Shown here one piece after another: positions 1 through 64,000 of a DNA stretch of 64,000 bases. A model generated the notes under the pieces. The model was not told where the DNA came from. It did not search any database and worked only from the letters and a program-made list of their open reading frames with translations. The DNA is from Massiliimalia massiliensis. Its GTDB lineage: Bacteria > Bacillota > Clostridia > Oscillospirales > Ruminococcaceae. The position numbers were made by a program, and so were the translations under genes. The stretch is taken from NCBI RefSeq assembly GCF_900155615.1, contig NZ_FUHT01000004.1, positions 744,001-808,000 on the forward strand. The letters are read 5' to 3'. Within the stretch, counting starts at the first letter, position 1, and each line of letters starts with the position of its first letter.

Positions 1-56
1 CTGGCTAAGAAAATAATAACAGAGTGTAAATATCCACCGAAAAATCCCCAAAAGAC

Positions 57-85
57 TTGAAACAATTCCCAATCCGTTATATACT
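57..85 (+). promoter_or_regulatory. Predicted secA promoter
   Basis: A sigma-A-like promoter: -35 TTGAAA at 57-62 and -10 TATACT at 80-85, separated by 17 bp. It lies 48 bp upstream of the secA start, whose SD (GGAGAG, 122-127) is well placed. Seen in sequence; activity is inferred. Confidence 0.6.
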
Positions 86-132
86 ATATAAGTTAGAAGC
101 CATCTATGTAAAATAACTAATGGAGAGATTTT

Positions 133-2898
133 ATGGGTTTATATGAAAAAATATTCGGTACTTATTCTTCCCGCGAGCTGAAACGGATTCAGCCGATTGT
201 AGACCAGGTTCTGGCGCTGGAAGATAAATACAGTAAAATGAGCGACCGCCAGCTCCAGGAACAGACGCCGGTTTTAAAAGCCCGTTTAAATAATGCGGAA
301 ACGCTGGACGATATCCTGCCGGATGCGTTCGCAGTCTGCCGGGAAGCCGCATGGCGCGTCCTGGGAATGAAGCATTTCCCGGTTCAGATTATCGGTGGGA
401 TCGTGCTCCATCAGGGGCGGATTGCTGAAATGCGCACCGGTGAAGGAAAGACGCTGGTTGCTACCCTGCCGGCCTATTTAAACGGCCTGTCTGGGAAAGG
501 CGTTCATATTGTTACCGTCAACGATTATCTTGCAAAACGTGACTCCGAGTGGATGGGAAAGCTCTATAAATTCCTCGGACTGACGGTTGGGCTGGTAATC
601 CACGGCGTGGAAGGACAGGCCAAAAAGGACGCCTACCTTGCCGACATTACCTATGGTACCAACAACGAATTCGGGTTTGACTACCTTCGTGACAACATGG
701 TAATCTACAAATCGCAGAAGGTACAGCGCCCGTTTAATTTTGCCATCGTCGACGAGGTTGACTCCATTCTGATTGACGAAGCGAGAACCCCGCTGATTAT
801 TTCAGGCCCCGGGGATAAATCGACAGACCTTTATACTCTTGCGGACACCTTTGCAAAAACCTTAAAGCCTTACCGCGTGGTAGAAGTTGACCAGAAGGAA
901 GAACAGGACGACATCGACGGCGATTATATTGTGGATGAAAAGGCAAAGACCGCTACCCTGACCCCGAAGGGCGTTAAGCGCGCCGAGGCTTATTTCCATG
1001 TGGAAAATCTGATGGATGCAGATAACCTGACTCTGCAGCATCATATCAACCAGGCAATTAAGGCCTATGGCATTATGCACCGCGACGTGGATTATGTTGT
1101 CAAGGACGGCGAGGTCATCATTGTCGACGAGTTTACCGGGCGTTTGATGATTGGGCGGCGCTATAACGAAGGCCTGCATCAGGCAATCGAGGCCAAGGAG
1201 CATGTAACCGTTGCCAGAGAGTCCAAAACGCTTGCAACGATTACCTTCCAGAACTACTTCCGCCTTTATGACAAGCTTTCCGGTATGACCGGTACAGCCC
1301 TGACGGAAGAAAGCGAATTCCGTGAAATTTATAAACTCGACGTCATTGAAATCCCAACCAATAAGCCGGTTGTCCGTGAGGATTTCAACGACGTTGTCTA
1401 TAAAACAGAAAAGGCGAAATTCAATGCGGTAATCGATCAGATTGTAGAATGCCATAAAAAAGGCCAGCCGGTATTGGTTGGTACTGTTACGATTGATAAA
1501 TCCGAGCTGCTGAGCTCGATGCTCCGCCGCCGCGGAATTAAGCACGAGGTATTAAACGCGAAATACCATGAAAAGGAAGCGGAAATCGTGGCACAGGCCG
1601 GTAAATACGGCGCGGTGACGATTGCGACCAACATGGCGGGCCGTGGTACCGACATTATGCTGGGCGGAAACGCAGAATACCTTGCCAAAGCAGATCTCCG
1701 CAAAAAGGAATACAGCGAGGAAATTATCGTCGAGGCGAACGGATTTGGCGAGACTGAGGACGAAGAAATCCTGCAGGCCCGCAAGGAATTTAAAGACGCG
1801 CTGGAGAAACACAAGTCTGAGATCAAAGGCGAAGCAGAAAAGGTACGCCAGGCCGGCGGGCTTTACATTATCGGAACAGAGCGGCATGAATCCCGCCGTA
1901 TCGACAATCAGCTTCGCGGGCGTTCCGGACGTCAGGGCGACCCGGGTGCCAGCCGGTTCTTCCTCTCGCTGGAGGATGATTTGATGCGGCTTTTCGGCGG
2001 CGAGCGGATTCAGCATTTGATGGATCGCTTCAATGTTGAAGAGGATCAGCCGATTGAATACAAGATGCTGACAAACTCAATTGAAAGCGCACAGGCAAAG
2101 GTAGAAGCAAGAAACTTTAATATTCGTAAGAGTGTGCTCCAATATGACGACGTCATGAATAAACAGCGTGAAATTATTTACTCGCAGCGCGACAAGGTGC
2201 TCGACGGAGAGGACGTTCATGACAGTATTCTGAGCATGCTCAAGGAAATGCTGACTGAAACGGTTCAGCGCTACCTGCCGGAAAACGCAATTCACGATGA
2301 TTGGAATATTACCGGCCTGCGTGATTATTACCTGAACTTTTTGACCCGCGAGGAGGATTTCCAGTACAGTGTTGACGAGCTGGCCGACCTGACCCACGAA
2401 ACGCTGATTAACACCTTATATCAGCGTGCGAAGCTTCTGTATGATGTCCGGGAAAAGATGATCGGCACAGAACGGATGAGGGAATTGGAGCGTGTGATCC
2501 TCTTAAAGGTGGTTGACCGTTATTGGATGGATCATATTGATAACATGTCTGAACTAAAACAGGGTATTCATCTCCGTTCCTTTGCACAGAAGAACCCGGT
2601 GGATGAATATACCATGGAAGGGTTTAACATGTTCGATGAAATGGTTTCTGCAATCCGGGAGGATACGGTTAAGCTGATTCTGACTCTGAAAATCCAGATT
2701 AATGAAGAACCAAAACGCGAACAGGTTGCCAAGCCTACCACCGCAGTTCATGGGGACAGCGTGAGCAAAAAAACGGTTCGTAAACAGCCGGTACGCAGCC
2801 AAAAGGTTGGACGGAACGATCCCTGCCCATGCGGCAGCGGCAAAAAATACAAAAAGTGCTGCGGAGCAAATCAGGAAGTAACCACCCCACATCAATAA
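133..2898 (+). CDS. secA: Preprotein translocase ATPase SecA
   Basis: SecA is the cytoplasmic motor that uses ATP to push unfolded preproteins through the SecYEG channel. The 921-residue product is of normal length. It carries Walker A (MRTGEGKTL, near residue 100), the DEVD Walker B (near 210), the preprotein cross-linking and scaffold regions, and the second helicase domain with TNMAGRGTD (near 500) and [13 protein letters not shown] (near 595). It ends in a SEC-C zinc motif with three cysteines and the run [14 protein letters not shown]. The ATG at 133 has SD GGAGAG. The gene is followed by a strong hairpin and stands as a single transcription unit. The family assignment is certain. I see only one SecA here, so whether an accessory SecA2 exists cannot be judged. 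Confidence 0.99.
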
Positions 2899-2909
2899 AA
2901 AAGTTGAAT

Positions 2910-2945
2910 GACAGACAATAGCCCGAGCTATTGTCTGTCTCCATC
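2910..2945 (+). terminator. Hairpin downstream of secA
   Basis: A perfect 13-bp stem (2910-2922 with 2927-2939) with a four-base loop lies 12 bp after the secA stop. The following U-tract is weak (TCCATCTT), so termination may be partial and some reading into the alcohol dehydrogenase gene is possible. Confidence 0.6.
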
Positions 2946-2970
2946 TTAAATCAGTTACGGAGGTTTTAGA

Positions 2971-4077
2971 ATGTTAGATTTAACCTATTATATGCCGACA
3001 AAGATGATTTATGGGCCGGACTGCGTAAAGAAAAACGCCGCTCTCTTCCCTGCATACGGGAAAAAATGTATGATCGTGAGCGGGAAACACAGTGCAAAGG
3101 CAAGCGGTGCGCTGGATGATGTTCTGGCAGCTTTAAAAGAATATGATATAGAATGGATTCAGTTTGACGAGGTGGAACAGAACCCGCTTTTGTCAACCTG
3201 TAAACGCGCGGGCGACCTGGCTCGAAAGGAAAGCGTTGACTTTATCATCGGGATCGGCGGGGGTTCCCCGCTTGACGCGACGAAGGCGGTTAGCGTTTTT
3301 GCAAAGCATGACATTCAGGACGAGGAAATCTATTCCCGCAGCTATCAGAATGATCATCTTCCCTTCCTGCTGATCGGAACTACGGCAGGAACCGGAAGTG
3401 AGGTAACGCCCTATGCCGTGATTACCGTAGACAGGGACGGGCGAAAAAAATCTGTAAAGGACTTGTTTGCGGAAATCAGTTTCTGTGACTACCGGTACAC
3501 CTGTTCGCTGAGCTATGACGTCACAGTCGCTACTGCGCTGGACGCGCTTTCCCACTGTGTAGAGGGTTATTTCTGCAGCAAGGCTGATACCCTTTCCGAT
3601 CTCTTTGCCATCCAGGGGATTCAGCTTATTTTTGACGTTCTGACAAATGCCGCCTCTGATGGGAGCTTTACCGACAAGCAGAAACAAAAGCTATATGCAG
3701 CCTCGATTTACGGCGGGCTGGTCATCACCAAAACCGGAACTTCCTTCTGCCATTCCATGGGATATTTTCTTACAGAAGAATACCAGGTCGCGCACGGAAT
3801 TGCCTGCGCTGTCTTTATGCCGGAATATCTCCACCGCGGATTTGATTATGAAACAAAAAAGGCAGACCGCCTGACTTACGAGACAGACTATACATTGGGA
3901 GAAATGTGCAGCATTATCGAAAGCTTTACAGATTTTCAGCCATTTGCCCTGCCGGAAGCCAAGCGAAACGCTCTGTATGAGCTTTGGAAGGCTGCCGACA
4001 AGTTCGGTTCCGCTCCCGGAGAATTCACGATAGAGGATGCAATGGAGGTTCTTGACCGGATTTTCCCGATAGGATGA
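2971..4077 (+). CDS. Iron-containing (group III) alcohol dehydrogenase
   Basis: An NAD(P)-dependent oxidoreductase of the iron-alcohol-dehydrogenase fold, 368 residues, close to family length. The nucleotide-binding segments GGGSPLDA (near residue 97) and GTTAGTGSE (near 138) are clear. The metal-site histidines lie in DALSHCVEGY (near 195) and in CHSMGYFLTEEYQVAHG (near 260-280), as in butanol and lactaldehyde dehydrogenases of this family. The ATG at 2971 follows SD GGAGG. Substrate cannot be read from the sequence. The neighbours (secA and an IS element) give no pathway hint, and a strong terminator follows. The gene could serve fermentation (aldehyde to alcohol), which is inference only. 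Confidence 0.93.
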   Translation: MLDLTYYMPTKMIYGPDCVKKNAALFPAYGKKCMIVSGKHSAKASGALDDVLAALKEYDIEWIQFDEVEQNPLLSTCKRAGDLARKESVDFIIGIGGGSPLDATKAVSVFAKHDIQDEEIYSRSYQNDHLPFLLIGTTAGTGSEVTPYAVITVDRDGRKKSVKDLFAEISFCDYRYTCSLSYDVTVATALDALSHCVEGYFCSKADTLSDLFAIQGIQLIFDVLTNAASDGSFTDKQKQKLYAASIYGGLVITKTGTSFCHSMGYFLTEEYQVAHGIACAVFMPEYLHRGFDYETKKADRLTYETDYTLGEMCSIIESFTDFQPFALPEAKRNALYELWKAADKFGSAPGEFTIEDAMEVLDRIFPIG

Positions 4078-4098
4078 GGAAGAAGTAAACAGTAAATA

Positions 4099-4137
4099 AA
4101 AGAACTCTGCGGAAAATACCGCAGAGTTCTTTTATTA
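4099..4137 (+). terminator. Terminator of the alcohol dehydrogenase gene
   Basis: An intrinsic terminator: inverted repeat AAAAGAACTCTGCGG / CCGCAGAGTTCTTTT with a short A-rich loop, ending in a T-rich stretch. The IS200-like element begins at or just after it. Confidence 0.85.
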
Positions 4138-4219
4138 GTGTCTTTAGACGGTTGAGTGCCAGCGGCACGAAACAGAAAACCACCCGCTATGCGGGTGGGA
4201 AACAAAAGGTTAAACCAAA

Positions 4220-4286
4220 AAAATCACCTTTCGTGGTACAATAAGATGTTCAAGCTTATTGCAAAAAAAGAAAGGTGATTTTAATG
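4220..4286 (+). promoter_or_regulatory. SD-sequestering hairpin upstream of tnpA
   Basis: AAAATCACCTTTC (4220-4232) is perfectly complementary over 13 bp to GAAAGGTGATTTT (4270-4282), which contains the tnpA SD and abuts its ATG (4284). An inner stem, CAATAAG (4239-4245) with CTTATTG (4255-4261), stabilises it. In known IS200 elements such a structure keeps transposase translation very low, especially on read-through transcripts. The role here is inferred from that precedent. Confidence 0.8.
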
Positions 4287-4745
4287 GCAAATAAAACAAA
4301 CAGTTTATCACACACAAAATGGATGTGTAAGTACCACATAGTGTTCATACCGAAATACCGAAGAAAAGCGATATACGGACAGTATAGAGTGGATTTGCAG
4401 AAAATCATAAGAACACTGTGTAAATACAAAGGAGTAGAAATACTGGAAGGAAATATGATGCCTGACCATGTACATCTGCTTTTAAGTATACCACCAAAAA
4501 TAAGTGTGTCAAGTTTCATGGGATACTTGAAAGGAAAAAGTGCGTTGATGATGTTTGATAAACATGCAAATCTAAAGTATAAGTATGGGAACAGACATTT
4601 CTGGGCAGAGGGGTACTATGTAAGTACAGTAGGACTCAATGAGGCAACCATACGGAAATACATAGAGGAACAGGAAAAGCACGATATAGCACTGGATAAA
4701 TTGAGTGTAAAAGAGTATGAAGACCCTTTTAAGGGTAGCAGGTAG
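4284..4745 (+). CDS. tnpA: IS200/IS605-family transposase TnpA (Y1 HUH)
   Basis: A 153-residue single-strand DNA transposase that cuts and rejoins the top strand of the element through a 5'-phosphotyrosine intermediate. The HUH metal motif is DHVHLL (near residue 58). The catalytic tyrosine is in ATIRKYIEEQ (near 123), and the EGYYVSTVGLNE segment before it is typical of the family. The length is normal and no frameshift is seen, so the element may be active. The ATG at 4284 is preferred to a GTG three codons upstream because SD GAAAGG is 9 bp before it. That SD lies inside a 13-bp stem. Base composition is clearly more AT-rich than the neighbours. Confidence 0.95.
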   Translation: MANKTNSLSHTKWMCKYHIVFIPKYRRKAIYGQYRVDLQKIIRTLCKYKGVEILEGNMMPDHVHLLLSIPPKISVSSFMGYLKGKSALMMFDKHANLKYKYGNRHFWAEGYYVSTVGLNEATIRKYIEEQEKHDIALDKLSVKEYEDPFKGSR

Positions 4746-4877
4746 TACGAACGCCCTTTAAGGGGCGGCAAAAGCGGCAAAGGCAATAGGCTTGAACAAA
4801 GAGAAAGCCAGCGTCTTTAGGCGCTGGTCGGTATCTGCCCCTTATAGGGGCGAGCAAACCACCCGTTTGACGGGTGG
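4723..4877 (+). other. Structured right-end region of the IS element
   Basis: After the tnpA stop about 130 bp hold no ORF but fold readily: ACCCTT/AAGGGT (4723-4736), CGCCC/GGGCG (4752-4767), CCAGCG/CGCTGG (4808-4827), GCCCC/GGGGC (4837-4851) and the terminal palindrome (4859-4877). In IS605-type elements this side can encode a guide-like RNA next to tnpB; no tnpB is present here, so this may be only transposition-end structure. Confidence 0.5.
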
Positions 4878-5297
4878 TTATGATTTTTCTTTTAAGGCTT
4901 TTCTTAGATCGTCCATATATGCCTTCTGTATCCTTTTTAAGGGCAGGCAAAGATAGGAAATCAGGCCAAGCAACGGATTGCTGAACCGGATTGTTTCCGT
5001 ATAGGTGAGCTTTGTCTCCCCTACCCCTGTACTTTCGTATTTCCCGATCCAATGACCGGTAAAAATTTTTGTTTGCATATCAAATTCATAGCAATAGCAG
5101 GACTCTATCCGGGTAATGATAAATTCGGTAGAAAACCCATCCTTGGTATATTCGATAAAGCGTTCACCACCGTCCAGCACATCGATCCGTTCAAGGTCGC
5201 TTCTCCAATGGTAATGTTCGTTATCCGTTACAATCCCCCATACTGTTTGTATGTCCGCCGGCATAATTTCGGTAATAGTGGAAGTCCGTTTCATCAT
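4878..5297 (-). CDS. SRPBCC (START-like/polyketide-cyclase) domain protein
   Basis: A 139-residue single-domain protein of the helix-grip fold, a hydrophobic-ligand-binding or cyclase-like family with very diverse roles. The N-terminal strand TSTITEIMPADIQTVWGIVTD and a C-terminal amphipathic helix (residues about 115-139) fit the fold. No catalytic residues can be assigned. Its stop codon directly abuts the right-end palindrome of the IS200-like element, so the last residues may have been set by the insertion. It lies just downstream of the AI-2E-family permease gene (15-bp gap) and is probably cotranscribed with it. Specific function is unknown. Confidence 0.75.
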   Translation of the reverse strand: MMKRTSTITEIMPADIQTVWGIVTDNEHYHWRSDLERIDVLDGGERFIEYTKDGFSTEFIITRIESCYCYEFDMQTKIFTGHWIGKYESTGVGETKLTYTETIRFSNPLLGLISYLCLPLKRIQKAYMDDLRKALKEKS

Positions 5298-5311
5298 TGT
5301 ATTCCTTCTTT

Positions 5312-6598
5312 TTACAGCTTTTTCGGCGGCTTCTTTACCTGATCGATCTTCTCCTTTGTCTCCACCTTTTCTTCAACCACCGGTACAGTATCGGCAAGAA
5401 CCTCTGATTTGGAGGCCTGAACAATTTGCTCATAGCTGATATTTCTGTCCTCCAGCCGTTTGGCAGTAACAGTCTTTAGGATCGCATAAAGAACGGAAAA
5501 AGTAGGCACGCCAAGCAATACCCCAATCAAGCCGAATAGGTCGCCGCAGACAAAGATTGCCAGCATCACCCAGATTCCGGGCAAACCGATTGATCCCCCG
5601 ACGACACGCGGATAAATGATATTTCCTTCAAAATTTTGCAGGCAGATAATAAAGATAATAAACCATAAGCAGGATAACGGATCAATAAAGATAATGATAA
5701 CTCCGCCGAGAACTGCGCCGATATAAGCGCCGAAAATCGGAATCAGACTGGTTGCCGCAATAATTACGCTTACCAGCAGCGCATATGGCAGCCGAAGGAT
5801 TGTCATCCCCAGATAGCACAGCGTACCGAGAATCAGCGCCTCGGTAAACTGGCCGGAAACAAACCCGCTGAAAATCCGGTTTGCAAGCGCGCCGACCGAG
5901 ACAACTGTTTTAGCCTGTTCTCTGGGCAGGAATGCAAAAATAACCCGTTTCAGATTGCGGATCAATTTTTCTTTGCTAGCCAGCATATAAACGGCAAATA
6001 CTAATGCTGTAACCATGTTGATAACTCCGGTTGTAACTCCCATGGTAAGGGAAACAATCGCTTTTCCCCCGTCGCTGACAACAGAAGTGACCTTTTCGAT
6101 CAACTGGCTCCAGTCAAGCTTTAGGGTAGAGATATTCAGATCTGCCATCAGTTCCGTCAAATGATACTTTTTCAGCAGGTCATTGATCCAATCAGTAAAC
6201 TGGTTTGCGTAGACCGGCAGGTTATCTGTCAGTCCCTTGACAGAATTCAACAGTTCCGGAATAACCAGAAAACAAAAGACACCCAGGACAGCAAACAGCA
6301 GAACAAAGGCAATCAGGATGCAAACCGCACGGCGGCATTTTTTCCAGATCTTTCCGTTTTTCTCATTGAGCCTGGCAAAAACGCGCTCTTCAAAGAGCTT
6401 GACCACCAGGTTTAAGATAAAGGCAAAAACAATTCCAAGGAAAAACGGCGTCATAATGCCGACCGCGCGCTTGAGTATTCCCATTAACTGGTCGATATTG
6501 AATACGGCGAAAATGAGCAGCACCGTTAATACGATCAACAGCAGAACACGCTTAAACAACTTGTTGGAAAATAGTATTTCTTGCATATTTTTATTCAT
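5312..6598 (-). CDS. AI-2E family transporter (TqsA/PerM-like permease)
   Basis: A 428-residue integral membrane protein of the AI-2E transporter family (TqsA, YdiK, PerM). Members export small molecules or ions, and only some handle autoinducer-2. Two TM helices lie at residues 14-60. A cytoplasmic-like amphipathic stretch follows (about 110-190), then a cluster of TM helices to about residue 385 with the signature region VVGGSIGLPGIWVMLAIFVCGDLFGLIGVLLGVP. The charged tail from 400 on is lysine-rich. A GAGGAGG lies about 22 bp before the ATG, farther than usual, so translation initiation may be weak. Substrate is unknown. Confidence 0.9.
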   Translation of the reverse strand: MNKNMQEILFSNKLFKRVLLLIVLTVLLIFAVFNIDQLMGILKRAVGIMTPFFLGIVFAFILNLVVKLFEERVFARLNEKNGKIWKKCRRAVCILIAFVLLFAVLGVFCFLVIPELLNSVKGLTDNLPVYANQFTDWINDLLKKYHLTELMADLNISTLKLDWSQLIEKVTSVVSDGGKAIVSLTMGVTTGVINMVTALVFAVYMLASKEKLIRNLKRVIFAFLPREQAKTVVSVGALANRIFSGFVSGQFTEALILGTLCYLGMTILRLPYALLVSVIIAATSLIPIFGAYIGAVLGGVIIIFIDPLSCLWFIIFIICLQNFEGNIIYPRVVGGSIGLPGIWVMLAIFVCGDLFGLIGVLLGVPTFSVLYAILKTVTAKRLEDRNISYEQIVQASKSEVLADTVPVVEEKVETKEKIDQVKKPPKKL

Positions 6599-6721
6599 AT
6601 CGTTTCGGTTTCCCGATCCCCTCCTCGATGTCCCTGATCAGCTTTTCTTTATTATCATAACACAGATTTCTGGAAAAACAATCAATAAATTGTAAAAAAG
6701 CCCAAAAAGATTGAGAATGCT

Positions 6722-6749
6722 TTGCAAAGCTTAATTTTTGTGCTATAAT
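6722..6749 (+). promoter_or_regulatory. Predicted promoter of the corA leader
   Basis: An extended -10 promoter: TG at 6741-6742 and -10 TATAAT at 6744-6749, with a -35 TTGCAA at 6722-6727 (16-bp spacer). It predicts transcription starting near 6756, about 130 nt before the corA start codon, so that the leader ORF and its hairpins are in the mRNA. Confidence 0.7.
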
Positions 6750-6785
6750 ATAACAGCTAGAGATTTTGAAACGGAGGATGTTATT

Positions 6786-6839
6786 ATGAACCCTGACCCT
6801 TGTATACGGAAACAAAATTGCATGCCGGGTATCTTATAA
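6786..6839 (+). CDS. MgtL-like leader peptide upstream of corA
   Basis: A 17-codon ORF, MNPDPCIRKQNCMPGIL, preceded by a near-ideal SD (GGAGG at 6773-6777, 8 bp spacing) and a strong promoter. Enterobacterial MgtL leaders are also 17 residues and begin with acidic/Pro alternations (MEPDP or MDPEP). Such N-terminal Pro-Asp/Glu runs make ribosomes unstable when Mg2+ is low. Codons 14-17 (from 6826) form the left arm of a hairpin that competes with a hairpin covering the corA SD. The peptide is too short for routine gene calls. The presence of the ORF, SD and hairpins is direct observation; the Mg2+-sensing role is inference from the resemblance and from the downstream Mg2+ channel gene. Confidence 0.75.
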   Translation: MNPDPCIRKQNCMPGIL

Positions 6840-6884
6840 CAGCCGCCTTCGAAGATACCTGACAGGATTTAGGAGGTATTTTCG
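6826..6884 (+). promoter_or_regulatory. Translational attenuator of corA (two exclusive hairpins)
   Basis: Strand 1 (CGGGTATCTT, 6826-6835) can pair with strand 2 (AAGATACCTG, 6852-6861) over 10 bp. Strand 2 (CGAAGATACCT, 6850-6860) can instead pair with strand 3 (AGGTATTTTCG, 6874-6884) over 11 bp with one G-U. Strand 3 contains half the corA SD (AGGAGG, 6871-6876) and ends at its ATG. Strand 1 is codons 14-17 of the leader ORF. A ribosome finishing the leader would mask strand 1 and favour the SD-hiding 2:3 stem. A ribosome that drops off early would leave 1:2 and an open SD. Confidence 0.7.
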
Positions 6885-7820
6885 ATGATTTCATATTATC
6901 AGACAGAACATAACAAAATGGTGAAAATCTCCGAATTTGTGGAGGGCTGCTGGGTAAATGTGATCAGCCCCTCGGCAGAGGAAATCGCTTATCTGGTGGA
7001 TAGGCTGAAGCTTGACCGCGACTTTGTCCGCGCCGCACTGGACGAGGAAGAGTCGTCCCGTATTGAAAATGAGGATGACCAGACTCTTGTTTTAGTCGAT
7101 ATTCCGATTATGACCAGCGAGGACAACAATACTGTCCTGTACACTACCCGGCCGCTCGGCATCATTATGACTGAGACGAATATTATCACCATTTCACTTC
7201 AAAACAATCCGGTAATCAATGATTTTGCAAACGGTGTGATCCGCAATATTCAGACGCAGCTTAAAACGCGTTTTCTGCTGCGTATTCTGCTGCGCGGGGC
7301 AACCCAGTATCTGACCTACCTGAAGCAGATCGACAAAATCACCTCCAGCCTGGAAAGCAAGCTGGACAAATCGATGAAAAACCGCCTGCTGATGCAGCTT
7401 TTGGGCCTGGAAAAGTCTCTCGTTTATTTCTCCACTTCATTAAAAGCGGACGAGATCACACTAGAAAAAATTCTGCGCGGCCGCGTTATCAAAATGTATG
7501 AGGAGGATCAGGATCTGCTCGAGGATGTGCTGATCGAGGTCAAGCAGGCAATTGAAATGTCGAGCATCTATTCCCGGACGCTTTCGAGTACAATGGACGC
7601 TTTTTCTTCCGTTATCAACAACAACCTGAACATTGTAATGAAAATCCTGACCGCAGTCACTGTCCTGTTGGAAATTCCGAACATGGTGTTCAGCTTCTAC
7701 GGGATGAACATTGACGGCGGACTTTGGTTAGATCAGTTTGACTGGGCTCCGTTGTTGGTTGCCGGCGTATTAACCGGCGGCGCAGCCATTATCCTTTATA
7801 AGGCGAGGATGTTTAAATAG
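6885..7820 (+). CDS. corA: CorA-family magnesium transporter
   Basis: A 311-residue pentameric divalent-cation channel subunit of the CorA/MIT family in the inner membrane. The long N-terminal cytoplasmic alpha/beta region is followed by a helical stalk (residues about 130-245) and two C-terminal TM helices. The family-defining loop motif GMN is at residues 273-275 in FSFYGMN, directly after TM1. The length is normal. The ATG at 6885 follows SD AGGAGG by 8 bp. The gene sits alone between a regulated leader and a terminator, so the leader must serve corA only. Mg2+ is the likely substrate; Co2+ or Ni2+ transport by relatives cannot be excluded. Confidence 0.96.
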   Translation: MISYYQTEHNKMVKISEFVEGCWVNVISPSAEEIAYLVDRLKLDRDFVRAALDEEESSRIENEDDQTLVLVDIPIMTSEDNNTVLYTTRPLGIIMTETNIITISLQNNPVINDFANGVIRNIQTQLKTRFLLRILLRGATQYLTYLKQIDKITSSLESKLDKSMKNRLLMQLLGLEKSLVYFSTSLKADEITLEKILRGRVIKMYEEDQDLLEDVLIEVKQAIEMSSIYSRTLSSTMDAFSSVINNNLNIVMKILTAVTVLLEIPNMVFSFYGMNIDGGLWLDQFDWAPLLVAGVLTGGAAIILYKARMFK

Positions 7821-7829
7821 GATGATTTT

Positions 7830-7861
7830 CGTGAGAAGCCGACTGCTTCTCACGATTTTTA
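7830..7861 (+). terminator. Terminator of corA
   Basis: A perfect 10-bp stem, CGTGAGAAGC with GCTTCTCACG, and five-base loop, followed by ATTTTTATT. Confidence 0.9.
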
Positions 7862-7868
7862 TTACAGA

Positions 7869-7903
7869 AAGGAACCGGCGGAATATTTTTCCGCCGGTTC
7901 CTT
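7869..7903 (-). terminator. Terminator of the ABC exporter operon
   Basis: An inverted repeat (AAGGAACCGGCGGAA with TTCCGCCGGTTCCTT) lies 17 bp beyond the ABC exporter stop. It converges with the corA terminator. The T-run on the minus strand is short. Confidence 0.7.
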
Positions 7904-7919
7904 CATTTGGCATGATAAA

Positions 7920-9767
7920 TTATGCCTCCGCCCGTTCAAACTGGGAATTATACAGCGACGCGTAAAATCCGCCCAAACGGATCAGGTCGTCGTGTGTTCC
8001 CTGTTCGACGATATCCCCGTCACGCATAACAAGGATCAGGTTCGCATCCCGGATGGTAGACAGGCGGTGGGCAATCACAAAGCTGGTTCTGCCCTTCATC
8101 AGGTTATCCATTGCCTTTTGAATTCTGGTTTCCGTCCGGGTATCCACCGAGCTGGTTGCCTCATCAAGAATCAGGATTTTCGGATCCGCCAGAATTGCTC
8201 TTGCGATTGTCAGAAGCTGTTTCTGTCCCTGGGAAACATTGCTGGCCTCTTCATTCAGTACCATCTGGTATCCGCCGGGCAGGGTTTGGATAAAGTGATG
8301 TGCATGCGCTGCCTTTGCAGCGGCAATCACCTCTTCATCTGTCGCGTCAAGCCGGCCATACCGGATATTTTCCATAATAGTTCCGTTGAACAGCCAGGTA
8401 TCCTGAAGTACCATCCCAAACATATCTCTCAGCTCATCCCGGTTAAACCGCCTTACATCGTGGCCGTCTACTAAAATCGCACCGCTGTTGACGTCATAAA
8501 AGCGCATCAGAAGCTTAATCATAGTAGTTTTACCCGCGCCGGTCGGCCCGACAATTGCAATCTTCTGCCCCGGACTGACCTCAGCGCTGAAATCATTGAT
8601 AATGATTTTGTCGGGACTGTATCCGAAGCGAACGTCCTGAAAGGCAACGCTTCCTTTTAGGTTGTCGATATGAACTGGGTTTTCTACCGTTTGATCCTCT
8701 TCCGCTTCATCCAGGAATTCGAATACGCGTTCGGCAGCGGCAGCAGTGGACTGCAGCATATTGGAAACCTGCGCGAGCTGGGTAATCGGCTGGGTAAAGT
8801 TGCGGGTATACTGGATGAAGGACTGGATATTTCCGACTGTAATTCTTCCGGAGATAGCAAAGTAGCCTCCGACAATTGCAACCGCAACATAACCGAGATT
8901 GCCGATAAAGTTCATAATCGGCTGCATCAGTCCGGAAAGAAACTGGGATTTCCAGGCGGATTTATAGAGTGTTTCATTATCTTCCTCGAACTGTTCGGTA
9001 ACCTTCTGTTCCGCATTAAAAACCCTAACGACGGAATGGCCGCCGAACACCTCTTCTACCTGCCCGTTTACATGTCCCAGATAATCCTGCTGCGCCTTAA
9101 AGTATTTCTGTGAGCGCTTGACAATCAGCGAAACAATAATAGTAGAGACCGGAAGGATAAACAGCGCAATCAGGGTCATCAGCCAGTCAATGGACAGCAT
9201 CATGACGAGTACGCCGATTACCGTTACAATGGAAGTAATAAGCTGCGTGGCGCTCTGGTTCAGGCTCATAGAAAGGGTATCAACGTCGTTGGTGATGATC
9301 GAAAGGATTTCACCATGATTTTTTGTTTCAAAAAAGCTCATCGGCATCCGGCCGATCTTCTCTGAAATCTGTTTCCTGAGCTGATAGGTCAGCTTCTGGG
9401 ATACGCCGGTCATCAGCCATCCCTGGATATAGGAAAATACCGCGCTGATGATATACAGGCAGATCAGGAAAAGCAGGATTTTTGTGATCGCATCAAAGTC
9501 AATTCCCGCGCCGCCGGTAATTTTGCTCATCAAACCGTTGAACAGTTCGGTTGTAGCGTTCCCCAGGATTTTGGGACCGACAATGGCAAAGACTGTGCTT
9601 CCAATCGCAAACAATACGGTAAACAGCAGTGCTACCCAATAACGGGATAGATATTTCCAGAGCTGCTTCATGGTGCCCTTAAAATTCTTTGCCTTTTCAC
9701 CCGCTCCCATTGGTCCGTGTCCCATCGGACCACGAGGCCGTCTAGCCGGTTTCGATTGGTTACTCAT
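7920..9767 (-). CDS. ABC exporter, ATP-binding/permease subunit B
   Basis: A half-transporter of 615 residues: six TM helices (residues about 45-330) fused to a nucleotide-binding domain, of the MdlB/BmrD type. The NBD has Walker A GPTGAGKTT, signature NVSQGQKQ, Walker B ILILDEATSSVD with the catalytic glutamate, and the H-loop AHRLST. The signature has Gln instead of the first Gly of LSGGQ. The ATG at 9767 was chosen because AAAGGAGG precedes it by 9 bp; it overlaps the stop of the upstream subunit by 8 bp, pointing to translational coupling. With that subunit it probably makes a heterodimeric exporter of drugs or lipids. Control by the upstream MarR protein is likely. Substrate is unknown. 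Confidence 0.94.
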   Translation of the reverse strand: MSNQSKPARRPRGPMGHGPMGAGEKAKNFKGTMKQLWKYLSRYWVALLFTVLFAIGSTVFAIVGPKILGNATTELFNGLMSKITGGAGIDFDAITKILLFLICLYIISAVFSYIQGWLMTGVSQKLTYQLRKQISEKIGRMPMSFFETKNHGEILSIITNDVDTLSMSLNQSATQLITSIVTVIGVLVMMLSIDWLMTLIALFILPVSTIIVSLIVKRSQKYFKAQQDYLGHVNGQVEEVFGGHSVVRVFNAEQKVTEQFEEDNETLYKSAWKSQFLSGLMQPIMNFIGNLGYVAVAIVGGYFAISGRITVGNIQSFIQYTRNFTQPITQLAQVSNMLQSTAAAAERVFEFLDEAEEDQTVENPVHIDNLKGSVAFQDVRFGYSPDKIIINDFSAEVSPGQKIAIVGPTGAGKTTMIKLLMRFYDVNSGAILVDGHDVRRFNRDELRDMFGMVLQDTWLFNGTIMENIRYGRLDATDEEVIAAAKAAHAHHFIQTLPGGYQMVLNEEASNVSQGQKQLLTIARAILADPKILILDEATSSVDTRTETRIQKAMDNLMKGRTSFVIAHRLSTIRDANLILVMRDGDIVEQGTHDDLIRLGGFYASLYNSQFERAEA

Positions 9768-11991
9768 GATCCAATTCCTCCTTTGAAAGCTGTGATAATG
9801 CAATTTGCTGGTAAACCTCGCAGTTTTTCAGCAGTTCTTTATGCGTTCCTTTGCCGACGATTCTGCCCTCGTCCAGCACAAGGATTTGATCTGCATTGAT
9901 AACGGTGCTGATTCTTTGCGCGACAATCAGGATTGTGCTGTCCTTTGTCGCGGTACGGAGTGCTTTGCGCAGGGTAACGTCCGTTTTAAAGTCAAGCGCG
10001 GAAAAGCTGTCGTCAAAAAGATAGATTTCCGGCTTGGTGGCAATCGCCCGGGCAATGGAAAGCCGTTGTTTTTGGCCGCCGGAGACATTTCCGCCTCCCT
10101 GGGAAATAGCACTGTCATAGCCTTCCGGCTTTTCGTCAATAAATTCTGCAGACTGGGCGATTTCGGCGGCTTTGACTACCTCTTCATCCGTTGCTTGCTC
10201 ATTGCCATAGCTGATATTGGAACGAATTGTTCCGCTGAAAAGCACCGCCTTCTGCGGAACATACCCGAGCTTTGCACGCAGCTCATGCTGGGAAAGCTCA
10301 CGGACATCTACACCGTCCACCAAAAGCTCTCCTTCTGTAACGTCAAAGAAGCGCGGAATCAGATTGAGAAGGGTGGATTTCCCGGAACCAGTCGAACCGA
10401 TCAGCGCGACAGTCTCTCCCGGCTTTGCGGTAAAGGTGATATTACTTAAAACATCCTCCTCCGCATTGGGATACCGGAAGGATACATTTTTAAACTCGAC
10501 CCATCCTTTTTTCTCTTCCATAGGCTGCTGCGGTGTTTCCGGATCATGAATGGAGAGCGGCTCACTGTAAATCTCACCGAGGCGGCGCACAGATACCCAG
10601 GCTCTCGGAAGCATAATAGACATCATGGAAATCATCAAGAACGCCATAATAATCTGCATTGCATACTGGATAAACGCCATCAGGTCTCCGACCTGCATTA
10701 CTCCGGCGTCCACCTTCCCTGCTCCGACCCAGATAATCAGAACGGAAACGCCGTTCATCACAAACATCATGGTCGGCATCATGCAGGTCATGACACGGTT
10801 GACGAACAGGTTCGTTTTGGTCAGGTCGCGGTTTGCATCGTCAAATCGTTTTTCTTCATGCTTCTGTGTGGAAAAAGCGCGGATAACCGGAAGGCCGGTC
10901 AGGATTTCACGCGCAATCAGGTTGACCTTATCCACCATCTTCTGAAGAACCTTGAATTTTGGCATGACAAAGGTAAAGAGCATCAGTACGATACTCATGA
11001 TGACAACTACCGCCAGCCCGATTACCCAGGTCATGGAGCTGCCCTTGCTGGAGAGCTTGATGAGCGCACCGATTCCGATAATCGGAGCGTAAAACACCAT
11101 TCTGCACATCATGACAAGCAGCATCTGAATCTGCTGGATATCATTGGTACAGCGCGTAATCAGGGACGCGGTAGAAAAATGATCCATTTCCTTGCTCGAG
11201 AAGCTCAAAACCTTTTTGAAGGCGCCGCTTCTGAGATCCCGGCTGTAGCCTGCGGCAATCCTCGAGGCGAGGAATGTGACCGCGATGGTACATACCATGG
11301 CAACCAAGGCGACGCCCAGCATCTTAAGCCCGGTCATCCAGATATAGTTTTTCTGGATCTGTTCCACGTCTCTGCCGATTGCGCTGTATTCGTTTTTAAC
11401 ATAGCTGATCGCGCTTTGCGAGACGATGCTGTCCGGCACTTCACGAAGCTGTTCGTCAATTTGGGAAACAATTGGTGCGAGTTGTTCTTCCGGGAGCTGC
11501 AGGAATAGATCCATCATCGGGATATTTTTCATTTCCTCCGGCAGCTTTTCCCGCATCGCGGACTGCATGGCTTTGGCTTGTTCGCTGTCACTGTCGATCA
11601 TAGACACCGCCATGATCGATCTGCCGATCACCGGCTCTAGCCTTTCAAGATCAGCGCTTCCTTTCAGAACAAAGTGATAACGGTCATCCGAAGTGATTTG
11701 CTCAAAGCTCTGATCCCAGGAGATTTCTTTCCCGTCCTCGGTCAGATAGTAGCTTTCTTTTATCAGTTCCTGGTTTTCCTTTGAAGTTAAAGTAATAATT
11801 TTTTGAAATTCCGAAGCTCTAATTTCCTCCGGGGCGGCGCTTTCTACTCCGCCCTGCTGGATGCCGACGTTGACTATATTAGAAGTGTAATCCGGCAATG
11901 CCAGATCACAAAACGCCTGCACAACCAGCAAGACTAAAATCAGCGCCAGCCAACCGGCATAATGCTTTAGCAGCTTACCTAGCTGTGACAT
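9760..11991 (-). CDS. ABC exporter, ATP-binding/permease subunit A
   Basis: A 743-residue half-transporter, longer than usual because about 170 residues of extracytoplasmic domain are inserted between TM1 (residues about 13-33) and TM2 (about 215-240). TM helices continue to about 480. The NBD has Walker A GSTGSGKST, signature NVSGGQKQ and Walker B EIYLFDDSFSALD. The residue that is normally the catalytic Glu is Asp, so this half probably contributes a degenerate ATPase site while subunit B has the intact Glu. Such asymmetry is usual in heterodimeric exporters (BmrCD, TM287/288). The start follows GAGGAGG and overlaps the end of the marR gene by 13 bp. Confidence 0.94.
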   Translation of the reverse strand: MSQLGKLLKHYAGWLALILVLLVVQAFCDLALPDYTSNIVNVGIQQGGVESAAPEEIRASEFQKIITLTSKENQELIKESYYLTEDGKEISWDQSFEQITSDDRYHFVLKGSADLERLEPVIGRSIMAVSMIDSDSEQAKAMQSAMREKLPEEMKNIPMMDLFLQLPEEQLAPIVSQIDEQLREVPDSIVSQSAISYVKNEYSAIGRDVEQIQKNYIWMTGLKMLGVALVAMVCTIAVTFLASRIAAGYSRDLRSGAFKKVLSFSSKEMDHFSTASLITRCTNDIQQIQMLLVMMCRMVFYAPIIGIGALIKLSSKGSSMTWVIGLAVVVIMSIVLMLFTFVMPKFKVLQKMVDKVNLIAREILTGLPVIRAFSTQKHEEKRFDDANRDLTKTNLFVNRVMTCMMPTMMFVMNGVSVLIIWVGAGKVDAGVMQVGDLMAFIQYAMQIIMAFLMISMMSIMLPRAWVSVRRLGEIYSEPLSIHDPETPQQPMEEKKGWVEFKNVSFRYPNAEEDVLSNITFTAKPGETVALIGSTGSGKSTLLNLIPRFFDVTEGELLVDGVDVRELSQHELRAKLGYVPQKAVLFSGTIRSNISYGNEQATDEEVVKAAEIAQSAEFIDEKPEGYDSAISQGGGNVSGGQKQRLSIARAIATKPEIYLFDDSFSALDFKTDVTLRKALRTATKDSTILIVAQRISTVINADQILVLDEGRIVGKGTHKELLKNCEVYQQIALSQLSKEELDHE

Positions 11992-12482
11992 TTTCTTCCT
12001 CCTCTACCAGAATGAATTCTGTGCTCTCGGACTGCTTTCGTCTGCTCCAGTCCGGTTACTGCCTGCAAATTTTTCGCAACCCGGTCCAGCATGGCCTGAA
12101 ACTGCGCCATCTCCTGCTCTGAAAAGCCCTGGAAGCACTCCTCTTCTAGCTGGATACGGTCTTTTGCAAGCTGATCAACAATCTTTCTTCCGGAATCTGT
12201 GATAAATACACGGGAAACCCGACGGTCTGTTTCGTCATGCTTTCTGACGACGTATCCGCTTTTCTCCATCCTTTGGATCATGACCGCAATGGTCGCCGGC
12301 TTTACCGACATCCGCGCGGCAATTTCCTTCTGGCTCAAGCCGTCCGGCTCCTCCCGAAGGATAAACAAAAGAGGATGCTGCCCTGGATAAAGTCCGATTT
12401 TTTCCATCATAGCGTGCGTCCTGATAAAATGCAGCCGCACAACCTTACCGAAGCTCGCCATCATTGATTCTTCGTATTTCAT
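11979..12482 (-). CDS. MarR-family transcriptional regulator
   Basis: A 167-residue winged-helix regulator. The DNA-recognition part is SQKEIAARMSVKPATIAVMIQRMEKSGYVVR (residues about 48-80), with the wing HDETDRRVSRVFITDSG after it. It is the first gene of a three-gene operon with both ABC exporter subunits, overlapping the first by 13 bp. A perfect palindrome immediately downstream of its -10 box suggests that it represses its own operon and is released by a small-molecule ligand, the common MarR scheme. SD AGGAGG precedes the ATG. Ligand is unknown. Confidence 0.93.
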   Translation of the reverse strand: MKYEESMMASFGKVVRLHFIRTHAMMEKIGLYPGQHPLLFILREEPDGLSQKEIAARMSVKPATIAVMIQRMEKSGYVVRKHDETDRRVSRVFITDSGRKIVDQLAKDRIQLEEECFQGFSEQEMAQFQAMLDRVAKNLQAVTGLEQTKAVREHRIHSGRGGRKCHS

Positions 12483-12507
12483 GGTTTCCTCCTATTCCGC
12501 AAAAATG

Positions 12508-12552
12508 ATTAGTCGACTAATTAATAATAACTCTTTTTGTTTTTGAATGCAA
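12508..12552 (-). promoter_or_regulatory. marR-ABC operon promoter with palindromic operator
   Basis: Minus-strand promoter: -35 TTGCAT (12547-12552), 17-bp spacer, -10 TATTAT (12524-12529). The perfect 14-bp palindrome ATTAGTCGACTAAT (12508-12521) begins 2 bp after the -10, over the start site. That placement suits an autorepressor operator. The elements are seen; binding by the encoded MarR protein is inferred. Confidence 0.7.
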
Positions 12553-12669
12553 CCGATACTGCAATGTTTAACAGATCATTCACAAAGCTTTTAGAATTGG
12601 AAAAAATTTGAATGCTTCCCATATTTTTGAATGAACCAATAAGTGATTTTGAAGATATTATGAAAATTG

Positions 12670-12698
12670 TTGTAATGAATACAAAAAAATGGTAATAT
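12670..12698 (+). promoter_or_regulatory. Predicted promoter of the yab cluster
   Basis: -35 TTGTAA (12670-12675), 17-bp spacer, -10 TAATAT (12693-12698), about 55 bp before the flippase start. The 270-bp region shared with the divergent marR operon is AT-rich and holds no other feature I can support. Confidence 0.5.
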
Positions 12699-12752
12699 AT
12701 AATATATCGATAAAGGTAAAATCTGATTATAAAAGATTCGGGAGTGTTTTAT

Positions 12753-14468
12753 TTGGGTAACACAAAGAAACAGAATTTTATTCAGGGTGCGTCGATTCTA
12801 ATGGTTTCAATGATTATCGTCAAGGTCATTGGCGCCGTTTTTAAAATACCGTTAACGAATGTATTGGATGCAACTGGTATGGCGTATTTTAACTCGTCAT
12901 ATCAGTTGTTTACTACTATTTATGCCCTGACGGTTACAGGGCTTGCTTCCGCTGTAGCCCGTATGGTTGCCGCCTGTGCAACCAAGGGAAGATACCGGGA
13001 TTGCAGAAAGGTGCTGCGGATGGCCCAGATGATCTTTATTTCCCTGGGGCTTTTGGGCGCTTTTTTGATGGTATTCTTTTCCAAAGGCTTCTCCAATATT
13101 ATGGAGATGGAAAACGCGCGTTTTGCAATCATTGCGATGGCGCCTGCGATTATCTTTAGCTGCATGATGGCTTCTTACCGAGGCTACTATGAGGGGCTTC
13201 GGAATATGACGCCGACTGCGGTGTCACAGGTGGTAGAGGTAATCTTTAAGCTGATCCTGGGATTATTATTTGCCTATGCGGTGATCGCTTATGCAAAGGG
13301 ACAGTTCCATGATACCGGGATGGTTTTCGGCACGAAGGTTTCTACGGAGGCAGATGCTGTTTCCGTCTCCCTCCCGCTGGCTGCCGCCGGCGCTATGCTG
13401 GGGATCAGCGTCAGCACCCTAGCCGGATTTTTATACATGTTTATCCGGTTCAAGCGTTCCGGTGACGGCTTCACTAGACAGGAGCTTCGGGAGTCTCCTG
13501 CTCCGGTTCGTTCCAAGGCGATCATCTTTACGCTTGTAAAAACGGCGCTCCCGATTACCCTGAGCGCTGTAGCGATCAATCTTACGAACCTGATTGACGT
13601 AATGACCATTTCCAACCGTCTCCAGAGCACCTATGTGGCTAACAAGGATTATTTTGACCAGTTATACGGGCAATATCTGGGCGCCGGGCAGGAAATGCAC
13701 ACCTTCCTTTATGGGACATATACCACAGCGCTGACCTATTTCAGCCTTGTTTCCGCCTTTACTACTCTCTTTGGAAAAAGCGCCCTGCCGAATGTAACGG
13801 CCGCGTGGGTAGACCGAAACTTTAAGGCGTTAAAGGTAAATACGGAATCGATTCTGCGGATGACCGCACTGATTGCCTTTCCGGCAGGAATTGGGATCAG
13901 CGTGCTCTCTACCCAGATTATTGAGCTGTTCCACGGCTCCAAGCCGGGCTTGGTTGCAGCTACACCGGATTCGCTGAGACTTCTTGGCATTGCGGCTATC
14001 TTCCTTGCGTTTACCACTCCCATCTACGCGATTCTCCAGGGAATCGGGCGGTTCGACCTCCCGCTCAAATTTATCCTGGTGGGCGCTGTCATTAAAATTA
14101 CCACCAATTTTATTGTGGTGGGCTTCCCTACCGTCAATGTAAAAGGCGCGGCCATCGGTTCGTTCCTGTGCTATTTTGTAATTGTACTGCTCTGCCTGAT
14201 CTGGCTGACAAAGATAACCGGAATCAGCTTCAACTATTTTAAAATATTCGGGAAGCCGCTGATTGCGGCCCTTCTCTGCGGCGGAACAGCTTACCTGGTC
14301 GCCAAAATTTCTGACGGCAAAATTATTACCCTGCTGGCAGTCGCCGCAGCCGGAGTGGTCTATCTGGTTGTTATCCTGCTGATCCGTGCAATCCCGAAAG
14401 AAGACATCCTGATGATGCCAAAAGGAAATAAAATTGCAGGGATTTTGGAAAGAATCCATCTTCTGTAA
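12753..14468 (+). CDS. SpoVB/YabM-type polysaccharide flippase (MOP superfamily)
   Basis: A 571-residue membrane protein of the MATE-like polysaccharide transporter group that includes SpoVB and YabM. Some members flip lipid-linked precursors of peptidoglycan or spore cortex. About 14 TM helices can be traced. The N-terminal MVSMIIVKVIGAVFKIPLTN and DATGMAYFNSSYQLFTTIYALT are typical of SpoVB-like sequences. Position directly before mazG matches yabM of Bacillus subtilis. I prefer the TTG at 12753 (GGAG, 8-bp spacing) to the GTG at 12744, which has no SD. Whether it is the cortex SpoVB or a vegetative paralogue cannot be decided here. Confidence 0.88.
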   Translation: MGNTKKQNFIQGASILMVSMIIVKVIGAVFKIPLTNVLDATGMAYFNSSYQLFTTIYALTVTGLASAVARMVAACATKGRYRDCRKVLRMAQMIFISLGLLGAFLMVFFSKGFSNIMEMENARFAIIAMAPAIIFSCMMASYRGYYEGLRNMTPTAVSQVVEVIFKLILGLLFAYAVIAYAKGQFHDTGMVFGTKVSTEADAVSVSLPLAAAGAMLGISVSTLAGFLYMFIRFKRSGDGFTRQELRESPAPVRSKAIIFTLVKTALPITLSAVAINLTNLIDVMTISNRLQSTYVANKDYFDQLYGQYLGAGQEMHTFLYGTYTTALTYFSLVSAFTTLFGKSALPNVTAAWVDRNFKALKVNTESILRMTALIAFPAGIGISVLSTQIIELFHGSKPGLVAATPDSLRLLGIAAIFLAFTTPIYAILQGIGRFDLPLKFILVGAVIKITTNFIVVGFPTVNVKGAAIGSFLCYFVIVLLCLIWLTKITGISFNYFKIFGKPLIAALLCGGTAYLVAKISDGKIITLLAVAAAGVVYLVVILLIRAIPKEDILMMPKGNKIAGILERIHLL

Positions 14469-14517
14469 AATTTTTAGATAAAAAGGAATAAACAAATAAA
14501 GGAGCGTAAAGATAAGA

Positions 14518-15318
14518 ATGGTAGATTTTGAGCAGAAAGAAAAATATACTATGGATGACCTTTTAAATATCATGGTAATTTTACGCGGTGAAAATGGCTG
14601 TCCATGGGACCGGGAACAGGACCATCATACGATCCGAAAAAATTTCCTAGAGGAAACCTACGAGGTGCTGGAGGCGATTGACGAGAATAGCCCAGAGCAT
14701 CTGCAGGAGGAACTGGGCGATGTGCTGCTCCAGGTTGTTTTCCATACCAGGATGGAGGAGGAAGCCGGAGGCTTTGCCTTTGACGATGTGGTAACCGGAA
14801 TCTGCAAAAAGCTGATCCACCGCCACCCGCATATCTTCTCGGACGTTGAGGCAGATACGGCTGACAAAGTCCTGAGAAACTGGGATGCAATCAAAAAAGA
14901 GGAAAAGCATCAGGCGTCCTATACCGAAACTCTGGAACAGGTACCCAAAGTACTTCCGGCTTTGATGCGCAGCGAAAAGGTTCAGCATCGTGCCAAACGC
15001 GCCGGCTTTGACTACAATAACGTACAGGAAGCACTTACAGACCTGCAAAGCGAGGTGGAAGAGCTGAAACAGGCGCTTGATAAGGAAGATATTTCCAATA
15101 TTGATGAGGAAATCGGAGACGTTCTGTTCAGTTGTGTGAATATTTCGCGCTTTTTTAAAATTGATGCCGAAAAAAGCTTGACAAATTCTACAGAAAAGTT
15201 TATAAATAGATTTAGAGATATTGAGCGGAACGCAATCGCACAGGATATTGACATCGGTTCCGCTGGCATGGACACTTTAAACGCCCTATGGAACTGTGCA
15301 AAAAAATCAGGTAATTAA
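14518..15318 (+). CDS. mazG: Nucleoside triphosphate pyrophosphohydrolase MazG
   Basis: A 266-residue house-cleaning all-alpha NTP pyrophosphatase that hydrolyses (d)NTPs, including aberrant ones, to NMP and PPi. It has two MazG domains. The first (residues about 20-110) shows the metal-binding EETYEVLEAID and EELGDVLLQVVFH helices. The second (about 160-250) shows EVEELKQAL and EEIGDVLFSCVNISRF. The family hallmark GCPWDREQDHHTIR is near residue 29. The B. subtilis homologue in the same position (YabN) carries an extra N-terminal methylase domain; that domain is absent here. It is probably cotranscribed with the flippase gene. Confidence 0.95.
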   Translation: MVDFEQKEKYTMDDLLNIMVILRGENGCPWDREQDHHTIRKNFLEETYEVLEAIDENSPEHLQEELGDVLLQVVFHTRMEEEAGGFAFDDVVTGICKKLIHRHPHIFSDVEADTADKVLRNWDAIKKEEKHQASYTETLEQVPKVLPALMRSEKVQHRAKRAGFDYNNVQEALTDLQSEVEELKQALDKEDISNIDEEIGDVLFSCVNISRFFKIDAEKSLTNSTEKFINRFRDIERNAIAQDIDIGSAGMDTLNALWNCAKKSGN

Positions 15319-15364
15319 TAAACAATAGTTTTATTGATTCAAAAAAATGATGGAGGTCAAACAC

Positions 15365-15637
15365 ATGACAAAAACTGAATTGATTGCTGCTGTAGCTGAA
15401 AAAGCTGAATTAAGCAAAAAAGATGCGGAAAAAGCTGTAAATGCAACCGTAGAAGCGATTTCTAACAGCCTGAAAGACGGCGACAAAGTACAGCTTGTTG
15501 GCTTTGGTACTTTTGAAGTAAGAGATCGTGCCGCTAGAGATGGTATCAATCCGGCTACCGGTAAGACCATTAAAATCCCGGCTACCAAAGTTCCTGCTTT
15601 CAAAGCTGGTAAAGCATTAAAAGATTTAGTAAAATAA
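15365..15637 (+). CDS. hup: HU-family DNA-binding protein
   Basis: A 90-residue histone-like protein that bends and compacts DNA as a dimer. It has the N-terminal helical core ([20 protein letters not shown]), the [21 protein letters not shown] beta-arm region and C-terminal FKAGKALKD. The ATG at 15365 with SD GGAGG (15352-15356) is chosen over an in-frame ATG 18 bp upstream. A clean terminator follows, so it can be expressed at a high level on its own. It lies between mazG and rqcP, where B. subtilis has no HU gene. Confidence 0.97.
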
Positions 15638-15650
15638 GTTTTAGTGCGAA

Positions 15651-15680
15651 AAGGCCGACAGCAAATGTCGGCTTTTTTTA
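15651..15680 (+). terminator. Terminator of hup
   Basis: The 7-bp stem GCCGACA / TGTCGGC with a short loop is followed by seven T residues. Confidence 0.9.
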
Positions 15681-15703
15681 TTTGATGAAAAGGAGTAACG
15701 ACT

Positions 15704-15946
15704 GTGAGATTAGACAAATACCTGAAGCTAACCCGCTTGATCAAGCGGCGGACAATTGCCAATGAAGCCTGCGACGCGGGACGCATTACCGTCAACGGGA
15801 CGGTCGCAAAGGCCTCCTATCAGGTGAAATTGGACGACGTGATAGAAATAAACCTTGGTTCCAAAACCTTGAAAGCAAAGGTGACGGGCCTGTCAGAGCA
15901 TACCACAAAGGAAACTGCCGCCAGCAACTATGAGATTATAGAGTAA
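15704..15946 (+). CDS. rqcP: S4-domain RNA-binding protein RqcP (YabO)
   Basis: An 80-residue protein consisting almost wholly of an S4 RNA-binding domain (MRLDKYLKLTRLIKRRTIA, then GRITVNGTVAKASYQVKLDDVI). The B. subtilis homologue RqcP/YabO works with RqcH on stalled 50S subunits to add C-terminal alanine tails in ribosome quality control. The length and the position between mazG and yabP match. It starts GTG or ATG-like at 15704 after SD AAGGAG. The Hsp15/HslR family is the nearest alternative, but the context favours RqcP. Confidence 0.92.
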   Translation: MRLDKYLKLTRLIKRRTIANEACDAGRITVNGTVAKASYQVKLDDVIEINLGSKTLKAKVTGLSEHTTKETAASNYEIIE

Positions 15947-15981
15947 AAGGGATAGCCTATACTTAGGCTATCCCTTTTGTT
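15945..15981 (+). terminator. Terminator of rqcP
   Basis: The stem AAAGGGATAGCCT / AGGCTATCCCTTT (13 bp) has a six-base loop and ends in TTTTG. It separates rqcP from the sporulation genes, implying that yabP has its own promoter. Confidence 0.85.
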
Positions 15982-16074
15982 CCTTTTCCCGCATTTGCCG
16001 CACTTCCCTTCTGTTTAGTTCAATTTGTGCATATACTGATACTATCTTATCTTAGAAAAAGGATGGTCGCAGAT

Positions 16075-16365
16075 ATGATCGAAGAAAAAAGCCAAATCGG
16101 GCTTCCCCATCAGATAATTCTGGAAGGCCGGAAAAACCTGACTGTTTCCGGAGTAGAAAATATTGAGAGCTTTGACGAAAACCTTGTTGTCCTGATTACA
16201 TCGATGGGTGAGCTGACAATCCACGGAACGGATTTGCATATCACAAAGTCAAACGTTGAAACAGGCGAGCTGATCATGGACGGAACAATCTCAGATTTCA
16301 GCTATTCTGATCCGGTCATCAAAAAAGGAACGGGCGGATTATTTGGCCATTTCTTTAAACCATAA
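16075..16365 (+). CDS. yabP: Sporulation protein YabP
   Basis: A small (96-residue) YabP-family protein, expressed in the mother cell under sigma-E in B. subtilis and needed for normal spore formation. Recognisable segments are HQIILEGRKNLTVSGVENIESFDE and ELTIHGTDLHI. I chose the ATG at 16075, since the purine-rich AAGGATGG precedes it by 8 bp and the resulting length matches the family; ATGs at 16063 and 16027 are in frame. A CATATACT at 16030-16037 resembles a sigma-E -10 box, but no convincing -35 is seen. Biochemical function is not known for the family. Confidence 0.9.
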   Translation: MIEEKSQIGLPHQIILEGRKNLTVSGVENIESFDENLVVLITSMGELTIHGTDLHITKSNVETGELIMDGTISDFSYSDPVIKKGTGGLFGHFFKP

Positions 16366-16387
16366 ACTAAAGAAAGGCTGATTGTTG

Positions 16388-16906
16388 ATGCTATTTTTCC
16401 AGGCCTGCCTTTTGGGCGTGATTCTTGGGATCATCTACGACTGTTTTCGCGTGTTCCGTCAATTCATTCCAAGCGGCAAGATCTTCACCTTTTTTCAAGA
16501 TCTTCTCTTTTTTTTCACCGCTACTTTGTTTACCTTTCTGTTTCTTGTCGCTACCAACCACGGACAGCTCAGGATTTATCTAATAGCCGGAGAGCTCCTG
16601 GGAATCTGGCTGTATTTCCAGTCGGTGAGCCGGATTGTCCTCTGGCTGACCCATCAGATCATCCGCCTTCTCAAAAAGATTTTTTCACCTATCATCCGAT
16701 TAATACAGTGGCTTTTCTGTCAAATCAAGAAATTATTCCTCTTTATGAAAAAACATTTGAAAAATATTTGTGGAAAACGGTTTTTCCCCTTGAAAAAAGG
16801 TAAGCGCATAGTGTATAATAAGGGAAACGATAAAAGAAAGGGCGGAGTATTTCTATGGCATCGAAAAGCAAAGCCAGAGGACTCAAAGGGATCATCGTTG
16901 CGGTAG
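16388..16906 (+). CDS. yabQ: Spore cortex biosynthesis protein YabQ
   Basis: A 172-residue membrane protein. Four hydrophobic stretches (residues about 2-20, 38-58, 68-85 and 88-105) are followed by a very basic C-terminal tail. The B. subtilis homologue localises to the outer forespore membrane and is required for cortex synthesis. The motif LGVILGIIYDCFRVFR at the N-terminus is family-typical. The ATG at 16388 has AAAGG 10 bp upstream. The 3' end overlaps the divIC start by 52 bp, so the last 17 codons also code in another frame. Confidence 0.9.
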   Translation: MLFFQACLLGVILGIIYDCFRVFRQFIPSGKIFTFFQDLLFFFTATLFTFLFLVATNHGQLRIYLIAGELLGIWLYFQSVSRIVLWLTHQIIRLLKKIFSPIIRLIQWLFCQIKKLFLFMKKHLKNICGKRFFPLKKGKRIVYNKGNDKRKGGVFLWHRKAKPEDSKGSSLR

Positions 16907-17151
16907 CTCTGCTTGTCTTTACAATCTACGTTGTTATCTCCCTGATTTTAATTGGTAATGATATCAAAGCGAAACGTCAGGAAACGGTTGAGCTGCAGGC
17001 ACAGATTGTTGATAAGGAAACCATCAATAAGGAGCTTCAGGATCTCATCGACAACGGCGCGGACGCAGAATATATTATTAAAATCGCAAAGGAAAAATTG
17101 GGTCTGGTTTATCCGGACGAACGCGTGTATGTGGACATATCGGGCAACTAG
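16855..17151 (+). CDS. divIC: Septum formation initiator DivIC/FtsB family
   Basis: A 98-residue bitopic membrane protein of the cell-division complex that links FtsL and DivIB. A short basic cytoplasmic tail is followed by one TM helix (residues about 15-36), a coiled coil (IKAKRQETVELQAQIVDKE on) and the C-terminal AREKLGLVYPDE-type signature, here IAKEKLGLVYPDE. Position after yabQ and before the S1-domain gene is as in B. subtilis. It overlaps yabQ by 52 bp, hinting at coupled expression. Confidence 0.93.
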   Translation: MASKSKARGLKGIIVAVALLVFTIYVVISLILIGNDIKAKRQETVELQAQIVDKETINKELQDLIDNGADAEYIIKIAKEKLGLVYPDERVYVDISGN

Positions 17152-17211
17152 TTATTAAACTGTTTTCATGACGGAAACAGCGTTTTATAAACAGGAGGAA
17201 AAAATTCATTT

Positions 17212-17715
17212 ATGCAGCTTGAGGTAGGTAAAATCACAGAAGGCAAAGTAACCGGTATTACAAAATTTGGAGCATTCGTAGAATTGGAATCCGGCGAGGT
17301 CGGAATGGTACATATATCCGAGGTCGCGCCAACCTATGTCAATGATATTTCAGATCATTTGCAGGTTGGGCAGACTGTTACCGTTAAAATTCTAGCTATC
17401 AACGACGATAAGAAAATCAGTCTTTCCATTAAAAAAGCAATGCCGCAGCAGCGCCGGGAATTTTCCAAAGACAGAGCAGACAGACCCCAGCAGGGAAACA
17501 ACCGTCCGCGTTTTAATAATAACCGAAATCAAGGCAGCGGTGAACGCCGCTCCCCTTCTGCCCCGACAAATTATCAGCGCCCGATGCAGAAGTCTGGTTC
17601 TCCGACCTTTGAAGATATGCTGAGCAAATTCATGCAGAGCAGCGATGAAAAGATTTCTGACATGAAACGTTCCAGGGAAGTAAACCGCCGTTCAGGGCAA
17701 AAGCGTTCCAAATAG
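17212..17715 (+). CDS. S1 RNA-binding domain protein (YabR-like)
   Basis: A 167-residue protein with one S1 domain (residues 1-72; GKVTGITKFGAFVELESGEVGMVHISEVA is the core). A low-complexity tail rich in Arg, Gln, Asn and Pro follows, and the protein ends basic (VNRRSGQKRSK). YabR-type general stress proteins bind RNA or ribosomes; the exact role is unsettled. It ends the yab cluster and is followed by a terminator. The disordered tail is longer than the S1 core and is probably poorly conserved. Confidence 0.9.
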   Translation: MQLEVGKITEGKVTGITKFGAFVELESGEVGMVHISEVAPTYVNDISDHLQVGQTVTVKILAINDDKKISLSIKKAMPQQRREFSKDRADRPQQGNNRPRFNNNRNQGSGERRSPSAPTNYQRPMQKSGSPTFEDMLSKFMQSSDEKISDMKRSREVNRRSGQKRSK

Positions 17716-17722
17716 AGCCTCT

Positions 17723-17757
17723 AAAACCAGTATGATGTTTTTCATACTGGTTTTTTA
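17723..17757 (+). terminator. Terminator of the yab cluster
   Basis: The stem AAAACCAGTATGA / TCATACTGGTTTT is followed by a T-run. Confidence 0.9.
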
Positions 17758-17846
17758 TCTATGAAACACCTGATGCACACCAGTTTCTAACCCCTTGAAA
17801 TCGGCGCTGTAACAGGCGTTATGATAAATACCAAAGGATTCTGTAG

Positions 17847-17895
17847 CAAAGCTAAAAGCGCCGCATATAAGCTGTATGCGGCGCTTTTAGCTTTG
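17847..17895 (-). terminator. Long hairpin after ribU
   Basis: A perfect 21-bp stem (17847-17867 with 17875-17895) and seven-base loop lies 7 bp past the ribU stop. It ends in GCTTTG without a long U-tract. A terminator, or a stabilising 3' hairpin that also halts plus-strand transcription, is likely. Confidence 0.75.
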
Positions 17896-17902
17896 TTCTG
17901 TT

Positions 17903-18478
17903 TTATGCGTGAGCGAATACTCTGATTTTGAGCAGCAGCTTTACAAAAAATGCAATCGGAACCAGTGTAACCACCCATTTAATCAGGTTGGTAATAACAG
18001 TACCGCCCAGATAAATCAAGAAAGCTGCCGGGGACTCAATGATTCCGCCAATCAGGGCAACAAAGATTGGATAAACAATTGCATTGATGATCAAACCGGA
18101 TATCACAATCCCGACAAGACTGCCCAGCGAAGCCAGGAAATAGGCCAGATAAAGATTATGCTTTTCCTTCAGCTTCCGAAACAGCAGGGAGAATGGCACT
18201 ACCATGCCAATTCCTACGACACAGTTTGCTATCTCTCCAATTCCAAAGGAATCTGTCCGGAACAGATGCAGGATGTTTTTTACAACCTCTACTGCAACCC
18301 CAGCCCATGGGCCGGCGACAATCGCGCCGATTAAAGCAGGAAGGTCAGAAAAACCAATTTTGAGATTGGCCGCAAAAGGCATTGGAACTTCTCCAATGTA
18401 ATAGAGGACGGTCGCTAATGCGCTGAGCATCCCCACCAATGTGATGAAACGTGTTTTTTCTGTTGATTTCTGTTGCAT
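17903..18478 (-). CDS. ribU: Riboflavin ECF transporter S component RibU
   Basis: A 191-residue, six-helix substrate-binding membrane subunit of an energy-coupling-factor transporter. The features are the N-terminal LVGMLSALATVLYYIGEVPMPF, the KIGFSDLPALIGAIVAGPWAGVAVEVVKNILH helix pair and FGIGEIANCVVG. The decisive evidence for riboflavin is the FMN riboswitch and terminator upstream. Shared EcfA/A'/T modules are not in the window, so it is a solitary S component. It would be switched off when FMN is plentiful. Confidence 0.95.
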   Translation of the reverse strand: MQQKSTEKTRFITLVGMLSALATVLYYIGEVPMPFAANLKIGFSDLPALIGAIVAGPWAGVAVEVVKNILHLFRTDSFGIGEIANCVVGIGMVVPFSLLFRKLKEKHNLYLAYFLASLGSLVGIVISGLIINAIVYPIFVALIGGIIESPAAFLIYLGGTVITNLIKWVVTLVPIAFFVKLLLKIRVFAHA

Positions 18479-18554
18479 AGAAATACCTCCAAGAAATAAT
18501 TTTTATATTCTGAAGGTCTGTCGGGGTGTGCAGCCTTATGGAAGCGGCCAACAC

Positions 18555-18587
18555 AAAAAACGCCCTTGAACAAACGTTCGAGGGCGC
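18555..18587 (-). terminator. Riboswitch-controlled terminator before ribU
   Basis: On the minus strand CGCCCTCGAAC pairs with GTTCAAGGGCG (one mismatch), followed by six T residues. It lies between the FMN aptamer and ribU and is the likely expression platform: FMN binding would favour termination. Confidence 0.8.
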
Positions 18588-18623
18588 ACTTTTGCGAAAG
18601 GAACTTCCACAAAGTTTTGTTTC

Positions 18624-18778
18624 TTTCATCCGGACTATACCGTCGGTTCCGGAATCACACCGGATCTGCAACTCGCTTCCAAACAGAATACTTGCTGTCA
18701 ATTGGAAACTTGTTTTGCTCGCGGACTAAGGAATCTCTTCCCATTACCGCCGGTGGAGAATTTCACTCCGCCCTGAAA
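18624..18778 (-). promoter_or_regulatory. FMN riboswitch (RFN element)
   Basis: The minus strand contains the conserved RFN blocks in order: TTCAGGGCGGAGTGAAATTC, CACCGGCGGTAA, AGTCCGCGAGC, GATCCGGTGTGATTCCGG, AACCGACGGTATAGTCCGGA and TGAAAG. The variable arm between the third and fourth blocks is of ordinary length. It precedes ribU by about 145 bp with a terminator in between, pointing to transcriptional control by FMN. Confidence 0.97.
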
Positions 18779-18801
18779 CAGACTTTATTCAGCTAACTAT
18801 T

Positions 18802-19263
18802 TTATTCGCCGTCTTTTTCTTCGTCATCCTCGGATTCCAGAAGCTCATCTAATTCTTCGGGATTGATAAACTCCAATAAATTGTCGCAGTTCGGGCAGTT
18901 CATAGAACCCTCGTCCAGCATATCGGCATCCAGACAAACGGTTTCGCCGCATTCCGGACAGGTGACCTCGTACAATTCCTCGTCATCGTCACAATCACAG
19001 CAATCGCATTCCTCGTCGTCATCAAACTCTTCAAAGCTATAAAAATCATCTTCCAGCGCCTGAAGGTCTTCATCCAGAGCATCAATAGCCTCGTCCAGCT
19101 CTTCCCAGGCTTCTTCAATATCGGAAACCTCTTCCGCCAAGTCGCCAAACGCGCTTACCAGAGCCAGAAGCAGTTTTCCCTCTTTGGTAGTTCCGTCAAT
19201 TTCCAGACCTTTTGCCAGACCCTGCAAATACGCGGCTTTTCTTGCTACATCCATTTTATCCAT
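18802..19263 (-). CDS. Acidic zinc-ribbon protein (CD1247 N-terminal-like)
   Basis: A 153-residue, strongly acidic protein. The N-terminal helix pair (DVARKAAYLQGLAKGLEIDG) resembles the conserved region named after Clostridioides CD1247. Residues about 50-95 are nearly all Asp/Glu with a cysteine knot (CDCCDC). A zinc-ribbon follows (CPECGET, then CPNCDN, about residues 105-125), and the tail is acidic. Function is unknown. It lies between efp and the FMN riboswitch. The acidic linker and ribbon could suit binding to a basic partner such as RNA polymerase or a ribosomal protein, which is speculation. Family naming is from memory, not from a search. Confidence 0.8.
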   Translation of the reverse strand: MDKMDVARKAAYLQGLAKGLEIDGTTKEGKLLLALVSAFGDLAEEVSDIEEAWEELDEAIDALDEDLQALEDDFYSFEEFDDDEECDCCDCDDDEELYEVTCPECGETVCLDADMLDEGSMNCPNCDNLLEFINPEELDELLESEDDEEKDGE

Positions 19264-19341
19264 TCTATACCTGCCTTACTGCATCCCAAAATCCAGGACG
19301 CGATGTGGTTTTATATTTATGATATGCCAAAAGGTGTGATC

Positions 19342-19899
19342 TTATGCTCTTTCCATATATTCCCCTGTGCGGGTGTCGATACGGATCATTTCCCCTTCTT
19401 CAATGAAAAGCGGAACCTTGATTTCCGCGCCGGTTTCCAGGACAGCCGGTTTAGTCGCATTGGTCGCGGTATCACCCTTAAAGCCCGGATCGGTTTCAGT
19501 AACCTGGAGCTCTACAAAGTTCGGCGGTTCAATACCGAAAATTGTGCCCTTGTAGGACAGAATTTTACATACCATATTTTCCTTAACAAATTTAAAGGCA
19601 TCGCCGAGAAGCTCTTCATTGATCGGAACCAGATCATAGGTTTCCAGATCCATGAAGTAGTAAAGGCTTTCATCCTGATAGGAATATTCCATATCTTTCC
19701 GTTCAATAAATGCTTTCGGGAATTTATCCGTCGGATTAAAGGTTCTGTCAGTCACAGAGCCGGTTAATACATTTCTCAGTTTTGTGCGGACAAAAGCCGC
19801 CCCTTTTCCCGGTTTTACATGCTGGAATTCAATAATCTGAAACACATTCCCATTATCATCAAAAGTGACACCATTTCTAAAATCGCCTGCTGAAATCAT
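19342..19899 (-). CDS. efp: Translation elongation factor P
   Basis: EF-P (185 residues) enters the ribosomal E site and rescues stalling at polyproline and some Pro-containing motifs. The KOW-like domain I carries the loop [13 protein letters not shown], whose tip lysine is the usual modification site. OB domains II and III follow ([19 protein letters not shown]; the C-terminal TGEYMERA end is typical). The ATG at 19899 is selected for its GGAGG SD, 6 bp away. It follows the M24 peptidase gene, a very common Firmicutes pairing, but has its own promoter. Confidence 0.97.
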
Positions 19900-19967
19900 A
19901 TTGTACCTCCAACTTTTTCTCAATGAACTAAAATGCTATTCCACATTTCTTCCATCTTATCATTATT

Positions 19968-19996
19968 AGTTTACCGTATCTTCCGCCTTTTTTCAA
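19968..19996 (-). promoter_or_regulatory. Predicted efp promoter
   Basis: Minus strand: -35 TTGAAA (19991-19996), 17-bp spacer, -10 TAAACT (19968-19973), about 70 bp before the efp ATG. Confidence 0.55.
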
Positions 19997-20054
19997 GTAC
20001 TAATTTTAAAAAATGGCAGGAAACATCTGTTTTTTCACGAAAAAACTATATTTC

Positions 20055-21122
20055 CTATAGACAGATCAAATCTTTTCGGCTTTTTGTCAGATCGCGTATC
20101 CCATCTTTCTCGATAATCACAAGGTCTTCGATTCTAACGCCGAATTTTCCCGGCAGGTAGACGCCCGGTTCTACCGAAAGCACCATCCCCTCCTGCAGTA
20201 TTGTATGGCAGGCCGGTGAAAAACGCGGTTCCTCGTGAATTTCCAGCCCGACGCTGTGTCCAAGCCCATGCCCAAAACAGCCCTCGTAGCCGCTGCTATA
20301 AATGAAATCTCTCGCGGCCTTGTCAATGTCGTAGCAGCAAAGCCCGGCCTTAATCATATCCAACGCAATCTGCTGCGCCTCTCTTACGGTATGATATACC
20401 TTTTTCTGCTCTGCGGAGATTTCCCCCAACGCAACGGTTCGGGTCATATCCGCGTGGTATCCGTCGAGCAGCGCGCCGAAATCCATTGTGATGAAATCAC
20501 CGTTCTGCACCCGATAATCCGATGGCACGCCGTGCGGAAGCGAGGAGTTTTTTCCCGCTACCGCAATCGTATCAAAGGAGAGACCATCCGCGCCCAGGCG
20601 CTTCATCCGGTATTCCAGCTCCAGCGCAATCTCTTTCTCACTGATCCCGGGACGAAGATAAGATAAAATTTCCGTAAAGGCCTGATCGGTAATCTGCTGC
20701 GCCTTTTCAAGTCTTGCCAGTTCTTCATCACTTTTGGTATAACGCATTTCCTCAAGCAGCTCGCTCAGTCCGCTTCCCTCAACCGGGACAGCCGAAAGCT
20801 TTTCACGATAAACGGCAAGAGCATGCAGGGTAACGGAATGATCCTCCAGGCCGACTGTACGGACATGATTCTGAGAAAAAATTTCATTGATCTGATGATA
20901 AAGCTGATCCTGAAGGAGTACCGTACAGTTTTTCACTACCTCCCGCGCCTTTTCGAAATAGCGGAAATCAATGATAAAGTACTGGCTTTCCGGCAGGATA
21001 AGCAGTGTGCCGGCAGACGACGGGAAATCCAGCAAATAACGCCGGTTTACCGGCGCTGTAATCAGCAGTGCGTCTGATTTTCCAGGAAAATATAATCGTT
21101 TCAGTTCTTCTATCCGATCCAT
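20055..21122 (-). CDS. Xaa-Pro aminopeptidase (M24 family)
   Basis: A 355-residue cytosolic metallopeptidase of the aminopeptidase P/prolidase family. It has an N-terminal creatinase-like domain (residues 1-125) and a pita-bread catalytic domain. The five metal ligands are visible: the two Asp of MDFGALLDGYHADMTR, His in FGHGLGHSVGLEIHE, Glu in EPGVYLP and Glu in GVRIEDL. It releases N-terminal residues before proline. Gene order M24 peptidase then efp is widely conserved. Aminopeptidase versus dipeptidase activity cannot be told from sequence alone. Confidence 0.94.
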   Translation of the reverse strand: MDRIEELKRLYFPGKSDALLITAPVNRRYLLDFPSSAGTLLILPESQYFIIDFRYFEKAREVVKNCTVLLQDQLYHQINEIFSQNHVRTVGLEDHSVTLHALAVYREKLSAVPVEGSGLSELLEEMRYTKSDEELARLEKAQQITDQAFTEILSYLRPGISEKEIALELEYRMKRLGADGLSFDTIAVAGKNSSLPHGVPSDYRVQNGDFITMDFGALLDGYHADMTRTVALGEISAEQKKVYHTVREAQQIALDMIKAGLCCYDIDKAARDFIYSSGYEGCFGHGLGHSVGLEIHEEPRFSPACHTILQEGMVLSVEPGVYLPGKFGVRIEDLVIIEKDGIRDLTKSRKDLICL

Positions 21123-21143
21123 TTTAAACGCTCCTCTCGGTGG

Positions 21144-21602
21144 TTACAACATTTTTGATAATCCGTCCAAAGCAAGGAAATAGCTGTATTTCCCAAACCC
21201 GGAAATCTGTCCCACGCAGACATCCGCCAAAACAGATTTCTTCCGAAACTCTTCACGGTTTTGAATATTGCTCATATGCACTTCTACCGTCGGGATTCTT
21301 ACGGCTGAAATCGCATCCCGGATCGCATAGCTGTAATGGGTATAGGCGCCGGCATTCAGGGCAATTCCATCAAAGCGGTCTTTTGCCTCCTGAATCTTTG
21401 TAATGATTTCCCCTTCAATATTGGAATGATAGATCTCACATTCCAGATTGAGCGACTGAGCATACTCCGCAATCTGACGGTTTATGCTGTCAAGGGTTTC
21501 TTTCCCATAAATCCCGGTTTCGCGTTCCCCCAGCATATTGACATTTGCTCCATGAATAACTAAGATTTTCTTTTTTAGTCCCAGGCTTCTGCTGATCATC
21601 AT
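21144..21602 (-). CDS. aroQ: Type II 3-dehydroquinate dehydratase
   Basis: A 152-residue flavodoxin-like dodecameric enzyme of the shikimate pathway (3-dehydroquinate to 3-dehydroshikimate). The active-site Tyr is in ERETGIYG, and the lid arginine precedes it. NAGAYTHYSYAIRDA supplies substrate contacts, the catalytic His is in VEVHMSNI and REEFR follows. The usual GPNLNLLG loop reads GANVNMLG here, a mild deviation, but all catalytic residues are kept. It is followed closely by the M24 peptidase and efp genes. No other aro gene is in the window. Confidence 0.93.
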   Translation of the reverse strand: MMISRSLGLKKKILVIHGANVNMLGERETGIYGKETLDSINRQIAEYAQSLNLECEIYHSNIEGEIITKIQEAKDRFDGIALNAGAYTHYSYAIRDAISAVRIPTVEVHMSNIQNREEFRKKSVLADVCVGQISGFGKYSYFLALDGLSKML

Positions 21603-21620
21603 AATTCATCCGCCCCATCT

Positions 21621-22484
21621 CTATTTCTGATTTAAAAATCCCTGATAAATCTCTTTCATGACCCTTGCGTCCTCCGCCTGTGTTCCTGCTGATTCACAAA
21701 TCACACGCGGTGTATATCCGCGCTCCGCCAAAAGCTCTCCCAGCGGTTCAAAATTTGGGCCATACTGCTGATCGTCAAAGGTAAGATGCCGCTTTTCCCC
21801 GCCCTTTTCTGTATATTCTATCTTGGAAAAATGGGAATGGAACTGCATCGCCCGCTCCCTGCCGAGTTTATTTTCCATCTGGTACAGGATATGGGAAAAT
21901 GCTTCCGGCTGGTTAACCTGACCTAAGGTACGGGCATTGAGATGTCCAAAATCTATGCAGGGCAGAAACCGTTCCTCTGCGCTGCAAAGCTCCAGAACCT
22001 CCTCCAGATCGCCCAACTGATTAAATTTTCCCATCGTTTCCGGGCAGAGATGGATTTCTCCCATCCCCTGCTCGTCCAACCGATGCTGGGCTCGTTTCAG
22101 GGTATCCTTGGCAAGCGCCAGTGCCTCATCGCGGCTGATTTTCGCACAGGAGCCGGAATGGATTACAATCCGGTCGGCGCCCATCGCGTGAGCTGCCGCC
22201 GCTGTCTGCATAATATATTCGATGCTTTTGTCACGTTTCTCCGCTTCTACGCTGGAAAGGGAGATATAATACGGAGAATGTACGGACAGGAGAATTCCCC
22301 GTTTTTGTGCTTCCTCTCCAAACGCCTTGGCGGCAGCTTCAGAAATTCTGACGCCATGTCCGCATTGGTATTCATAGATGTCCAGCCCCAACCGGGACAA
22401 ATATTCCGGCACCTGGATCGTTTTCTTATAGCCCATTTCCTGGAAGCTCTGGGAATTTCCTGCAGGTCCAAAGAGTGCTGTCAT
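21621..22484 (-). CDS. Endonuclease IV-like AP endonuclease
   Basis: A 287-residue TIM-barrel enzyme of the endonuclease IV/xylose-isomerase-like superfamily. It would cleave DNA at abasic sites in base-excision repair. The metal-binding segments are SVHSPYYISL, DRIVIHSGSCAKI, HLCPETMGK, CIDFGHLNA, QFHSHFSKIEY and the final Glu in VICESAGTQAED. The sequence departs from canonical Nfo in several motifs, so it belongs to a Clostridia-specific branch often annotated only as deoxyribonuclease IV. Its start abuts the yqeG stop, suggesting one operon. Confidence 0.85.
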   Translation of the reverse strand: MTALFGPAGNSQSFQEMGYKKTIQVPEYLSRLGLDIYEYQCGHGVRISEAAAKAFGEEAQKRGILLSVHSPYYISLSSVEAEKRDKSIEYIMQTAAAAHAMGADRIVIHSGSCAKISRDEALALAKDTLKRAQHRLDEQGMGEIHLCPETMGKFNQLGDLEEVLELCSAEERFLPCIDFGHLNARTLGQVNQPEAFSHILYQMENKLGRERAMQFHSHFSKIEYTEKGGEKRHLTFDDQQYGPNFEPLGELLAERGYTPRVICESAGTQAEDARVMKEIYQGFLNQK

Positions 22485-22485
22485 C

Positions 22486-22992
22486 CTATTCCTTCCCGCC
22501 TTCCTGCAGCTTGCATTTTCTGAGATGGAATTTTTCCAGTCTCCGCTTTATCCGAAAGAGCATACCATGCTCCAACTCAAAGGGCTGAACCAGGACGGTA
22601 AACATCCCTTTGATATTGCCGCCCAAAATATCAGTATAAACCTGGTCTCCGACCAGAGCAACCTCTTTTTTGGAAAGCCCAAACTTTTTACAGGCCTTCG
22701 TAAACGCAAAGGTCATGGGCTTACAGCTCATGGAAATATAATCCAGTTTCAGTTTGGCTGCAAAGGGGTTGATCCGCTTTTCATAATTATTGGAAGCAAT
22801 CGTCAGTTTCATACCGGCGTTTCGCATCTGTGCAAGCCAGTCCAATACCGGCTGTGACACCTCCTGGCTGCCGTGATGCGTTAGGGTATTATCCACGTCG
22901 AGGACGATTCCTTTGATTCCATAATGCGCCAATAGTTCCGGCGTTAAGTCCGTGATGCGATGCAGATATAGGTTCGGGGTAAAGATTGACAA
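22486..22992 (-). CDS. yqeG: YqeG-family HAD-IIIA phosphatase
   Basis: A 168-residue HAD-superfamily phosphatase. Motif I is VLDVDNTLTHHG (near residue 32), motif II is TIASNN (near 65) and motif III is VALVGDQVYTDILGGN (near 117). The B. subtilis gene heads the yqeGH-aroE-yhbY-nadD-yqeK cluster, several members of which are nearby here but rearranged. The physiological substrate is unknown for bacteria; distant relatives dephosphorylate phosphatidylglycerophosphate. The start is TTG with GGAG 10 bp upstream. Confidence 0.9.
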   Translation of the reverse strand: MSIFTPNLYLHRITDLTPELLAHYGIKGIVLDVDNTLTHHGSQEVSQPVLDWLAQMRNAGMKLTIASNNYEKRINPFAAKLKLDYISMSCKPMTFAFTKACKKFGLSKKEVALVGDQVYTDILGGNIKGMFTVLVQPFELEHGMLFRIKRRLEKFHLRKCKLQEGGKE

Positions 22993-23021
22993 TCCGATTT
23001 CTCTCCTTAATTGAATAAATG

Positions 23022-23050
23022 AAAAAGCGAGCAGAATCTGCTCGCTTTTC
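23022..23050 (-). terminator. Terminator of rpsU
   Basis: The stem AAAAGCGAGCAGA / TCTGCTCGCTTTT ends in a T-run on the minus strand; it lies about 100 bp after the S21 stop and before yqeG. Confidence 0.85.
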
Positions 23051-23146
23051 GTTCTTAGTAGAATACATTTTGTCCGAGACTACATTTCTGAACGTTTGAT
23101 AGCCCATCCAATATGTAATCCCTATTACGCAACTATTCCATAAATC

Positions 23147-23323
23147 CTATCTGAATTTACGTTTGCGTGCAGCTTCTGATTTCTTTTTCCGCTTTACAGA
23201 AGGTTTTTCATAGTGTTCTCTTTTACGCACTTCAGCTAATACGCCAGCTTTTGCACAAGATCTTTTAAATCTTCTGAGAGCACTGTCCAAAGACTCGTTA
23301 TCCTTAACACGTACTTCTGACAC
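23147..23323 (-). CDS. rpsU: 30S ribosomal protein S21
   Basis: A 58-residue basic protein of the small subunit near the anti-SD end of 16S rRNA, important for initiation. [20 protein letters not shown] and the Lys/Arg-rich tail [19 protein letters not shown] are diagnostic. I chose the GTG at 23323, 9-10 bp after GGGAGG; a TTG two codons upstream is only about 3 bp from that SD. A consensus promoter and a terminator flank it, so it forms its own unit. Confidence 0.97.
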
Positions 23324-23385
23324 TTTCAATTCCCTCCCTTTGCCCTTGTGGCAGAGGTTTACAATCTAGTATTGCAACAAATAAT

Positions 23386-23414
23386 ATTATACAATGCCGC
23401 CCAATAATTGTCAA
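23386..23414 (-). promoter_or_regulatory. Consensus promoter of rpsU
   Basis: Minus strand: perfect -35 TTGACA (23409-23414) and perfect -10 TATAAT (23386-23391) with a 17-bp spacer, in the 195-bp gap after leuS. This is one of the strongest predicted promoters in the window. Confidence 0.85.
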
Positions 23415-23518
23415 GTAGAATCCCGAAGTTTTCTGTGACGAATTATTTTCCAGCAATTTGGCATTTCCTACAACTGCCATCAACCTTTATGACAGCAGCC
23501 GCAGTCCATATCCAAACC

Positions 23519-26050
23519 TTATTTCACAACAAGATTCACCAGTTTTCCCGGTACAAAAATTTCTTTCACAACCGTTTTGCCGTCCAGTGCAGCCGCGACC
23601 TTGTCGTCCGCCCTAGCAGCAGCCAAAGCATCATTTTTCTGGATGTCCGCTGCTACCTGAAGCTTGGTTTTGATTTTCCCATTGACCTGAACGACAATCT
23701 CGACTGTGTCATCCTTGCATTTCGCTTCATCGTAGACAGCCCAGGGCTGAGCGGACAGGCGCCCGTCATAGCCCTGCGCCTCGTATATCTCTTCAGTCAG
23801 ATGCGGCGCAAACGGGTTCAGCAGTACGAGGAAGGTTTTCAGCTCGGCACGATTGACAGAGCCTATATTTGAAATATCATTCAGCAGAGCCATCATTGCG
23901 GCAATCGCCGTATTGAATTTCAGCGCCTCAATATCCTCACTTACCTTTTTGACGGTCTTATGGAACGCGCTTTCCAGTTCCGGGCGGTAGCTGTCGCCGC
24001 CAATCAGAACGTCCTGCAGGTTCCAGACGCGCTCCAGAAAGCGCTTGCAGCCCTTAATGCTGGCAGTATTCCACGGCGCGGACTTTTCAAAGTCTCCGAT
24101 AAACATTTCGTAAAGCCGCATGGTGTCGGCGCCGTACTCGGTTACCATATCATCGGGATTGACGATGTTGCCGAGAGATTTTGACATCTTGACTACAGGA
24201 TGGTTAGCCATCTCACCATATTTCTCTACCAATGCTGCCTTGGCCGCGGCCTCGCTACCGTGTTCGGCCACCAGTCTGCGCTGTTCCTCTGTGGAAAGAT
24301 TGACAAAGCTACGCGGATTGAGTCCAAGTATCATACCATGGCTGGTACGCTTTGCATAAGGTTCCGGACAGGACACCACGCCGATATTATAGAGGAACTT
24401 ATGCCAGAAACGGGAATAAAGCAGATGCAGGGTGGTGTGTTCCATTCCGCCGTTATACCAGTCGACTGGCAGCCAGTAGTCAAGCGCTTCCTTCGAGGCG
24501 AGCGCATGGTCGTTATGCGGATCACAATACCGCATAAAGTACCAGGATGATCCGGCCCATTGCGGCATGGTATCAGTTTCCCTCTTAGCGGGGCCTCCGC
24601 AGTGCGGGCAGGTAGTGTTGACCCAATCGGTCATTTTAGCCAGAGGAGATTCGCCGTCATCGGTCGGTTCATAGGAATCAACCTCCGGCAGCTTCAGCGG
24701 AAGCTGATCCTCCGGTACTGGAACCCAGCCGCATTTATCGCAGTAAACCAGTGGAATCGGCTCACCCCAGTAACGCTGTCTGGAGAACACCCAGTCGCGC
24801 AGCTTGAAGTTTACCTTTGGCTGTCCTTTTTTATTTTCTTCCAGCCACTCTACAATTTTTACCTTGGCTTCTTCTACCGAAAGTCCGGTCAGGAAATCGG
24901 AATTTACCATCGTGCCGGTTGCGCAGTCGGTAAATGCTTCCTTCGCAATATCGCCGCCGGCGACTACTTCGATAATCGGCAGGTCAAATGTCTTGGCAAA
25001 GTCATAGTCACGGGTGTCATGTGCCGGAACCGCCATAATCGCACCGGTTCCATAACCCATCAGGACATAATCGGAAATGAAAATCGGGATGTCCTTTCCG
25101 TTGACCGGATTGATTCCGCGTACGCCCTGCAGCTCAACCCCTGTTTTATCTTTCGCCAGCTCTGTCCGCTCAAAATCGGATTTTCTGGCTGCTTCCTCCT
25201 GATAGGCGCGTACTTGATCCATGTTTGTAATCGCATCTGCCCATTTTTCAATATACGGATGCTCCGGAGAAATTACCATATAGGTAGCTCCAAACAGCGT
25301 ATCCGGACGGGTGGTATAAATCCTCAGGATATCACCCTGGGTTGTACCGAAATCCACCTCCGCGCCGGTAGAACGTCCAATCCAGTTTTTCTGGGAAATT
25401 TTAACACGATCAATATAATTGATGTCCGGCAGATCCAGATCGTCAATCAGCTTCTGGGCATATTCTGTAATTTTGAGCATCCACTGGCTTTTTACCTTAC
25501 GGACAACCTCGCTGCCGCAGCGTTCGCAGACGCCGTTGACCACCTCTTCATTTGCCAGGACGCATTTGCAGGAGGTGCACCAGTTGACCGCCATTTCACT
25601 TTTATAGGCAAGCCCATGCTTGAAAAGCTGGAGGAAAATCCACTGGGTCCACTTGTAATAGCCCGGATCGGTGGTGTTAATTTCGCGGTTCCAGTCAAAG
25701 GAAAGCCCTAAAGATTTTAGCTGCGACTTAAAACGGGCTACATTCTTCGCCGTTACAATTTCAGGATGAATATGATTTTTGATCGCGAAATTTTCCGTCG
25801 GCAGGCCGAAGGCGTCCCACCCCATCGGATAGAGCACATTATAGCCCTCCAGACGCTTTTTTCTCGCAACAATATCGAGCGCAGTGTAGGAACGGGGATG
25901 CCCAACATGCAGCCCCTGCCCGGATGGATACGGGAATTCCACCAGCGCATAATATTTCGGTTTGCTGTAATCGTTTTGTGCTGCAAAGGTATGTTCCTTG
26001 TCCCACACATCCTGCCATTTTTTTTCAATGGCAGCAAAATCGTACTTCAC
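23519..26050 (-). CDS. leuS: Leucyl-tRNA synthetase
   Basis: An 843-residue class Ia synthetase that charges tRNA-Leu. The HIGH-type motif HVGH is at residues 48-51. The zinc-site cysteines (CTSCKC, CERCGS) are near 160-185, and the CP1 editing domain spans about 220-415 with [13 protein letters not shown] and [19 protein letters not shown] is near residue 620. The GTG start has AGGAG 9 bp upstream. It follows rsfS with a 35-bp gap. No T-box leader is present; transcription must come from upstream genes or from within rsfS. Confidence 0.98.
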
Positions 26051-26085
26051 TCTCTACCACTCCTGTAATATTGTTTGGTTGCCTC

Positions 26086-26439
26086 CTAGTCCAGCAGCTC
26101 CTTCATGTCGATTGTTTCTCCGTCAGACCACAGGCGTTCCAATGTATAAAATTTTCTGGTTTCTTCATGAAATACATGTACAATGACGTCGCCATAATCC
26201 ATGATGATCCAGTTTGCGTACTGATACCCCTCTAATTTTCGCGGTTCAACTCCTTTTTCCTTGAGCTGAAATTCCACCTCGTCCACCAGTGCCTTGACAT
26301 GGGTCGAGCTGGTAGTAGAGGCAATGACAAAATAGTCTGCGATGATGGTCAGGTCATTGACTTTAATCACCTGAATATCCTCTGCTTTTTTATTATCCAA
26401 TACCTTTACAATATCTTTTGTTAGTTCAAAAGACGTCAT
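26086..26439 (-). CDS. rsfS: Ribosomal silencing factor RsfS
   Basis: A 117-residue protein that binds L14 of the 50S subunit and blocks subunit joining under nutrient stress. The segments IKVNDLTIIADYFVIASTTSSTHVKALVDEVE, GYQYANWIIMDYGDVIVHVFHEETRKFYTLERLW are characteristic. The ATG at 26439 is preceded by AAAGGAG; the open frame extends 18 codons further up without an SD. The yqeK-rsfS-leuS order is common in Firmicutes. Confidence 0.96.
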   Translation of the reverse strand: MTSFELTKDIVKVLDNKKAEDIQVIKVNDLTIIADYFVIASTTSSTHVKALVDEVEFQLKEKGVEPRKLEGYQYANWIIMDYGDVIVHVFHEETRKFYTLERLWSDGETIDMKELLD

Positions 26440-26579
26440 ACGCTTCTCTCCTTTAATCCCCTGACGCCGAGGAGACAGGCTCCTGTTCCCCATTCAGCTC
26501 GTCAAAGGTGCTCACCTGGTTTTCAGGTGATGAATAGCTGTTCGTCAGTTCTTTTGGCTATCTTTTTCCTCGGCATAAT

Positions 26580-27164
26580 CTATCGTTCATTCTGATGGCC
26601 TGCCATTCTGCAATACTCGTTATATGCCTGTATCGTGTCAACAGGAAGCAGGCATTCGTCCCTTACCAGATAGCGGATGCTGTACTTTAAAAATTCCAGC
26701 ATACACCGGTTTAAGCCATCCATTGCCAGGCGGCGGAATTCCTCCACCCGTTTATAGTCTCTGTCCTCCGAGACTGCATCTGCAAGATAGATAATTTTCT
26801 CTAAATCGGACATTCCCGCCCTTGCGGTCGTATGGTAACGGACTGCGTTGAGAATCTCTGCGTCCTGCACGCTCAGGATATCCCGGGCATAGATCCGCGC
26901 AGTTACCGCATGGTAAAGGCTTGGACTCTCCAGAATCACATTATCCTTTATTATATCAAATTCCTGTATCATTTTCAACTGTTCTGCCGGATCAACTTCT
27001 TTTGTGATGTCATGGAGCAGTGCGGCAATCTCCGCCTTTTCTGTGTTTACCCCATACCGCAGGGCCATTTTTCCGGCCTGCCTTGCTACTGAGAAAACAT
27101 GGTTTGCGCGTTTTTTGGAAAGCCGCTCCTTGACGAGCCGTTCCAGCTCAGTGATTTCTACCAT
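26580..27164 (-). CDS. yqeK: HD-domain Ap4A hydrolase YqeK
   Basis: A 194-residue HD-superfamily metal-dependent hydrolase. Members of the YqeK family split diadenosine tetraphosphate symmetrically into two ADP. The metal ligands are the first His in RANHVFSVARQA, HD in ALLHDITKE, His in YHAVTARIYA and the later RYHTT and IIYLADAVSEDRDY. In-frame ATGs at 27176 and 27173 are possible starts, with a tight SD (AAAGGA). It lies between nadD and rsfS, the conserved order. Confidence 0.93.
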   Translation of the reverse strand: MVEITELERLVKERLSKKRANHVFSVARQAGKMALRYGVNTEKAEIAALLHDITKEVDPAEQLKMIQEFDIIKDNVILESPSLYHAVTARIYARDILSVQDAEILNAVRYHTTARAGMSDLEKIIYLADAVSEDRDYKRVEEFRRLAMDGLNRCMLEFLKYSIRYLVRDECLLPVDTIQAYNEYCRMAGHQNER

Positions 27165-27191
27165 GCCGGTCATCATTCCTTTCGCACTTTG

Positions 27192-27815
27192 TCACGCTTT
27201 TCCTTTTCCGAATTGGTATAGGCCATGCTTTTTGATATATTCCAACACGCCTGCCGGGAGAAGGCCGGATACTGTTTCATCCCCAAGATGCAGCGCCTTT
27301 CTGACCTGCGTGGAGGAAAGGGGCAGTGCGTGAAACCGGACAATCCTGACGCGGCTTGACAGGCTGCCAAGCTTTTCGGTATACTGTACCATCCGGTCGT
27401 ATTCTTCCCTTTCCCGTGCCCCTGCCACCAAAAAAGCCAGTGACAGGATCTCCTGATAACGGTACCATTTATGAAAGGAATACAGCATATCGCTCCCGAT
27501 GATGAAATACAGCTCCGCCTGGGGATAAAGCCGTTTGATCTCCTGAAGAGTATATACGGTATAGCTGATACCATCCATACGCAGCTCCAGATCGCTTGCT
27601 TCCAGAAAAGGGTATTCTCCCGCCGCAATACGGCACATCTCATACCGGTCTGTCTCCCCTGCCAGATATCCGACTTCCTTATGGGGAGGAATATGATCCG
27701 GCATCAGGATCATCCGGTCAAATTGGAGCTCTTTCTGGCATTCCACGCACAGATGAAGGTGTCCGTTATGAATCGGGTTAAAGGTTCCGCCGAAAATTGC
27801 GATTCTTTCTTTCAT
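27192..27815 (-). CDS. nadD: Nicotinate-nucleotide adenylyltransferase NadD
   Basis: A 207-residue nucleotidyltransferase that turns nicotinate mononucleotide and ATP into deamido-NAD in NAD synthesis. The nucleotide-binding motif GGTFNPIHNGHL (residues about 9-20) and the C-terminal ISSTQVR-like segment (here LSSTQVRKAL) are diagnostic. FIIGSDMLYSFHKWYR matches the NaMN-binding part. The ATG at 27815 is favoured over a start three codons up because GGCGG lies 10 bp before it. It is cotranscribed with yqeK (27-bp gap). Confidence 0.96.
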   Translation of the reverse strand: MKERIAIFGGTFNPIHNGHLHLCVECQKELQFDRMILMPDHIPPHKEVGYLAGETDRYEMCRIAAGEYPFLEASDLELRMDGISYTVYTLQEIKRLYPQAELYFIIGSDMLYSFHKWYRYQEILSLAFLVAGAREREEYDRMVQYTEKLGSLSSRVRIVRFHALPLSSTQVRKALHLGDETVSGLLPAGVLEYIKKHGLYQFGKGKA

Positions 27816-27866
27816 GCTGATCATGCCGCCTTTGTGATAATAAGGCGATCCTTTCTCAAGGGTAGA

Positions 27867-28160
27867 TTACCTGCCGAGCTCATAAACCGGTTCTTTTGGG
27901 TTTCGTTTATAAAGCACAAACCGGGTGCCGATCACCTGGACAACCTCCGAACCAGTCTGTTTCGAGATTTCAATTGCAGCTTCCTTTGCTGTCAATAATG
28001 AGTTTTCCAGCACCCGCATTTTAATCATTTCCCGGGCATTTAATGCATCGTTCACCTGTTGGATCACAGTTTCAGTGATACCGCTTTTCCCAACCTGGAG
28101 GATCGTCTCCATCTGGTTGGCATAGCCTCTTAAGGCCGCACGCTGTTTACTTGTCAACAT
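27867..28160 (-). CDS. yhbY: CRM-domain RNA-binding protein YhbY
   Basis: A 97-residue single CRM-domain protein associated with pre-50S particles in relatives. MLTSKQRAALRGYANQMETILQVGKSGIT is diagnostic, the GxxG-type loop is GKSG, and the C-terminal RNPKEP fits. It acts in ribosome assembly. It lies between the XTP/dITP pyrophosphatase gene (5-bp gap) and nadD. Confidence 0.95.
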   Translation of the reverse strand: MLTSKQRAALRGYANQMETILQVGKSGITETVIQQVNDALNAREMIKMRVLENSLLTAKEAAIEISKQTGSEVVQVIGTRFVLYKRNPKEPVYELGR

Positions 28161-28165
28161 CTATT

Positions 28166-28753
28166 TTAAATTCCTTTCAAATCTTCTTCCATTTTCCGGA
28201 GCGCCGCTCCGCGGTGGCTTAGCTGATCCTTTTCTTCTCCGCTCAAGGCCGCGAAGCTGTCCGTATCGCTGACCATGAAAATCGGGTCATAACCAAATCC
28301 GTTATCTCCCAGCATTTCCCAGCCAATGAAGCCTTCACAGGTTCCGATATAAGTGCGCCGGTCAGTTTCACTCAAGATCAGATGAATTGCCGAGACAAAC
28401 CGTGCCGTCCTTTTGTCTTTCGGAACATCCCTGAGCCTTTGCAGGATCAGGGTACATTTGTCCCGGTCGGTTAATCCCGGCCCGCCGAAGCGGGCGGAAT
28501 AAATTCCCGGTTCGCCGCCCAGGTAATCAACCTCCAGCCCGGAATCGTCTGCAATGGTAGGCAATCCTGCCGCACGGAAAATTGCTTCTGCCTTAAGAGA
28601 AGCATTTTCCGCAAAGGTGGTTCCGGTTTCCTCTACATCAATATCCACATCAGCTTCCGCCTGGGAAAGCACCCGGTAACCCAACGGCTCAAGGATCCGC
28701 CTGAATTCTACTAATTTATGCGCGTTTTGGGTTGCTGCAACTAATTTTATCAT
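28166..28753 (-). CDS. rdgB: XTP/dITP diphosphatase (RdgB/HAM1)
   Basis: A 195-residue house-cleaning pyrophosphatase that removes deaminated purine nucleotides (ITP, dITP, XTP) from the pool. The N-terminal KLVAATQNAHKLVEFRRIL, DDSGLEVDYLGGEPGIYSARFGG and FGYDPIFM segments and the final SHRGAAL are signatures. Several starts are possible (28768, 28765); 28753 matches the usual protein beginning. It lies in one transcription unit between ftsY and yhbY. Confidence 0.95.
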   Translation of the reverse strand: MIKLVAATQNAHKLVEFRRILEPLGYRVLSQAEADVDIDVEETGTTFAENASLKAEAIFRAAGLPTIADDSGLEVDYLGGEPGIYSARFGGPGLTDRDKCTLILQRLRDVPKDKRTARFVSAIHLILSETDRRTYIGTCEGFIGWEMLGDNGFGYDPIFMVSDTDSFAALSGEEKDQLSHRGAALRKMEEDLKGI

Positions 28754-28777
28754 CGTTGTATCCATCACCTTCTGTGC

Positions 28778-29686
28778 TTATTCGTCAAACAGGGCGTCCG
28801 CAAAGTCCTGCGGACTGAACGGCTGCAGATCGTCAATCTGCTCTCCGACGCCAATGTATTTTACCGGAAGTCCCAGCTCGTCCTTGATCGCGATGACAAT
28901 TCCCCCCCGGGCAGTGCCGTCAAGCTTTGTAAGCACAATTCCTGTGATTCCGGCTGCTTCCTGGAACTGTTTGGCTTGGGTGACCGCGTTCTGGCCGGTT
29001 GTCGCGTCCAGAACAAGGAGGATTTCCTTGTCGCAGCCAGCCATTTCCCGGTCAATCACCCGAGAAATTTTACTGAGCTCGTCCATCAGATTTTTCTTAT
29101 TATGCAGCCGGCCCGCCGTATCGCAGATAATCACATCGCAGCCGCGTGCTTTTCCGGCGCTGATTGCATCAAATACTACGGCAGCCGGATCAGCGCCCTC
29201 CTTGTGTTTGATCAGCTCTACGCCCGCGCGGTCGCTCCAAATTTCAAGCTGCTCAATTGCGGCGGCGCGGAAGGTGTCGGCAGCGCCCAGGATCACTTTT
29301 TTCCCCTGCGCCTTCAAGTTTGCCGCAAGCTTGCCGATGGTCGTGGTTTTCCCAACCCCGTTGACCCCGATCACCAAGATGATGGAGGGTTTGGTGGAGA
29401 GATTTAATTCTTCCCCGCCAGCCAGCATATTGGTAATAATCTCTTTCATCATGCCTTTAATCTTGGAGGGGTCGGTCTCTCCTGTTTCCCTGATCTTCTC
29501 ACGGAGAAGGTCGCAGATTTTAACTGAGGTTGCTACCCCTACATCAGACATGATCAGGGTTTCCTCCAGCTCTTCAAAAAACTCCTCGTCAATTTTTGTA
29601 AAGGAGTTAATCAGGGTTTCCACCTGTTTGACCATGTTGTCCTTGGTCTTTTTAAGCCCAGATTTAATTTTATCAAATAATCCCAT
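28778..29686 (-). CDS. ftsY: Signal recognition particle receptor FtsY
   Basis: A 302-residue SRP GTPase that receives ribosome-nascent-chain complexes at the membrane. It is essentially an NG domain with a short N-terminal basic helix (MGLFDKIKSGLKKTKDNMVKQ) and no acidic A domain. G motifs: GVNGVGKTTTIGKLA (near 107), DTFRAAA (near 136), DTAGR (near 190), TKLDG (near 255) and GVGEQIDDL near the end. The smc-ftsY pairing (20-bp gap) is conserved across Firmicutes. Confidence 0.97.
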   Translation of the reverse strand: MGLFDKIKSGLKKTKDNMVKQVETLINSFTKIDEEFFEELEETLIMSDVGVATSVKICDLLREKIRETGETDPSKIKGMMKEIITNMLAGGEELNLSTKPSIILVIGVNGVGKTTTIGKLAANLKAQGKKVILGAADTFRAAAIEQLEIWSDRAGVELIKHKEGADPAAVVFDAISAGKARGCDVIICDTAGRLHNKKNLMDELSKISRVIDREMAGCDKEILLVLDATTGQNAVTQAKQFQEAAGITGIVLTKLDGTARGGIVIAIKDELGLPVKYIGVGEQIDDLQPFSPQDFADALFDE

Positions 29687-29706
29687 CGTTTCTGTTCTCC
29701 CCTAAA

Positions 29707-32700
29707 CTAGCCTTCCAGCTTGCCAAGCTTCTGTTCCACTTCCTGAACATTGAGCTGGAGCAGCTTGGACACGCCTTCCTCCTGCATCGTCACGCCGTAG
29801 AGTACGTCGGCCTCCTCCATGGTGCCGCGGCGGTGCGTGATCATGATAAACTGAGTATGGTCGCTCATCAGGCGCAGATATTCAGCATATTTCGTAACAT
29901 TAACGTCGTCAAGCGCCGCTTCAATCTCATCAAGGATGCAAAACGGAGCCGGGCGTACCTTAAGAATTGCAAAATAAATCGCAATTGCTACGAAAGCCTG
30001 CTCCCCGCCGGACAAGAGCGTCAGATTTTTGATGATTTTTCCCGGAGGTTCCACAAAGATTTCTATTCCGGATTCCAGGACATTGTCCGGATCGGTCAGC
30101 TTTAACTCTGCCCGTCCGCCGCCAAACAGCTCGACGAAAATTCTCTGGAAATGCTGATTGATCTGATGGAAGCTCTCTTCAAAAATCTCCTGCATCTTCC
30201 CGGTCAGTTCCGTGATCAGCCGTTCGAGCTCCGCCTTGGACTTTTCCACATCCTTGAGCTGCCTGCTCAAAAACTCGTACCGCTCCGATACCTCCTGGTA
30301 TTCCTCAATCGCCGCAACATTCACGCTGCCCAGCGACCGAATTTTCCCGCGCAGGGACTGCAATTGCTTCTCTGCCGCCGCAAGATCGCCGACCGGTTTT
30401 GCAAAAGCATCGGCCTCGCTTTTGGTTAGCTGATATTCTTCCCAGAGCTTATTGATAATGCTGTCATATTCTTTTTGGACTGCAGAAATCCGTTCTTCCA
30501 GGCGGGCAATTTCCTGCACCAGCTTTTCCTTCTGAACGGAGACGCTGCGTTCCTCGCCCCGCAGCTTGGTAGTCATCCCCTCAAGCTTATTGCGCTGTTC
30601 CATCCTGTCCGAAACAGCAGCGTCCATCGAAGCGGATTCTTCCTTTGCCGCTTGAATCTGCCCTTTGATTTGTACGATGCGGCTCTGAATCTCTTCATCC
30701 TGTTGCAGGTAAGCCTGGTATTGACCTTGGAGGGCCTCCTGCTGTTCCTTTGCCGCCTCTCCGCGGAGCCCCAGCTCTCTAATAAGATTTTCCAGGGACT
30801 GGATATCCTTCTGGATTTCAACCTGCCGAAGCCTTAACTCCTGTAAGGAACCGGTCAGCTCCATCCGGGTTTCATTAGCGGTACTGTGTTCGCCCTGCAT
30901 CGCAGAAAGCTGCTGTCTGCCTTCCAAAAGCTGCCGCTCGATTACGGCACTCTGTTCCTTCCAGGCAGCAAGCTGTTTTTTTGTTTTCTCCAATTCGTCT
31001 TCAGCAAAGCGGAATTCTTCCTCGGCAGCAGAAAGCTGCTCTTTTTCCTGCTCCAACAGCAAAGCAAGGCGTTTTTCTTCCCCTTCGCAGCGAATTTTAT
31101 CCTCGTTGACGGTGAGAAGCTCGCTGTGGATCGCGGACATCTGGGCACTTAATGCGCCGGCCTCCCGCTGCAAAGCCTGCTGCGCATTCTGAGCCTCTGT
31201 CAACTGATGCTGCAGGATGCCCGCTTCCTCATGCAGCTTGGCAATATCCGACTTCCGGCTTAGGATTCCCTGGTTGCGGCCTTTCAGCGAGCCGCCGGTC
31301 ATAGAACCGCCGGCATTGACTACCTGGCCGTCCAGAGTCACAATTTTAAATTTATAGCCATTCTTTTTCGCAATGAAAACCGCAGTATCTAAATCTTCTA
31401 CGATCACGATCCGCCCGAGCAGGGAATCAACCACACCCCGGTAGCGCGGTTCAAACTGCACCAAATCGCTTCCCAAGGCGACAAAGCCGTCTAGCTGCTC
31501 AAAGCCGGAAGTATTCAGCCGGCTTCCCTTCACCGAGCTCAGCGGCAAAAAGGTCGCACGTCCCGCATTTTCCTGTTTCAGAAAATGGATGGCGCCTTTC
31601 GCATTCTGCTCTGTCTCAACCACAATATTCTGCAGCATCCCGCCCAACGCGATTTCAATTGCGGTGGAATGCTGTTCCTGGACAGTAATAATCTGGGATA
31701 CAGTTCCAAGGATGCCGTTTAAGGCGCCATGCTTTCCCTGGCGCAGAACTGCCTTGACGCTGAAGGCAAAGCCCTCCATATTCTGTTCCAGGTCTTCCAG
31801 CAGCTTTGCCTTCTGGCGTTTTTCCTTGATTCCAAGCTCTAAGGAAGCGAGCCTTTGCTGCGCCTCTTCCAGCTTCTTCTGGCGGCTTGCCAGCTTCATC
31901 TGATAGCCGCCTTCCGCGTTTTGCAGGGAAACGGTCTGTTCCTCCAGACGGGCCATCAAGGAACGCGCCTGTGAAAGCTCCTTTTCATCTGCCTGCATTG
32001 CTTCGCGCTTCAAATCCATCATATCCCGATAACCGGCCAGCCTCTGCTGTGTTTCGGTAATCCGGGATTCAGCCTGCAGGATGTGCATCTGGTTCTGAGA
32101 CTGTTCGACCAGCAATTCATTCAGCCGGCGGTTTAACGCTTCTGCTGATTCAGAATACTGGTCAGTTTGCTCTGTCAGGGCGAGCAGCTCCTGCTCTTTC
32201 TCCGAAATTTCCTGTTCCAGGCCGGCAAGCGACTGGCTCAATTCTTCCAGCTTCGCCTGATTGTCACCGATCTCTCCGGAAAGGCGCTCTTCCGACTGCC
32301 CGAATTGCTCCAGCTCCAGATGGATACGCTTTTTATTTTCTTCATTATGGTGCAGGTCATTCTCGCAGACCGCAATCTGAGAATGAAAGGCGGAAACCTT
32401 TTGTTCTGTTTCATCCTTTTGGCGGCGCAGCTCATCAATATCAACCAGACACTGCTGCATCTGCTGATAAACCTCCTGAATCTGCGCTTCGATTCCCTCG
32501 ACCTGCTGTTCGATTTCTTCCTGTTCCAGCCGGAACGCCAGCATTTTATCGCTCTGATCCTTCAGCGATACATTCGCGTGCGCCAGGTTCTGGGACCACA
32601 CCGATATCTCAAGGGACTTTTTCTCTTCTGCGAGCTCGAGAAAGCGCTTTGCCTTTTCAGACTGCTGGCGCAAAGGTTCTACCCGCTCTTCCAATTCAGA

Positions 32701-33285
32701 GAGGATATCCAAAAGACGGACGAGATTTTCATCCGCATTGGCAAGCTTCCGCTGGGCTTCATTTTTTCGGTAGCGGTATTTGGATATTCCCGCTGCCTCC
32801 TCGAAAATTTCCCTGCGTTCGTCGCTTTTGGACTGGACAATCTCCGCAATCCTGCCCTGCCCGACCATCGCATAACCGTCCCGGCCAAGGCCAGTATCCA
32901 TAAACAGCTCGTTGACGTCACGGAGACGGACATTTGCACGATTAATCATATATTCGCTTTCACCGGAACGGTAATATTTCCGGGTAATGACAACCTCGTC
33001 GCTGTCGATTCCCAGCGAGTGGTCACAGTTATCGATTACCAGGGAAACCTCCGCAAAGCCCTGTGATTTTCTGGCCTTTGTTCCGGTAAAGATTACGTCC
33101 TCCATTTTTGCGCCGCGCAGGTTTTTGGTGGATTGCTCGCCCATAACCCAGCGCACTGCGTCGCTGATATTGCTTTTTCCGCTTCCGTTGGGCCCGACGA
33201 CTGCTGTCAGACCCTTTCCGAACGAAATTTTCGTTTTATCAGGAAAGGATTTAAATCCCTGTATTTCCAATGATTTTAAAAGCAA
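29707..33285 (-). CDS. smc: Chromosome segregation protein SMC
   Basis: A 1192-residue condensin ATPase. Walker A GPNGSGKSN is at residues 31-39. Long coiled-coil arms span about 170-500 and 670-1010. The hinge is at about 510-660, with the Gly-rich GGSMTGGS. Signature LSGGEQA and Walker B FCILDEIEAALDD are near 1100-1135. ScpA and ScpB are not in the window. The start is TTG with GAGGTGG just upstream. It is part of the rnc-elp3-smc-ftsY string of close or overlapping genes. Confidence 0.98.
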   Translation of the reverse strand: MLLKSLEIQGFKSFPDKTKISFGKGLTAVVGPNGSGKSNISDAVRWVMGEQSTKNLRGAKMEDVIFTGTKARKSQGFAEVSLVIDNCDHSLGIDSDEVVITRKYYRSGESEYMINRANVRLRDVNELFMDTGLGRDGYAMVGQGRIAEIVQSKSDERREIFEEAAGISKYRYRKNEAQRKLANADENLVRLLDILSELEERVEPLRQQSEKAKRFLELAEEKKSLEISVWSQNLAHANVSLKDQSDKMLAFRLEQEEIEQQVEGIEAQIQEVYQQMQQCLVDIDELRRQKDETEQKVSAFHSQIAVCENDLHHNEENKKRIHLELEQFGQSEERLSGEIGDNQAKLEELSQSLAGLEQEISEKEQELLALTEQTDQYSESAEALNRRLNELLVEQSQNQMHILQAESRITETQQRLAGYRDMMDLKREAMQADEKELSQARSLMARLEEQTVSLQNAEGGYQMKLASRQKKLEEAQQRLASLELGIKEKRQKAKLLEDLEQNMEGFAFSVKAVLRQGKHGALNGILGTVSQIITVQEQHSTAIEIALGGMLQNIVVETEQNAKGAIHFLKQENAGRATFLPLSSVKGSRLNTSGFEQLDGFVALGSDLVQFEPRYRGVVDSLLGRIVIVEDLDTAVFIAKKNGYKFKIVTLDGQVVNAGGSMTGGSLKGRNQGILSRKSDIAKLHEEAGILQHQLTEAQNAQQALQREAGALSAQMSAIHSELLTVNEDKIRCEGEEKRLALLLEQEKEQLSAAEEEFRFAEDELEKTKKQLAAWKEQSAVIERQLLEGRQQLSAMQGEHSTANETRMELTGSLQELRLRQVEIQKDIQSLENLIRELGLRGEAAKEQQEALQGQYQAYLQQDEEIQSRIVQIKGQIQAAKEESASMDAAVSDRMEQRNKLEGMTTKLRGEERSVSVQKEKLVQEIARLEERISAVQKEYDSIINKLWEEYQLTKSEADAFAKPVGDLAAAEKQLQSLRGKIRSLGSVNVAAIEEYQEVSERYEFLSRQLKDVEKSKAELERLITELTGKMQEIFEESFHQINQHFQRIFVELFGGGRAELKLTDPDNVLESGIEIFVEPPGKIIKNLTLLSGGEQAFVAIAIYFAILKVRPAPFCILDEIEAALDDVNVTKYAEYLRLMSDHTQFIMITHRRGTMEEADVLYGVTMQEEGVSKLLQLNVQEVEQKLGKLEG

Positions 33286-33298
33286 TGTTCCACCTCGA

Positions 33299-34297
33299 CT
33301 ATTCTAATACCTTTATTTCATATGCCGCCAGGGAGGGTTCCCCGGCAATTTTAATCCTTTGTTTCCATTCCTGCTCTAAATAGATTATATTCTTCCTGCG
33401 CTGGCCGATCATTTTAGACAGCTCGGAGCTTTTTACCTGTAAAGTCACCTTGTCCCCGCTGCCGTGAAAAGGAAGGCGCAGAGCGCGATCTAAATAGATT
33501 CTGCTTTCGCATAGCTCCCGGAAAGCAGGATGGTAAATTCCGCCCGCCATTTCCTGTTCTATATCGCGGGAAGCATGGAGGCCAACCCGGATCACATCAA
33601 TTCCCCGTCCGGCGAAAAATTCAAGCATACCGGCACAAAGAGAGACCGCCTCCTCCATCGGATAGGGCTGATACCTCCCGTTTCTCAGCTTCTCTTCCAG
33701 CTCTGTTCCGCGCAGGATTACCGTCGGATAAATCCGGACGGTTTTCGGAAAAAGCCCGGCAAGCTGTTCTGCCGTTTCCCTGTCCTTTTCCGGAGTCGAA
33801 CCATAAAGCCCTACCATCATCTGAAGCCCAAGCTCAAATCCGTAACCGTGAATCAGCTCTGAAGCTTCACAAACCTGCCTGGCGGTATGTCCCCGGCGGT
33901 TTGCCTTGAGCACATCATCGTCCATGCTCTGGGCTCCAAGCTCGACTGCAGTGACATCATATTCATACAGAATATTCAGTATCTCCGGGCTGATCGCATC
34001 CGGCCGGGTGGATACCCGGATTCCCCGGCAGCCGAACCGCCGGACATACTCTCTGCCAACCGACAGAAGGCCGGTCATATAATGCTGTTCAAGCATCGTA
34101 AAGCTTCCGCCGAAAAAAGCGATTTCCGTTTCCTCCGGCGGGGCAGCCAGTGTCAGAAAGGCCTGTTCCAGTTCCTTCCTGACCCGCTCGATAGATGGTG
34201 CGGACTGTGTTCCCGAAATTGTCCTCTGGTTGCAGAAGCTGCATTGATTCGGACAGCCCGCATTTGGGATAAACAGTGCAACATTGCTATGTTTCAT
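33299..34297 (-). CDS. Elp3-like radical-SAM protein
   Basis: A 332-residue radical S-adenosylmethionine protein of the group found between rnc and smc in many Clostridia. The cluster-binding cysteines are C15, C19 and C22 (CPNQCSFC, a C-x3-C-x2-C spacing). GGSFTMLE and GLQMMVGLYGST follow the radical-SAM barrel pattern. It resembles the radical-SAM half of Elp3/YhcC but lacks an acetyltransferase domain. A role in tRNA modification is plausible, given the family and the neighbours, but unproven. The start overlaps the rnc end by 11 bp. Confidence 0.88.
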   Translation of the reverse strand: MKHSNVALFIPNAGCPNQCSFCNQRTISGTQSAPSIERVRKELEQAFLTLAAPPEETEIAFFGGSFTMLEQHYMTGLLSVGREYVRRFGCRGIRVSTRPDAISPEILNILYEYDVTAVELGAQSMDDDVLKANRRGHTARQVCEASELIHGYGFELGLQMMVGLYGSTPEKDRETAEQLAGLFPKTVRIYPTVILRGTELEEKLRNGRYQPYPMEEAVSLCAGMLEFFAGRGIDVIRVGLHASRDIEQEMAGGIYHPAFRELCESRIYLDRALRLPFHGSGDKVTLQVKSSELSKMIGQRRKNIIYLEQEWKQRIKIAGEPSLAAYEIKVLE

Positions 34298-34967
34298 AAC
34301 CCATCAGCCCTAATGCTTCTTTGGCGGCAATTTGTTCCGCCTGCTTTTTGCTTCTTCCGATGCCGGTGCCGATTACATTGGAATTCAAATGAACTTCCAC
34401 CATAAAAGTTTTATTATGATCCGGCCCTTTTTCTTCTACCAGCACATATTCAATCTTCTCTTCTCGATTTTTCTGGATAATCTCCTGCAAAGCCGTTTTA
34501 TAATCGCTGACATAGGTGATCTTTTTAACGTCCAGCTTTTCAGGAATAAAACGCAGAACAAAATTCCTGGCTTCATCCAATCCACTATCCAGATAAATCG
34601 AGGCAATCACCGCTTCAAATGCATCAGCCAAAATAGAGGGACGTTCCCGTCCGCCGGTCATTTCTTCCCCTTTTCCGAGAATGAGGTATTCGCCGAGATT
34701 AATTTTTAAGGCAAACTGATGCAGACTCTTTTCACAGACTAACGAAGCCCGCAGCTTGGTCAGCTCCCCTTCCGGAAGATGGGTATAATGCTCGAACAGA
34801 TGCTGCGCGACAATAATCGAGAGAACGGAATCTCCCAAAAATTCCAGCCTCTGATTATTTTTCAGGTGTTTTTTCCCTTCATTGGCATAGGACGGATGAG
34901 TCAGAGCCTCTTTCATCCAGCTTTTATTGTGGTAATGATACTGGATCATCTTTTCAAAGTCTAGCAA
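34287..34967 (-). CDS. rnc: Ribonuclease III
   Basis: A 226-residue double-strand-specific endoribonuclease for rRNA and mRNA processing. The catalytic signature QRLEFLGDSVLSIIVAQHLF (near residue 40) and the second acidic cluster ADAFEAVIASIYLD (near 115) hold the Mg2+ ligands. A dsRNA-binding domain follows (about 155-226; KTALQEIIQ, GIGRSKKQAEQIAAKEAL). The TTG at 34967 with GGAGG 9 bp upstream is preferred to the TTG at 34976. plsX lies directly upstream, and no acpP gene separates them. Confidence 0.96.
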   Translation of the reverse strand: MLDFEKMIQYHYHNKSWMKEALTHPSYANEGKKHLKNNQRLEFLGDSVLSIIVAQHLFEHYTHLPEGELTKLRASLVCEKSLHQFALKINLGEYLILGKGEEMTGGRERPSILADAFEAVIASIYLDSGLDEARNFVLRFIPEKLDVKKITYVSDYKTALQEIIQKNREEKIEYVLVEEKGPDHNKTFMVEVHLNSNVIGTGIGRSKKQAEQIAAKEALGLMGYET

Positions 34968-34985
34968 GGGTAACAACCTCCCTGA

Positions 34986-35999
34986 TTAAAGGCTTTTTTC
35001 CGCCTCTTTCTGTGCCTGCAAGGCCTTTATGATTTCTCCGTTGACATCCTTTTCCGCAAATTCGCATGCCTGGCGGATCGCATTTTTGTAGGCGTAGCCG
35101 TCTGAGCTGCCATGCGCCTTGATCACCGGCTTCGCGGAACCGAGCAGCGGAGCGCCTCCGTATTCTTTATAATCCATTTTCTGTTTAAACTGCTTCATGT
35201 CTTTCATTACAAGCGCCGCCGCCAGCTTGCCGCCCAAACTGCCCATAAAGATATCCTTGATATTGCTCATCAGGAATTTGGCAAGCCCTTCGGTAAGCTT
35301 CAGGATCACATTTCCGGTAAAGCCGTCCGCCACAACAACGTCTGCCTTGCCCAGAGGAATATCCCTCGCCTCCACATTTCCTACAAAGTTCATCTTGGAG
35401 TTCTGTAACAGGCTATAGGTTTCAAGCTGCAGGTCGCGGCCCTTGGTTTCTTCCTCCCCGACATTGACCAGCCCGACGCGTGGGTTGTCAATCCCCATAA
35501 TCCGGTTCATATAGATTGATCCCATCATGGCAAACTGGGTCAGCATCTCCGGGCGGCATTCCAGGTTCGCACCTGCATCCGCAAGGATAAAGCAGCCTGT
35601 CTGCGACGGGATGATTGTCGCGATAGATGCACGCTTGATCCCCTTTAAGCGTTTCACGATCAACGAAGCCCCGACAACTACCGCCCCGGTACTCCCGGCG
35701 CTGACGAAGGCGTCGGCTTCTCCATCCGCTAACAGCTTCATCGCAACTGCCATCGAAGAATTTTGGTGTTCCTTGACAATGGAAGTTGGGTCATCGCAAA
35801 CTTCAATTACGTCATCAGTATGGTGGATCACAATTCCTTCCAAGGAAATGCCATTCTCCTCTGCCGTCCTTTTCAAGACCGCTTCATCTCCGGTAACAAT
35901 GATAGAAGCTCCATACTCCTTCACCGCCATGGCGCTCCCCTGAAGAACAGCTAACGGCGCGTTATCCCCGCCGAACCCATCGACTACTACTTTCATCAT
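34986..35999 (-). CDS. plsX: Phosphate acyltransferase PlsX
   Basis: A 337-residue peripheral membrane enzyme that makes acyl-phosphate from acyl-ACP for phospholipid synthesis. The N-terminal VVVDGFGGDNAPLAVLQG, SAGSTGAVVVGA, ADAGANLECRP and DVVVADGFTGNVILK are characteristic. The start is set at the ATG at 35999 (AAAGGA, 8 bp), which is just past the trmFO stop. Its acyl-ACP substrate requires AcpP, whose gene is often adjacent but not here. Confidence 0.96.
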   Translation of the reverse strand: MMKVVVDGFGGDNAPLAVLQGSAMAVKEYGASIIVTGDEAVLKRTAEENGISLEGIVIHHTDDVIEVCDDPTSIVKEHQNSSMAVAMKLLADGEADAFVSAGSTGAVVVGASLIVKRLKGIKRASIATIIPSQTGCFILADAGANLECRPEMLTQFAMMGSIYMNRIMGIDNPRVGLVNVGEEETKGRDLQLETYSLLQNSKMNFVGNVEARDIPLGKADVVVADGFTGNVILKLTEGLAKFLMSNIKDIFMGSLGGKLAAALVMKDMKQFKQKMDYKEYGGAPLLGSAKPVIKAHGSSDGYAYKNAIRQACEFAEKDVNGEIIKALQAQKEAEKSL

Positions 36000-36001
36000 G
36001 A

Positions 36002-37351
36002 TCACATTCCTTTCCTATCTTCATATTCTCCGTATTTCATCAATGCTGCCTCCAGCGCCCGATATCCTCGTTCGGAAAGCGTCCGGTACCGCAGCTTTTT
36101 GTCCCTGATTCGTTCCTCCAGAGCAGGCAGAACGCCCATATTGGCGCCCATCGGCTGGAAATTCACTACCGTTTCATCGCTGATGTAATGAGACAGCGCC
36201 CCCAGCATCGACTCTCTCGGGAGAATCACCGGTTCTTTTCCCTCCAGCCTTCGTCCGGCGTTGACGCCCGCCAACATTCCGGAAGCGGCGCTTTCGGTAT
36301 AGCCCTCTACCCCGGTAATTTGTCCGGCAAAGAAAATTTCCGGCTGTTTTTTTAGCTGGAATGCCGCGTTTAACAGCTTCGGGCTGTTGATAAAGGTGTT
36401 GCGATGCATCACGCCGTACCGCAGAAATTCTGCTTCTTTCAGTCCGGGAATCATCGAAAATACCCGTTTTTGTTCTCCCCATTTGAGGTTTGTCTGAAAG
36501 CCCACCAGATTGTACATGGTGGAACCCGCGTTTTCCTTCCGAAGCTGAACTACAGCCCAGGGACGGCGCCCTGTTCTCGGGTCAGTCAGTCCAACCGGCT
36601 TGAGCGGCCCATAGCGCAGCGTATCAGCGCCGCGTTTTGCCATCACCTCTACCGGCATACAGCCCTCATATACCTTAAAATCTCTCTGATCAATCTCTTT
36701 CAACGGTGCGGATTCGGCTGAAATCAGCGCTTCATAAAAGCGTTCGTACTCCTCCTTATTCATCGGACAATTGATGTAGTCGTCGCCTTCCCCATTGCTG
36801 TAGCGGGACGCCTCAAACGCCACCGCCATATCAATGCTGTCTGCCGCAACAATTGGAGCCGCCGCATCAAAAAAGCTGAGGTGTTCCTCTTCTACCAGTC
36901 TCTGTACGGCTTGCGCCAGTCCCTCTGACATCAGCGGCCCGGCAGCCACAATGACGGTGCCTTCCGGAAGTTCTGTTACTTCCTCCTGCACCACCCGAAT
37001 GTTCGGATGGCTGGTAATCTTCTGTGTAATATAATCGGAAAAAAGGGTGCGATCCACTGCAAGCGCGCCCCCAGCCGGGACCGCGAACCGCCTGGCGCTT
37101 TCCATGACAAGCGAACCCATTCGTTCCATCTCTGCTTTTAAAAGCCCGGCGGCCGAATCAAACCGCGCCGCTTTAAGAGAATTGGAGCAGATCAGCTCCG
37201 CAAATCCCTTGTAATGATGTGCAGGCGTATATTTTTGCGGCTTCATCTCAAAAAGCTCAACTAGAATACCTCGGTTTGCGAGCTGCCATGCCGCTTCACA
37301 TCCGGCCAAGCCGGCGCCGATCACACTGACTTTCATTCTGCCTTGTATCAA
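36002..37351 (-). CDS. trmFO: tRNA (uracil-54-C5) methyltransferase TrmFO
   Basis: A 449-residue folate- and FAD-dependent enzyme making ribothymidine 54 in the tRNA T-loop, typical of Gram-positives. The dinucleotide motif VIGAGLAGCEAAWQLA is near residue 10. LICSNSLKA, GGALAVDR, YINCPMNKEEYERFYEAL and the catalytic cysteine within the CPMN and EGCMPVE segments are recognisable. The TTG start at 37351 has GAGAGG 9 bp upstream; an ATG at 37336 is the alternative. topA lies just upstream (27-bp gap), as in many Firmicutes. Confidence 0.96.
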   Translation of the reverse strand: MIQGRMKVSVIGAGLAGCEAAWQLANRGILVELFEMKPQKYTPAHHYKGFAELICSNSLKAARFDSAAGLLKAEMERMGSLVMESARRFAVPAGGALAVDRTLFSDYITQKITSHPNIRVVQEEVTELPEGTVIVAAGPLMSEGLAQAVQRLVEEEHLSFFDAAAPIVAADSIDMAVAFEASRYSNGEGDDYINCPMNKEEYERFYEALISAESAPLKEIDQRDFKVYEGCMPVEVMAKRGADTLRYGPLKPVGLTDPRTGRRPWAVVQLRKENAGSTMYNLVGFQTNLKWGEQKRVFSMIPGLKEAEFLRYGVMHRNTFINSPKLLNAAFQLKKQPEIFFAGQITGVEGYTESAASGMLAGVNAGRRLEGKEPVILPRESMLGALSHYISDETVVNFQPMGANMGVLPALEERIRDKKLRYRTLSERGYRALEAALMKYGEYEDRKGM

Positions 37352-37378
37352 TCGAAGTTTCCTCTCTGTTTTTACCGG

Positions 37379-39547
37379 CTATCTGCCGTCTTCCTTCTCA
37401 TAATCGCACTGCTCGTTAGAGCAATAGATTTTTCCGTTTCTTCCCGCTTTTTTCAGCAGTGTTTTGCCGCATTTCGGGCAGACGTCCCTGGTCGGGGTAT
37501 CCCAGGTCATAAAGGTACAGTTCGGGTAATTGCCGCACCCAAAAAATTTCTTACCCTTTTTCGATTTCTTTTCCAGAATTTTCCCGCCGCAGACCGGGCA
37601 TTCTCCCGGCATTTCCTTCACAATCTTTTTGGTGAAGGTGCATTCCGGATAGCCGGAGCAGGCAAGAAATTTGCCGAAGCGTCCTACCTTGACTACCATC
37701 GGACGGCCGCAGACCTCACAGATCTCGTCCGTCACCTCATCCGGCAGGACAATCTTTTCCTCACCGATATTTTTCTGCGCCTCTTCCAGCGCTTTCGCGA
37801 AATCGGCATAGAAATTGCGCATACATTCCTTCCAATTCTCTTCCCCGGCTTCAATCTTATCAAGATCAGTTTCCATATTCGCCGTAAAGCCGACGTCAAT
37901 AAACTGGTTGAAATGCTTGCGGATCAGCTCTGTTGTGATCTCGCCCAACGGAGTCGGGACAAGCTGCTTGCCGTCGCGTTCCACATAGTTTCTGGAAATG
38001 ATCGTGGTAATGGTCGGCGCATAGGTACTTGGACGGCCGATTCCGTTTTCCTCCATCGCCTTGGTCAGGGATGCCTCTGTATAACGGGCAGGAGGCTGGG
38101 TAAAGTGCTGCAGACCGGCCAGCTTGTTCACCCGCAGGCTTTCCTTTTCCTGCAGGTTCGGCAAACGCCCGTCCTCCTGTGTTTCCTCGTCCTTGCCTTC
38201 CTCATAGAGGACTGTAAAGCCGTCGAACTGTACAGAATAGCCGGATGCCTTAAAGTCATACTCTCCCGCCTTGACCGACACCTGTACGGTATTTAAAATG
38301 CAGTCCGCCATCTGGCTGGCGATAAACCGCTCCCAGATCAGCTTATAAAGCTTATACTGGTCTGCTGTCAGGCTTTCCTTTGCCATAGCGGGAGTTAAAG
38401 ACGGTACTGTCGGACGGATCGCTTCATGCCCGTCCTGCGCGTTGCCTTTAGTTTTATAGCTGCGGGCTGCCGCCGGAAGATATTTGTCCCCGAAACGCCC
38501 TGTGATATATTCCTTGGCTGCCTGCTTTGCCTCATCCGAGATGCGCAGCGAGTCGGTTCTCATATAGGTAATCAAGCCGAGCGAGCCAAAATCAGCTACG
38601 TCCATCCCTTCATAGAGCTCCTGCGCAACCTGCATGGTGCGGCGGGACTGGAAGCCAAGCTTCCGGGAGGCCTCTTGCTGCATAGTTGAGGTGATAAAAG
38701 GAGGAACAGGCGATTTTTTTCTTGTTCCGCGCTTGATTGCATCGATGATGAAATCGCTGCCCTTCAGCGCTTCTAAAATCTGGTCTGTGGCTTCCTTGGT
38801 TTTCAGCTCCAGCTTTTTTCCGTTTTTGCCGTAAAATTTTGCGGTAAAGGTTCGTTTCACCTCAGAAAGAGCCTCGTCCAGCATGGAGGTGAGATTTGCC
38901 TCCAGGGTCCAGTACTCCTGCGGGACAAAGTTCCTGATCTCGTTTTCCCGGTCAACAATCAGGCTGACAACTACCGACTGCACCCTTCCGGCCGATAATC
39001 CGCTTCGGATTTTTTTCCAGAGCAGCGGGCTCAGCTTATAGCCTACAATTCGATCCAGCACGCGGCGCGCCTGCTGTGCATCCACAAGATCCATATTGAT
39101 TGCCCTCGGATGTTCCATCCCGTTTTCCACTCCGGTATGGGTAATCTCGTTAAAGGTAATGCGGTTTGCCTCTTTTGGATCAAGCCCCAAAAGCTGCGCC
39201 AAATGCCAGGAAATCGCCTCTCCTTCCCGGTCAGGGTCGGTCGCAAGATAGACGGTTTTTGACTTTTTTGCCTCTTCCTTCAGCGACTTAATGGTTTTGG
39301 ACTGCTTTCGAATGTTGATATACTGCGGCTCAAAATCATTTTCAATATCAACGCCGAGCTTGCTCTTCGGCAGGTCGCGGACATGCCCGACAGATGCAAC
39401 CACTTCATAGCCTCTGCCCAGATACTTTTTGATATTCTTCACCTTACCGGGAGACTCCACAATAACCAGCTTCCGGGTTGGCTTTTTCACTGTTTTAGTT
39501 GTCTTTTTGGTCGTTTTTTTCACTGTTTTTGTTGTTTCAGCTGCCAT
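37379..39547 (-). CDS. topA: DNA topoisomerase I
   Basis: A 722-residue type IA topoisomerase relaxing negative supercoils. A Lys/Thr-rich N-terminal tail (KTVKKTTKKTTKTVKK) of about 25 residues precedes the TOPRIM domain (KLVIVESPGKVKNI, then ATDPDREGEAISWHL). The active-site tyrosine is in GLITYMRTDS. Three C-terminal zinc ribbons are present (CEVCGRP...CSGYPEC; CPVCGGK...CGNYPNC; CPKCGKT...CSNEQC). The ATG at 39547 keeps it clear of the dprA end. dprA-topA-trmFO is a classic Firmicutes arrangement. Confidence 0.97.
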   Translation of the reverse strand: MAAETTKTVKKTTKKTTKTVKKPTRKLVIVESPGKVKNIKKYLGRGYEVVASVGHVRDLPKSKLGVDIENDFEPQYINIRKQSKTIKSLKEEAKKSKTVYLATDPDREGEAISWHLAQLLGLDPKEANRITFNEITHTGVENGMEHPRAINMDLVDAQQARRVLDRIVGYKLSPLLWKKIRSGLSAGRVQSVVVSLIVDRENEIRNFVPQEYWTLEANLTSMLDEALSEVKRTFTAKFYGKNGKKLELKTKEATDQILEALKGSDFIIDAIKRGTRKKSPVPPFITSTMQQEASRKLGFQSRRTMQVAQELYEGMDVADFGSLGLITYMRTDSLRISDEAKQAAKEYITGRFGDKYLPAAARSYKTKGNAQDGHEAIRPTVPSLTPAMAKESLTADQYKLYKLIWERFIASQMADCILNTVQVSVKAGEYDFKASGYSVQFDGFTVLYEEGKDEETQEDGRLPNLQEKESLRVNKLAGLQHFTQPPARYTEASLTKAMEENGIGRPSTYAPTITTIISRNYVERDGKQLVPTPLGEITTELIRKHFNQFIDVGFTANMETDLDKIEAGEENWKECMRNFYADFAKALEEAQKNIGEEKIVLPDEVTDEICEVCGRPMVVKVGRFGKFLACSGYPECTFTKKIVKEMPGECPVCGGKILEKKSKKGKKFFGCGNYPNCTFMTWDTPTRDVCPKCGKTLLKKAGRNGKIYCSNEQCDYEKEDGR

Positions 39548-39569
39548 TCTCTTAACCTTATTTTCCTTT

Positions 39570-40769
39570 CTATTCAGATATTGGATGTTTCGCATATCGC
39601 TTTCCTGAATAGGAAGAGATATAATCATATAATTCCAATTCCGTTGCGATTGCAGCGGCCTGCGCTGCATTCAGACCGGCTTTCGCTGCAATCTCATCCA
39701 ACAGCATCGGCTGTTCTGTCATTGCATCATACATTTTTCGGTAATCCTCACCCAAAGAGCTGTCCCACGCCTTATAGACTTTTTTCCGAACCGGTTCGAC
39801 GGTATGGCCACCCTGCTTCTGCTGGTAGGCGGGGGAGGTTTTATTGCGCTGCACCTGCTGTGCAAACTTCATATCTGCATTCAGTTTATGCGGATACTGT
39901 ACGAAATACTCTTCGAGCACATCTCTTGCAGAAAAAACCGGCACTGCGCCGTCGCGCAGATATTTTACTACGCCGCTGAAATTGAGATCATAGATATCGT
40001 GCGGCGGGACACAAAAAACGTCCTTGCCCTGTTCCAGCGCATGCTCTACGGTGATCAAAGAACCGCTTTTTGACGGCGCTTCAGTCACCAGCACGCCAAG
40101 CCCAAGCGCTGACAGCAGCCGGTTCCGAATTGGAAAGATCATGCGGTTCGGATGCTCGCCCGGTGCGCATTCAGTAACCAAGGCGCCTTTTTTGAGGATC
40201 GCCTGTTTCAGATCGTGATTAGAAGCCGGATAATTGATATCCAAGCCGCATCCCAGCACTGCAACGGTACGGCCGCCCGCTTTGAGCGCGCCCCAATGAG
40301 AATAGGTATCGATCCCTTCCGCGCACCCGCTGATAATCACGGCCCCGGCGCGGGAAAGCTCATAGCATAGATTTCCGGTCAGCCGCTTTCCGTACTCGCT
40401 GGCCTTTCGTGTACCGACCACGGTGATCCCGACTTCCTCATCGAGGCCGGACAAATCACCTTTGACATAAAGCACCATCGGCGGCGCGTAGATATGAGTC
40501 AAGCGTTTAGGGTATCCGTCAAAACCATAAGGGAGGATCTGGATTCCCAGCTCCCGGCAGCGTTTTACAATTTCCTCGGCCCGTTCCAAAGAGGTGCGCC
40601 GAAGCGCCTTTCGGTCAGAGGGCTTTAAAAAAGACAGCTTTTCAAGCTCATCTTCCTTCAGTTCGAAAATATTCTTGGGCGACCGAAAATACTCGATCAG
40701 CTTTCTCGGCTTTTCACTCCCATATGAAAACACTCTGGACAGCCATACCCAATATAATAATTCGTCCAT
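39570..40769 (-). CDS. dprA: DNA-processing protein DprA
   Basis: A 399-residue protein that loads RecA on incoming single-stranded DNA in natural transformation. The Rossmann-like domain shows the motifs VVGTRKASEYGKRL, ISGCAEGIDTYSHWGALKAGG, VLGCGLDINYP and PIRNRLLSALG. The N-terminal SAM-like helices and a C-terminal winged helix (LDEIAAKAGLNAAQAAAIATELEL) complete the architecture. The ATG at 40769 has AGGAG at 7-bp spacing. Presence of dprA alone does not prove competence; it is near-universal. Confidence 0.96.
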   Translation of the reverse strand: MDELLYWVWLSRVFSYGSEKPRKLIEYFRSPKNIFELKEDELEKLSFLKPSDRKALRRTSLERAEEIVKRCRELGIQILPYGFDGYPKRLTHIYAPPMVLYVKGDLSGLDEEVGITVVGTRKASEYGKRLTGNLCYELSRAGAVIISGCAEGIDTYSHWGALKAGGRTVAVLGCGLDINYPASNHDLKQAILKKGALVTECAPGEHPNRMIFPIRNRLLSALGLGVLVTEAPSKSGSLITVEHALEQGKDVFCVPPHDIYDLNFSGVVKYLRDGAVPVFSARDVLEEYFVQYPHKLNADMKFAQQVQRNKTSPAYQQKQGGHTVEPVRKKVYKAWDSSLGEDYRKMYDAMTEQPMLLDEIAAKAGLNAAQAAAIATELELYDYISSYSGKRYAKHPISE

Positions 40770-40781
40770 CACCATGCTCCT

Positions 40782-41573
40782 TTAATGATCGCGCACCAGT
40801 TCCCACATCAAAATTCCGGCCGCCATCCCAGCATTTAAAGATTCCGCGTTGCCCTTCATCCGGATTGTAATCTGATGGTCGCAGGCTTGTGCGGCTTCCC
40901 TGCTCAAGCCGTTTCCCTCGTTTCCGACCACAACCACACTGCAATCGGCAAAACGGGTTTCCAGCACTGAATCTGCATTTTCGTCCACCACCGCCGCATA
41001 GGTGACAAAGCCTCCGCGAAATTTTTCGATATCCGCCAGCGGGTCTCCCCCAAGGATGACCGGCAGACGGAACGCAGATCCCATGCTGGCTCGCAGAACC
41101 TTCAGGCTGTACAGATCACAGGTGCCGGCTGACAGGATCACACCCGACAGCCCCATTGCCTCTGCTGTTCGGATGATCGTCCCGACATTGCCGCTGTCCT
41201 GCAATCCGGCCAAATACAAATATTTTCCACCGGTTACTATTGTATCAGCCAGATTTCGCTTGTCAAGTTTTTTGCAGATTGCAAAAATCCCGCCGGCATT
41301 CTGTGTATGGGTCATTTTTTGTTCCACCGGTTCTGTAATTTCATAGATACGGCAGGTTGACTCAAAAAGCTTTTGTAATGCAGCAGTATGTTTTTTAAAG
41401 CACTGATCCGTTACAAAAACCTTTTCCAGCTCTATCCCTGAGGCTGCCGCCTCCAGCACCAGCTTGACGCTTTCAATCCCGAACCGGCCGGTCTTGTCAC
41501 GGTGAGATTTTGAGGAAACAAGCTTACCGTATTCCTTGACATTTTGGTTCTCTTTGGATGAAATCTGTTCCAT
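40782..41573 (-). CDS. SpoU/TrmH-family RNA 2'-O-methyltransferase
   Basis: A 263-residue SPOUT methyltransferase. It has an N-terminal substrate-binding domain (residues 1-100) and a knotted C-terminal domain with LAGLQDSGNVGTIIRTAEAMG, VVVGNEGNGLSREA and the final IRMKGNAESLNAGMAAGILMWE. It probably methylates a ribose in rRNA or tRNA; the rRNA 23S group next to rplT in Firmicutes is the closest match in context. The start at 41573 follows GGAGG. Specific target is unknown. Confidence 0.92.
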   Translation of the reverse strand: MEQISSKENQNVKEYGKLVSSKSHRDKTGRFGIESVKLVLEAAASGIELEKVFVTDQCFKKHTAALQKLFESTCRIYEITEPVEQKMTHTQNAGGIFAICKKLDKRNLADTIVTGGKYLYLAGLQDSGNVGTIIRTAEAMGLSGVILSAGTCDLYSLKVLRASMGSAFRLPVILGGDPLADIEKFRGGFVTYAAVVDENADSVLETRFADCSVVVVGNEGNGLSREAAQACDHQITIRMKGNAESLNAGMAAGILMWELVRDH

Positions 41574-41632
41574 AACGCCTCCAAAAATCCAAGAGTTTAA
41601 ACAGGCATACAAGGGGAAAATAATATAGAAAC

Positions 41633-41665
41633 ACGCCCGAGCCAATTTGACACGGGCGTATCCGA
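41633..41665 (-). terminator. Possible terminator after rplT
   Basis: ACGCCCG (41633-41639) pairs with CGGGCGT (41653-41659), followed on the minus strand by GTTTCTATATT. It lies just past the L20 stop. The loop of 13 bases and the imperfect T-tract make efficiency uncertain. Confidence 0.55.
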
Positions 41666-41669
41666 CATC

Positions 41670-42026
41670 TTACTGTAACGCTTCTTTTGCTTTTTCACAC
41701 AAGCTTGCGAACGCAGCCTCGTCATGAATTGCAATTTCAGAAAGCATTTTGCGGTTCAAATTGATGTTTGCCTTTTTCAAACCGTTAATAAAAGTAGAAT
41801 AGTTCATACCATTCATTTTGCAGCCAGCAGAGATTCTGGTGATCCAGAGCTGTCTGAAGTTACGTTTTTTCTGTTTTCTTCCGATATATGCATACTGGCC
41901 GGATTTCATTACAGCTTCCTTTGCTGTTTTGAATAGTTTGCTTTTTCCGCCCCAGTAACCTTTTGCAAGTTTCAGAACTTTATTTCTTCTCTTACGAGTA
42001 GCCATTGCTCCCTTTACACGAGCCAT
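41670..42026 (-). CDS. rplT: 50S ribosomal protein L20
   Basis: A 118-residue early-assembly protein of the large subunit. [39 protein letters not shown] and [13 protein letters not shown]-type segment (here [15 protein letters not shown]) are diagnostic. In Firmicutes and enterics L20 represses its own operon by binding the leader RNA. It is the last gene of infC-rpmI-rplT. SD GGAGG is well placed. Confidence 0.98.
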
Positions 42027-42118
42027 AAGTATTTACCTCCTGTGTTCTGTGTTTTCAAGTACAGTTAAAATTTTCTCTCATCTTCGACGGGGATAGCCCC
42101 GTCCTCCAAGCCGGTCGA

Positions 42119-42316
42119 TTATTTATAAGGAATCAGCAGCTTGATTGCCTTCACATTGGTCTTATCAGCATAGCCGGCTTTCCGAAGGCCTCTTTTCCGC
42201 TTGGTTGTCTTCTTGTTCAAGATATGGGACTTGAAAGCATGAGCACGTTTGATTTTACCGTTTTTGGTTACTTTAAAACGTTTTTTCGCTCCACTATGTG
42301 TTTTGATTTTAGGCAT
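42119..42316 (-). CDS. rpmI: 50S ribosomal protein L35
   Basis: A 65-residue basic protein of the large subunit. [31 protein letters not shown] is characteristic, as is the close spacing after infC (21 bp). A GACGGGG/CCCCGTC hairpin (42086-42103) lies in the gap before rplT. Confidence 0.98.
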
Positions 42317-42337
42317 TTTTATATCCTCCTTAATTGA

Positions 42338-42859
42338 TTACTTCACGGGCTTTGATGCGATGAACATGGCCAGGCTGCGCCCCTCCATCTTCGGCGGCTT
42401 ATCAACAACACCCACTTCACTGCAATCATCTTTAAACCGTTCCAGCAAATTTCTGCCAAGCTCCGGATGCGCAAGCTCACGCCCGCGGTAACGGACGGAA
42501 ACCTTCACCTTGTTTCCCGCACTGAGAAATTTTTTGGCAGCATTTACCTTCGTATTAAAGTCATGTGTGTCAATATTCAATGACATCCGCACTTCTTTGA
42601 TTTCAATGGTTTTTTGATTTTTTCTAGCCTCTTTTTCCCGTTTTGCCTGTTCATAGCGATATTTGCCATAATCCATGATGCGGCAGACCGGCGGCTTTGC
42701 CTGCGGCGCGATATCAACCAGGTCCAAATTTTTGGACGCAGCAATATTCAGCGCCTCCTTCAGAGGCAGAATGCCAAGCTGTGAGCCGTCTGCGTCAACG
42801 ACGCGTACTTCTTTCTCACGAATGCTCTCATTAATGAGCAGCTCTTTGTTGTTGCTAAT
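42338..42859 (-). CDS. infC: Translation initiation factor IF-3
   Basis: IF-3 (173 residues) keeps 30S free and checks the initiator codon. The N-domain INESIREKEVRVVDADGSQLGI and C-domain KTIEIKEVRMSLNIDTHDF, FRGRE-like RYRGRE and PPKMEGR are diagnostic. No ATG or GTG fits: the likely start is ATT at 42859, with GGAGG (42869-42873) 9 bp upstream. A TTG two codons earlier is only 3 bp from the SD. AUU starts for infC are known in E. coli and B. subtilis and let IF-3 limit its own translation. The protein would begin MSNNKELLINESIR. Confidence 0.96.
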   Translation of the reverse strand: MSNNKELLINESIREKEVRVVDADGSQLGILPLKEALNIAASKNLDLVDIAPQAKPPVCRIMDYGKYRYEQAKREKEARKNQKTIEIKEVRMSLNIDTHDFNTKVNAAKKFLSAGNKVKVSVRYRGRELAHPELGRNLLERFKDDCSEVGVVDKPPKMEGRSLAMFIASKPVK

Positions 42860-42874
42860 CGTCAAGCACCTCCA

Positions 42875-43034
42875 TATGCCCAGATAATAAACAAAGCGTA
42901 GACTTATGAACAGTCCACGCCACCAATACACAAAATGGAAAGGCAATCCGCCTTTTGCATTTTATTCGTATTGACCTATGCAGTGCAAAATAGACCCATA
43001 GGTGAGAACGCAAATTCTGTTCTGCTTTGTTTTC
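42875..43034 (-). promoter_or_regulatory. L20-type leader and attenuator of infC-rpmI-rplT
   Basis: A 160-nt untranslated leader. On the minus strand it can form ACCTATG/CATAGGT (42974-43003), a long stem closed by CAATAC/GTATTG (42924-42973) with inner AAAGGC/GCCTTT, and then GCGTGGACT/AGTCTACGC (42896-42920) followed by TTTGTTTATT. The last looks like an intrinsic terminator placed about 25 bp before the SD. In B. subtilis an L20 leader attenuates this operon; the resemblance is by position and shape, not by alignment. Confidence 0.65.
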
Positions 43035-43040
43035 TAAAAT

Positions 43041-43069
43041 AGTATATCACGGAATCATTTACTTGTCAA
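43041..43069 (-). promoter_or_regulatory. Promoter of infC operon
   Basis: Minus strand: consensus -35 TTGACA (43064-43069), 17-bp spacer, -10 TATACT (43041-43046). Start is predicted near 43034. Confidence 0.85.
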
Positions 43070-43127
43070 GCACTATTGAAACGGCTGCCGAAAAAATTCA
43101 GTAACCGTTCCAATAATATATTATATA

Positions 43128-46100
43128 CTACCACACTTTGATTTCCGTTGCAAGATGAAGAGAATAGATCAGGCATTCCTTTACCGGCAATTCGAAATAC
43201 TGCCGGAGCGCTTCCTTATAAATACGAAGCTGGTCGGCGTATTTTTCCGCAAAATCCGAGGGGTTCCGCATCCGATCTGTCTTGTAATCGACGATGACCA
43301 ATTCCCCGTCCTCAATAAATACGGCGTCCGCAATTCCCTGGATCAGAATCCGCTCCTCTGAAAACGGCGGCTTAAGGGTATCGTCTACCTCGCCCGCGGT
43401 GATCTCATAAATAAACTGGTATTCCCGCTCCAGCATGTCCGATTCCATCATCCGTTTGAACAGGGAGGATTGGAAAAACGCTTTGATGGCGCGCCGGTTC
43501 AGGCAATCCGCCTCCGCCTCGCTGAGGAAGCCCTGGTCAACCAGCCGCTCAATCTCTTTTTCCAGCTCAGAGCCGGCAGCATGGAAATCCGCATACTGCA
43601 TAAAGCTATGCAGTACAGTTCCGCGCTGAGCGCCGGTTAAAATTTCCCGTCCGCTTAAATCCATCGGTTCAAGCTGTGCAAGCGCTTCTCGTTGCTTGGA
43701 CTTCGCAATCTGGGTAACGGTCACCTTGGCCGGAACCGCCTGAAGCGCTTCATCCGGATAGACATAGCCAATCGCTTCCTCGATTTGCGCCAGAATTTTA
43801 TTGGATGGCTGCGCACTGAAAGCCGGCCCCTCCTCCGGTAGCTCAGCCGTCTCCTCTGCCCTTGCAAAAATACAGTTCCACGCGCCTATCCTCGCTGTTT
43901 TCCGCCAATCGGAAACCGCTTCCAGAAATTCCGGATATTCAGACAAAGCCATGACCAGCCAATCAAGTACAGACGCACGATTCAGGAGAGCGTATGGCTT
44001 CACTTCTCCCTCAAACGCCACCGCCTCCAAATTTTTCTGACAGCGTTCCGGCAGTTTTTCCGCACTGCCTACCAGGATCAGCTTTTCCCGCGCGCGGGTC
44101 ATCGCGACATATAAAATCCGCATCTCCTCCGACAGTGATTCCTGCTTCTGCGCCAGCCGGATAGCCTCCCAGGGGAGCGTTGAATAGGACTGGTAGGTGT
44201 CCGGTTTTCGGATTTTCATACCAAAGCCATAGTCCATATGCATCATTACACTTTGATTTAAATCGATCAGATTGAACCGCTTGGAGAGATCCGCGACAAT
44301 ACAGATCGGGAATTCCAGCCCCTTGGAGCCGTGGATGCTCATAATCCTGACCACATCGGCCCGTTCCGAAACAGTATTCGCGCAGACAAAATCGTCCCCG
44401 CGGTCAATCGCCCGCTGGACAAACCGTAAAAAACCATCCAGCCCAAGATTCCCGATCTTTTCATAGTTTTCCGCATAGCTAAGCAAAAGGCGCAGATTCG
44501 CCCGTTTCTGCTCGCCCGATACCATCGATTCCACAACAAACAAAAATCCCGTTCGATCATAGATAAGCTGGATCAGCCGGTCAATCGGCAGAATGACCGC
44601 CTGCGTCCGGAGATAGGAAAGGGTTTCCAAAAACTCCCGGCAGGCAGCGTCGCCCTCCTGCGCCGCAAGATTCACCGCGGTATAAAGAGCTGCCTTTCGA
44701 TCCTTCAGGCGGATTTTTGCCAGATCGTCAACAGAAAACAGAAACATCGGAGACATCATAACGGTAAAGAGATCGATATCCAGCATCGGGTTATCAATCA
44801 CTCGCAAAAGGGAGAGCATCACCGATACTTCAAACGAATCAAAATATCCCTGTCCTGCTTCGGCATAGCAGGGGATGCCAAGCTGCTTTAAGACATCGGT
44901 AAACAACGCCGTCTTTCCCTTTTTCGACCGGAGCAGGATGCAGAAGTCTTTCCAGGTACAGGCACGCAGGGTTCCGTGGTCCTCGATGAGATGTCCGTCT
45001 CTCACCATCGACTGGATCAGCAGGCCGATATAGCGCGCTTCTCTTGCAAAATTTTTTTCCTGCTTTTCCTCTTTCGGAATTTCCGGAAGATCCAGGAGAT
45101 GAAATTCCGCTTCGCATCCGGCGGCAGGCTGGTAATTTGCCGAATAGACAAGCGCCTCTTCTCCGTCATAGGCAAGCTCCCCGAGCTGTTCTGTCATAAT
45201 GGCGGAGAACACCTGATTTACAGCGTCCGTCACCTCTCTGCGGCTGCGGAAATTATTCTGAAGTAAAATTTTTCTGGAGGAGGCGTTTTCCTGCTCGGAA
45301 AACAGTCTTTTCCTAAGAGTAAAAAGGGATGGCATCGCATTCCTAAACCGGTAAATGCTCTGTTTCACATCCCCGACAAAGAAAAGATTCCCGCCTGAGG
45401 CAACAAGCTCCTCCGACCCGACCCGTACCGAATCCGGGCCATGGGACAGCGCCCAGAAAATCAGGTTCTGGATCTGATTGATATCCTGGCATTCATCCAC
45501 CATGATTTCATCATACTGTGCTCCGATGGATTTCGCTTCTTCCGTCTTGTAGTAAACGCCGTCCTCTTCCCGTACCAAAAGCCGCAGCGCCTGATGCTCC
45601 AAATCAGGAAAATCCATAATTTCCCTTGCGCGTTTTTCCTGTTCAACCGCCTGGGAAAGCTCGCCCACCAAAGTAAAAACGGCATGGAGGATCGGCCTTA
45701 AAAATGCCTTGTCCTCCTGAAAAAGCGCTTCTGTGATAGAAAGGTATTTCGGCAGCATCGTTTTTTGCAGCAAATCGCAGGCTTGGCTGCGCCGGGACTG
45801 GATTTCCTTGAGCCAGTCCGGATTTTCGTGTCCCCGCACTACGCCGAGCCGCTGCTTTTGATAGTCTGCCGCAATGCTGCAGGCAGTATCCCAGTCTCCC
45901 ATTTCCAGAGCCTTATAAAGCGCCTGGAACACATCGTAATCATGGGTGATAGCGGGAACATATTTCTGCCTGAGCAGTTCATCCGTCTCCGCCTGCTTCA
46001 GCGCCCAGGAAAGCAGGCCCATTCCCTGCTCCGTCATGCTGAGCAGATGCCTGCAAATCAGCCGGCACCATTCCGTAGCGGAAAATGGGGTATCCGATTC

Positions 46101-46694
46101 ATACTGCTCTTCAAACCGCCGGAGCATCGACTCTGGGAACGGATAGGAACGCGACCAATGGTAAATTCCAAGGATAAGCTCCAAAAGCTGGCGGTCATCA
46201 TAGCCTGAGAACATGTCCGCCAGCACTAAAAAGTCCTCCTCCCCGGACTGATAGTGCGCTTCCAGCAATTGCTCGGCCATGTCCTGATAAAGGGTGTTCA
46301 GCTCGTTTTCATCGGCTATCCGGCTTACAATCGGAAGGCCGAGCACCTGAAAGTGATCCTTCAAAAAGCCGCTGCAGAGAGAATGGATCGTCCCTATTTT
46401 CGCGTTGGAGAGGAGCATGTGCTGAGTTTGGAGCCAGTCATTTTCCGGGTTCTCCTCAATCAAATCAGACAGCTTTTTTTCAATCCGCTGGCGCATCTCA
46501 ACAGAGGCCAGCAGCGTAAAGGTAACGATAATCAGCCGGTCTGCCGCGACAGGCTGTTCCTTTGTCATCAGTCGGATCACCCGTTCTGTCAAAACCGCTG
46601 TTTTCCCGCTTCCCGCAGCGGCGGATATCAAAATATTTCCGTTGTCGGCGTCAATCGCCGCCCGCTGGTTTGGGGTAAAATCTATTTTAGCCAT
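43128..46694 (-). CDS. addA: ATP-dependent helicase/nuclease subunit AddA
   Basis: A 1188-residue UvrD-like helicase and nuclease, one half of the AddAB double-strand-break resection enzyme. Walker A is in ISAAAGSGKTAVLTERV (near residue 22) and MVDECQDINQIQ is Walker B. IVTFTLLASVEMRQRI, SIYRFRNAMP and MSIHGSKGLEFPICIVADL, VAMTRAREKLILVG are helicase motifs Ia to VI. The C-terminal nuclease motif is LVIVDYKTDR (near 1140). The ATG at 46694 is one base after the addB stop, suggesting translational coupling. Confidence 0.97.
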   Translation of the reverse strand: MAKIDFTPNQRAAIDADNGNILISAAAGSGKTAVLTERVIRLMTKEQPVAADRLIIVTFTLLASVEMRQRIEKKLSDLIEENPENDWLQTQHMLLSNAKIGTIHSLCSGFLKDHFQVLGLPIVSRIADENELNTLYQDMAEQLLEAHYQSGEEDFLVLADMFSGYDDRQLLELILGIYHWSRSYPFPESMLRRFEEQYESDTPFSATEWCRLICRHLLSMTEQGMGLLSWALKQAETDELLRQKYVPAITHDYDVFQALYKALEMGDWDTACSIAADYQKQRLGVVRGHENPDWLKEIQSRRSQACDLLQKTMLPKYLSITEALFQEDKAFLRPILHAVFTLVGELSQAVEQEKRAREIMDFPDLEHQALRLLVREEDGVYYKTEEAKSIGAQYDEIMVDECQDINQIQNLIFWALSHGPDSVRVGSEELVASGGNLFFVGDVKQSIYRFRNAMPSLFTLRKRLFSEQENASSRKILLQNNFRSRREVTDAVNQVFSAIMTEQLGELAYDGEEALVYSANYQPAAGCEAEFHLLDLPEIPKEEKQEKNFAREARYIGLLIQSMVRDGHLIEDHGTLRACTWKDFCILLRSKKGKTALFTDVLKQLGIPCYAEAGQGYFDSFEVSVMLSLLRVIDNPMLDIDLFTVMMSPMFLFSVDDLAKIRLKDRKAALYTAVNLAAQEGDAACREFLETLSYLRTQAVILPIDRLIQLIYDRTGFLFVVESMVSGEQKRANLRLLLSYAENYEKIGNLGLDGFLRFVQRAIDRGDDFVCANTVSERADVVRIMSIHGSKGLEFPICIVADLSKRFNLIDLNQSVMMHMDYGFGMKIRKPDTYQSYSTLPWEAIRLAQKQESLSEEMRILYVAMTRAREKLILVGSAEKLPERCQKNLEAVAFEGEVKPYALLNRASVLDWLVMALSEYPEFLEAVSDWRKTARIGAWNCIFARAEETAELPEEGPAFSAQPSNKILAQIEEAIGYVYPDEALQAVPAKVTVTQIAKSKQREALAQLEPMDLSGREILTGAQRGTVLHSFMQYADFHAAGSELEKEIERLVDQGFLSEAEADCLNRRAIKAFFQSSLFKRMMESDMLEREYQFIYEITAGEVDDTLKPPFSEERILIQGIADAVFIEDGELVIVDYKTDRMRNPSDFAEKYADQLRIYKEALRQYFELPVKECLIYSLHLATEIKVW

Positions 46695-46695
46695 G

Positions 46696-49600
46696 TTATC
46701 GGTCACTTTCCTGTTGATTTTCTTCATTTTCTAGCTGTGCAAACAGCTCGGCTTTATCAAAGTCCTGGTATTGATTAACCTCGTCCCCGTCCTCAAAGCC
46801 GCAGACGGTGGAAAATTCGCAGTATTCGCAGCCCGGGCGCTGTCCTGCTTTCTGGAGGGGCTTAACCTCGATATTTCCGCTGTACAGCTCTTCCGCCATA
46901 GATTGGAGCGTCCGGGTCAGCTTCCCGTACAGCCTGCCCATCTGCTCCGAGGTGAGCAGCATCTTCATGCTCTCGCTGGAGAAAAGCTCTTCGTTGGCGT
47001 GACGGTCAATAAAGACATTTTCCCTGAGCTGGTCATCCTTGCCGTACGCTTTTTTCAGAACGGTAATCGGCGTATACCGGCCCACCAAATCCCGTTCCAT
47101 AGCCCGCAGGACAGCTTCGTCGTCCAGCACCACCCCGGACATCCTGAAATGGCTCGCAGTCTCCTTTTCCAATAAATCTCCGTCTGCTTCACGCGGAAGG
47201 TTCGCTTTCAGGTCTCCCGCAGGCATATAGAGCACCCCGGCCCCTTTGGCTTCCTGATAGAGGGTTTTTCCGTTTTTCTCCAGGCACATCAGGTATAAAA
47301 ACATCTGAAGGTTGATCCCGTTCATCAGATCGGACAGCCGGAAGGTTTTGTCTCCCGACTTGTAGTCGATCACACGGAGGAAATGCTGCCCGCCCGGCGT
47401 CTCGTAGGCGTCAATCCGGTCTACCGTCCCGCGAAGGTAAAGCCGCAGTCCGTCTGGAGTCTGGATAGCAAGCGGCCTGACATGTCCGGGTTCCCCGATC
47501 TTATATTCAAATTCCACCGGACGGAACAGACTCTGGGACAGTTCGGCAAAGAGGCGCTGAAGCACATCCATCAGCGTCTTCCGCAATTTTCGGTAAAGGT
47601 AGAGAAAACGCTTTGAGCGTCCTTCCTTCCCGCCCATGGCAGTATCCAGATAGTGATCCAGCTCCTGTTCCACCAAACGACCGACCAGCTTCGGGTCAAA
47701 ATGGCTGAAATCAGTGATCTGCGAGCAGACCGCATACAGCACGTTATGGATTACCAGGCCCCGGCCGCTGCCCTTGAGCTGAACCTTTTTTCTAGGCTGG
47801 AGCCGAAGTCCATGCTCGCAGAAATACCGAAATTTGCAGAGGTGATATTTTTCTACCTGCGTCGGGGACAGGTAAACCGATTCTCCGTACAGGGCTTTGG
47901 CAGTATCCCTGGAATCAAGATGAAAGCTGCGGCGGCTGAGATTTTGCATAATGCCCTCCATCCGCTCTTTGTAGAGAGAGTCCTGGTCAAAATAATAGCG
48001 GAGGGATGCGGTAAAGGGCGTGTCCTGCCTAAACTGGTAGGCCAACGCCGAAAAGGCGGTCGGCTTCGTCCGGCAGAAATAAAGCCGGTCAATGTCGTCC
48101 GTATCCGTCACAGCCTCCTCTCCAAACATCCGTTTAAACTGTCCGAACAAATAAGACGGTGCGACGGACGAACCCTTCATATCTGCTTTCCGGGCGACGA
48201 TATAAAGCTGCTCCGAGGGAATAGCAAGCGTTTTGTAGGCAATAAATTTTTCCTCCCTGATCTTATCCTTCAGGGGTTTAGAAAGCTCCATCCCCATCTC
48301 GGCAAAGGACTGGCGCTCCCGGTCAGTAAACAATCCGCTGTTTTGCGGAATATAGGGAAACACCTGGTCGTTTGCCTCCAGAACAAACAGAACCTTGGGG
48401 CAGTCGGTACGGATTCGTTCCGCGCTCCCGACCGTCACACAGTCGACAGTCTGGGGCAGCGTGCCCAGGTCAAAATTCCCCGCAAGCATGGAGAAAAGCT
48501 CACAAAAGCGTTTAAGCGGCAATTTACGGTTTCCGATTGTCCCAGACATCAGCCTTAGGATTTCCTCGGTGATTTCCCAAACCCGGCGCTGCTCCTGCAC
48601 CTCTTCAAGCTGCTGCGCAAGCGTCTCGTCAGTGAGCGCATTAATCCGTTTATTGACAGTCTCCCGCACGCGCAGATCCTCGAGAAGGCTGGACAATGCC
48701 CCGGCAATCTGACTGACCGTCCCATCTTTCGCCTTGATCCGGAAATCGGAAAAGGCACGGTAAAGATGCTCCCGAATCGCGTTAAAGGACAGAAGTGTCA
48801 GAGTGTGCTGTGTGAGTTCCTCTTCATTAGCCGGTTGGTCTACCCCAAAGATGCTCCGGGTGAAAGGCTCCTTCCAGCCGGAGCTGCGGATATCCCAGAG
48901 AAAAATATAGTTTTCCAGCAGGGCGATTTCTTCCACGCTGTAGCCGCAGAACCCGCATTTCAGCAGTGAAATCAGATTTTCCGAGCTCATCCCGCCGCAA
49001 AGGCAGGAGAAGCAAAGCTCAATCATACGGATCAACGGAGAAGCACCGATCTGCTTGACCTTGTCAAAATAATATGGGATATTATATTTTAAAAAGGCGT
49101 TTTCCAGACAGCTTTCCACCGTTTCCAGATCCCGCGAAACGACTACGATATCCCGGTAGCGATATCCCTGCTCCTGGACTATACTGCGGATTGTCGCCGC
49201 AGTATAGTCTGCCTCGTCATATTCATTCGCTGCCAGAACAGCATGAAATTTTCCCCTTTCTCCCGGAAACGCATGAGGTATCGAGGAAAAGATATGTCTC
49301 TCCAGGAAGCTAAGCTCCGGCGAGACAAAACGGCGGGAATCCCGCAGTACCTTCGGCGGCTCGATTCGCTGTCCTGCCAGCCGTGCAAGCTGCCTGCATT
49401 TCTGATAAGTCAGCCCTACCGGGTAGAAAAGCTGATTTTCCCCATCTGCATTAGGATCCAGGCAGAGGGATATGGTCACATCCTGCGCAGATTCCATCAT
49501 GACCCGCAGCATCAGGAATTCCCGTTCGGTAAATCCCTTGAATTCGTCGATAAAAACAACGCTGTCCTCAAAATAGCCATGCTCCCTAATTAGAGCTACA

Positions 49601-50139
49601 GCACGGGAAAGATCGTCCAGATGATCTTTATACTGTTCGCACAGCAGCGCGTCATAGACCGCGTAGATTTTTGAAATGTCCCTGCTCTTTTCACGCAGAA
49701 GCCGGTCAGTAATATCATCCGTCCTTTGCAGGAAGGCTTCGCTGTCCAAATCTGCATTTTTCAGCTCCGTTATGAGATCGACCATGGTGCTCGAAAAGCT
49801 GGTACGCTCCGCCGCGCTGGCATATACCGAAAGCTCGGATTTCACTTCATCAATGGCGACGCTCATTAAGATCAGCTTAATGCTGTCGTCCGCATAGTCC
49901 CCGGCCGCTCCTCCGTATTTCTTAAATACCTGATGGGCAATCCGGGTAAAGCTGGTGATAATGACATTTTTAAGCCGCGCGGCGCCCAGGGCGCGGTAGT
50001 ATTTCCGTTCCGTTTCAAAGGTGAATTGCTCCGGGACGACAACAAAGACCGGGATATCCGATTTGGACAATTTCCGTACCTGTTCCACAACCTCCTGGGA
50101 TTTTCCGGAACCAGCCCGTCCCAAAATAAAGTGAACCAT
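46696..50139 (-). CDS. addB: ATP-dependent helicase/nuclease subunit AddB
   Basis: The 1147-residue partner of AddA; its nuclease cuts the other strand and its inactive helicase part recognises Chi. Walker A GRAGSGKS is at residues 7-14. The C-terminal PD-(D/E)XK motif is RVIDYKSGDK. The four Fe-S ligands are split as usual: one Cys in EKYHLCKFRYFCEHG (near 790) and the others in CEYCEFSTVC at the C-terminus. The ATG at 50139 follows AAGGAAGG. A promoter with a palindrome at its start site lies 110 bp upstream. Confidence 0.96.
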   Translation of the reverse strand: MVHFILGRAGSGKSQEVVEQVRKLSKSDIPVFVVVPEQFTFETERKYYRALGAARLKNVIITSFTRIAHQVFKKYGGAAGDYADDSIKLILMSVAIDEVKSELSVYASAAERTSFSSTMVDLITELKNADLDSEAFLQRTDDITDRLLREKSRDISKIYAVYDALLCEQYKDHLDDLSRAVALIREHGYFEDSVVFIDEFKGFTEREFLMLRVMMESAQDVTISLCLDPNADGENQLFYPVGLTYQKCRQLARLAGQRIEPPKVLRDSRRFVSPELSFLERHIFSSIPHAFPGERGKFHAVLAANEYDEADYTAATIRSIVQEQGYRYRDIVVVSRDLETVESCLENAFLKYNIPYYFDKVKQIGASPLIRMIELCFSCLCGGMSSENLISLLKCGFCGYSVEEIALLENYIFLWDIRSSGWKEPFTRSIFGVDQPANEEELTQHTLTLLSFNAIREHLYRAFSDFRIKAKDGTVSQIAGALSSLLEDLRVRETVNKRINALTDETLAQQLEEVQEQRRVWEITEEILRLMSGTIGNRKLPLKRFCELFSMLAGNFDLGTLPQTVDCVTVGSAERIRTDCPKVLFVLEANDQVFPYIPQNSGLFTDRERQSFAEMGMELSKPLKDKIREEKFIAYKTLAIPSEQLYIVARKADMKGSSVAPSYLFGQFKRMFGEEAVTDTDDIDRLYFCRTKPTAFSALAYQFRQDTPFTASLRYYFDQDSLYKERMEGIMQNLSRRSFHLDSRDTAKALYGESVYLSPTQVEKYHLCKFRYFCEHGLRLQPRKKVQLKGSGRGLVIHNVLYAVCSQITDFSHFDPKLVGRLVEQELDHYLDTAMGGKEGRSKRFLYLYRKLRKTLMDVLQRLFAELSQSLFRPVEFEYKIGEPGHVRPLAIQTPDGLRLYLRGTVDRIDAYETPGGQHFLRVIDYKSGDKTFRLSDLMNGINLQMFLYLMCLEKNGKTLYQEAKGAGVLYMPAGDLKANLPREADGDLLEKETASHFRMSGVVLDDEAVLRAMERDLVGRYTPITVLKKAYGKDDQLRENVFIDRHANEELFSSESMKMLLTSEQMGRLYGKLTRTLQSMAEELYSGNIEVKPLQKAGQRPGCEYCEFSTVCGFEDGDEVNQYQDFDKAELFAQLENEENQQESDR

Positions 50140-50245
50140 CCTGCCCGCCTTCCTTTCCTGATAAATTATACCATAAAGCAACAGTGATAAAAACGGCGGT
50201 GCCGCAAGGCGCGAAAGAACTCGTTCTGAGAGCCGTTTTTCGGGG

Positions 50246-50297
50246 CGTTAAACGACCCGTTTAACGTTATTATAACACAAATTTTTTCGTCTGCCGA
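50246..50297 (-). promoter_or_regulatory. addBA promoter with inverted repeat at the start site
   Basis: Minus strand: -10 TATAAT (50269-50274) with a weak -35 TCGGCA (50292-50297, 17-bp spacer). Immediately downstream lies a perfect inverted repeat, CGTTAAACG (50246-50254), 3 bp, CGTTTAACG (50258-50266). It begins 2 bp after the -10, so it covers the predicted start. It does not match the Firmicutes LexA box. It could be an operator or a 5' stem-loop of the mRNA. Confidence 0.55.
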
Positions 50298-50309
50298 ACA
50301 GAAAATAAC

Positions 50310-50338
50310 AGCCGCATCTTTTTAAAGATGCGGCTCCT
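50310..50338 (-). terminator. Terminator of the rhomboid-like gene
   Basis: AGCCGCATCTTT pairs with AAAGATGCGGCT (50310-50335), just past the stop at 50340. On the minus strand GTTATTTTC follows. Confidence 0.7.
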
Positions 50339-50339
50339 T

Positions 50340-50996
50340 TTATCTCTGATTTTTAAAATACTGCCTGAACTCTTTCTGGCGCTTCCGGTATTGCAGATTC
50401 TGTTTGATTCCGCGGAAGAAATCACCGCCGAAGAACAGGAAAAAGTTAACCAGCGAAAACAGGATTGCCGCTCTTGCCGACCATGTCCCAAAGATAAACC
50501 CGACCAAAAAGAGCAGGGCGTCCAGCCAGGCCAGATATTTGATTTTGATCGGAATAATGAAAAACAGCAGTACCTGAAAATTCGGAAACAGCGCCGCAAA
50601 ACCGAAAAACAGGGAAAAGTTCAGATAGGTATTATCCGCGCTCCCGGTGATCATCGCAGCGATAATCGTCCCGACCATCCCGATCAGGTAATAAAAATTA
50701 AACCGGAAGGAGCCCCACTGGGATTCCAGCCCGCTTCCTGCCAGATAGTAAAAATAAAGGCTGAAGAGGATCCAGAGCGGGCTGGTAGAGGTAGGAATCA
50801 AGATAAAGGTCAGAAGCCGCCACACCTGTCCCTGGAAGATCAGGTCGCGATCCAGGTACATCCAATAGGTAAGCCGAAGCTCCGGCATGATCAGTTCACA
50901 CAGAAACACGGCGAACATCCCGCAGATAATAAAAAACATCAGGTTTGGAACTGCGATTCTGCCGCATTTTCTCTCAATCTTATCCAGCCAGTTCAT
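50340..50996 (-). CDS. Rhomboid-like membrane protein, probably not a protease
   Basis: A 218-residue protein with about six TM helices, in the rhomboid/Derlin-like fold. The L1-loop-like part (YWMYLDRDLIFQGQVWRLLTFILIP) and the LFSLYFYYLAGSGLESQWGSFRFNFYYLIG segment match rhomboids. The GxSG catalytic motif and the TM6 histidine of active proteases are not seen; TM4 reads LNFSLFFGFAALFPN. It therefore looks like a pseudoprotease or Derlin-like chaperone. It has its own promoter (-35 TTGATT, -10 TATGAT, 17 bp; 51033-51061 minus). Role is unknown. Confidence 0.75.
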   Translation of the reverse strand: MNWLDKIERKCGRIAVPNLMFFIICGMFAVFLCELIMPELRLTYWMYLDRDLIFQGQVWRLLTFILIPTSTSPLWILFSLYFYYLAGSGLESQWGSFRFNFYYLIGMVGTIIAAMITGSADNTYLNFSLFFGFAALFPNFQVLLFFIIPIKIKYLAWLDALLFLVGFIFGTWSARAAILFSLVNFFLFFGGDFFRGIKQNLQYRKRQKEFRQYFKNQR

Positions 50997-51032
50997 ATTC
51001 TATCTCCTTTAAACGTGCAATCAATATAATAC

Positions 51033-51061
51033 ATCATACTAGATTTGTCCGATTTAATCAA
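51033..51061 (-). promoter_or_regulatory. Predicted promoter of the rhomboid-like gene
   Basis: Minus strand: -35 TTGATT (51056-51061), 17-bp spacer, -10 TATGAT (51033-51038). The rest of the 181-bp divergent region holds a CTGAACG/CGTTCAG inverted repeat (51073-51093) but no other feature I can support. Confidence 0.5.
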
Positions 51062-51177
51062 GGGATATTTTCTGAACGTTTGGCTAGCGTTCAGCGACAG
51101 CAAAACGGACGGAAAGAGTGGAAAAGAAACTGATTTTATGATATGATAAAAGCATCAATGAAGAAAGGCGGGCAGGA

Positions 51178-52911
51178 ATGAAAACGCTTTTAGTGGGGAT
51201 TAATGCGAAATACATCCATTCAAACCTTGCAATCCGGTATCTGAGGGACTATGCGGCTGAGCGGGGAGAAACAGGAATCCTGCTGCAGGAGTTTACCATT
51301 AATCAGAGAATCGAACAGATTCTGCCGGAAATTTACCGGACGGCTCCTGAGCTCATTGGTTTTTCCTGCTATATCTGGAATTTCAGCATGGTGAAACGGC
51401 TGGTTTCCGAGCTGAAAAAGGTATTGCCAAACTGCCTGGTTTTGCTTGGCGGCCCGGAGGTCAGCTATAACGCTGAGGAGGCGCTGAGAGAAACACCGGC
51501 CGATTTTATTATTTGCGGCGAGGGAGAAGAAGCCTTTTTCCGGCTGCTTGACGCTCTCAGGAACGGAGCAGACCTTCAAACGGTCAGCGGACTTGCCTAC
51601 CGAGCTGGAACAGAGATCCGGGTCACCTCCCCTGCACCGCTCCTGTCTATGGACGACCTGCCGTTTGTTTACCGCAGCATGGACGACCTGGAGCATAAAA
51701 TTATCTACTTTGAAAGCTCGCGCGGCTGCCCGTTTTCCTGCCAATACTGCCTGTCCTGCAATGACCGCCGCGTCCGTTTTATGAGCCTGACAAAGGTATA
51801 TCAGGCGCTGGACTTTTTCCTCGCGCAAAAGGTCAGGCAGGTCAAGCTTGTAGACCGTACCTTTAACTGTAACAGCGCCTATGCCATGAGCATCTGGCGG
51901 TATCTTTCGGAGCATGACAACGGCGTTACCAACTTCCACTTTGAGATTGCCGCCGAGCTGCTGGACGACGACACGCTGGCATTTCTAAAAACAGTGCGGC
52001 GGGGACAATTCCAGTTTGAAATCGGGGTGCAGTCGACCAATCCCAGAACACTCAAGGCGATTCAGCGGATTACGCAGCTTTCTCTGCTGCGGCATATTAT
52101 AGGTTCGTTAAAGGAAGGCGGGAACATCCACTTACACCTGGATTTGATTATCGGCCTGCCCTATGAGGACTACCGCAGCTTTGCGCAGTCCTTCAACGAT
52201 GTGTACGCGCTTCGTCCCGACCAGCTCCAGGTTGGTTTTTTAAAGCTCCTGAAGGGCTCCGGACTATATGAAAGCGCCGGCCAATACGGAATTGTCTGCA
52301 GCGAATACCCGCCTTATGAGGTGCTTTATACGGACGTACTGCCCTACCGTGAGCTTCTCAAGCTAAAAATGATTGAGGAAATGGTGGAAACCTACTATAA
52401 TTCCGGCCGGTTTCAAAAAACGACTGCTTATCTCGCCGGTCTTTTTCCTGACCCGTTTTCCTTTTATGAAAGCCTGGCAGCCTTTTATCAGGAAAACGGA
52501 TACCATCAGGTTTCCCATTCCAATGTGGAATACTACACCATCCTGTACCGGTTTTTGCAGGCGTTGGGACGGGGCGATCTCTGCCGGTTCCAGTGGCTTG
52601 CAAAATTCGACCTTTATTCCCATGAAAAGGCGAAAAAAATCCCGGACTGGCTGACTCAAGGCTATGAGCAGGAATACCGCGGCGCCATCTACCGTTTCTT
52701 TGCCGCGCCGGAAAAGATCCGCAGGTTCCTCCCCGGCTATCAGGAAATGCCGGCAAAGCTGATTCTGAGGCAGGCGCATCTGGAGGTATTTCCCTTTTCC
52801 CCGGTCACGATGGAGGAAAAAAGAACGGCGGTTTTGTTTCAATACCTGCATACCGATCTGCTCGGAAACGCAGACTATGAAATCATTGAGCTAGAGGAAT
52901 TCGCAGTCTAA
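51178..52911 (+). CDS. B12-binding-domain radical-SAM protein (DUF4080-type)
   Basis: A 577-residue protein. An N-terminal cobalamin-binding-like Rossmann domain (residues 1-130; GFSCYIWNFSMVKRLVSELKK, LLGGPEVSYN, ICGEGEEAF) is followed by a radical-SAM barrel with C184, C188 and C191 (CPFSCQYC). The region after residue 380 is a Clostridia-type extension, ending with the DUF4080-like part. These proteins are thought to do radical methylations or related chemistry, but the substrate is unknown. The B12-binding DxHxxG motif is not evident, so cobalamin use is unsure. It lies directly before uvrC with 67 bp between. Confidence 0.88.
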   Translation: MKTLLVGINAKYIHSNLAIRYLRDYAAERGETGILLQEFTINQRIEQILPEIYRTAPELIGFSCYIWNFSMVKRLVSELKKVLPNCLVLLGGPEVSYNAEEALRETPADFIICGEGEEAFFRLLDALRNGADLQTVSGLAYRAGTEIRVTSPAPLLSMDDLPFVYRSMDDLEHKIIYFESSRGCPFSCQYCLSCNDRRVRFMSLTKVYQALDFFLAQKVRQVKLVDRTFNCNSAYAMSIWRYLSEHDNGVTNFHFEIAAELLDDDTLAFLKTVRRGQFQFEIGVQSTNPRTLKAIQRITQLSLLRHIIGSLKEGGNIHLHLDLIIGLPYEDYRSFAQSFNDVYALRPDQLQVGFLKLLKGSGLYESAGQYGIVCSEYPPYEVLYTDVLPYRELLKLKMIEEMVETYYNSGRFQKTTAYLAGLFPDPFSFYESLAAFYQENGYHQVSHSNVEYYTILYRFLQALGRGDLCRFQWLAKFDLYSHEKAKKIPDWLTQGYEQEYRGAIYRFFAAPEKIRRFLPGYQEMPAKLILRQAHLEVFPFSPVTMEEKRTAVLFQYLHTDLLGNADYEIIELEEFAV

Positions 52912-52978
52912 AAGTGGGTCTGCGGCGGTTTTGGGACTAAAGCCAGCTTCCATGATAGAAGAAAGGATTGCCATAAAA

Positions 52979-54817
52979 ATGGATGAAAGAATAGATCGGC
53001 TCCGTGCCAAGGCAAACAGCCTGGATGTAAAACCGGGCGTCTATTTAATGAAAGACCGCACCGGCGTCATTATTTATATCGGAAAGGCCAAGCGGCTCAA
53101 AAACCGGGTGGTCAGCTATTTCCGGCAGAATAAGGGCCATAACGAAAAGGTGCGTAAAATGGTTTCGCTGGTCGAGGATTTTGACTATATTGTCTGTGAC
53201 AGTGAATTTGAGGCGCTTGTTTTGGAATGCAGCCTGATCAAGCAGTATACGCCGAAATACAATATTCTGCTCAAGGACGACAAGGGATATCACTATGTCA
53301 AGGTAACCGGCGGGCAGTATCCCCAGATTCAGGCAGTAAAACAGAAGCTTTCCGACGGCGCGGCCTATATCGGGCCCTACACCAGCTCCTTTTCGGTAAA
53401 ACAGTCGGTCGACGAGGTCAACAAGGTCTTTATGCTGCCGGTCTGCGGGAAAAAATTCCCGGAGGAATTCCGGAAAACCCGGCCCTGTTTAAACTACCAT
53501 ATCAAAAACTGCGCCGGAATTTGTATGGGAAAGGTTTCTCCCGCCGATTACCAGCAAACCGTTAAGGAAGCAGTCTCCTACCTGAAGAACGGGAGCGCAG
53601 ATTCCATTGACCAGTTAAAACACCAGATGGAGGAAGCGGCGGAGAATCTGGAATTTGAGAAGGCAGCCAAGCTGCGTGACCGCTTGCTGGCCATCCAGCG
53701 GCTGGCGCAAACTCAAAAGGTACTGCTCAACACCGACAAGGATCAGGACTTTATCGGGATCGAGCATTCGGTCAGCACAGCCTGTGTTGCGGTATTAAAA
53801 TTCCGCGGCGGACAGCTTCATGACAAGGATGATTTTTTCTTCTACGACGTCTACGATACCGAGGAGCTGCTGCTGCAGTTTTTATCCCAGTATTACGTCA
53901 AGGGCGGGGATATCCCTAAATTTATCTCCCTGTCCATTGAGCTTTCCGATCTTGCGCTTTATCAGGATTACCTGAGCGAGCTTGCGGGATATAAGGTGAA
54001 CCTTCACGTCCCGCAGAAGGGCGAGCAGAAGCGGCTGATTGAGATGGCGCAGAGCAACGCGCTCGAACAGCTTTCCCTGCGGCTGAATAAAAAATCCCGC
54101 GAAATTGTTGCCCAGCAGGAGCTCGGCAAGCTGTTAGGGCTTTCTAAAGAGCCGGAATACATTGAAAGCTACGATATTTCCAATATCGGGAACGACTACA
54201 TGGTAGGCGGAATGGTAGTGTTTGCAAACGCCAAGCCGTTGAAATCCGCCTATAAAAAATTCTCCATGAAGGAAAATCAAACGCAGGACGACTATGCCTG
54301 TATGCGGGAAATGATCACCCGCCGGTTTAAAAACTACTTTGACGAATCAGTTCAGGACGAGGGCTTTAAACGCCTGCCCGACCTGATTCTGCTTGACGGC
54401 GGCAAGGGACATGTCAATGTTGTGGAGCCGCTTCTTCGGGAAATGGGAATCGACGTTCCTGTTTTTGGGATGGTCAAGGATTCCAAGCATAAAACCCGCG
54501 CGATTGCCTCCTCAGGAGGAGAAATCCAGATTTACGGAAACAAGGCCGCGTTCCGTCTGGCAACCCAGATACAGGATGAGGTACATCGGTTCGCGATCAG
54601 TTTCCAGCGCGCAAAGCACAAAAAGAATACGTTTACTATGGGATTAACCTCGGTCAAGGGAATCGGAGAAAAAAAGGCGTTCACCCTTTTAAAGGCCTTT
54701 AAAACCCAGAAGGCTATGAAAGAAGCAACAATAGAAGAGCTGCGGACAGCCGGCAAGCTAAACGCTGAAACCGCTTCCGCTCTTTATGCCTACCTTCATC
54801 CTGAAATCCAGCCGTAA
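52979..54817 (+). CDS. uvrC: Excinuclease ABC subunit C
   Basis: UvrC (612 residues) makes both incisions in nucleotide-excision repair. A GIY-YIG domain (PGVYLMKDRTGVIIYIGKAKRLKNRV) starts near residue 17. The UvrB-binding UVR helix pair (LKHQMEEAAENLEFEKAAKLRD) is near 205-225. The RNase-H-like C-terminal nuclease has ESYDISN and LILLDGGKGHVN, and a HhH pair closes the protein (LTSVKGIGEKKAFTLLKAF). The ATG at 52979 follows AAAGG by 11 bp. It is likely cotranscribed with the radical-SAM gene. Confidence 0.97.
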   Translation: MDERIDRLRAKANSLDVKPGVYLMKDRTGVIIYIGKAKRLKNRVVSYFRQNKGHNEKVRKMVSLVEDFDYIVCDSEFEALVLECSLIKQYTPKYNILLKDDKGYHYVKVTGGQYPQIQAVKQKLSDGAAYIGPYTSSFSVKQSVDEVNKVFMLPVCGKKFPEEFRKTRPCLNYHIKNCAGICMGKVSPADYQQTVKEAVSYLKNGSADSIDQLKHQMEEAAENLEFEKAAKLRDRLLAIQRLAQTQKVLLNTDKDQDFIGIEHSVSTACVAVLKFRGGQLHDKDDFFFYDVYDTEELLLQFLSQYYVKGGDIPKFISLSIELSDLALYQDYLSELAGYKVNLHVPQKGEQKRLIEMAQSNALEQLSLRLNKKSREIVAQQELGKLLGLSKEPEYIESYDISNIGNDYMVGGMVVFANAKPLKSAYKKFSMKENQTQDDYACMREMITRRFKNYFDESVQDEGFKRLPDLILLDGGKGHVNVVEPLLREMGIDVPVFGMVKDSKHKTRAIASSGGEIQIYGNKAAFRLATQIQDEVHRFAISFQRAKHKKNTFTMGLTSVKGIGEKKAFTLLKAFKTQKAMKEATIEELRTAGKLNAETASALYAYLHPEIQP

Positions 54818-54888
54818 GGAATCGGTACCCGCTCGCCTGGCCTATGAATCTGTAATGGAAACGATACATTCAGAAAGGATTTTGTACC

Positions 54889-56127
54889 ATGAGTCCTCGG
54901 ATTAATGCCGCAAAGATTGCATTCCTAAAAAAGGAAAATATCTGTTTTTTCTGCATCAGCTTTTTTGTCTGGTCGACTATGTCGCTCTATTCGGGGTTTA
55001 TGATGGCGTTCTTAACCTCGAAGGGATACAGCGCTTTGGAGGCAGGCGTGGTCAATTGCATCGGCTGTGTCGTTTCCATCTGTTTTGAGCCTCTAGTCGG
55101 ATATATCACTGACACCTTTCTCTCGATGAAAAAATATCTGGTGCTGACCTGCCTGGGCGCTATCGCCACAACCTGCCTTCTCCCGCTTTTGGCCGACAGC
55201 TTTCCGCTCGCTGTCCTTTCCGCCTTTATTTACTTTTTATTTTCGACCCCGATCAGCCATCTGATGGACACCTGGGTCGTCACTTTGCGGGACGAGCGGC
55301 CCTATATCGACTACGGAAAAACCCGGTTTGGCGGCTCGCTTGGATATGCGATCATGGCGGCTGCAGCCGGATGGCTCATATCGCTGTTCAGCAGCTACAT
55401 GGTATTATACATATCCGCAATGATGACCCTGGGCCTTGTGATTGTCTTTATGATCCCGATTCCAGATATCCCGTGCAAAAATGCCGGGAAAAGGAAGGAA
55501 GAGGCTCACAGCGATACTCTGCCGTTTCAGAAAGCGCTTAAGGTATTGCTGCACAATAAGACCTATCTGCTGTTTCTGTTCAGCGCACTGGGTTTTAATA
55601 TCGCGCTCCGGCCGTTTTCCATGAATGCTGCCTATAAGGTAATGGAACTGGGCGGAACCGATTCCGACTTAGGGATCGCTCTTGCGGTTGCCGCTGTTGC
55701 GGAGTGCCCTCTCCTATTTGTAATTTCCCATTTTACCAAACGCTATAAGCTGAGCTGGCTCTATCTAGTCTGTATCGGCGCTACCGTCATACGCGGGCTG
55801 ATGTTTGGCCTGGCGCCTAATTTTACCGTATTCCTTATCTCGCAGCTCCTGCATGCCGTCAGCAACGGCACATATATTGTCGTCTGTCTGGAGATTGTAC
55901 GTGCGGTTGTCCCGGAAAAGGTTCGCGCCACCGGAATCACGCTGATGGTCGGCTTCAGCAGCGGCGTCGGCGGAATTGTGGGTACTGTGGGAAGCGGCGC
56001 TATGATCGACTTATTCGGCGTCGCCTGGATGTCGGCCATTCTGGTCGGAGTTGTCCTGGTAAGCGCCATGATTTATTTTCTGCCCATGCTGTCCGCATAC
56101 CGGAAAAACCCAGAGCTTTTGATATAA
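54889..56127 (+). CDS. MFS transporter (MFS_1-like), copy 1
   Basis: A 412-residue permease with 12 predicted TM helices, split by a charged loop near residue 200 (CKNAGKRKEEAHSD). The region DTWVVTLRDERPYIDYGKTRFGGSLGYAIMAAAAG between TM4 and TM5 matches the MFS_1-like/LacY-related group. The next gene is a close paralogue. Substrate is unknown; sugars, nucleosides or aromatic acids are transported by relatives. The ATG at 54889 has GAAAGG upstream. Confidence 0.9.
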   Translation: MSPRINAAKIAFLKKENICFFCISFFVWSTMSLYSGFMMAFLTSKGYSALEAGVVNCIGCVVSICFEPLVGYITDTFLSMKKYLVLTCLGAIATTCLLPLLADSFPLAVLSAFIYFLFSTPISHLMDTWVVTLRDERPYIDYGKTRFGGSLGYAIMAAAAGWLISLFSSYMVLYISAMMTLGLVIVFMIPIPDIPCKNAGKRKEEAHSDTLPFQKALKVLLHNKTYLLFLFSALGFNIALRPFSMNAAYKVMELGGTDSDLGIALAVAAVAECPLLFVISHFTKRYKLSWLYLVCIGATVIRGLMFGLAPNFTVFLISQLLHAVSNGTYIVVCLEIVRAVVPEKVRATGITLMVGFSSGVGGIVGTVGSGAMIDLFGVAWMSAILVGVVLVSAMIYFLPMLSAYRKNPELLI

Positions 56128-56133
56128 ATTTTA

Positions 56134-56172
56134 CAAAAAAGCCGTTAACCCTGTACGAACGGCTTTTTTGTA
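56134..56172 (+). terminator. Terminator between the two MFS genes
   Basis: The stem AAAAAAGCCGTT / AACGGCTTTTTT with a loop of ten bases ends in a T-run, so the two paralogues are probably separately expressed. Confidence 0.85.
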
Positions 56173-56227
56173 TGCTATAATAACTTTAGACAGTTCAATC
56201 AATTCACGATGAGAAAGGAATTTACAT

Positions 56228-57472
56228 ATGAAAGCCCGCATACCGTCTTCTGTGACCGATTATTTCCAAAAGGAAAATATCTGCTTTTTTATGAGCAACT
56301 TTTTCCTGTTTGCAACCAACGCCCTTTATTTTGGCTTCATGATGGCCTTTTTGACGTCAAAGGGATATTCCGCCTTTGAGGCCGGGCTGATTAACAGCGT
56401 AAGCTGTGTAGTTTCGCTGTTTTTCCAGCCGCTTGCAGGATTTATTACCGATACCTTCCTGCCTATGAAAAAATATGTTGTCCTCGGCGGGATCGGCGGA
56501 GTTGCCTGCATTTTTCTTCTGCCAATGCTGTCGGGGAGTATCTGGGGCGCGGTCTTTGCCGTTTTGCTTTACTGCGTTTTTTTCACACCGCTCAGCTTTT
56601 TGATCGACACTTGGGTTGTTACGCTGCGTGACGAACGGCCTTATATTGATTACGGAAAAAACCGGATCGGCGGTTCTGCCGGCTACGCGATTATGGCCGC
56701 GGCTGCCGGAGGACTGGTTTCCTTTTTTCATTCCTACACCGTTTTATTTATCTGCGGCATGATCACTATTTCCTGTATGGTGCTTTCAGTTCTTCCTCTG
56801 CCGACAATTCCCTGCAGGAATGCCGGCGGTACGCGGAAAGAGAGGCATGATGAGGCCGCTTCCCTTCGGTTCGGGCAGGCGCTTGGCATCCTGCTCAAAA
56901 ATAAAACCTATCTTTTATTCCTGCTTAGCTCCTGCGGCTATAACATTGCTATGAAGCCCTGCGCGGTTGACATGTCCTATAAAATACAGGAAATTAACGG
57001 GACGGATTCCCAGCTTGGGATCGCCCTTGCCGTCGCAGCAATCTTTGAATGCCCGGTTCTCTTTGTCATCACTCGGTTTGTCCGCCGTTTTCGGCTGAGC
57101 GCCCTTTATGTCACCAGTATTACCTTCATGGCTATACGCGGCGCATTACTGGCCTTTGCTCCCAATTTTGAAGTCCTATTGATCTCCCAGATATTTCAGG
57201 CGCTCAGCTACGGGTCTTATCTTGCCGTATCTCTTGAAATTGTCAGCCGTATTACACCGGTGAATGTCCGGGCTACCGGCATCACCTTTATGGTTGGAAT
57301 CACAAGCGGCGTCGGCGGTATTATCGGGACAATGGGAAGCGGCGTCCTGATCGATTTATGGGGGGTATCCAGGATGGCGGTAGTTCTGACGCTGATCGCC
57401 GCCGCCAGCGCCCTGCTTTACAGTATTCCGATGATACTTGATTATCGAAAGGATCCGAACCTGGTAGTATAA
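56228..57472 (+). CDS. MFS transporter (MFS_1-like), copy 2
   Basis: A 414-residue permease, clearly paralogous to copy 1 along its whole length. Shared blocks include FMMAFLTSKGYSA, the DTWVVTLRDERPYIDYGK segment, GTDS(D/Q)LGIALAVAA, the VRATGIT(L/F)MVG and SGVGGI(V/I)GT(V/M)GSG stretches near the end, and the closing YRK(N/D)P. TM4-5 residues differ, so substrates may too. The gene has its own SD (GAAAGG) and a possible promoter in the preceding 55 bp (TATAAT at about 56175). A duplication followed by divergence is evident. Confidence 0.9.
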   Translation: MKARIPSSVTDYFQKENICFFMSNFFLFATNALYFGFMMAFLTSKGYSAFEAGLINSVSCVVSLFFQPLAGFITDTFLPMKKYVVLGGIGGVACIFLLPMLSGSIWGAVFAVLLYCVFFTPLSFLIDTWVVTLRDERPYIDYGKNRIGGSAGYAIMAAAAGGLVSFFHSYTVLFICGMITISCMVLSVLPLPTIPCRNAGGTRKERHDEAASLRFGQALGILLKNKTYLLFLLSSCGYNIAMKPCAVDMSYKIQEINGTDSQLGIALAVAAIFECPVLFVITRFVRRFRLSALYVTSITFMAIRGALLAFAPNFEVLLISQIFQALSYGSYLAVSLEIVSRITPVNVRATGITFMVGITSGVGGIIGTMGSGVLIDLWGVSRMAVVLTLIAAASALLYSIPMILDYRKDPNLVV

Positions 57473-57606
57473 AAATGAATTTTTTCGTTTTGCATCTTGA
57501 ATTTTCATTTTCATCATATTTATTATGTTAAGTTTTATTTCGCTTTTTATTTAAAATATAAATAGTTTGAAAATAAAACTGTCCTTTCTAAAGTGATTTG
57601 ATGTAA

Positions 57607-59076
<1,470 letters not shown>

Positions 59077-59084
59077 TTAAAATA

Positions 59085-59126
59085 AATAACAAAGAGGAAA
59101 GCAAAAGCTTTCCTCTTTGTTATTTA
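59085..59126. terminator. Bidirectional terminator between gdhA and the FAD reductase gene
   Basis: An 18-bp stem (59085-59102 with 59107-59124), A/T-flanked on both sides, serves the converging genes. Confidence 0.9.
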
Positions 59127-60292
59127 TTCCGAAATCCTTTCATCCCGTCTCTTTCGCCGTTTATCCCCAGACGGGCCAAGCGAACGCTCGGACAAATCGA
59201 TTCCGTATTTCCAAAATATTCTGTTTCGGACGCCGTCATCTTAATGCTCTGTATCCCGCTTTTCATGACCAGCTTCCGGAGAAAAGGCTGATACATAAAG
59301 GGACATTTTAAAATCTTGAGAAAGAGCTTGAAACGGAGAGATCTTGTTTTTGCACGATACCTTTGATTGAAATCCCCGATTCCACGATTCATTACGCGGC
59401 TTAATTCCTTGGCGCTGTTGATTGCGCTGCTGATTCCTTCCAGGGAGCTTGGACTAATCAGGCCCGCTGCTTCGCCGATGAGAAACACGCCGTCCCGCCC
59501 GCAGCAGAAATCCCGAAAAGAGGATGGGCGCAGTACCAGGCATGCTTCCGTTTTCACTACTTTTCCAAACCGGAAGCCAATCTGCTCCAGCTTCTTTTTC
59601 TGGCGCTCAAAGCGTTCCCGGGGATGATCCAACGGGAACGCGCCGCCAAAGATGAACTGCCGGTTCTTTGAAATAGACCAGGAACAGCAGTCGCTGGTTT
59701 CCGGATCAAAGATACAGGAATAAAACGGGTTTGGGTGGGTTTCCGGAAACCATTGCTGGATCGAAAGATAATGACGGATTTTCCTGGCTGGATAAAATGT
59801 ACGCCGGACAACCGAGTTGGCGCCATCCGCCCCTACCAAATACCGGGCAAAGACCGTTTGAGTTTTTCCGCCCTCTGCATAGGAAACCGAAAATCCCTTT
59901 TCTGTCCTCTCGACAGAAATACAGGAAGAGTTCTGATGAACCTCTACCCTGTCCGGGATGATGGATTCCAGCCACCGGTCGAATCTGTGGCGGTCAAGAT
60001 TAATATAGCAGCGCTGGTAATGCCGGATCAGCCGGCTCTTTAAGTCAATGGTTTTAACAGCAAAAATCTGCGGGTCTACCAAAATATCCTTTGGAAGAGT
60101 CAGATCAAAGCTTGCAAGAGCCTTCTGCGCATCTCCGGAAATCAAGCCGCCGCACGGCTTCTGAAATCCATTCTCTCCGGCAGATTTTTTATCAATTGCA
60201 ATCACGCGGTACCTTGTCTCCAGCAGTCTTGCCAGCGTAGAGCCGGCAGGCCCCAGGCCAATGATCGCAACATCATACATCGGCGTCATCAT
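59120..60292 (-). CDS. FAD-dependent oxidoreductase, geranylgeranyl-reductase-like
   Basis: A 390-residue flavoprotein. The N-terminal Rossmann motif VAIIGLGPAGSTLARLLE (near residue 8) binds FAD. PCGGLISGDAQKAL and a central LVGADGANSVVRRTF (the DG fingerprint), plus GVFLIGEAAGLISPSSLEGISSA, place it with geranylgeranyl reductases and related halogenase/hydroxylase-like enzymes. Polyprenyl or phytol-type double-bond reduction is a known role in the family; in Clostridia the substrate is unknown. The start at 60292 has AAGGA 6 bp away. It has a weakly defined promoter. Confidence 0.88.
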   Translation of the reverse strand: MMTPMYDVAIIGLGPAGSTLARLLETRYRVIAIDKKSAGENGFQKPCGGLISGDAQKALASFDLTLPKDILVDPQIFAVKTIDLKSRLIRHYQRCYINLDRHRFDRWLESIIPDRVEVHQNSSCISVERTEKGFSVSYAEGGKTQTVFARYLVGADGANSVVRRTFYPARKIRHYLSIQQWFPETHPNPFYSCIFDPETSDCCSWSISKNRQFIFGGAFPLDHPRERFERQKKKLEQIGFRFGKVVKTEACLVLRPSSFRDFCCGRDGVFLIGEAAGLISPSSLEGISSAINSAKELSRVMNRGIGDFNQRYRAKTRSLRFKLFLKILKCPFMYQPFLRKLVMKSGIQSIKMTASETEYFGNTESICPSVRLARLGINGERDGMKGFRNK

Positions 60293-60407
60293 ATATAATC
60301 CTTCCGGCCTCCGCCTTGACGGAAGCCTTTCCTTTCTTCTGGAATATGGGTTAAACTGCTCTTTTAAAAGGCTATTTCGTTAATGGAAGCTACACAATAA
60401 CGGACAT

Positions 60408-60617
60408 TCAAAACTCCACTGCCTGAAATTCCAGCAGATCGCCCGGCTGACAGTCCAGCACCCGGCAGATTTGATCCAACGTTGAAAAGCGAATTGCTTT
60501 TGCCTTGCCGTTTTTGAGGATAGAAAGGTTGGCCATCGTAATCCCGACCTTTTCTGACAGCTCGGTCATACTCATTTTCCGTTTGGCTAACATGATATCC
60601 AAATTTACTGTTATCAT
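60408..60617 (-). CDS. XRE-family helix-turn-helix regulator
   Basis: A 69-residue protein that is a single Cro/CI-type HTH domain (ML AKRKMSMTELSEKVGIT, then NLSILKNGKAKAIRFSTLDQICRVLDCQPGDLL). Its start follows SD GAGGTG and lies 10 bp after the stop of the DUF2975 gene, so the two are coexpressed. This pairing is widespread in Firmicutes. It is the natural candidate to bind the inverted repeats at the promoter of the pair. Confidence 0.9.
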   Translation of the reverse strand: MITVNLDIMLAKRKMSMTELSEKVGITMANLSILKNGKAKAIRFSTLDQICRVLDCQPGDLLEFQAVEF

Positions 60618-60627
60618 CCCTATCACC

Positions 60628-61107
60628 TCATATCGTCAAATCCTGGTCTTCTTTGAGCACGGCCGCTTTTAATACCAATCTGGAAATAATGGCGGCAGCA
60701 ACAGAAACCGAGAATCCAACTACAACAATTAAAAGGATGACTAAAAAAACAAGGAAAGGCATTGCATTGAGCAAAAATAAAATGATGGTACCGGCAAGAC
60801 AAAAAACGCTGTCGAACAAGGCCAGTTTGCTGATGACGCGAAGATACCGGGCATTTTTTTCTGAAAAAGAACGGTCGTTGCCAATCTCGCTGCAGATTTT
60901 CCAAACACAGAATAAAACAACGAATACGCAGGATGACGCAATCCAAATACCAATCAAACATGGCCAGAATAGGTGTGCAAATTCAGGATATGCCTTTGCT
61001 AAGCTAGAGCCAAAGGCTGGGATGATCCAAAAGCAAAAAGCCAGCCCAAACATACTAATGACAATAACAGTGATTTTCAGCCATCGTGATAATTCCAGAT
61101 GCTGCAT
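60628..61107 (-). CDS. DUF2975 membrane protein
   Basis: A 159-residue integral membrane protein with four TM helices (residues about 10-30, 47-70, 95-115 and 118-140). The DUF2975 family is almost always encoded with a small XRE regulator, as here. The conserved region is ICSEIGNDRSFSEKNARYLR. Function is unknown; a membrane sensor that works with the regulator, or a stress-protein role, is conceivable. The ATG follows AAAGGAG. Confidence 0.9.
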   Translation of the reverse strand: MQHLELSRWLKITVIVISMFGLAFCFWIIPAFGSSLAKAYPEFAHLFWPCLIGIWIASSCVFVVLFCVWKICSEIGNDRSFSEKNARYLRVISKLALFDSVFCLAGTIILFLLNAMPFLVFLVILLIVVVGFSVSVAAAIISRLVLKAAVLKEDQDLTI

Positions 61108-61122
61108 ACAATCATCTCCTTT

Positions 61123-61184
61123 TTTCCTAGTATAGGAAATAGATTATTGATTGTCAATAATAATTTATCGATAATCGATAAATT
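61123..61184 (-). promoter_or_regulatory. DUF2975/XRE promoter with three inverted repeats
   Basis: A consensus promoter on the minus strand: -35 TTGACA (61152-61157), 17-bp spacer, -10 TATACT (61129-61134). Three perfect inverted repeats tile it: TTTCCTA/TAGGAAA over the -10 (61123-61139), ATTATTGA/TCAATAAT over the -35 (61143-61161) and the 11-bp arms AATTTATCGAT/ATCGATAAATT upstream (61162-61184). No two share a sequence. Confidence 0.75.
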
Positions 61185-61190
61185 TATACT

Positions 61191-61682
61191 TTATTCACAA
61201 TATGTCAATATTTGGCTGTAAGCTTTCACCAGACGTTCAAAAGAACAGGCGCAGTTGGCTGGGCTTGTGGAAGGAAGACAGATGCTCTCCCTCTGAAGGA
61301 TTGGATAGCAATGCTTGCGATAAAGGGCATCCGCCTTTTTGCCAGTGGTATATATTTGCTTAATAGATGCTCCTTTTAGGATTATGGAAAGGTCATTCGG
61401 CGTCTCATTGCGGATACTGCTGTCGGCAGCTCCGGCAATTTCACAGCGCGCAAGCACATCCCACAGCGCAATTTTATGGCACAGTACAAACTGCAGCCTA
61501 TCTTCCCTGGAGACCGGCATCTCTTCCTGAAACAGGTAGGCCATCACTTTCCAAAAACGGTTCTGTGGATGGGAATAATAAAAGCCGTATTCTCGTGATT
61601 TTGGGGATGGAATTGTGCCCAAAATCAAAACGGCGGAATCCTCTTGATAAACCGGGGAAAACTCGTGGTTGACAACTGCCAT
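61191..61682 (-). CDS. DNA deoxyinosine glycosylase (UDG superfamily family 6)
   Basis: A 163-residue uracil-DNA-glycosylase-fold protein. LILGTIPSPKSREYGFYYSHPQNRFWKVM is the family-6 motif A, with the catalytic Asn in the HPQNRFW stretch, and STSPANCACSFE is the C-terminal motif. It would excise hypoxanthine from deaminated adenine. The length and motifs agree with the family. A clear SD (AAAGGA) precedes the ATG at 61682. It is upstream of the DUF2975/XRE unit and independent of it. Confidence 0.92.
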   Translation of the reverse strand: MAVVNHEFSPVYQEDSAVLILGTIPSPKSREYGFYYSHPQNRFWKVMAYLFQEEMPVSREDRLQFVLCHKIALWDVLARCEIAGAADSSIRNETPNDLSIILKGASIKQIYTTGKKADALYRKHCYPILQRESICLPSTSPANCACSFERLVKAYSQILTYCE

Positions 61683-61852
61683 TTCTTCACATTCCTTTCT
61701 GATAAAACTAGTATAGCATGTCTAAGCCTTCGATGCTATCTTTTCCAAACTCCTTACTGGCAATAAAATTAAGGGAAATTTAAGCTTTTTGTCTGTTTGT
61801 CTTGCATCCTCTCTGATATGATAAATTCAGTATCATAAAGGAGAGGCTATCT

Positions 61853-62560
61853 ATGGAGAACCATACTAATGGGATTCAGCAAAAAAGCTGTTTTTCCAGG
61901 CGGTTAGGGTTTTATACCTTATTCTGGATTTTTGTCATCGGCTGCTTTTTGGGTGTGATGCTGGAAATCGCCTGGTTTTTTATCAATCACCATTACTATG
62001 AAAACCGGTCCGGACTGGTCTATGGGCCGTTTAACCTTGTTTACGGGCTGGGTGCGCTTGGCATGACCATCTGTTTAAACCGCGTTTCTAAAAGAGGACT
62101 CTGGTGGCTGTTTTTGGGCGGATGCATCGTGGGCTCTGCATTTGAGTTTTTATGCAGTTGGGTGCAGGAATCCATGTTCGGTACCGTTTCCTGGGATTAT
62201 CGCGCAGAAAGCCTAAATCTAAACGGCCGGATTCATCTATCCCTTTCCCTGATCTGGGGTATTTTAGGCGTGGTATGGATGAAGTGGCTCTGCCCTTCCC
62301 TTTGTATACAGCTACAAAGAGTTCCTGATGCCTTGGCAAAGCCGGCCACCTGGATCATGCTGGTATTTATGATTTTCAACATTACAGTTTCCGCAATTGC
62401 GGCCGACCGGATGACGGAACGCCATCACGGAATCCCGCCGGAAAACGGCATTGAACAGTGGGTGGATGAAACCTTCCCCGACACGCGGATGGAAAAGATT
62501 TTTGCTAATCTCATGTTTGTGGAAGGGGATAAGCGCATTCCTATACAGAATACCGATTAA
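61853..62560 (+). CDS. CmpB-type putative ABC transporter permease
   Basis: A 235-residue membrane protein with five or six TM helices of the CmpB-like family named as a putative ABC transporter permease in Clostridia. The segments GCFLGVMLEIAWFFINH, SGLVYGPFNLVYGLGALGMT, EFLCSWVQESMFGTVSWDY and NLNGRIHLSLSLIWGILGV are characteristic. No ATPase gene is adjacent, so the ABC label is doubtful. The C-terminal 50 residues are soluble. The ATG at 61853 follows AAAGGAG. Confidence 0.85.
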   Translation: MENHTNGIQQKSCFSRRLGFYTLFWIFVIGCFLGVMLEIAWFFINHHYYENRSGLVYGPFNLVYGLGALGMTICLNRVSKRGLWWLFLGGCIVGSAFEFLCSWVQESMFGTVSWDYRAESLNLNGRIHLSLSLIWGILGVVWMKWLCPSLCIQLQRVPDALAKPATWIMLVFMIFNITVSAIAADRMTERHHGIPPENGIEQWVDETFPDTRMEKIFANLMFVEGDKRIPIQNTD

Positions 62561-62562
62561 AT

Positions 62563-62606
62563 GAACACAAAACAGGCAGCGACTGTTCGCTGCCTGTTTT
62601 GTGTTC
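62563..62606. terminator. Bidirectional terminator before the xylulokinase gene
   Basis: The stem AACACAAAACAGGCAGCGA / TCGCTGCCTGTTTTGTGTT (19 bp) lies between converging genes. Confidence 0.9.
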
Positions 62607-64000
62607 TTATTTATCCAATTTGGAAAGCTCCTTAAAATCGCCAATCAAATCTCGGTACAGCTTCTTATAAAGCTCATAGTATCCCATGTAAGCGTCGTGA
62701 TTTTCCTGGATCGGCTGCTGGGTTTTGTTTTTCTGAATCAGCTTGTCGCAGGCTTCTTCCACCGAAGGATAGAGCCCTGCGCCAACGCCGGCCAGGATCG
62801 CAACACCCAACGCCGGGCCTTCGTCAGCCTTGATCGTGCTTACCGGAATTCCATACATATCAGCGAGCATCTGCCGCCACAGCGGGCTCCTCCCGCCGCC
62901 GCCGCAGGCCATCATATCATCAATATTCACACCCATATCGCGGAACACGTCAACACATTCAAGCTGGGAATAAACGACGCCCTCCAGTACGGCGCGGATC
63001 AAGTTCGCGCGATCATGCATTGCGGAAAGTCCAAAGAATACGCCGCGGCAATCCGGATCCGGATGCGGAGAACGTTCGCCCATCAGGTAGGGCAGGTATA
63101 ACAGGCCGCCCGCGCCCGGTTTTACCTTTTCCGCCATCTGATCCATAATAATATACGGGTCTATCCCCTGCTTTTCAGCTTCTTCGACCTCTTCCTTACA
63201 GCAGGTGTCGCGCAGCCATTTCAAGGACAGCCCGGCTCCCTGTGTGCAGCTCATCACTGTCCATTTACCGGGAACAGAGGCGCACAGAGTGTGTACCCGG
63301 CCTTTTGGGTCAATGGATACTTTATCGGAAACCGCATAAACAACTCCGGAAGTCCCGATAGTGGTAAACGCCTTCCCTTCCTGTACAATCCCGGTTCCGA
63401 CTGCCGCTGCGGCATTGTCGCCGGCGCCGCCGACTACAATCGTGCCTTCGGCAAGTCCAGTCAGTTTCGCCGCCTCGGCATGGACGGTGCCGGTCACATC
63501 CGGAGATTCGTAAATCTTCGCCAGCAAAGCCTTGTCAATATGGAACGCTTTCAGAATTTCATCCGACCAGCAGCGGTTCGGAATATCCATAAGCTGCATT
63601 CCGGCTGCGTCAGAAACCTCGGTAGCGAACTCGCCGGTCAGCATATAGCGGACGTAATCCTTCGGCAGAAGGATATGGGCGCACTTCGCATAGAGTTCCG
63701 GCTCATTATTCTGCACCCACAGGATTTTAGCGGCAGTAAAGCCGGTCAGTGCCGGATTTGCAGTAATTTCAATCAGCCGTTTTTCACCAACCACCCGGTT
63801 CATCTGTTCTACCTCTTTCGAGGTTCTCTGGTCGCACCAAATGATCGATTTTCTCAGTACATTCCCGTCCTTATCAAGCATGACAAGGCCGTGCATCTGG
63901 CCGGAAATTCCCAGTCCGGCAATATCCTTTGAATCGACGCCGCTTTCTGTGATGACATACTTGATCCCATCTTTAGAGGCATTCCACCAATCCAGCGGGT
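62607..64000 (-). CDS. xylB: Xylulokinase (5' end beyond the window)
   Basis: A FGGY-family sugar kinase that phosphorylates D-xylulose. About 464 residues are in the window, and the frame is open through the right edge, so about 30-40 N-terminal residues are missing. The first visible part reads PLDWWNASKDG and continues to LGISGQMHGLV, the family signature. Later segments are GSAGDNAAAAVGTG-type (here GGAGDNAAAAVGTG), GLLYLPYLMGERSPH, ACGGGGRSPLWRQMLADMYG and GPALGVAILAGVGAGLY. No xylose isomerase is in the window. Other pentulose kinases are possible, but the motifs favour xylulose. Confidence 0.93.
   Translation of the reverse strand, partial: PLDWWNASKDGIKYVITESGVDSKDIAGLGISGQMHGLVMLDKDGNVLRKSIIWCDQRTSKEVEQMNRVVGEKRLIEITANPALTGFTAAKILWVQNNEPELYAKCAHILLPKDYVRYMLTGEFATEVSDAAGMQLMDIPNRCWSDEILKAFHIDKALLAKIYESPDVTGTVHAEAAKLTGLAEGTIVVGGAGDNAAAAVGTGIVQEGKAFTTIGTSGVVYAVSDKVSIDPKGRVHTLCASVPGKWTVMSCTQGAGLSLKWLRDTCCKEEVEEAEKQGIDPYIIMDQMAEKVKPGAGGLLYLPYLMGERSPHPDPDCRGVFFGLSAMHDRANLIRAVLEGVVYSQLECVDVFRDMGVNIDDMMACGGGGRSPLWRQMLADMYGIPVSTIKADEGPALGVAILAGVGAGLYPSVEEACDKLIQKNKTQQPIQENHDAYMGYYELYKKLYRDLIGDFKELSKLDK

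Follow-up and report, generated by a model that had tools for sequence, protein, structure and literature searches.

Putative Leader ORF and Its Signals Upstream of corA

The corA gene of Massiliimalia massiliensis is directly preceded by a short ORF whose product begins with MNPDP, and this raises the question of whether a Mg2+ transporter gene of the phylum Bacillota is controlled by a ribosome-destabilizing leader of the kind described for enterobacteria. The window, i.e., the whole stretch of DNA analyzed (64,000 nucleotides), was initially annotated as carrying a 17-codon MgtL-like ORF with the Shine–Dalgarno (SD) sequence GGAGG and a TATAAT promoter in front of corA, with a Mg2+ response attributed to it. 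The structural part of this annotation was borne out: the ORF with its SD was recovered from the sequence, the promoter-like site lay 5′ of position 6786, and the downstream gene product matched the CorA family. The features of the locus are as follows:

6721–6749 (+): promoter-like site, TTTGCA at 6721–6726 or TTGCAA at 6722–6727, followed after 16–17 nt by the extended −10 element TGCTATAAT; assigned by consensus match only
6773–6777 (+): leader SD sequence GGAGG, 8 bases 5′ of the leader ATG; an SD sequence was found in 73/80 relatives
6786–6839 (+): leader ORF encoding MNPDPCIRKQNCMPGIL; M-x-[PASTG]-D-P in 75/81 loci
6795–6797 and 6798–6800 (+): leader codons D4 (GAC) and P5 (CCT)
6871–6876 (+): corA SD sequence AGGAGG
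6885–7820 (+): corA, Mg2+ transporter, 311 aa (Pfam PF01544, 161.6 bits, E-value = 3 × 10−47)

The leader ORF extends from the ATG at 6786 to the TAA at 6837–6839 (17 codons and the stop), and its stop is separated from the corA start by 45 nt. The promoter-like site had 10 matches out of 12, with TATAAT at 6744–6749, and transcription presumably starts near 6756, as deduced from the end of the extended −10 element at 6749. The CorA protein was 89% identical to that of Massiliimalia timonensis, its nearest named relative among the genomes searched. The genome of the window contained a second CorA-family gene (G000:C3:148760–149521), at which the leader model described below had no match. An FMN riboswitch (18614–18784 (−), 114 bits) and a 156-aa ORF resembling, as judged by eye, an IS200-type transposase (4275–4745 (+)) were also present in the window.

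Conservation of the Leader at Related corA Loci

Each of the three congeneric genomes carried the leader, in the form M-K-P-D-P, and it was likewise retained in the wider comparison set of 80 corA loci of related Clostridia (81 with the window), where an SD-preceded short ORF starting with M-x-x-D-P was located no more than 260 nt 5′ of corA in 73 of the 80. In the remaining 585 kb of the same loci (both strands, outside the corA upstream regions), the SD-preceded pattern NTG-N6-GAYCC was absent, and the same pattern lacking an SD sequence occurred 17 times. Thus, given 73 of 80 corA upstream regions and none elsewhere for the SD-preceded motif, the leader is not a chance ORF.

Alignment of the leaders took in 75 of the 81 loci, including the window. 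Residues D4 and P5 were invariant, residue 3 was P, A, S, T or G, and the PDP version was found in 40 of the 75 leaders. The start codon was ATG, GTG or TTG, P5 was encoded by all four proline codons, and the small amino acids at position 3 were maintained through differing codons (CCN, GCN, ACN, TCN, AGC and GGY). Since D4-P5 is invariant, while residue 3 and the start codon vary and the P5 codons are synonymous, the conserved unit is M-x-x-D-P. The anticipated conservation of MxPDP was consequently seen with regard to the motif, its synonymous variation and the SD sequence; however, its invariant part was D4-P5 and not PDP. Other dipeptides at codons 4–5 were each found in at most three loci; among the loci without M-x-x-D-P, L101 had MSSDY and L092 had MSPGP. 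Only one acidic residue, D4, was present in the Oscillospirales leaders, including that of the window.

Searching the family and the order with exact MNPDP patterns was abandoned, most matches being internal to other genes. Among SD-preceded MNPDP short ORFs (17–28 codons) whose downstream gene was examined, corA was the next gene in every case except L126, which was without corA. Variation in residues 2–3 and in the start codon makes exact patterns overlook most members.

Some leaders were 37–56 codons long, which would suit a small functional peptide; meanwhile, conservation was limited to the first five residues, and the C-terminal half diverged freely while its RNA pairing was kept, so that a function of the peptide itself, or the lack of any regulatory role for the ORF, is scarcely credible. 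In 13 loci (L050, L059, L068, L074, L079, L082, L093, L094, L096, L098, L102, L106 and L107), the leader started 58–67 nt 5′ of corA and overlapped it out of frame by 26–83 nt; in this architecture, a ribosome translating the leader would run across the start of corA.

Codon Usage in the Leader

The codons following the D-P core differed sharply from those of the downstream corA genes. In leader codons 6–13, CGA accounted for 61% of Arg (4% in corA, p = 4 × 10−36), AGT for 73% of Ser (5% in corA, p = 1 × 10−50), TTA for 62% of Leu (6% in corA) and ATA for 60% of Ile (13% in corA). The proportion of rare codons fell from 61% in codons 6–13 to 23% after codon 13. In the window's own leader, this bias was weak (ATA at codon 7). 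In the mgtL of E. coli (L157:7432–7485), codons 10–13, located after the part encoding MEPDP, were the rare CGA CGG AGA TTA. D4 was encoded by GAC rather than GAT in 71 of 75 leaders, compared with about 52% expected, and CCT was favored at codon 5. The GAC preference was not accounted for by the helix of the leader start, in which the middle base of codon 4 was mostly unpaired.

The concentration of CGA, AGT, TTA and ATA directly after D-P, together with the single acidic residue of many members, also fits a reading in which the anatomy is the same and the signal is pausing at D-P and rare codons (EF-P, ABC-F or tRNA supply) rather than Mg2+.

RNA Anatomy of the Leader Region

Four strands were delimited in the window:

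6779–6793 (+): strand 0, spacer, start codon and codons 2–3; partner of strand 1 when the RNA is locked (minimum-energy fold, mean pairing profile and swap test)
6827–6841 (+): strand 1, last leader codons and stop; partner of strand 0 (locked) or strand 2 (open)
6849–6860 (+): strand 2, switch strand between the leader stop and corA
6874–6885 (+): strand 3, half of the corA SD sequence, spacer and A of the ATG; forms a 12-bp hairpin with strand 2

In the ribosome-free fold of the window, 6779–6793 was paired with 6827–6841, and the 2:3 hairpin had an energy of −15.4 kcal/mol (z = −3.1); in the open state, strands 1 and 2 can pair through 6827–6835 and 6852–6860. Across loci, strand 1 was specifically complementary to strand 2, and the three-strand potential was above that of shuffled sequences (67 loci, Fisher p = 2 × 10−27, this and the other pooled p values being too small because related loci were treated as independent). 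Strands of the same locus paired better than strands exchanged between species (swap test, 0.65 vs. 0.39, p = 4 × 10−8), which for the leader start helix is covariation obtained without alignment.

The first ensemble test, based on the six SD bases only and a fixed ribosome footprint, did not show an effect in the pooled loci (p = 0.44). After this failure, it was replaced by the energy needed to open the corA ribosome-binding site (RBS), since the hairpin in the window was seen to lie over the spacer and start codon no less than over the SD sequence. By this measure, the opening cost was 9.7 kcal/mol for the ribosome-free RNA and 6.0 kcal/mol with a ribosome on codons 4–5, i.e., a gain of 3.7 kcal/mol compared with 0.3 kcal/mol in shuffled sequences (p = 2 × 10−9). 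For a ribosome positioned on the stop codon of the leader, the cost was 9.3 kcal/mol (23 loci with the stop at least 40 nt 5′ of corA; p = 0.0015), and this succession of values was absent from shuffled sequences. The corresponding values for the window were 11.5 (ribosome-free), 7.0 (codons 4–5) and 12.9 kcal/mol (stop). The gain recurred in 15 loci outside the order, belonging to other lineages and other transporters (p = 0.007). In the modeled RNA, corA is thus most open when a ribosome occupies the first codons of the leader. In the 24 loci with the leader stop less than 40 nt from corA, the stop-codon state did not lock the RNA; here, the ribosome itself would cover the corA RBS. It should be noted that the minimum-energy fold of the window with a ribosome on codons 4–5 still had the 2:3 hairpin; the gain lies in the ensemble, and opening in the window is therefore partial, so that co-transcriptional folding would be needed as an aid, 1:2 forming before strand 3 has been transcribed.

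These results bear on two further explanations. Transcription attenuation, whether Rho-dependent or intrinsic, in which leader translation exposes or hides a termination site, has its precedent in enterobacterial mgtL and corL, both of which act through Rho; no terminator-like site was found between the leader and corA in the window, whereas in most loci the alternative helix covered the corA RBS, and attenuation therefore appears very unlikely. A riboswitch-like RNA sensing the metal directly, the ORF being incidental, would agree with the GAC preference at D4 and with the inclusion of the leader start region in the conserved helix. Such an RNA does not explain why the start codon varies, why all four P5 codons and a variety of synonymous codons at residue 3 are used, or why the SD spacing is held across loci; an additional conserved core of unpaired bases was not observed and no Rfam family matched the leader, which makes direct metal sensing highly improbable. 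For the D-P codons, a plain CCC/GGG hairpin was also weighed and discarded, its pairing being lost where AGT stands in place of GGG.

Motif-Only Searches and Link to Mg2+ Transport Genes

Searches that disregarded the downstream gene were run with a model of the leader start derived from sequence alone and built from Oscillospirales. All matches with an E-value below 0.03 in 41 relatives, except two, preceded corA, while those with an E-value above 0.09, which served as a negative control, were mostly inside ORFs. In 299 Bacillota genomes, 14 matches outside the window had an E-value below 0.005, of which 13 preceded Mg2+ transport genes, namely, CorA (L168, L169, L170 and L172), MgtE (L158, L165, L171, L174, L175 and L176), an MgtE_N/CBS gene (L159 and L167, with an Nramp gene directly next in the genome of L159) and an Nramp gene (L166). 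The remaining match, L173, was false. An earlier and smaller scan of the phylum added L160 (CorA) and L161 (MgtE). In a class-wide scan of 41 genomes, the window was the sole match; therefore, either the leader is scattered in its occurrence or a model derived from Oscillospirales leaders is too restrictive.

Outside Oscillospirales, residue 2 was usually D or E (MDPDP, MDADP, MDGDP and MEGDP), i.e., nearer to MEPDP. The resemblance to MEPDP noted in the initial annotation thus held for the D-P core; however, the closest form, M-[D/E]-x-D-P, occurs outside the order to which the window belongs. Regarding the Nramp gene, an Nramp-related Mg2+ transporter is reportedly known from Clostridium acetobutylicum. 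Of 16 such loci, 5 (L165, L166, L159, L167 and L176) carried an M-box riboswitch a short distance 5′ of the leader, about 70–115 nt away, and the genes concerned were MgtE, MgtE_N/CBS or Nramp. In these loci, the M-box and the M-x-x-D-P leader apparently constitute two Mg2+ sensors in series. The M-box (RF00380) had no match in the window, in the genome of the window or in the genus. That Nramp-related proteins include a Mg2+ transporter is described in PMC4072509.

As judged from gene neighborhoods, the motif is linked near-exclusively to Mg2+ transport genes of three unrelated families (CorA, MgtE and Nramp-type). Because the leaders precede Mg2+ genes and some adjoin M-boxes, the signal is taken to be Mg2+; the proposed Mg2+ response has thereby gained strong, although indirect, support. 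This association would be unexpected if the signal were a general translational one. The gain in opening requires only an early ribosome, whatever its cause, and would equally serve pausing unconnected with Mg2+; in view of the three transporter families and the adjacent M-boxes, pausing as the signal is considered unlikely.

Proposed Mechanism

The anatomy of the leader RNA and the link with Mg2+ genes and M-boxes, taken together, suggest that the gene is switched on by ribosomes that abort translation of the leader early when Mg2+ is low. It is likely, therefore, that this is a translated leader on which the ribosome acts as a Mg2+ sensor controlling translation of the transporter gene; leader translation, ribosome drop-off, its Mg2+ dependence and the direction of control are what we infer from these data. 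With no ribosome on the leader, strands 0:1 and 2:3 would be paired, and the corA RBS would be hidden (off). A ribosome on the first codons would free strand 1, which would capture strand 2 (1:2) and expose the corA site. In ample Mg2+, the ribosome would reach the leader stop and cover strand 1, allowing 2:3 to re-form (off). In low Mg2+, ribosomes would pause or drop off at M-x-x-Asp-Pro, aided by the rare codons after it, and with only the 5′ end of the leader occupied, corA would be translated (on).

Leaders with a single acidic residue, such as that of the window, may be weak destabilizers, with slow codons compensating, or the signal may be general pausing. In E. coli mgtL, the loss-of-function change tested affected both E2 and D4 (PMC11282234). 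The detail of the mechanism must differ where the leader ends close to corA or overlaps its start; a variant with direct occlusion of the RBS would apply to such leaders.

Comparison with Known Systems

The locus has three features of the MgtL/MgtQ type, namely, an SD-preceded short ORF 5′ of a Mg2+ transporter gene, conserved N-terminal acidic and proline residues and, in prediction, alternative RNA structures tied to leader translation (shuffle and swap controls). As in enterobacterial mgtL, 17 codons, an M-x-P-D-P start and rare Arg/Leu codons after it precede a Mg2+ transporter gene. The likeness to MgtL claimed initially holds to this extent; however, mgtL lies before mgtA and acts by Rho-dependent termination, whereas the gene downstream here is corA, and the RNA suggests an mgtQ-like translation switch. 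Moreover, mgtL has E2 and D4, whereas D4 is the only acidic residue in Oscillospirales leaders, and no evidence was found for common descent of the Bacillota leaders and mgtL.

The closest parallel is the 8-aa ORF mgtQ before mgtB of Salmonella, for which the same topology, with a proline codon in the first stem and a requirement for acidic codons, was established experimentally (PMC8092293). Both systems have an acidic/proline short ORF before a Mg2+ transporter gene, translation control (predicted here) and a four-strand RNA hiding the transporter RBS, with 1:2 and 3:4 alternating with 2:3 in mgtQ and 0:1 and 2:3 alternating with 1:2 in the window. In contrast to mgtQ, which is intergenic within an operon and has a P-type ATPase as its output, the Bacillota leaders have CorA, MgtE and Nramp-type outputs, an M-x-x-D-P core with a rare-codon block and sometimes a position behind an M-box, and the leader lies in a 5′ UTR with its own promoter.

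Enterobacterial corL, which precedes corA, works with Rho and has fewer proline and acidic residues (PMC11552253). It shares with the present leader its position before corA and an inverse relation between leader translation and corA expression (proposed here); however, corL of E. coli starts with UUG, and no D-P core has been reported for it. The corL-associated structured corA RNA (Stav 2019) is reported only in Gammaproteobacteria and was for this reason rejected as a match. The M-box (RF00380, ykoK leader) similarly provides Mg2+-dependent control of Bacillota Mg2+ transporters, a dependence that is probable here, but it binds the metal directly and has no ORF. A mycobacterial M-box is followed by the conserved uORF2 (Rv1805A), a Mycobacteria-specific peptide with a conserved proline at position 7 (PMC12810186); the order of M-box and conserved short ORF is the same, whereas no M-x-x-D-P core has been reported there. 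The leaders do not resemble those of amino-acid attenuation, as no run of codons for an amino acid served by the downstream genes was present and those genes encode metal transporters.

Novelty and Significance

In the open-access literature, ribosome-destabilizing Mg2+ leaders were found for enterobacteria only, and none of this type was found for Bacillota; most subscription papers and preprints lay outside that search. The initial statement that no such leader is known from Clostridia thus stands within that literature, but leader control of corA as such is known from enterobacterial corL. Leaders of this general kind are known; to the extent that this could be checked, the new features are the occurrence in this phylum, the output genes, the combination of a D-P core with slow codons and the association with M-boxes. 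On balance, the data favor a Bacillota-wide class of ribosome-based Mg2+ sensors, with M-x-x-Asp-Pro, a slow-codon block, a four-strand switch, three transporter families and stacking with the M-box in some lineages; the relation of this class to MgtL/MgtQ would be one of either convergence or shared ancestry.

These Bacillota probably use the ribosome to sense low Mg2+, as enterobacteria do. This would make ribosome destabilization a general strategy of Mg2+ sensing, extending beyond a few enterobacterial leaders, and would offer a possible explanation of how Mg2+ uptake is regulated in gut Clostridia that lack an M-box. The leaders would also provide a large natural alignment for asking which residues and codons cause ribosomes to drop off, namely, the D-P core, an acidic or neutral residue at position 2 and the adjacent slow codons.
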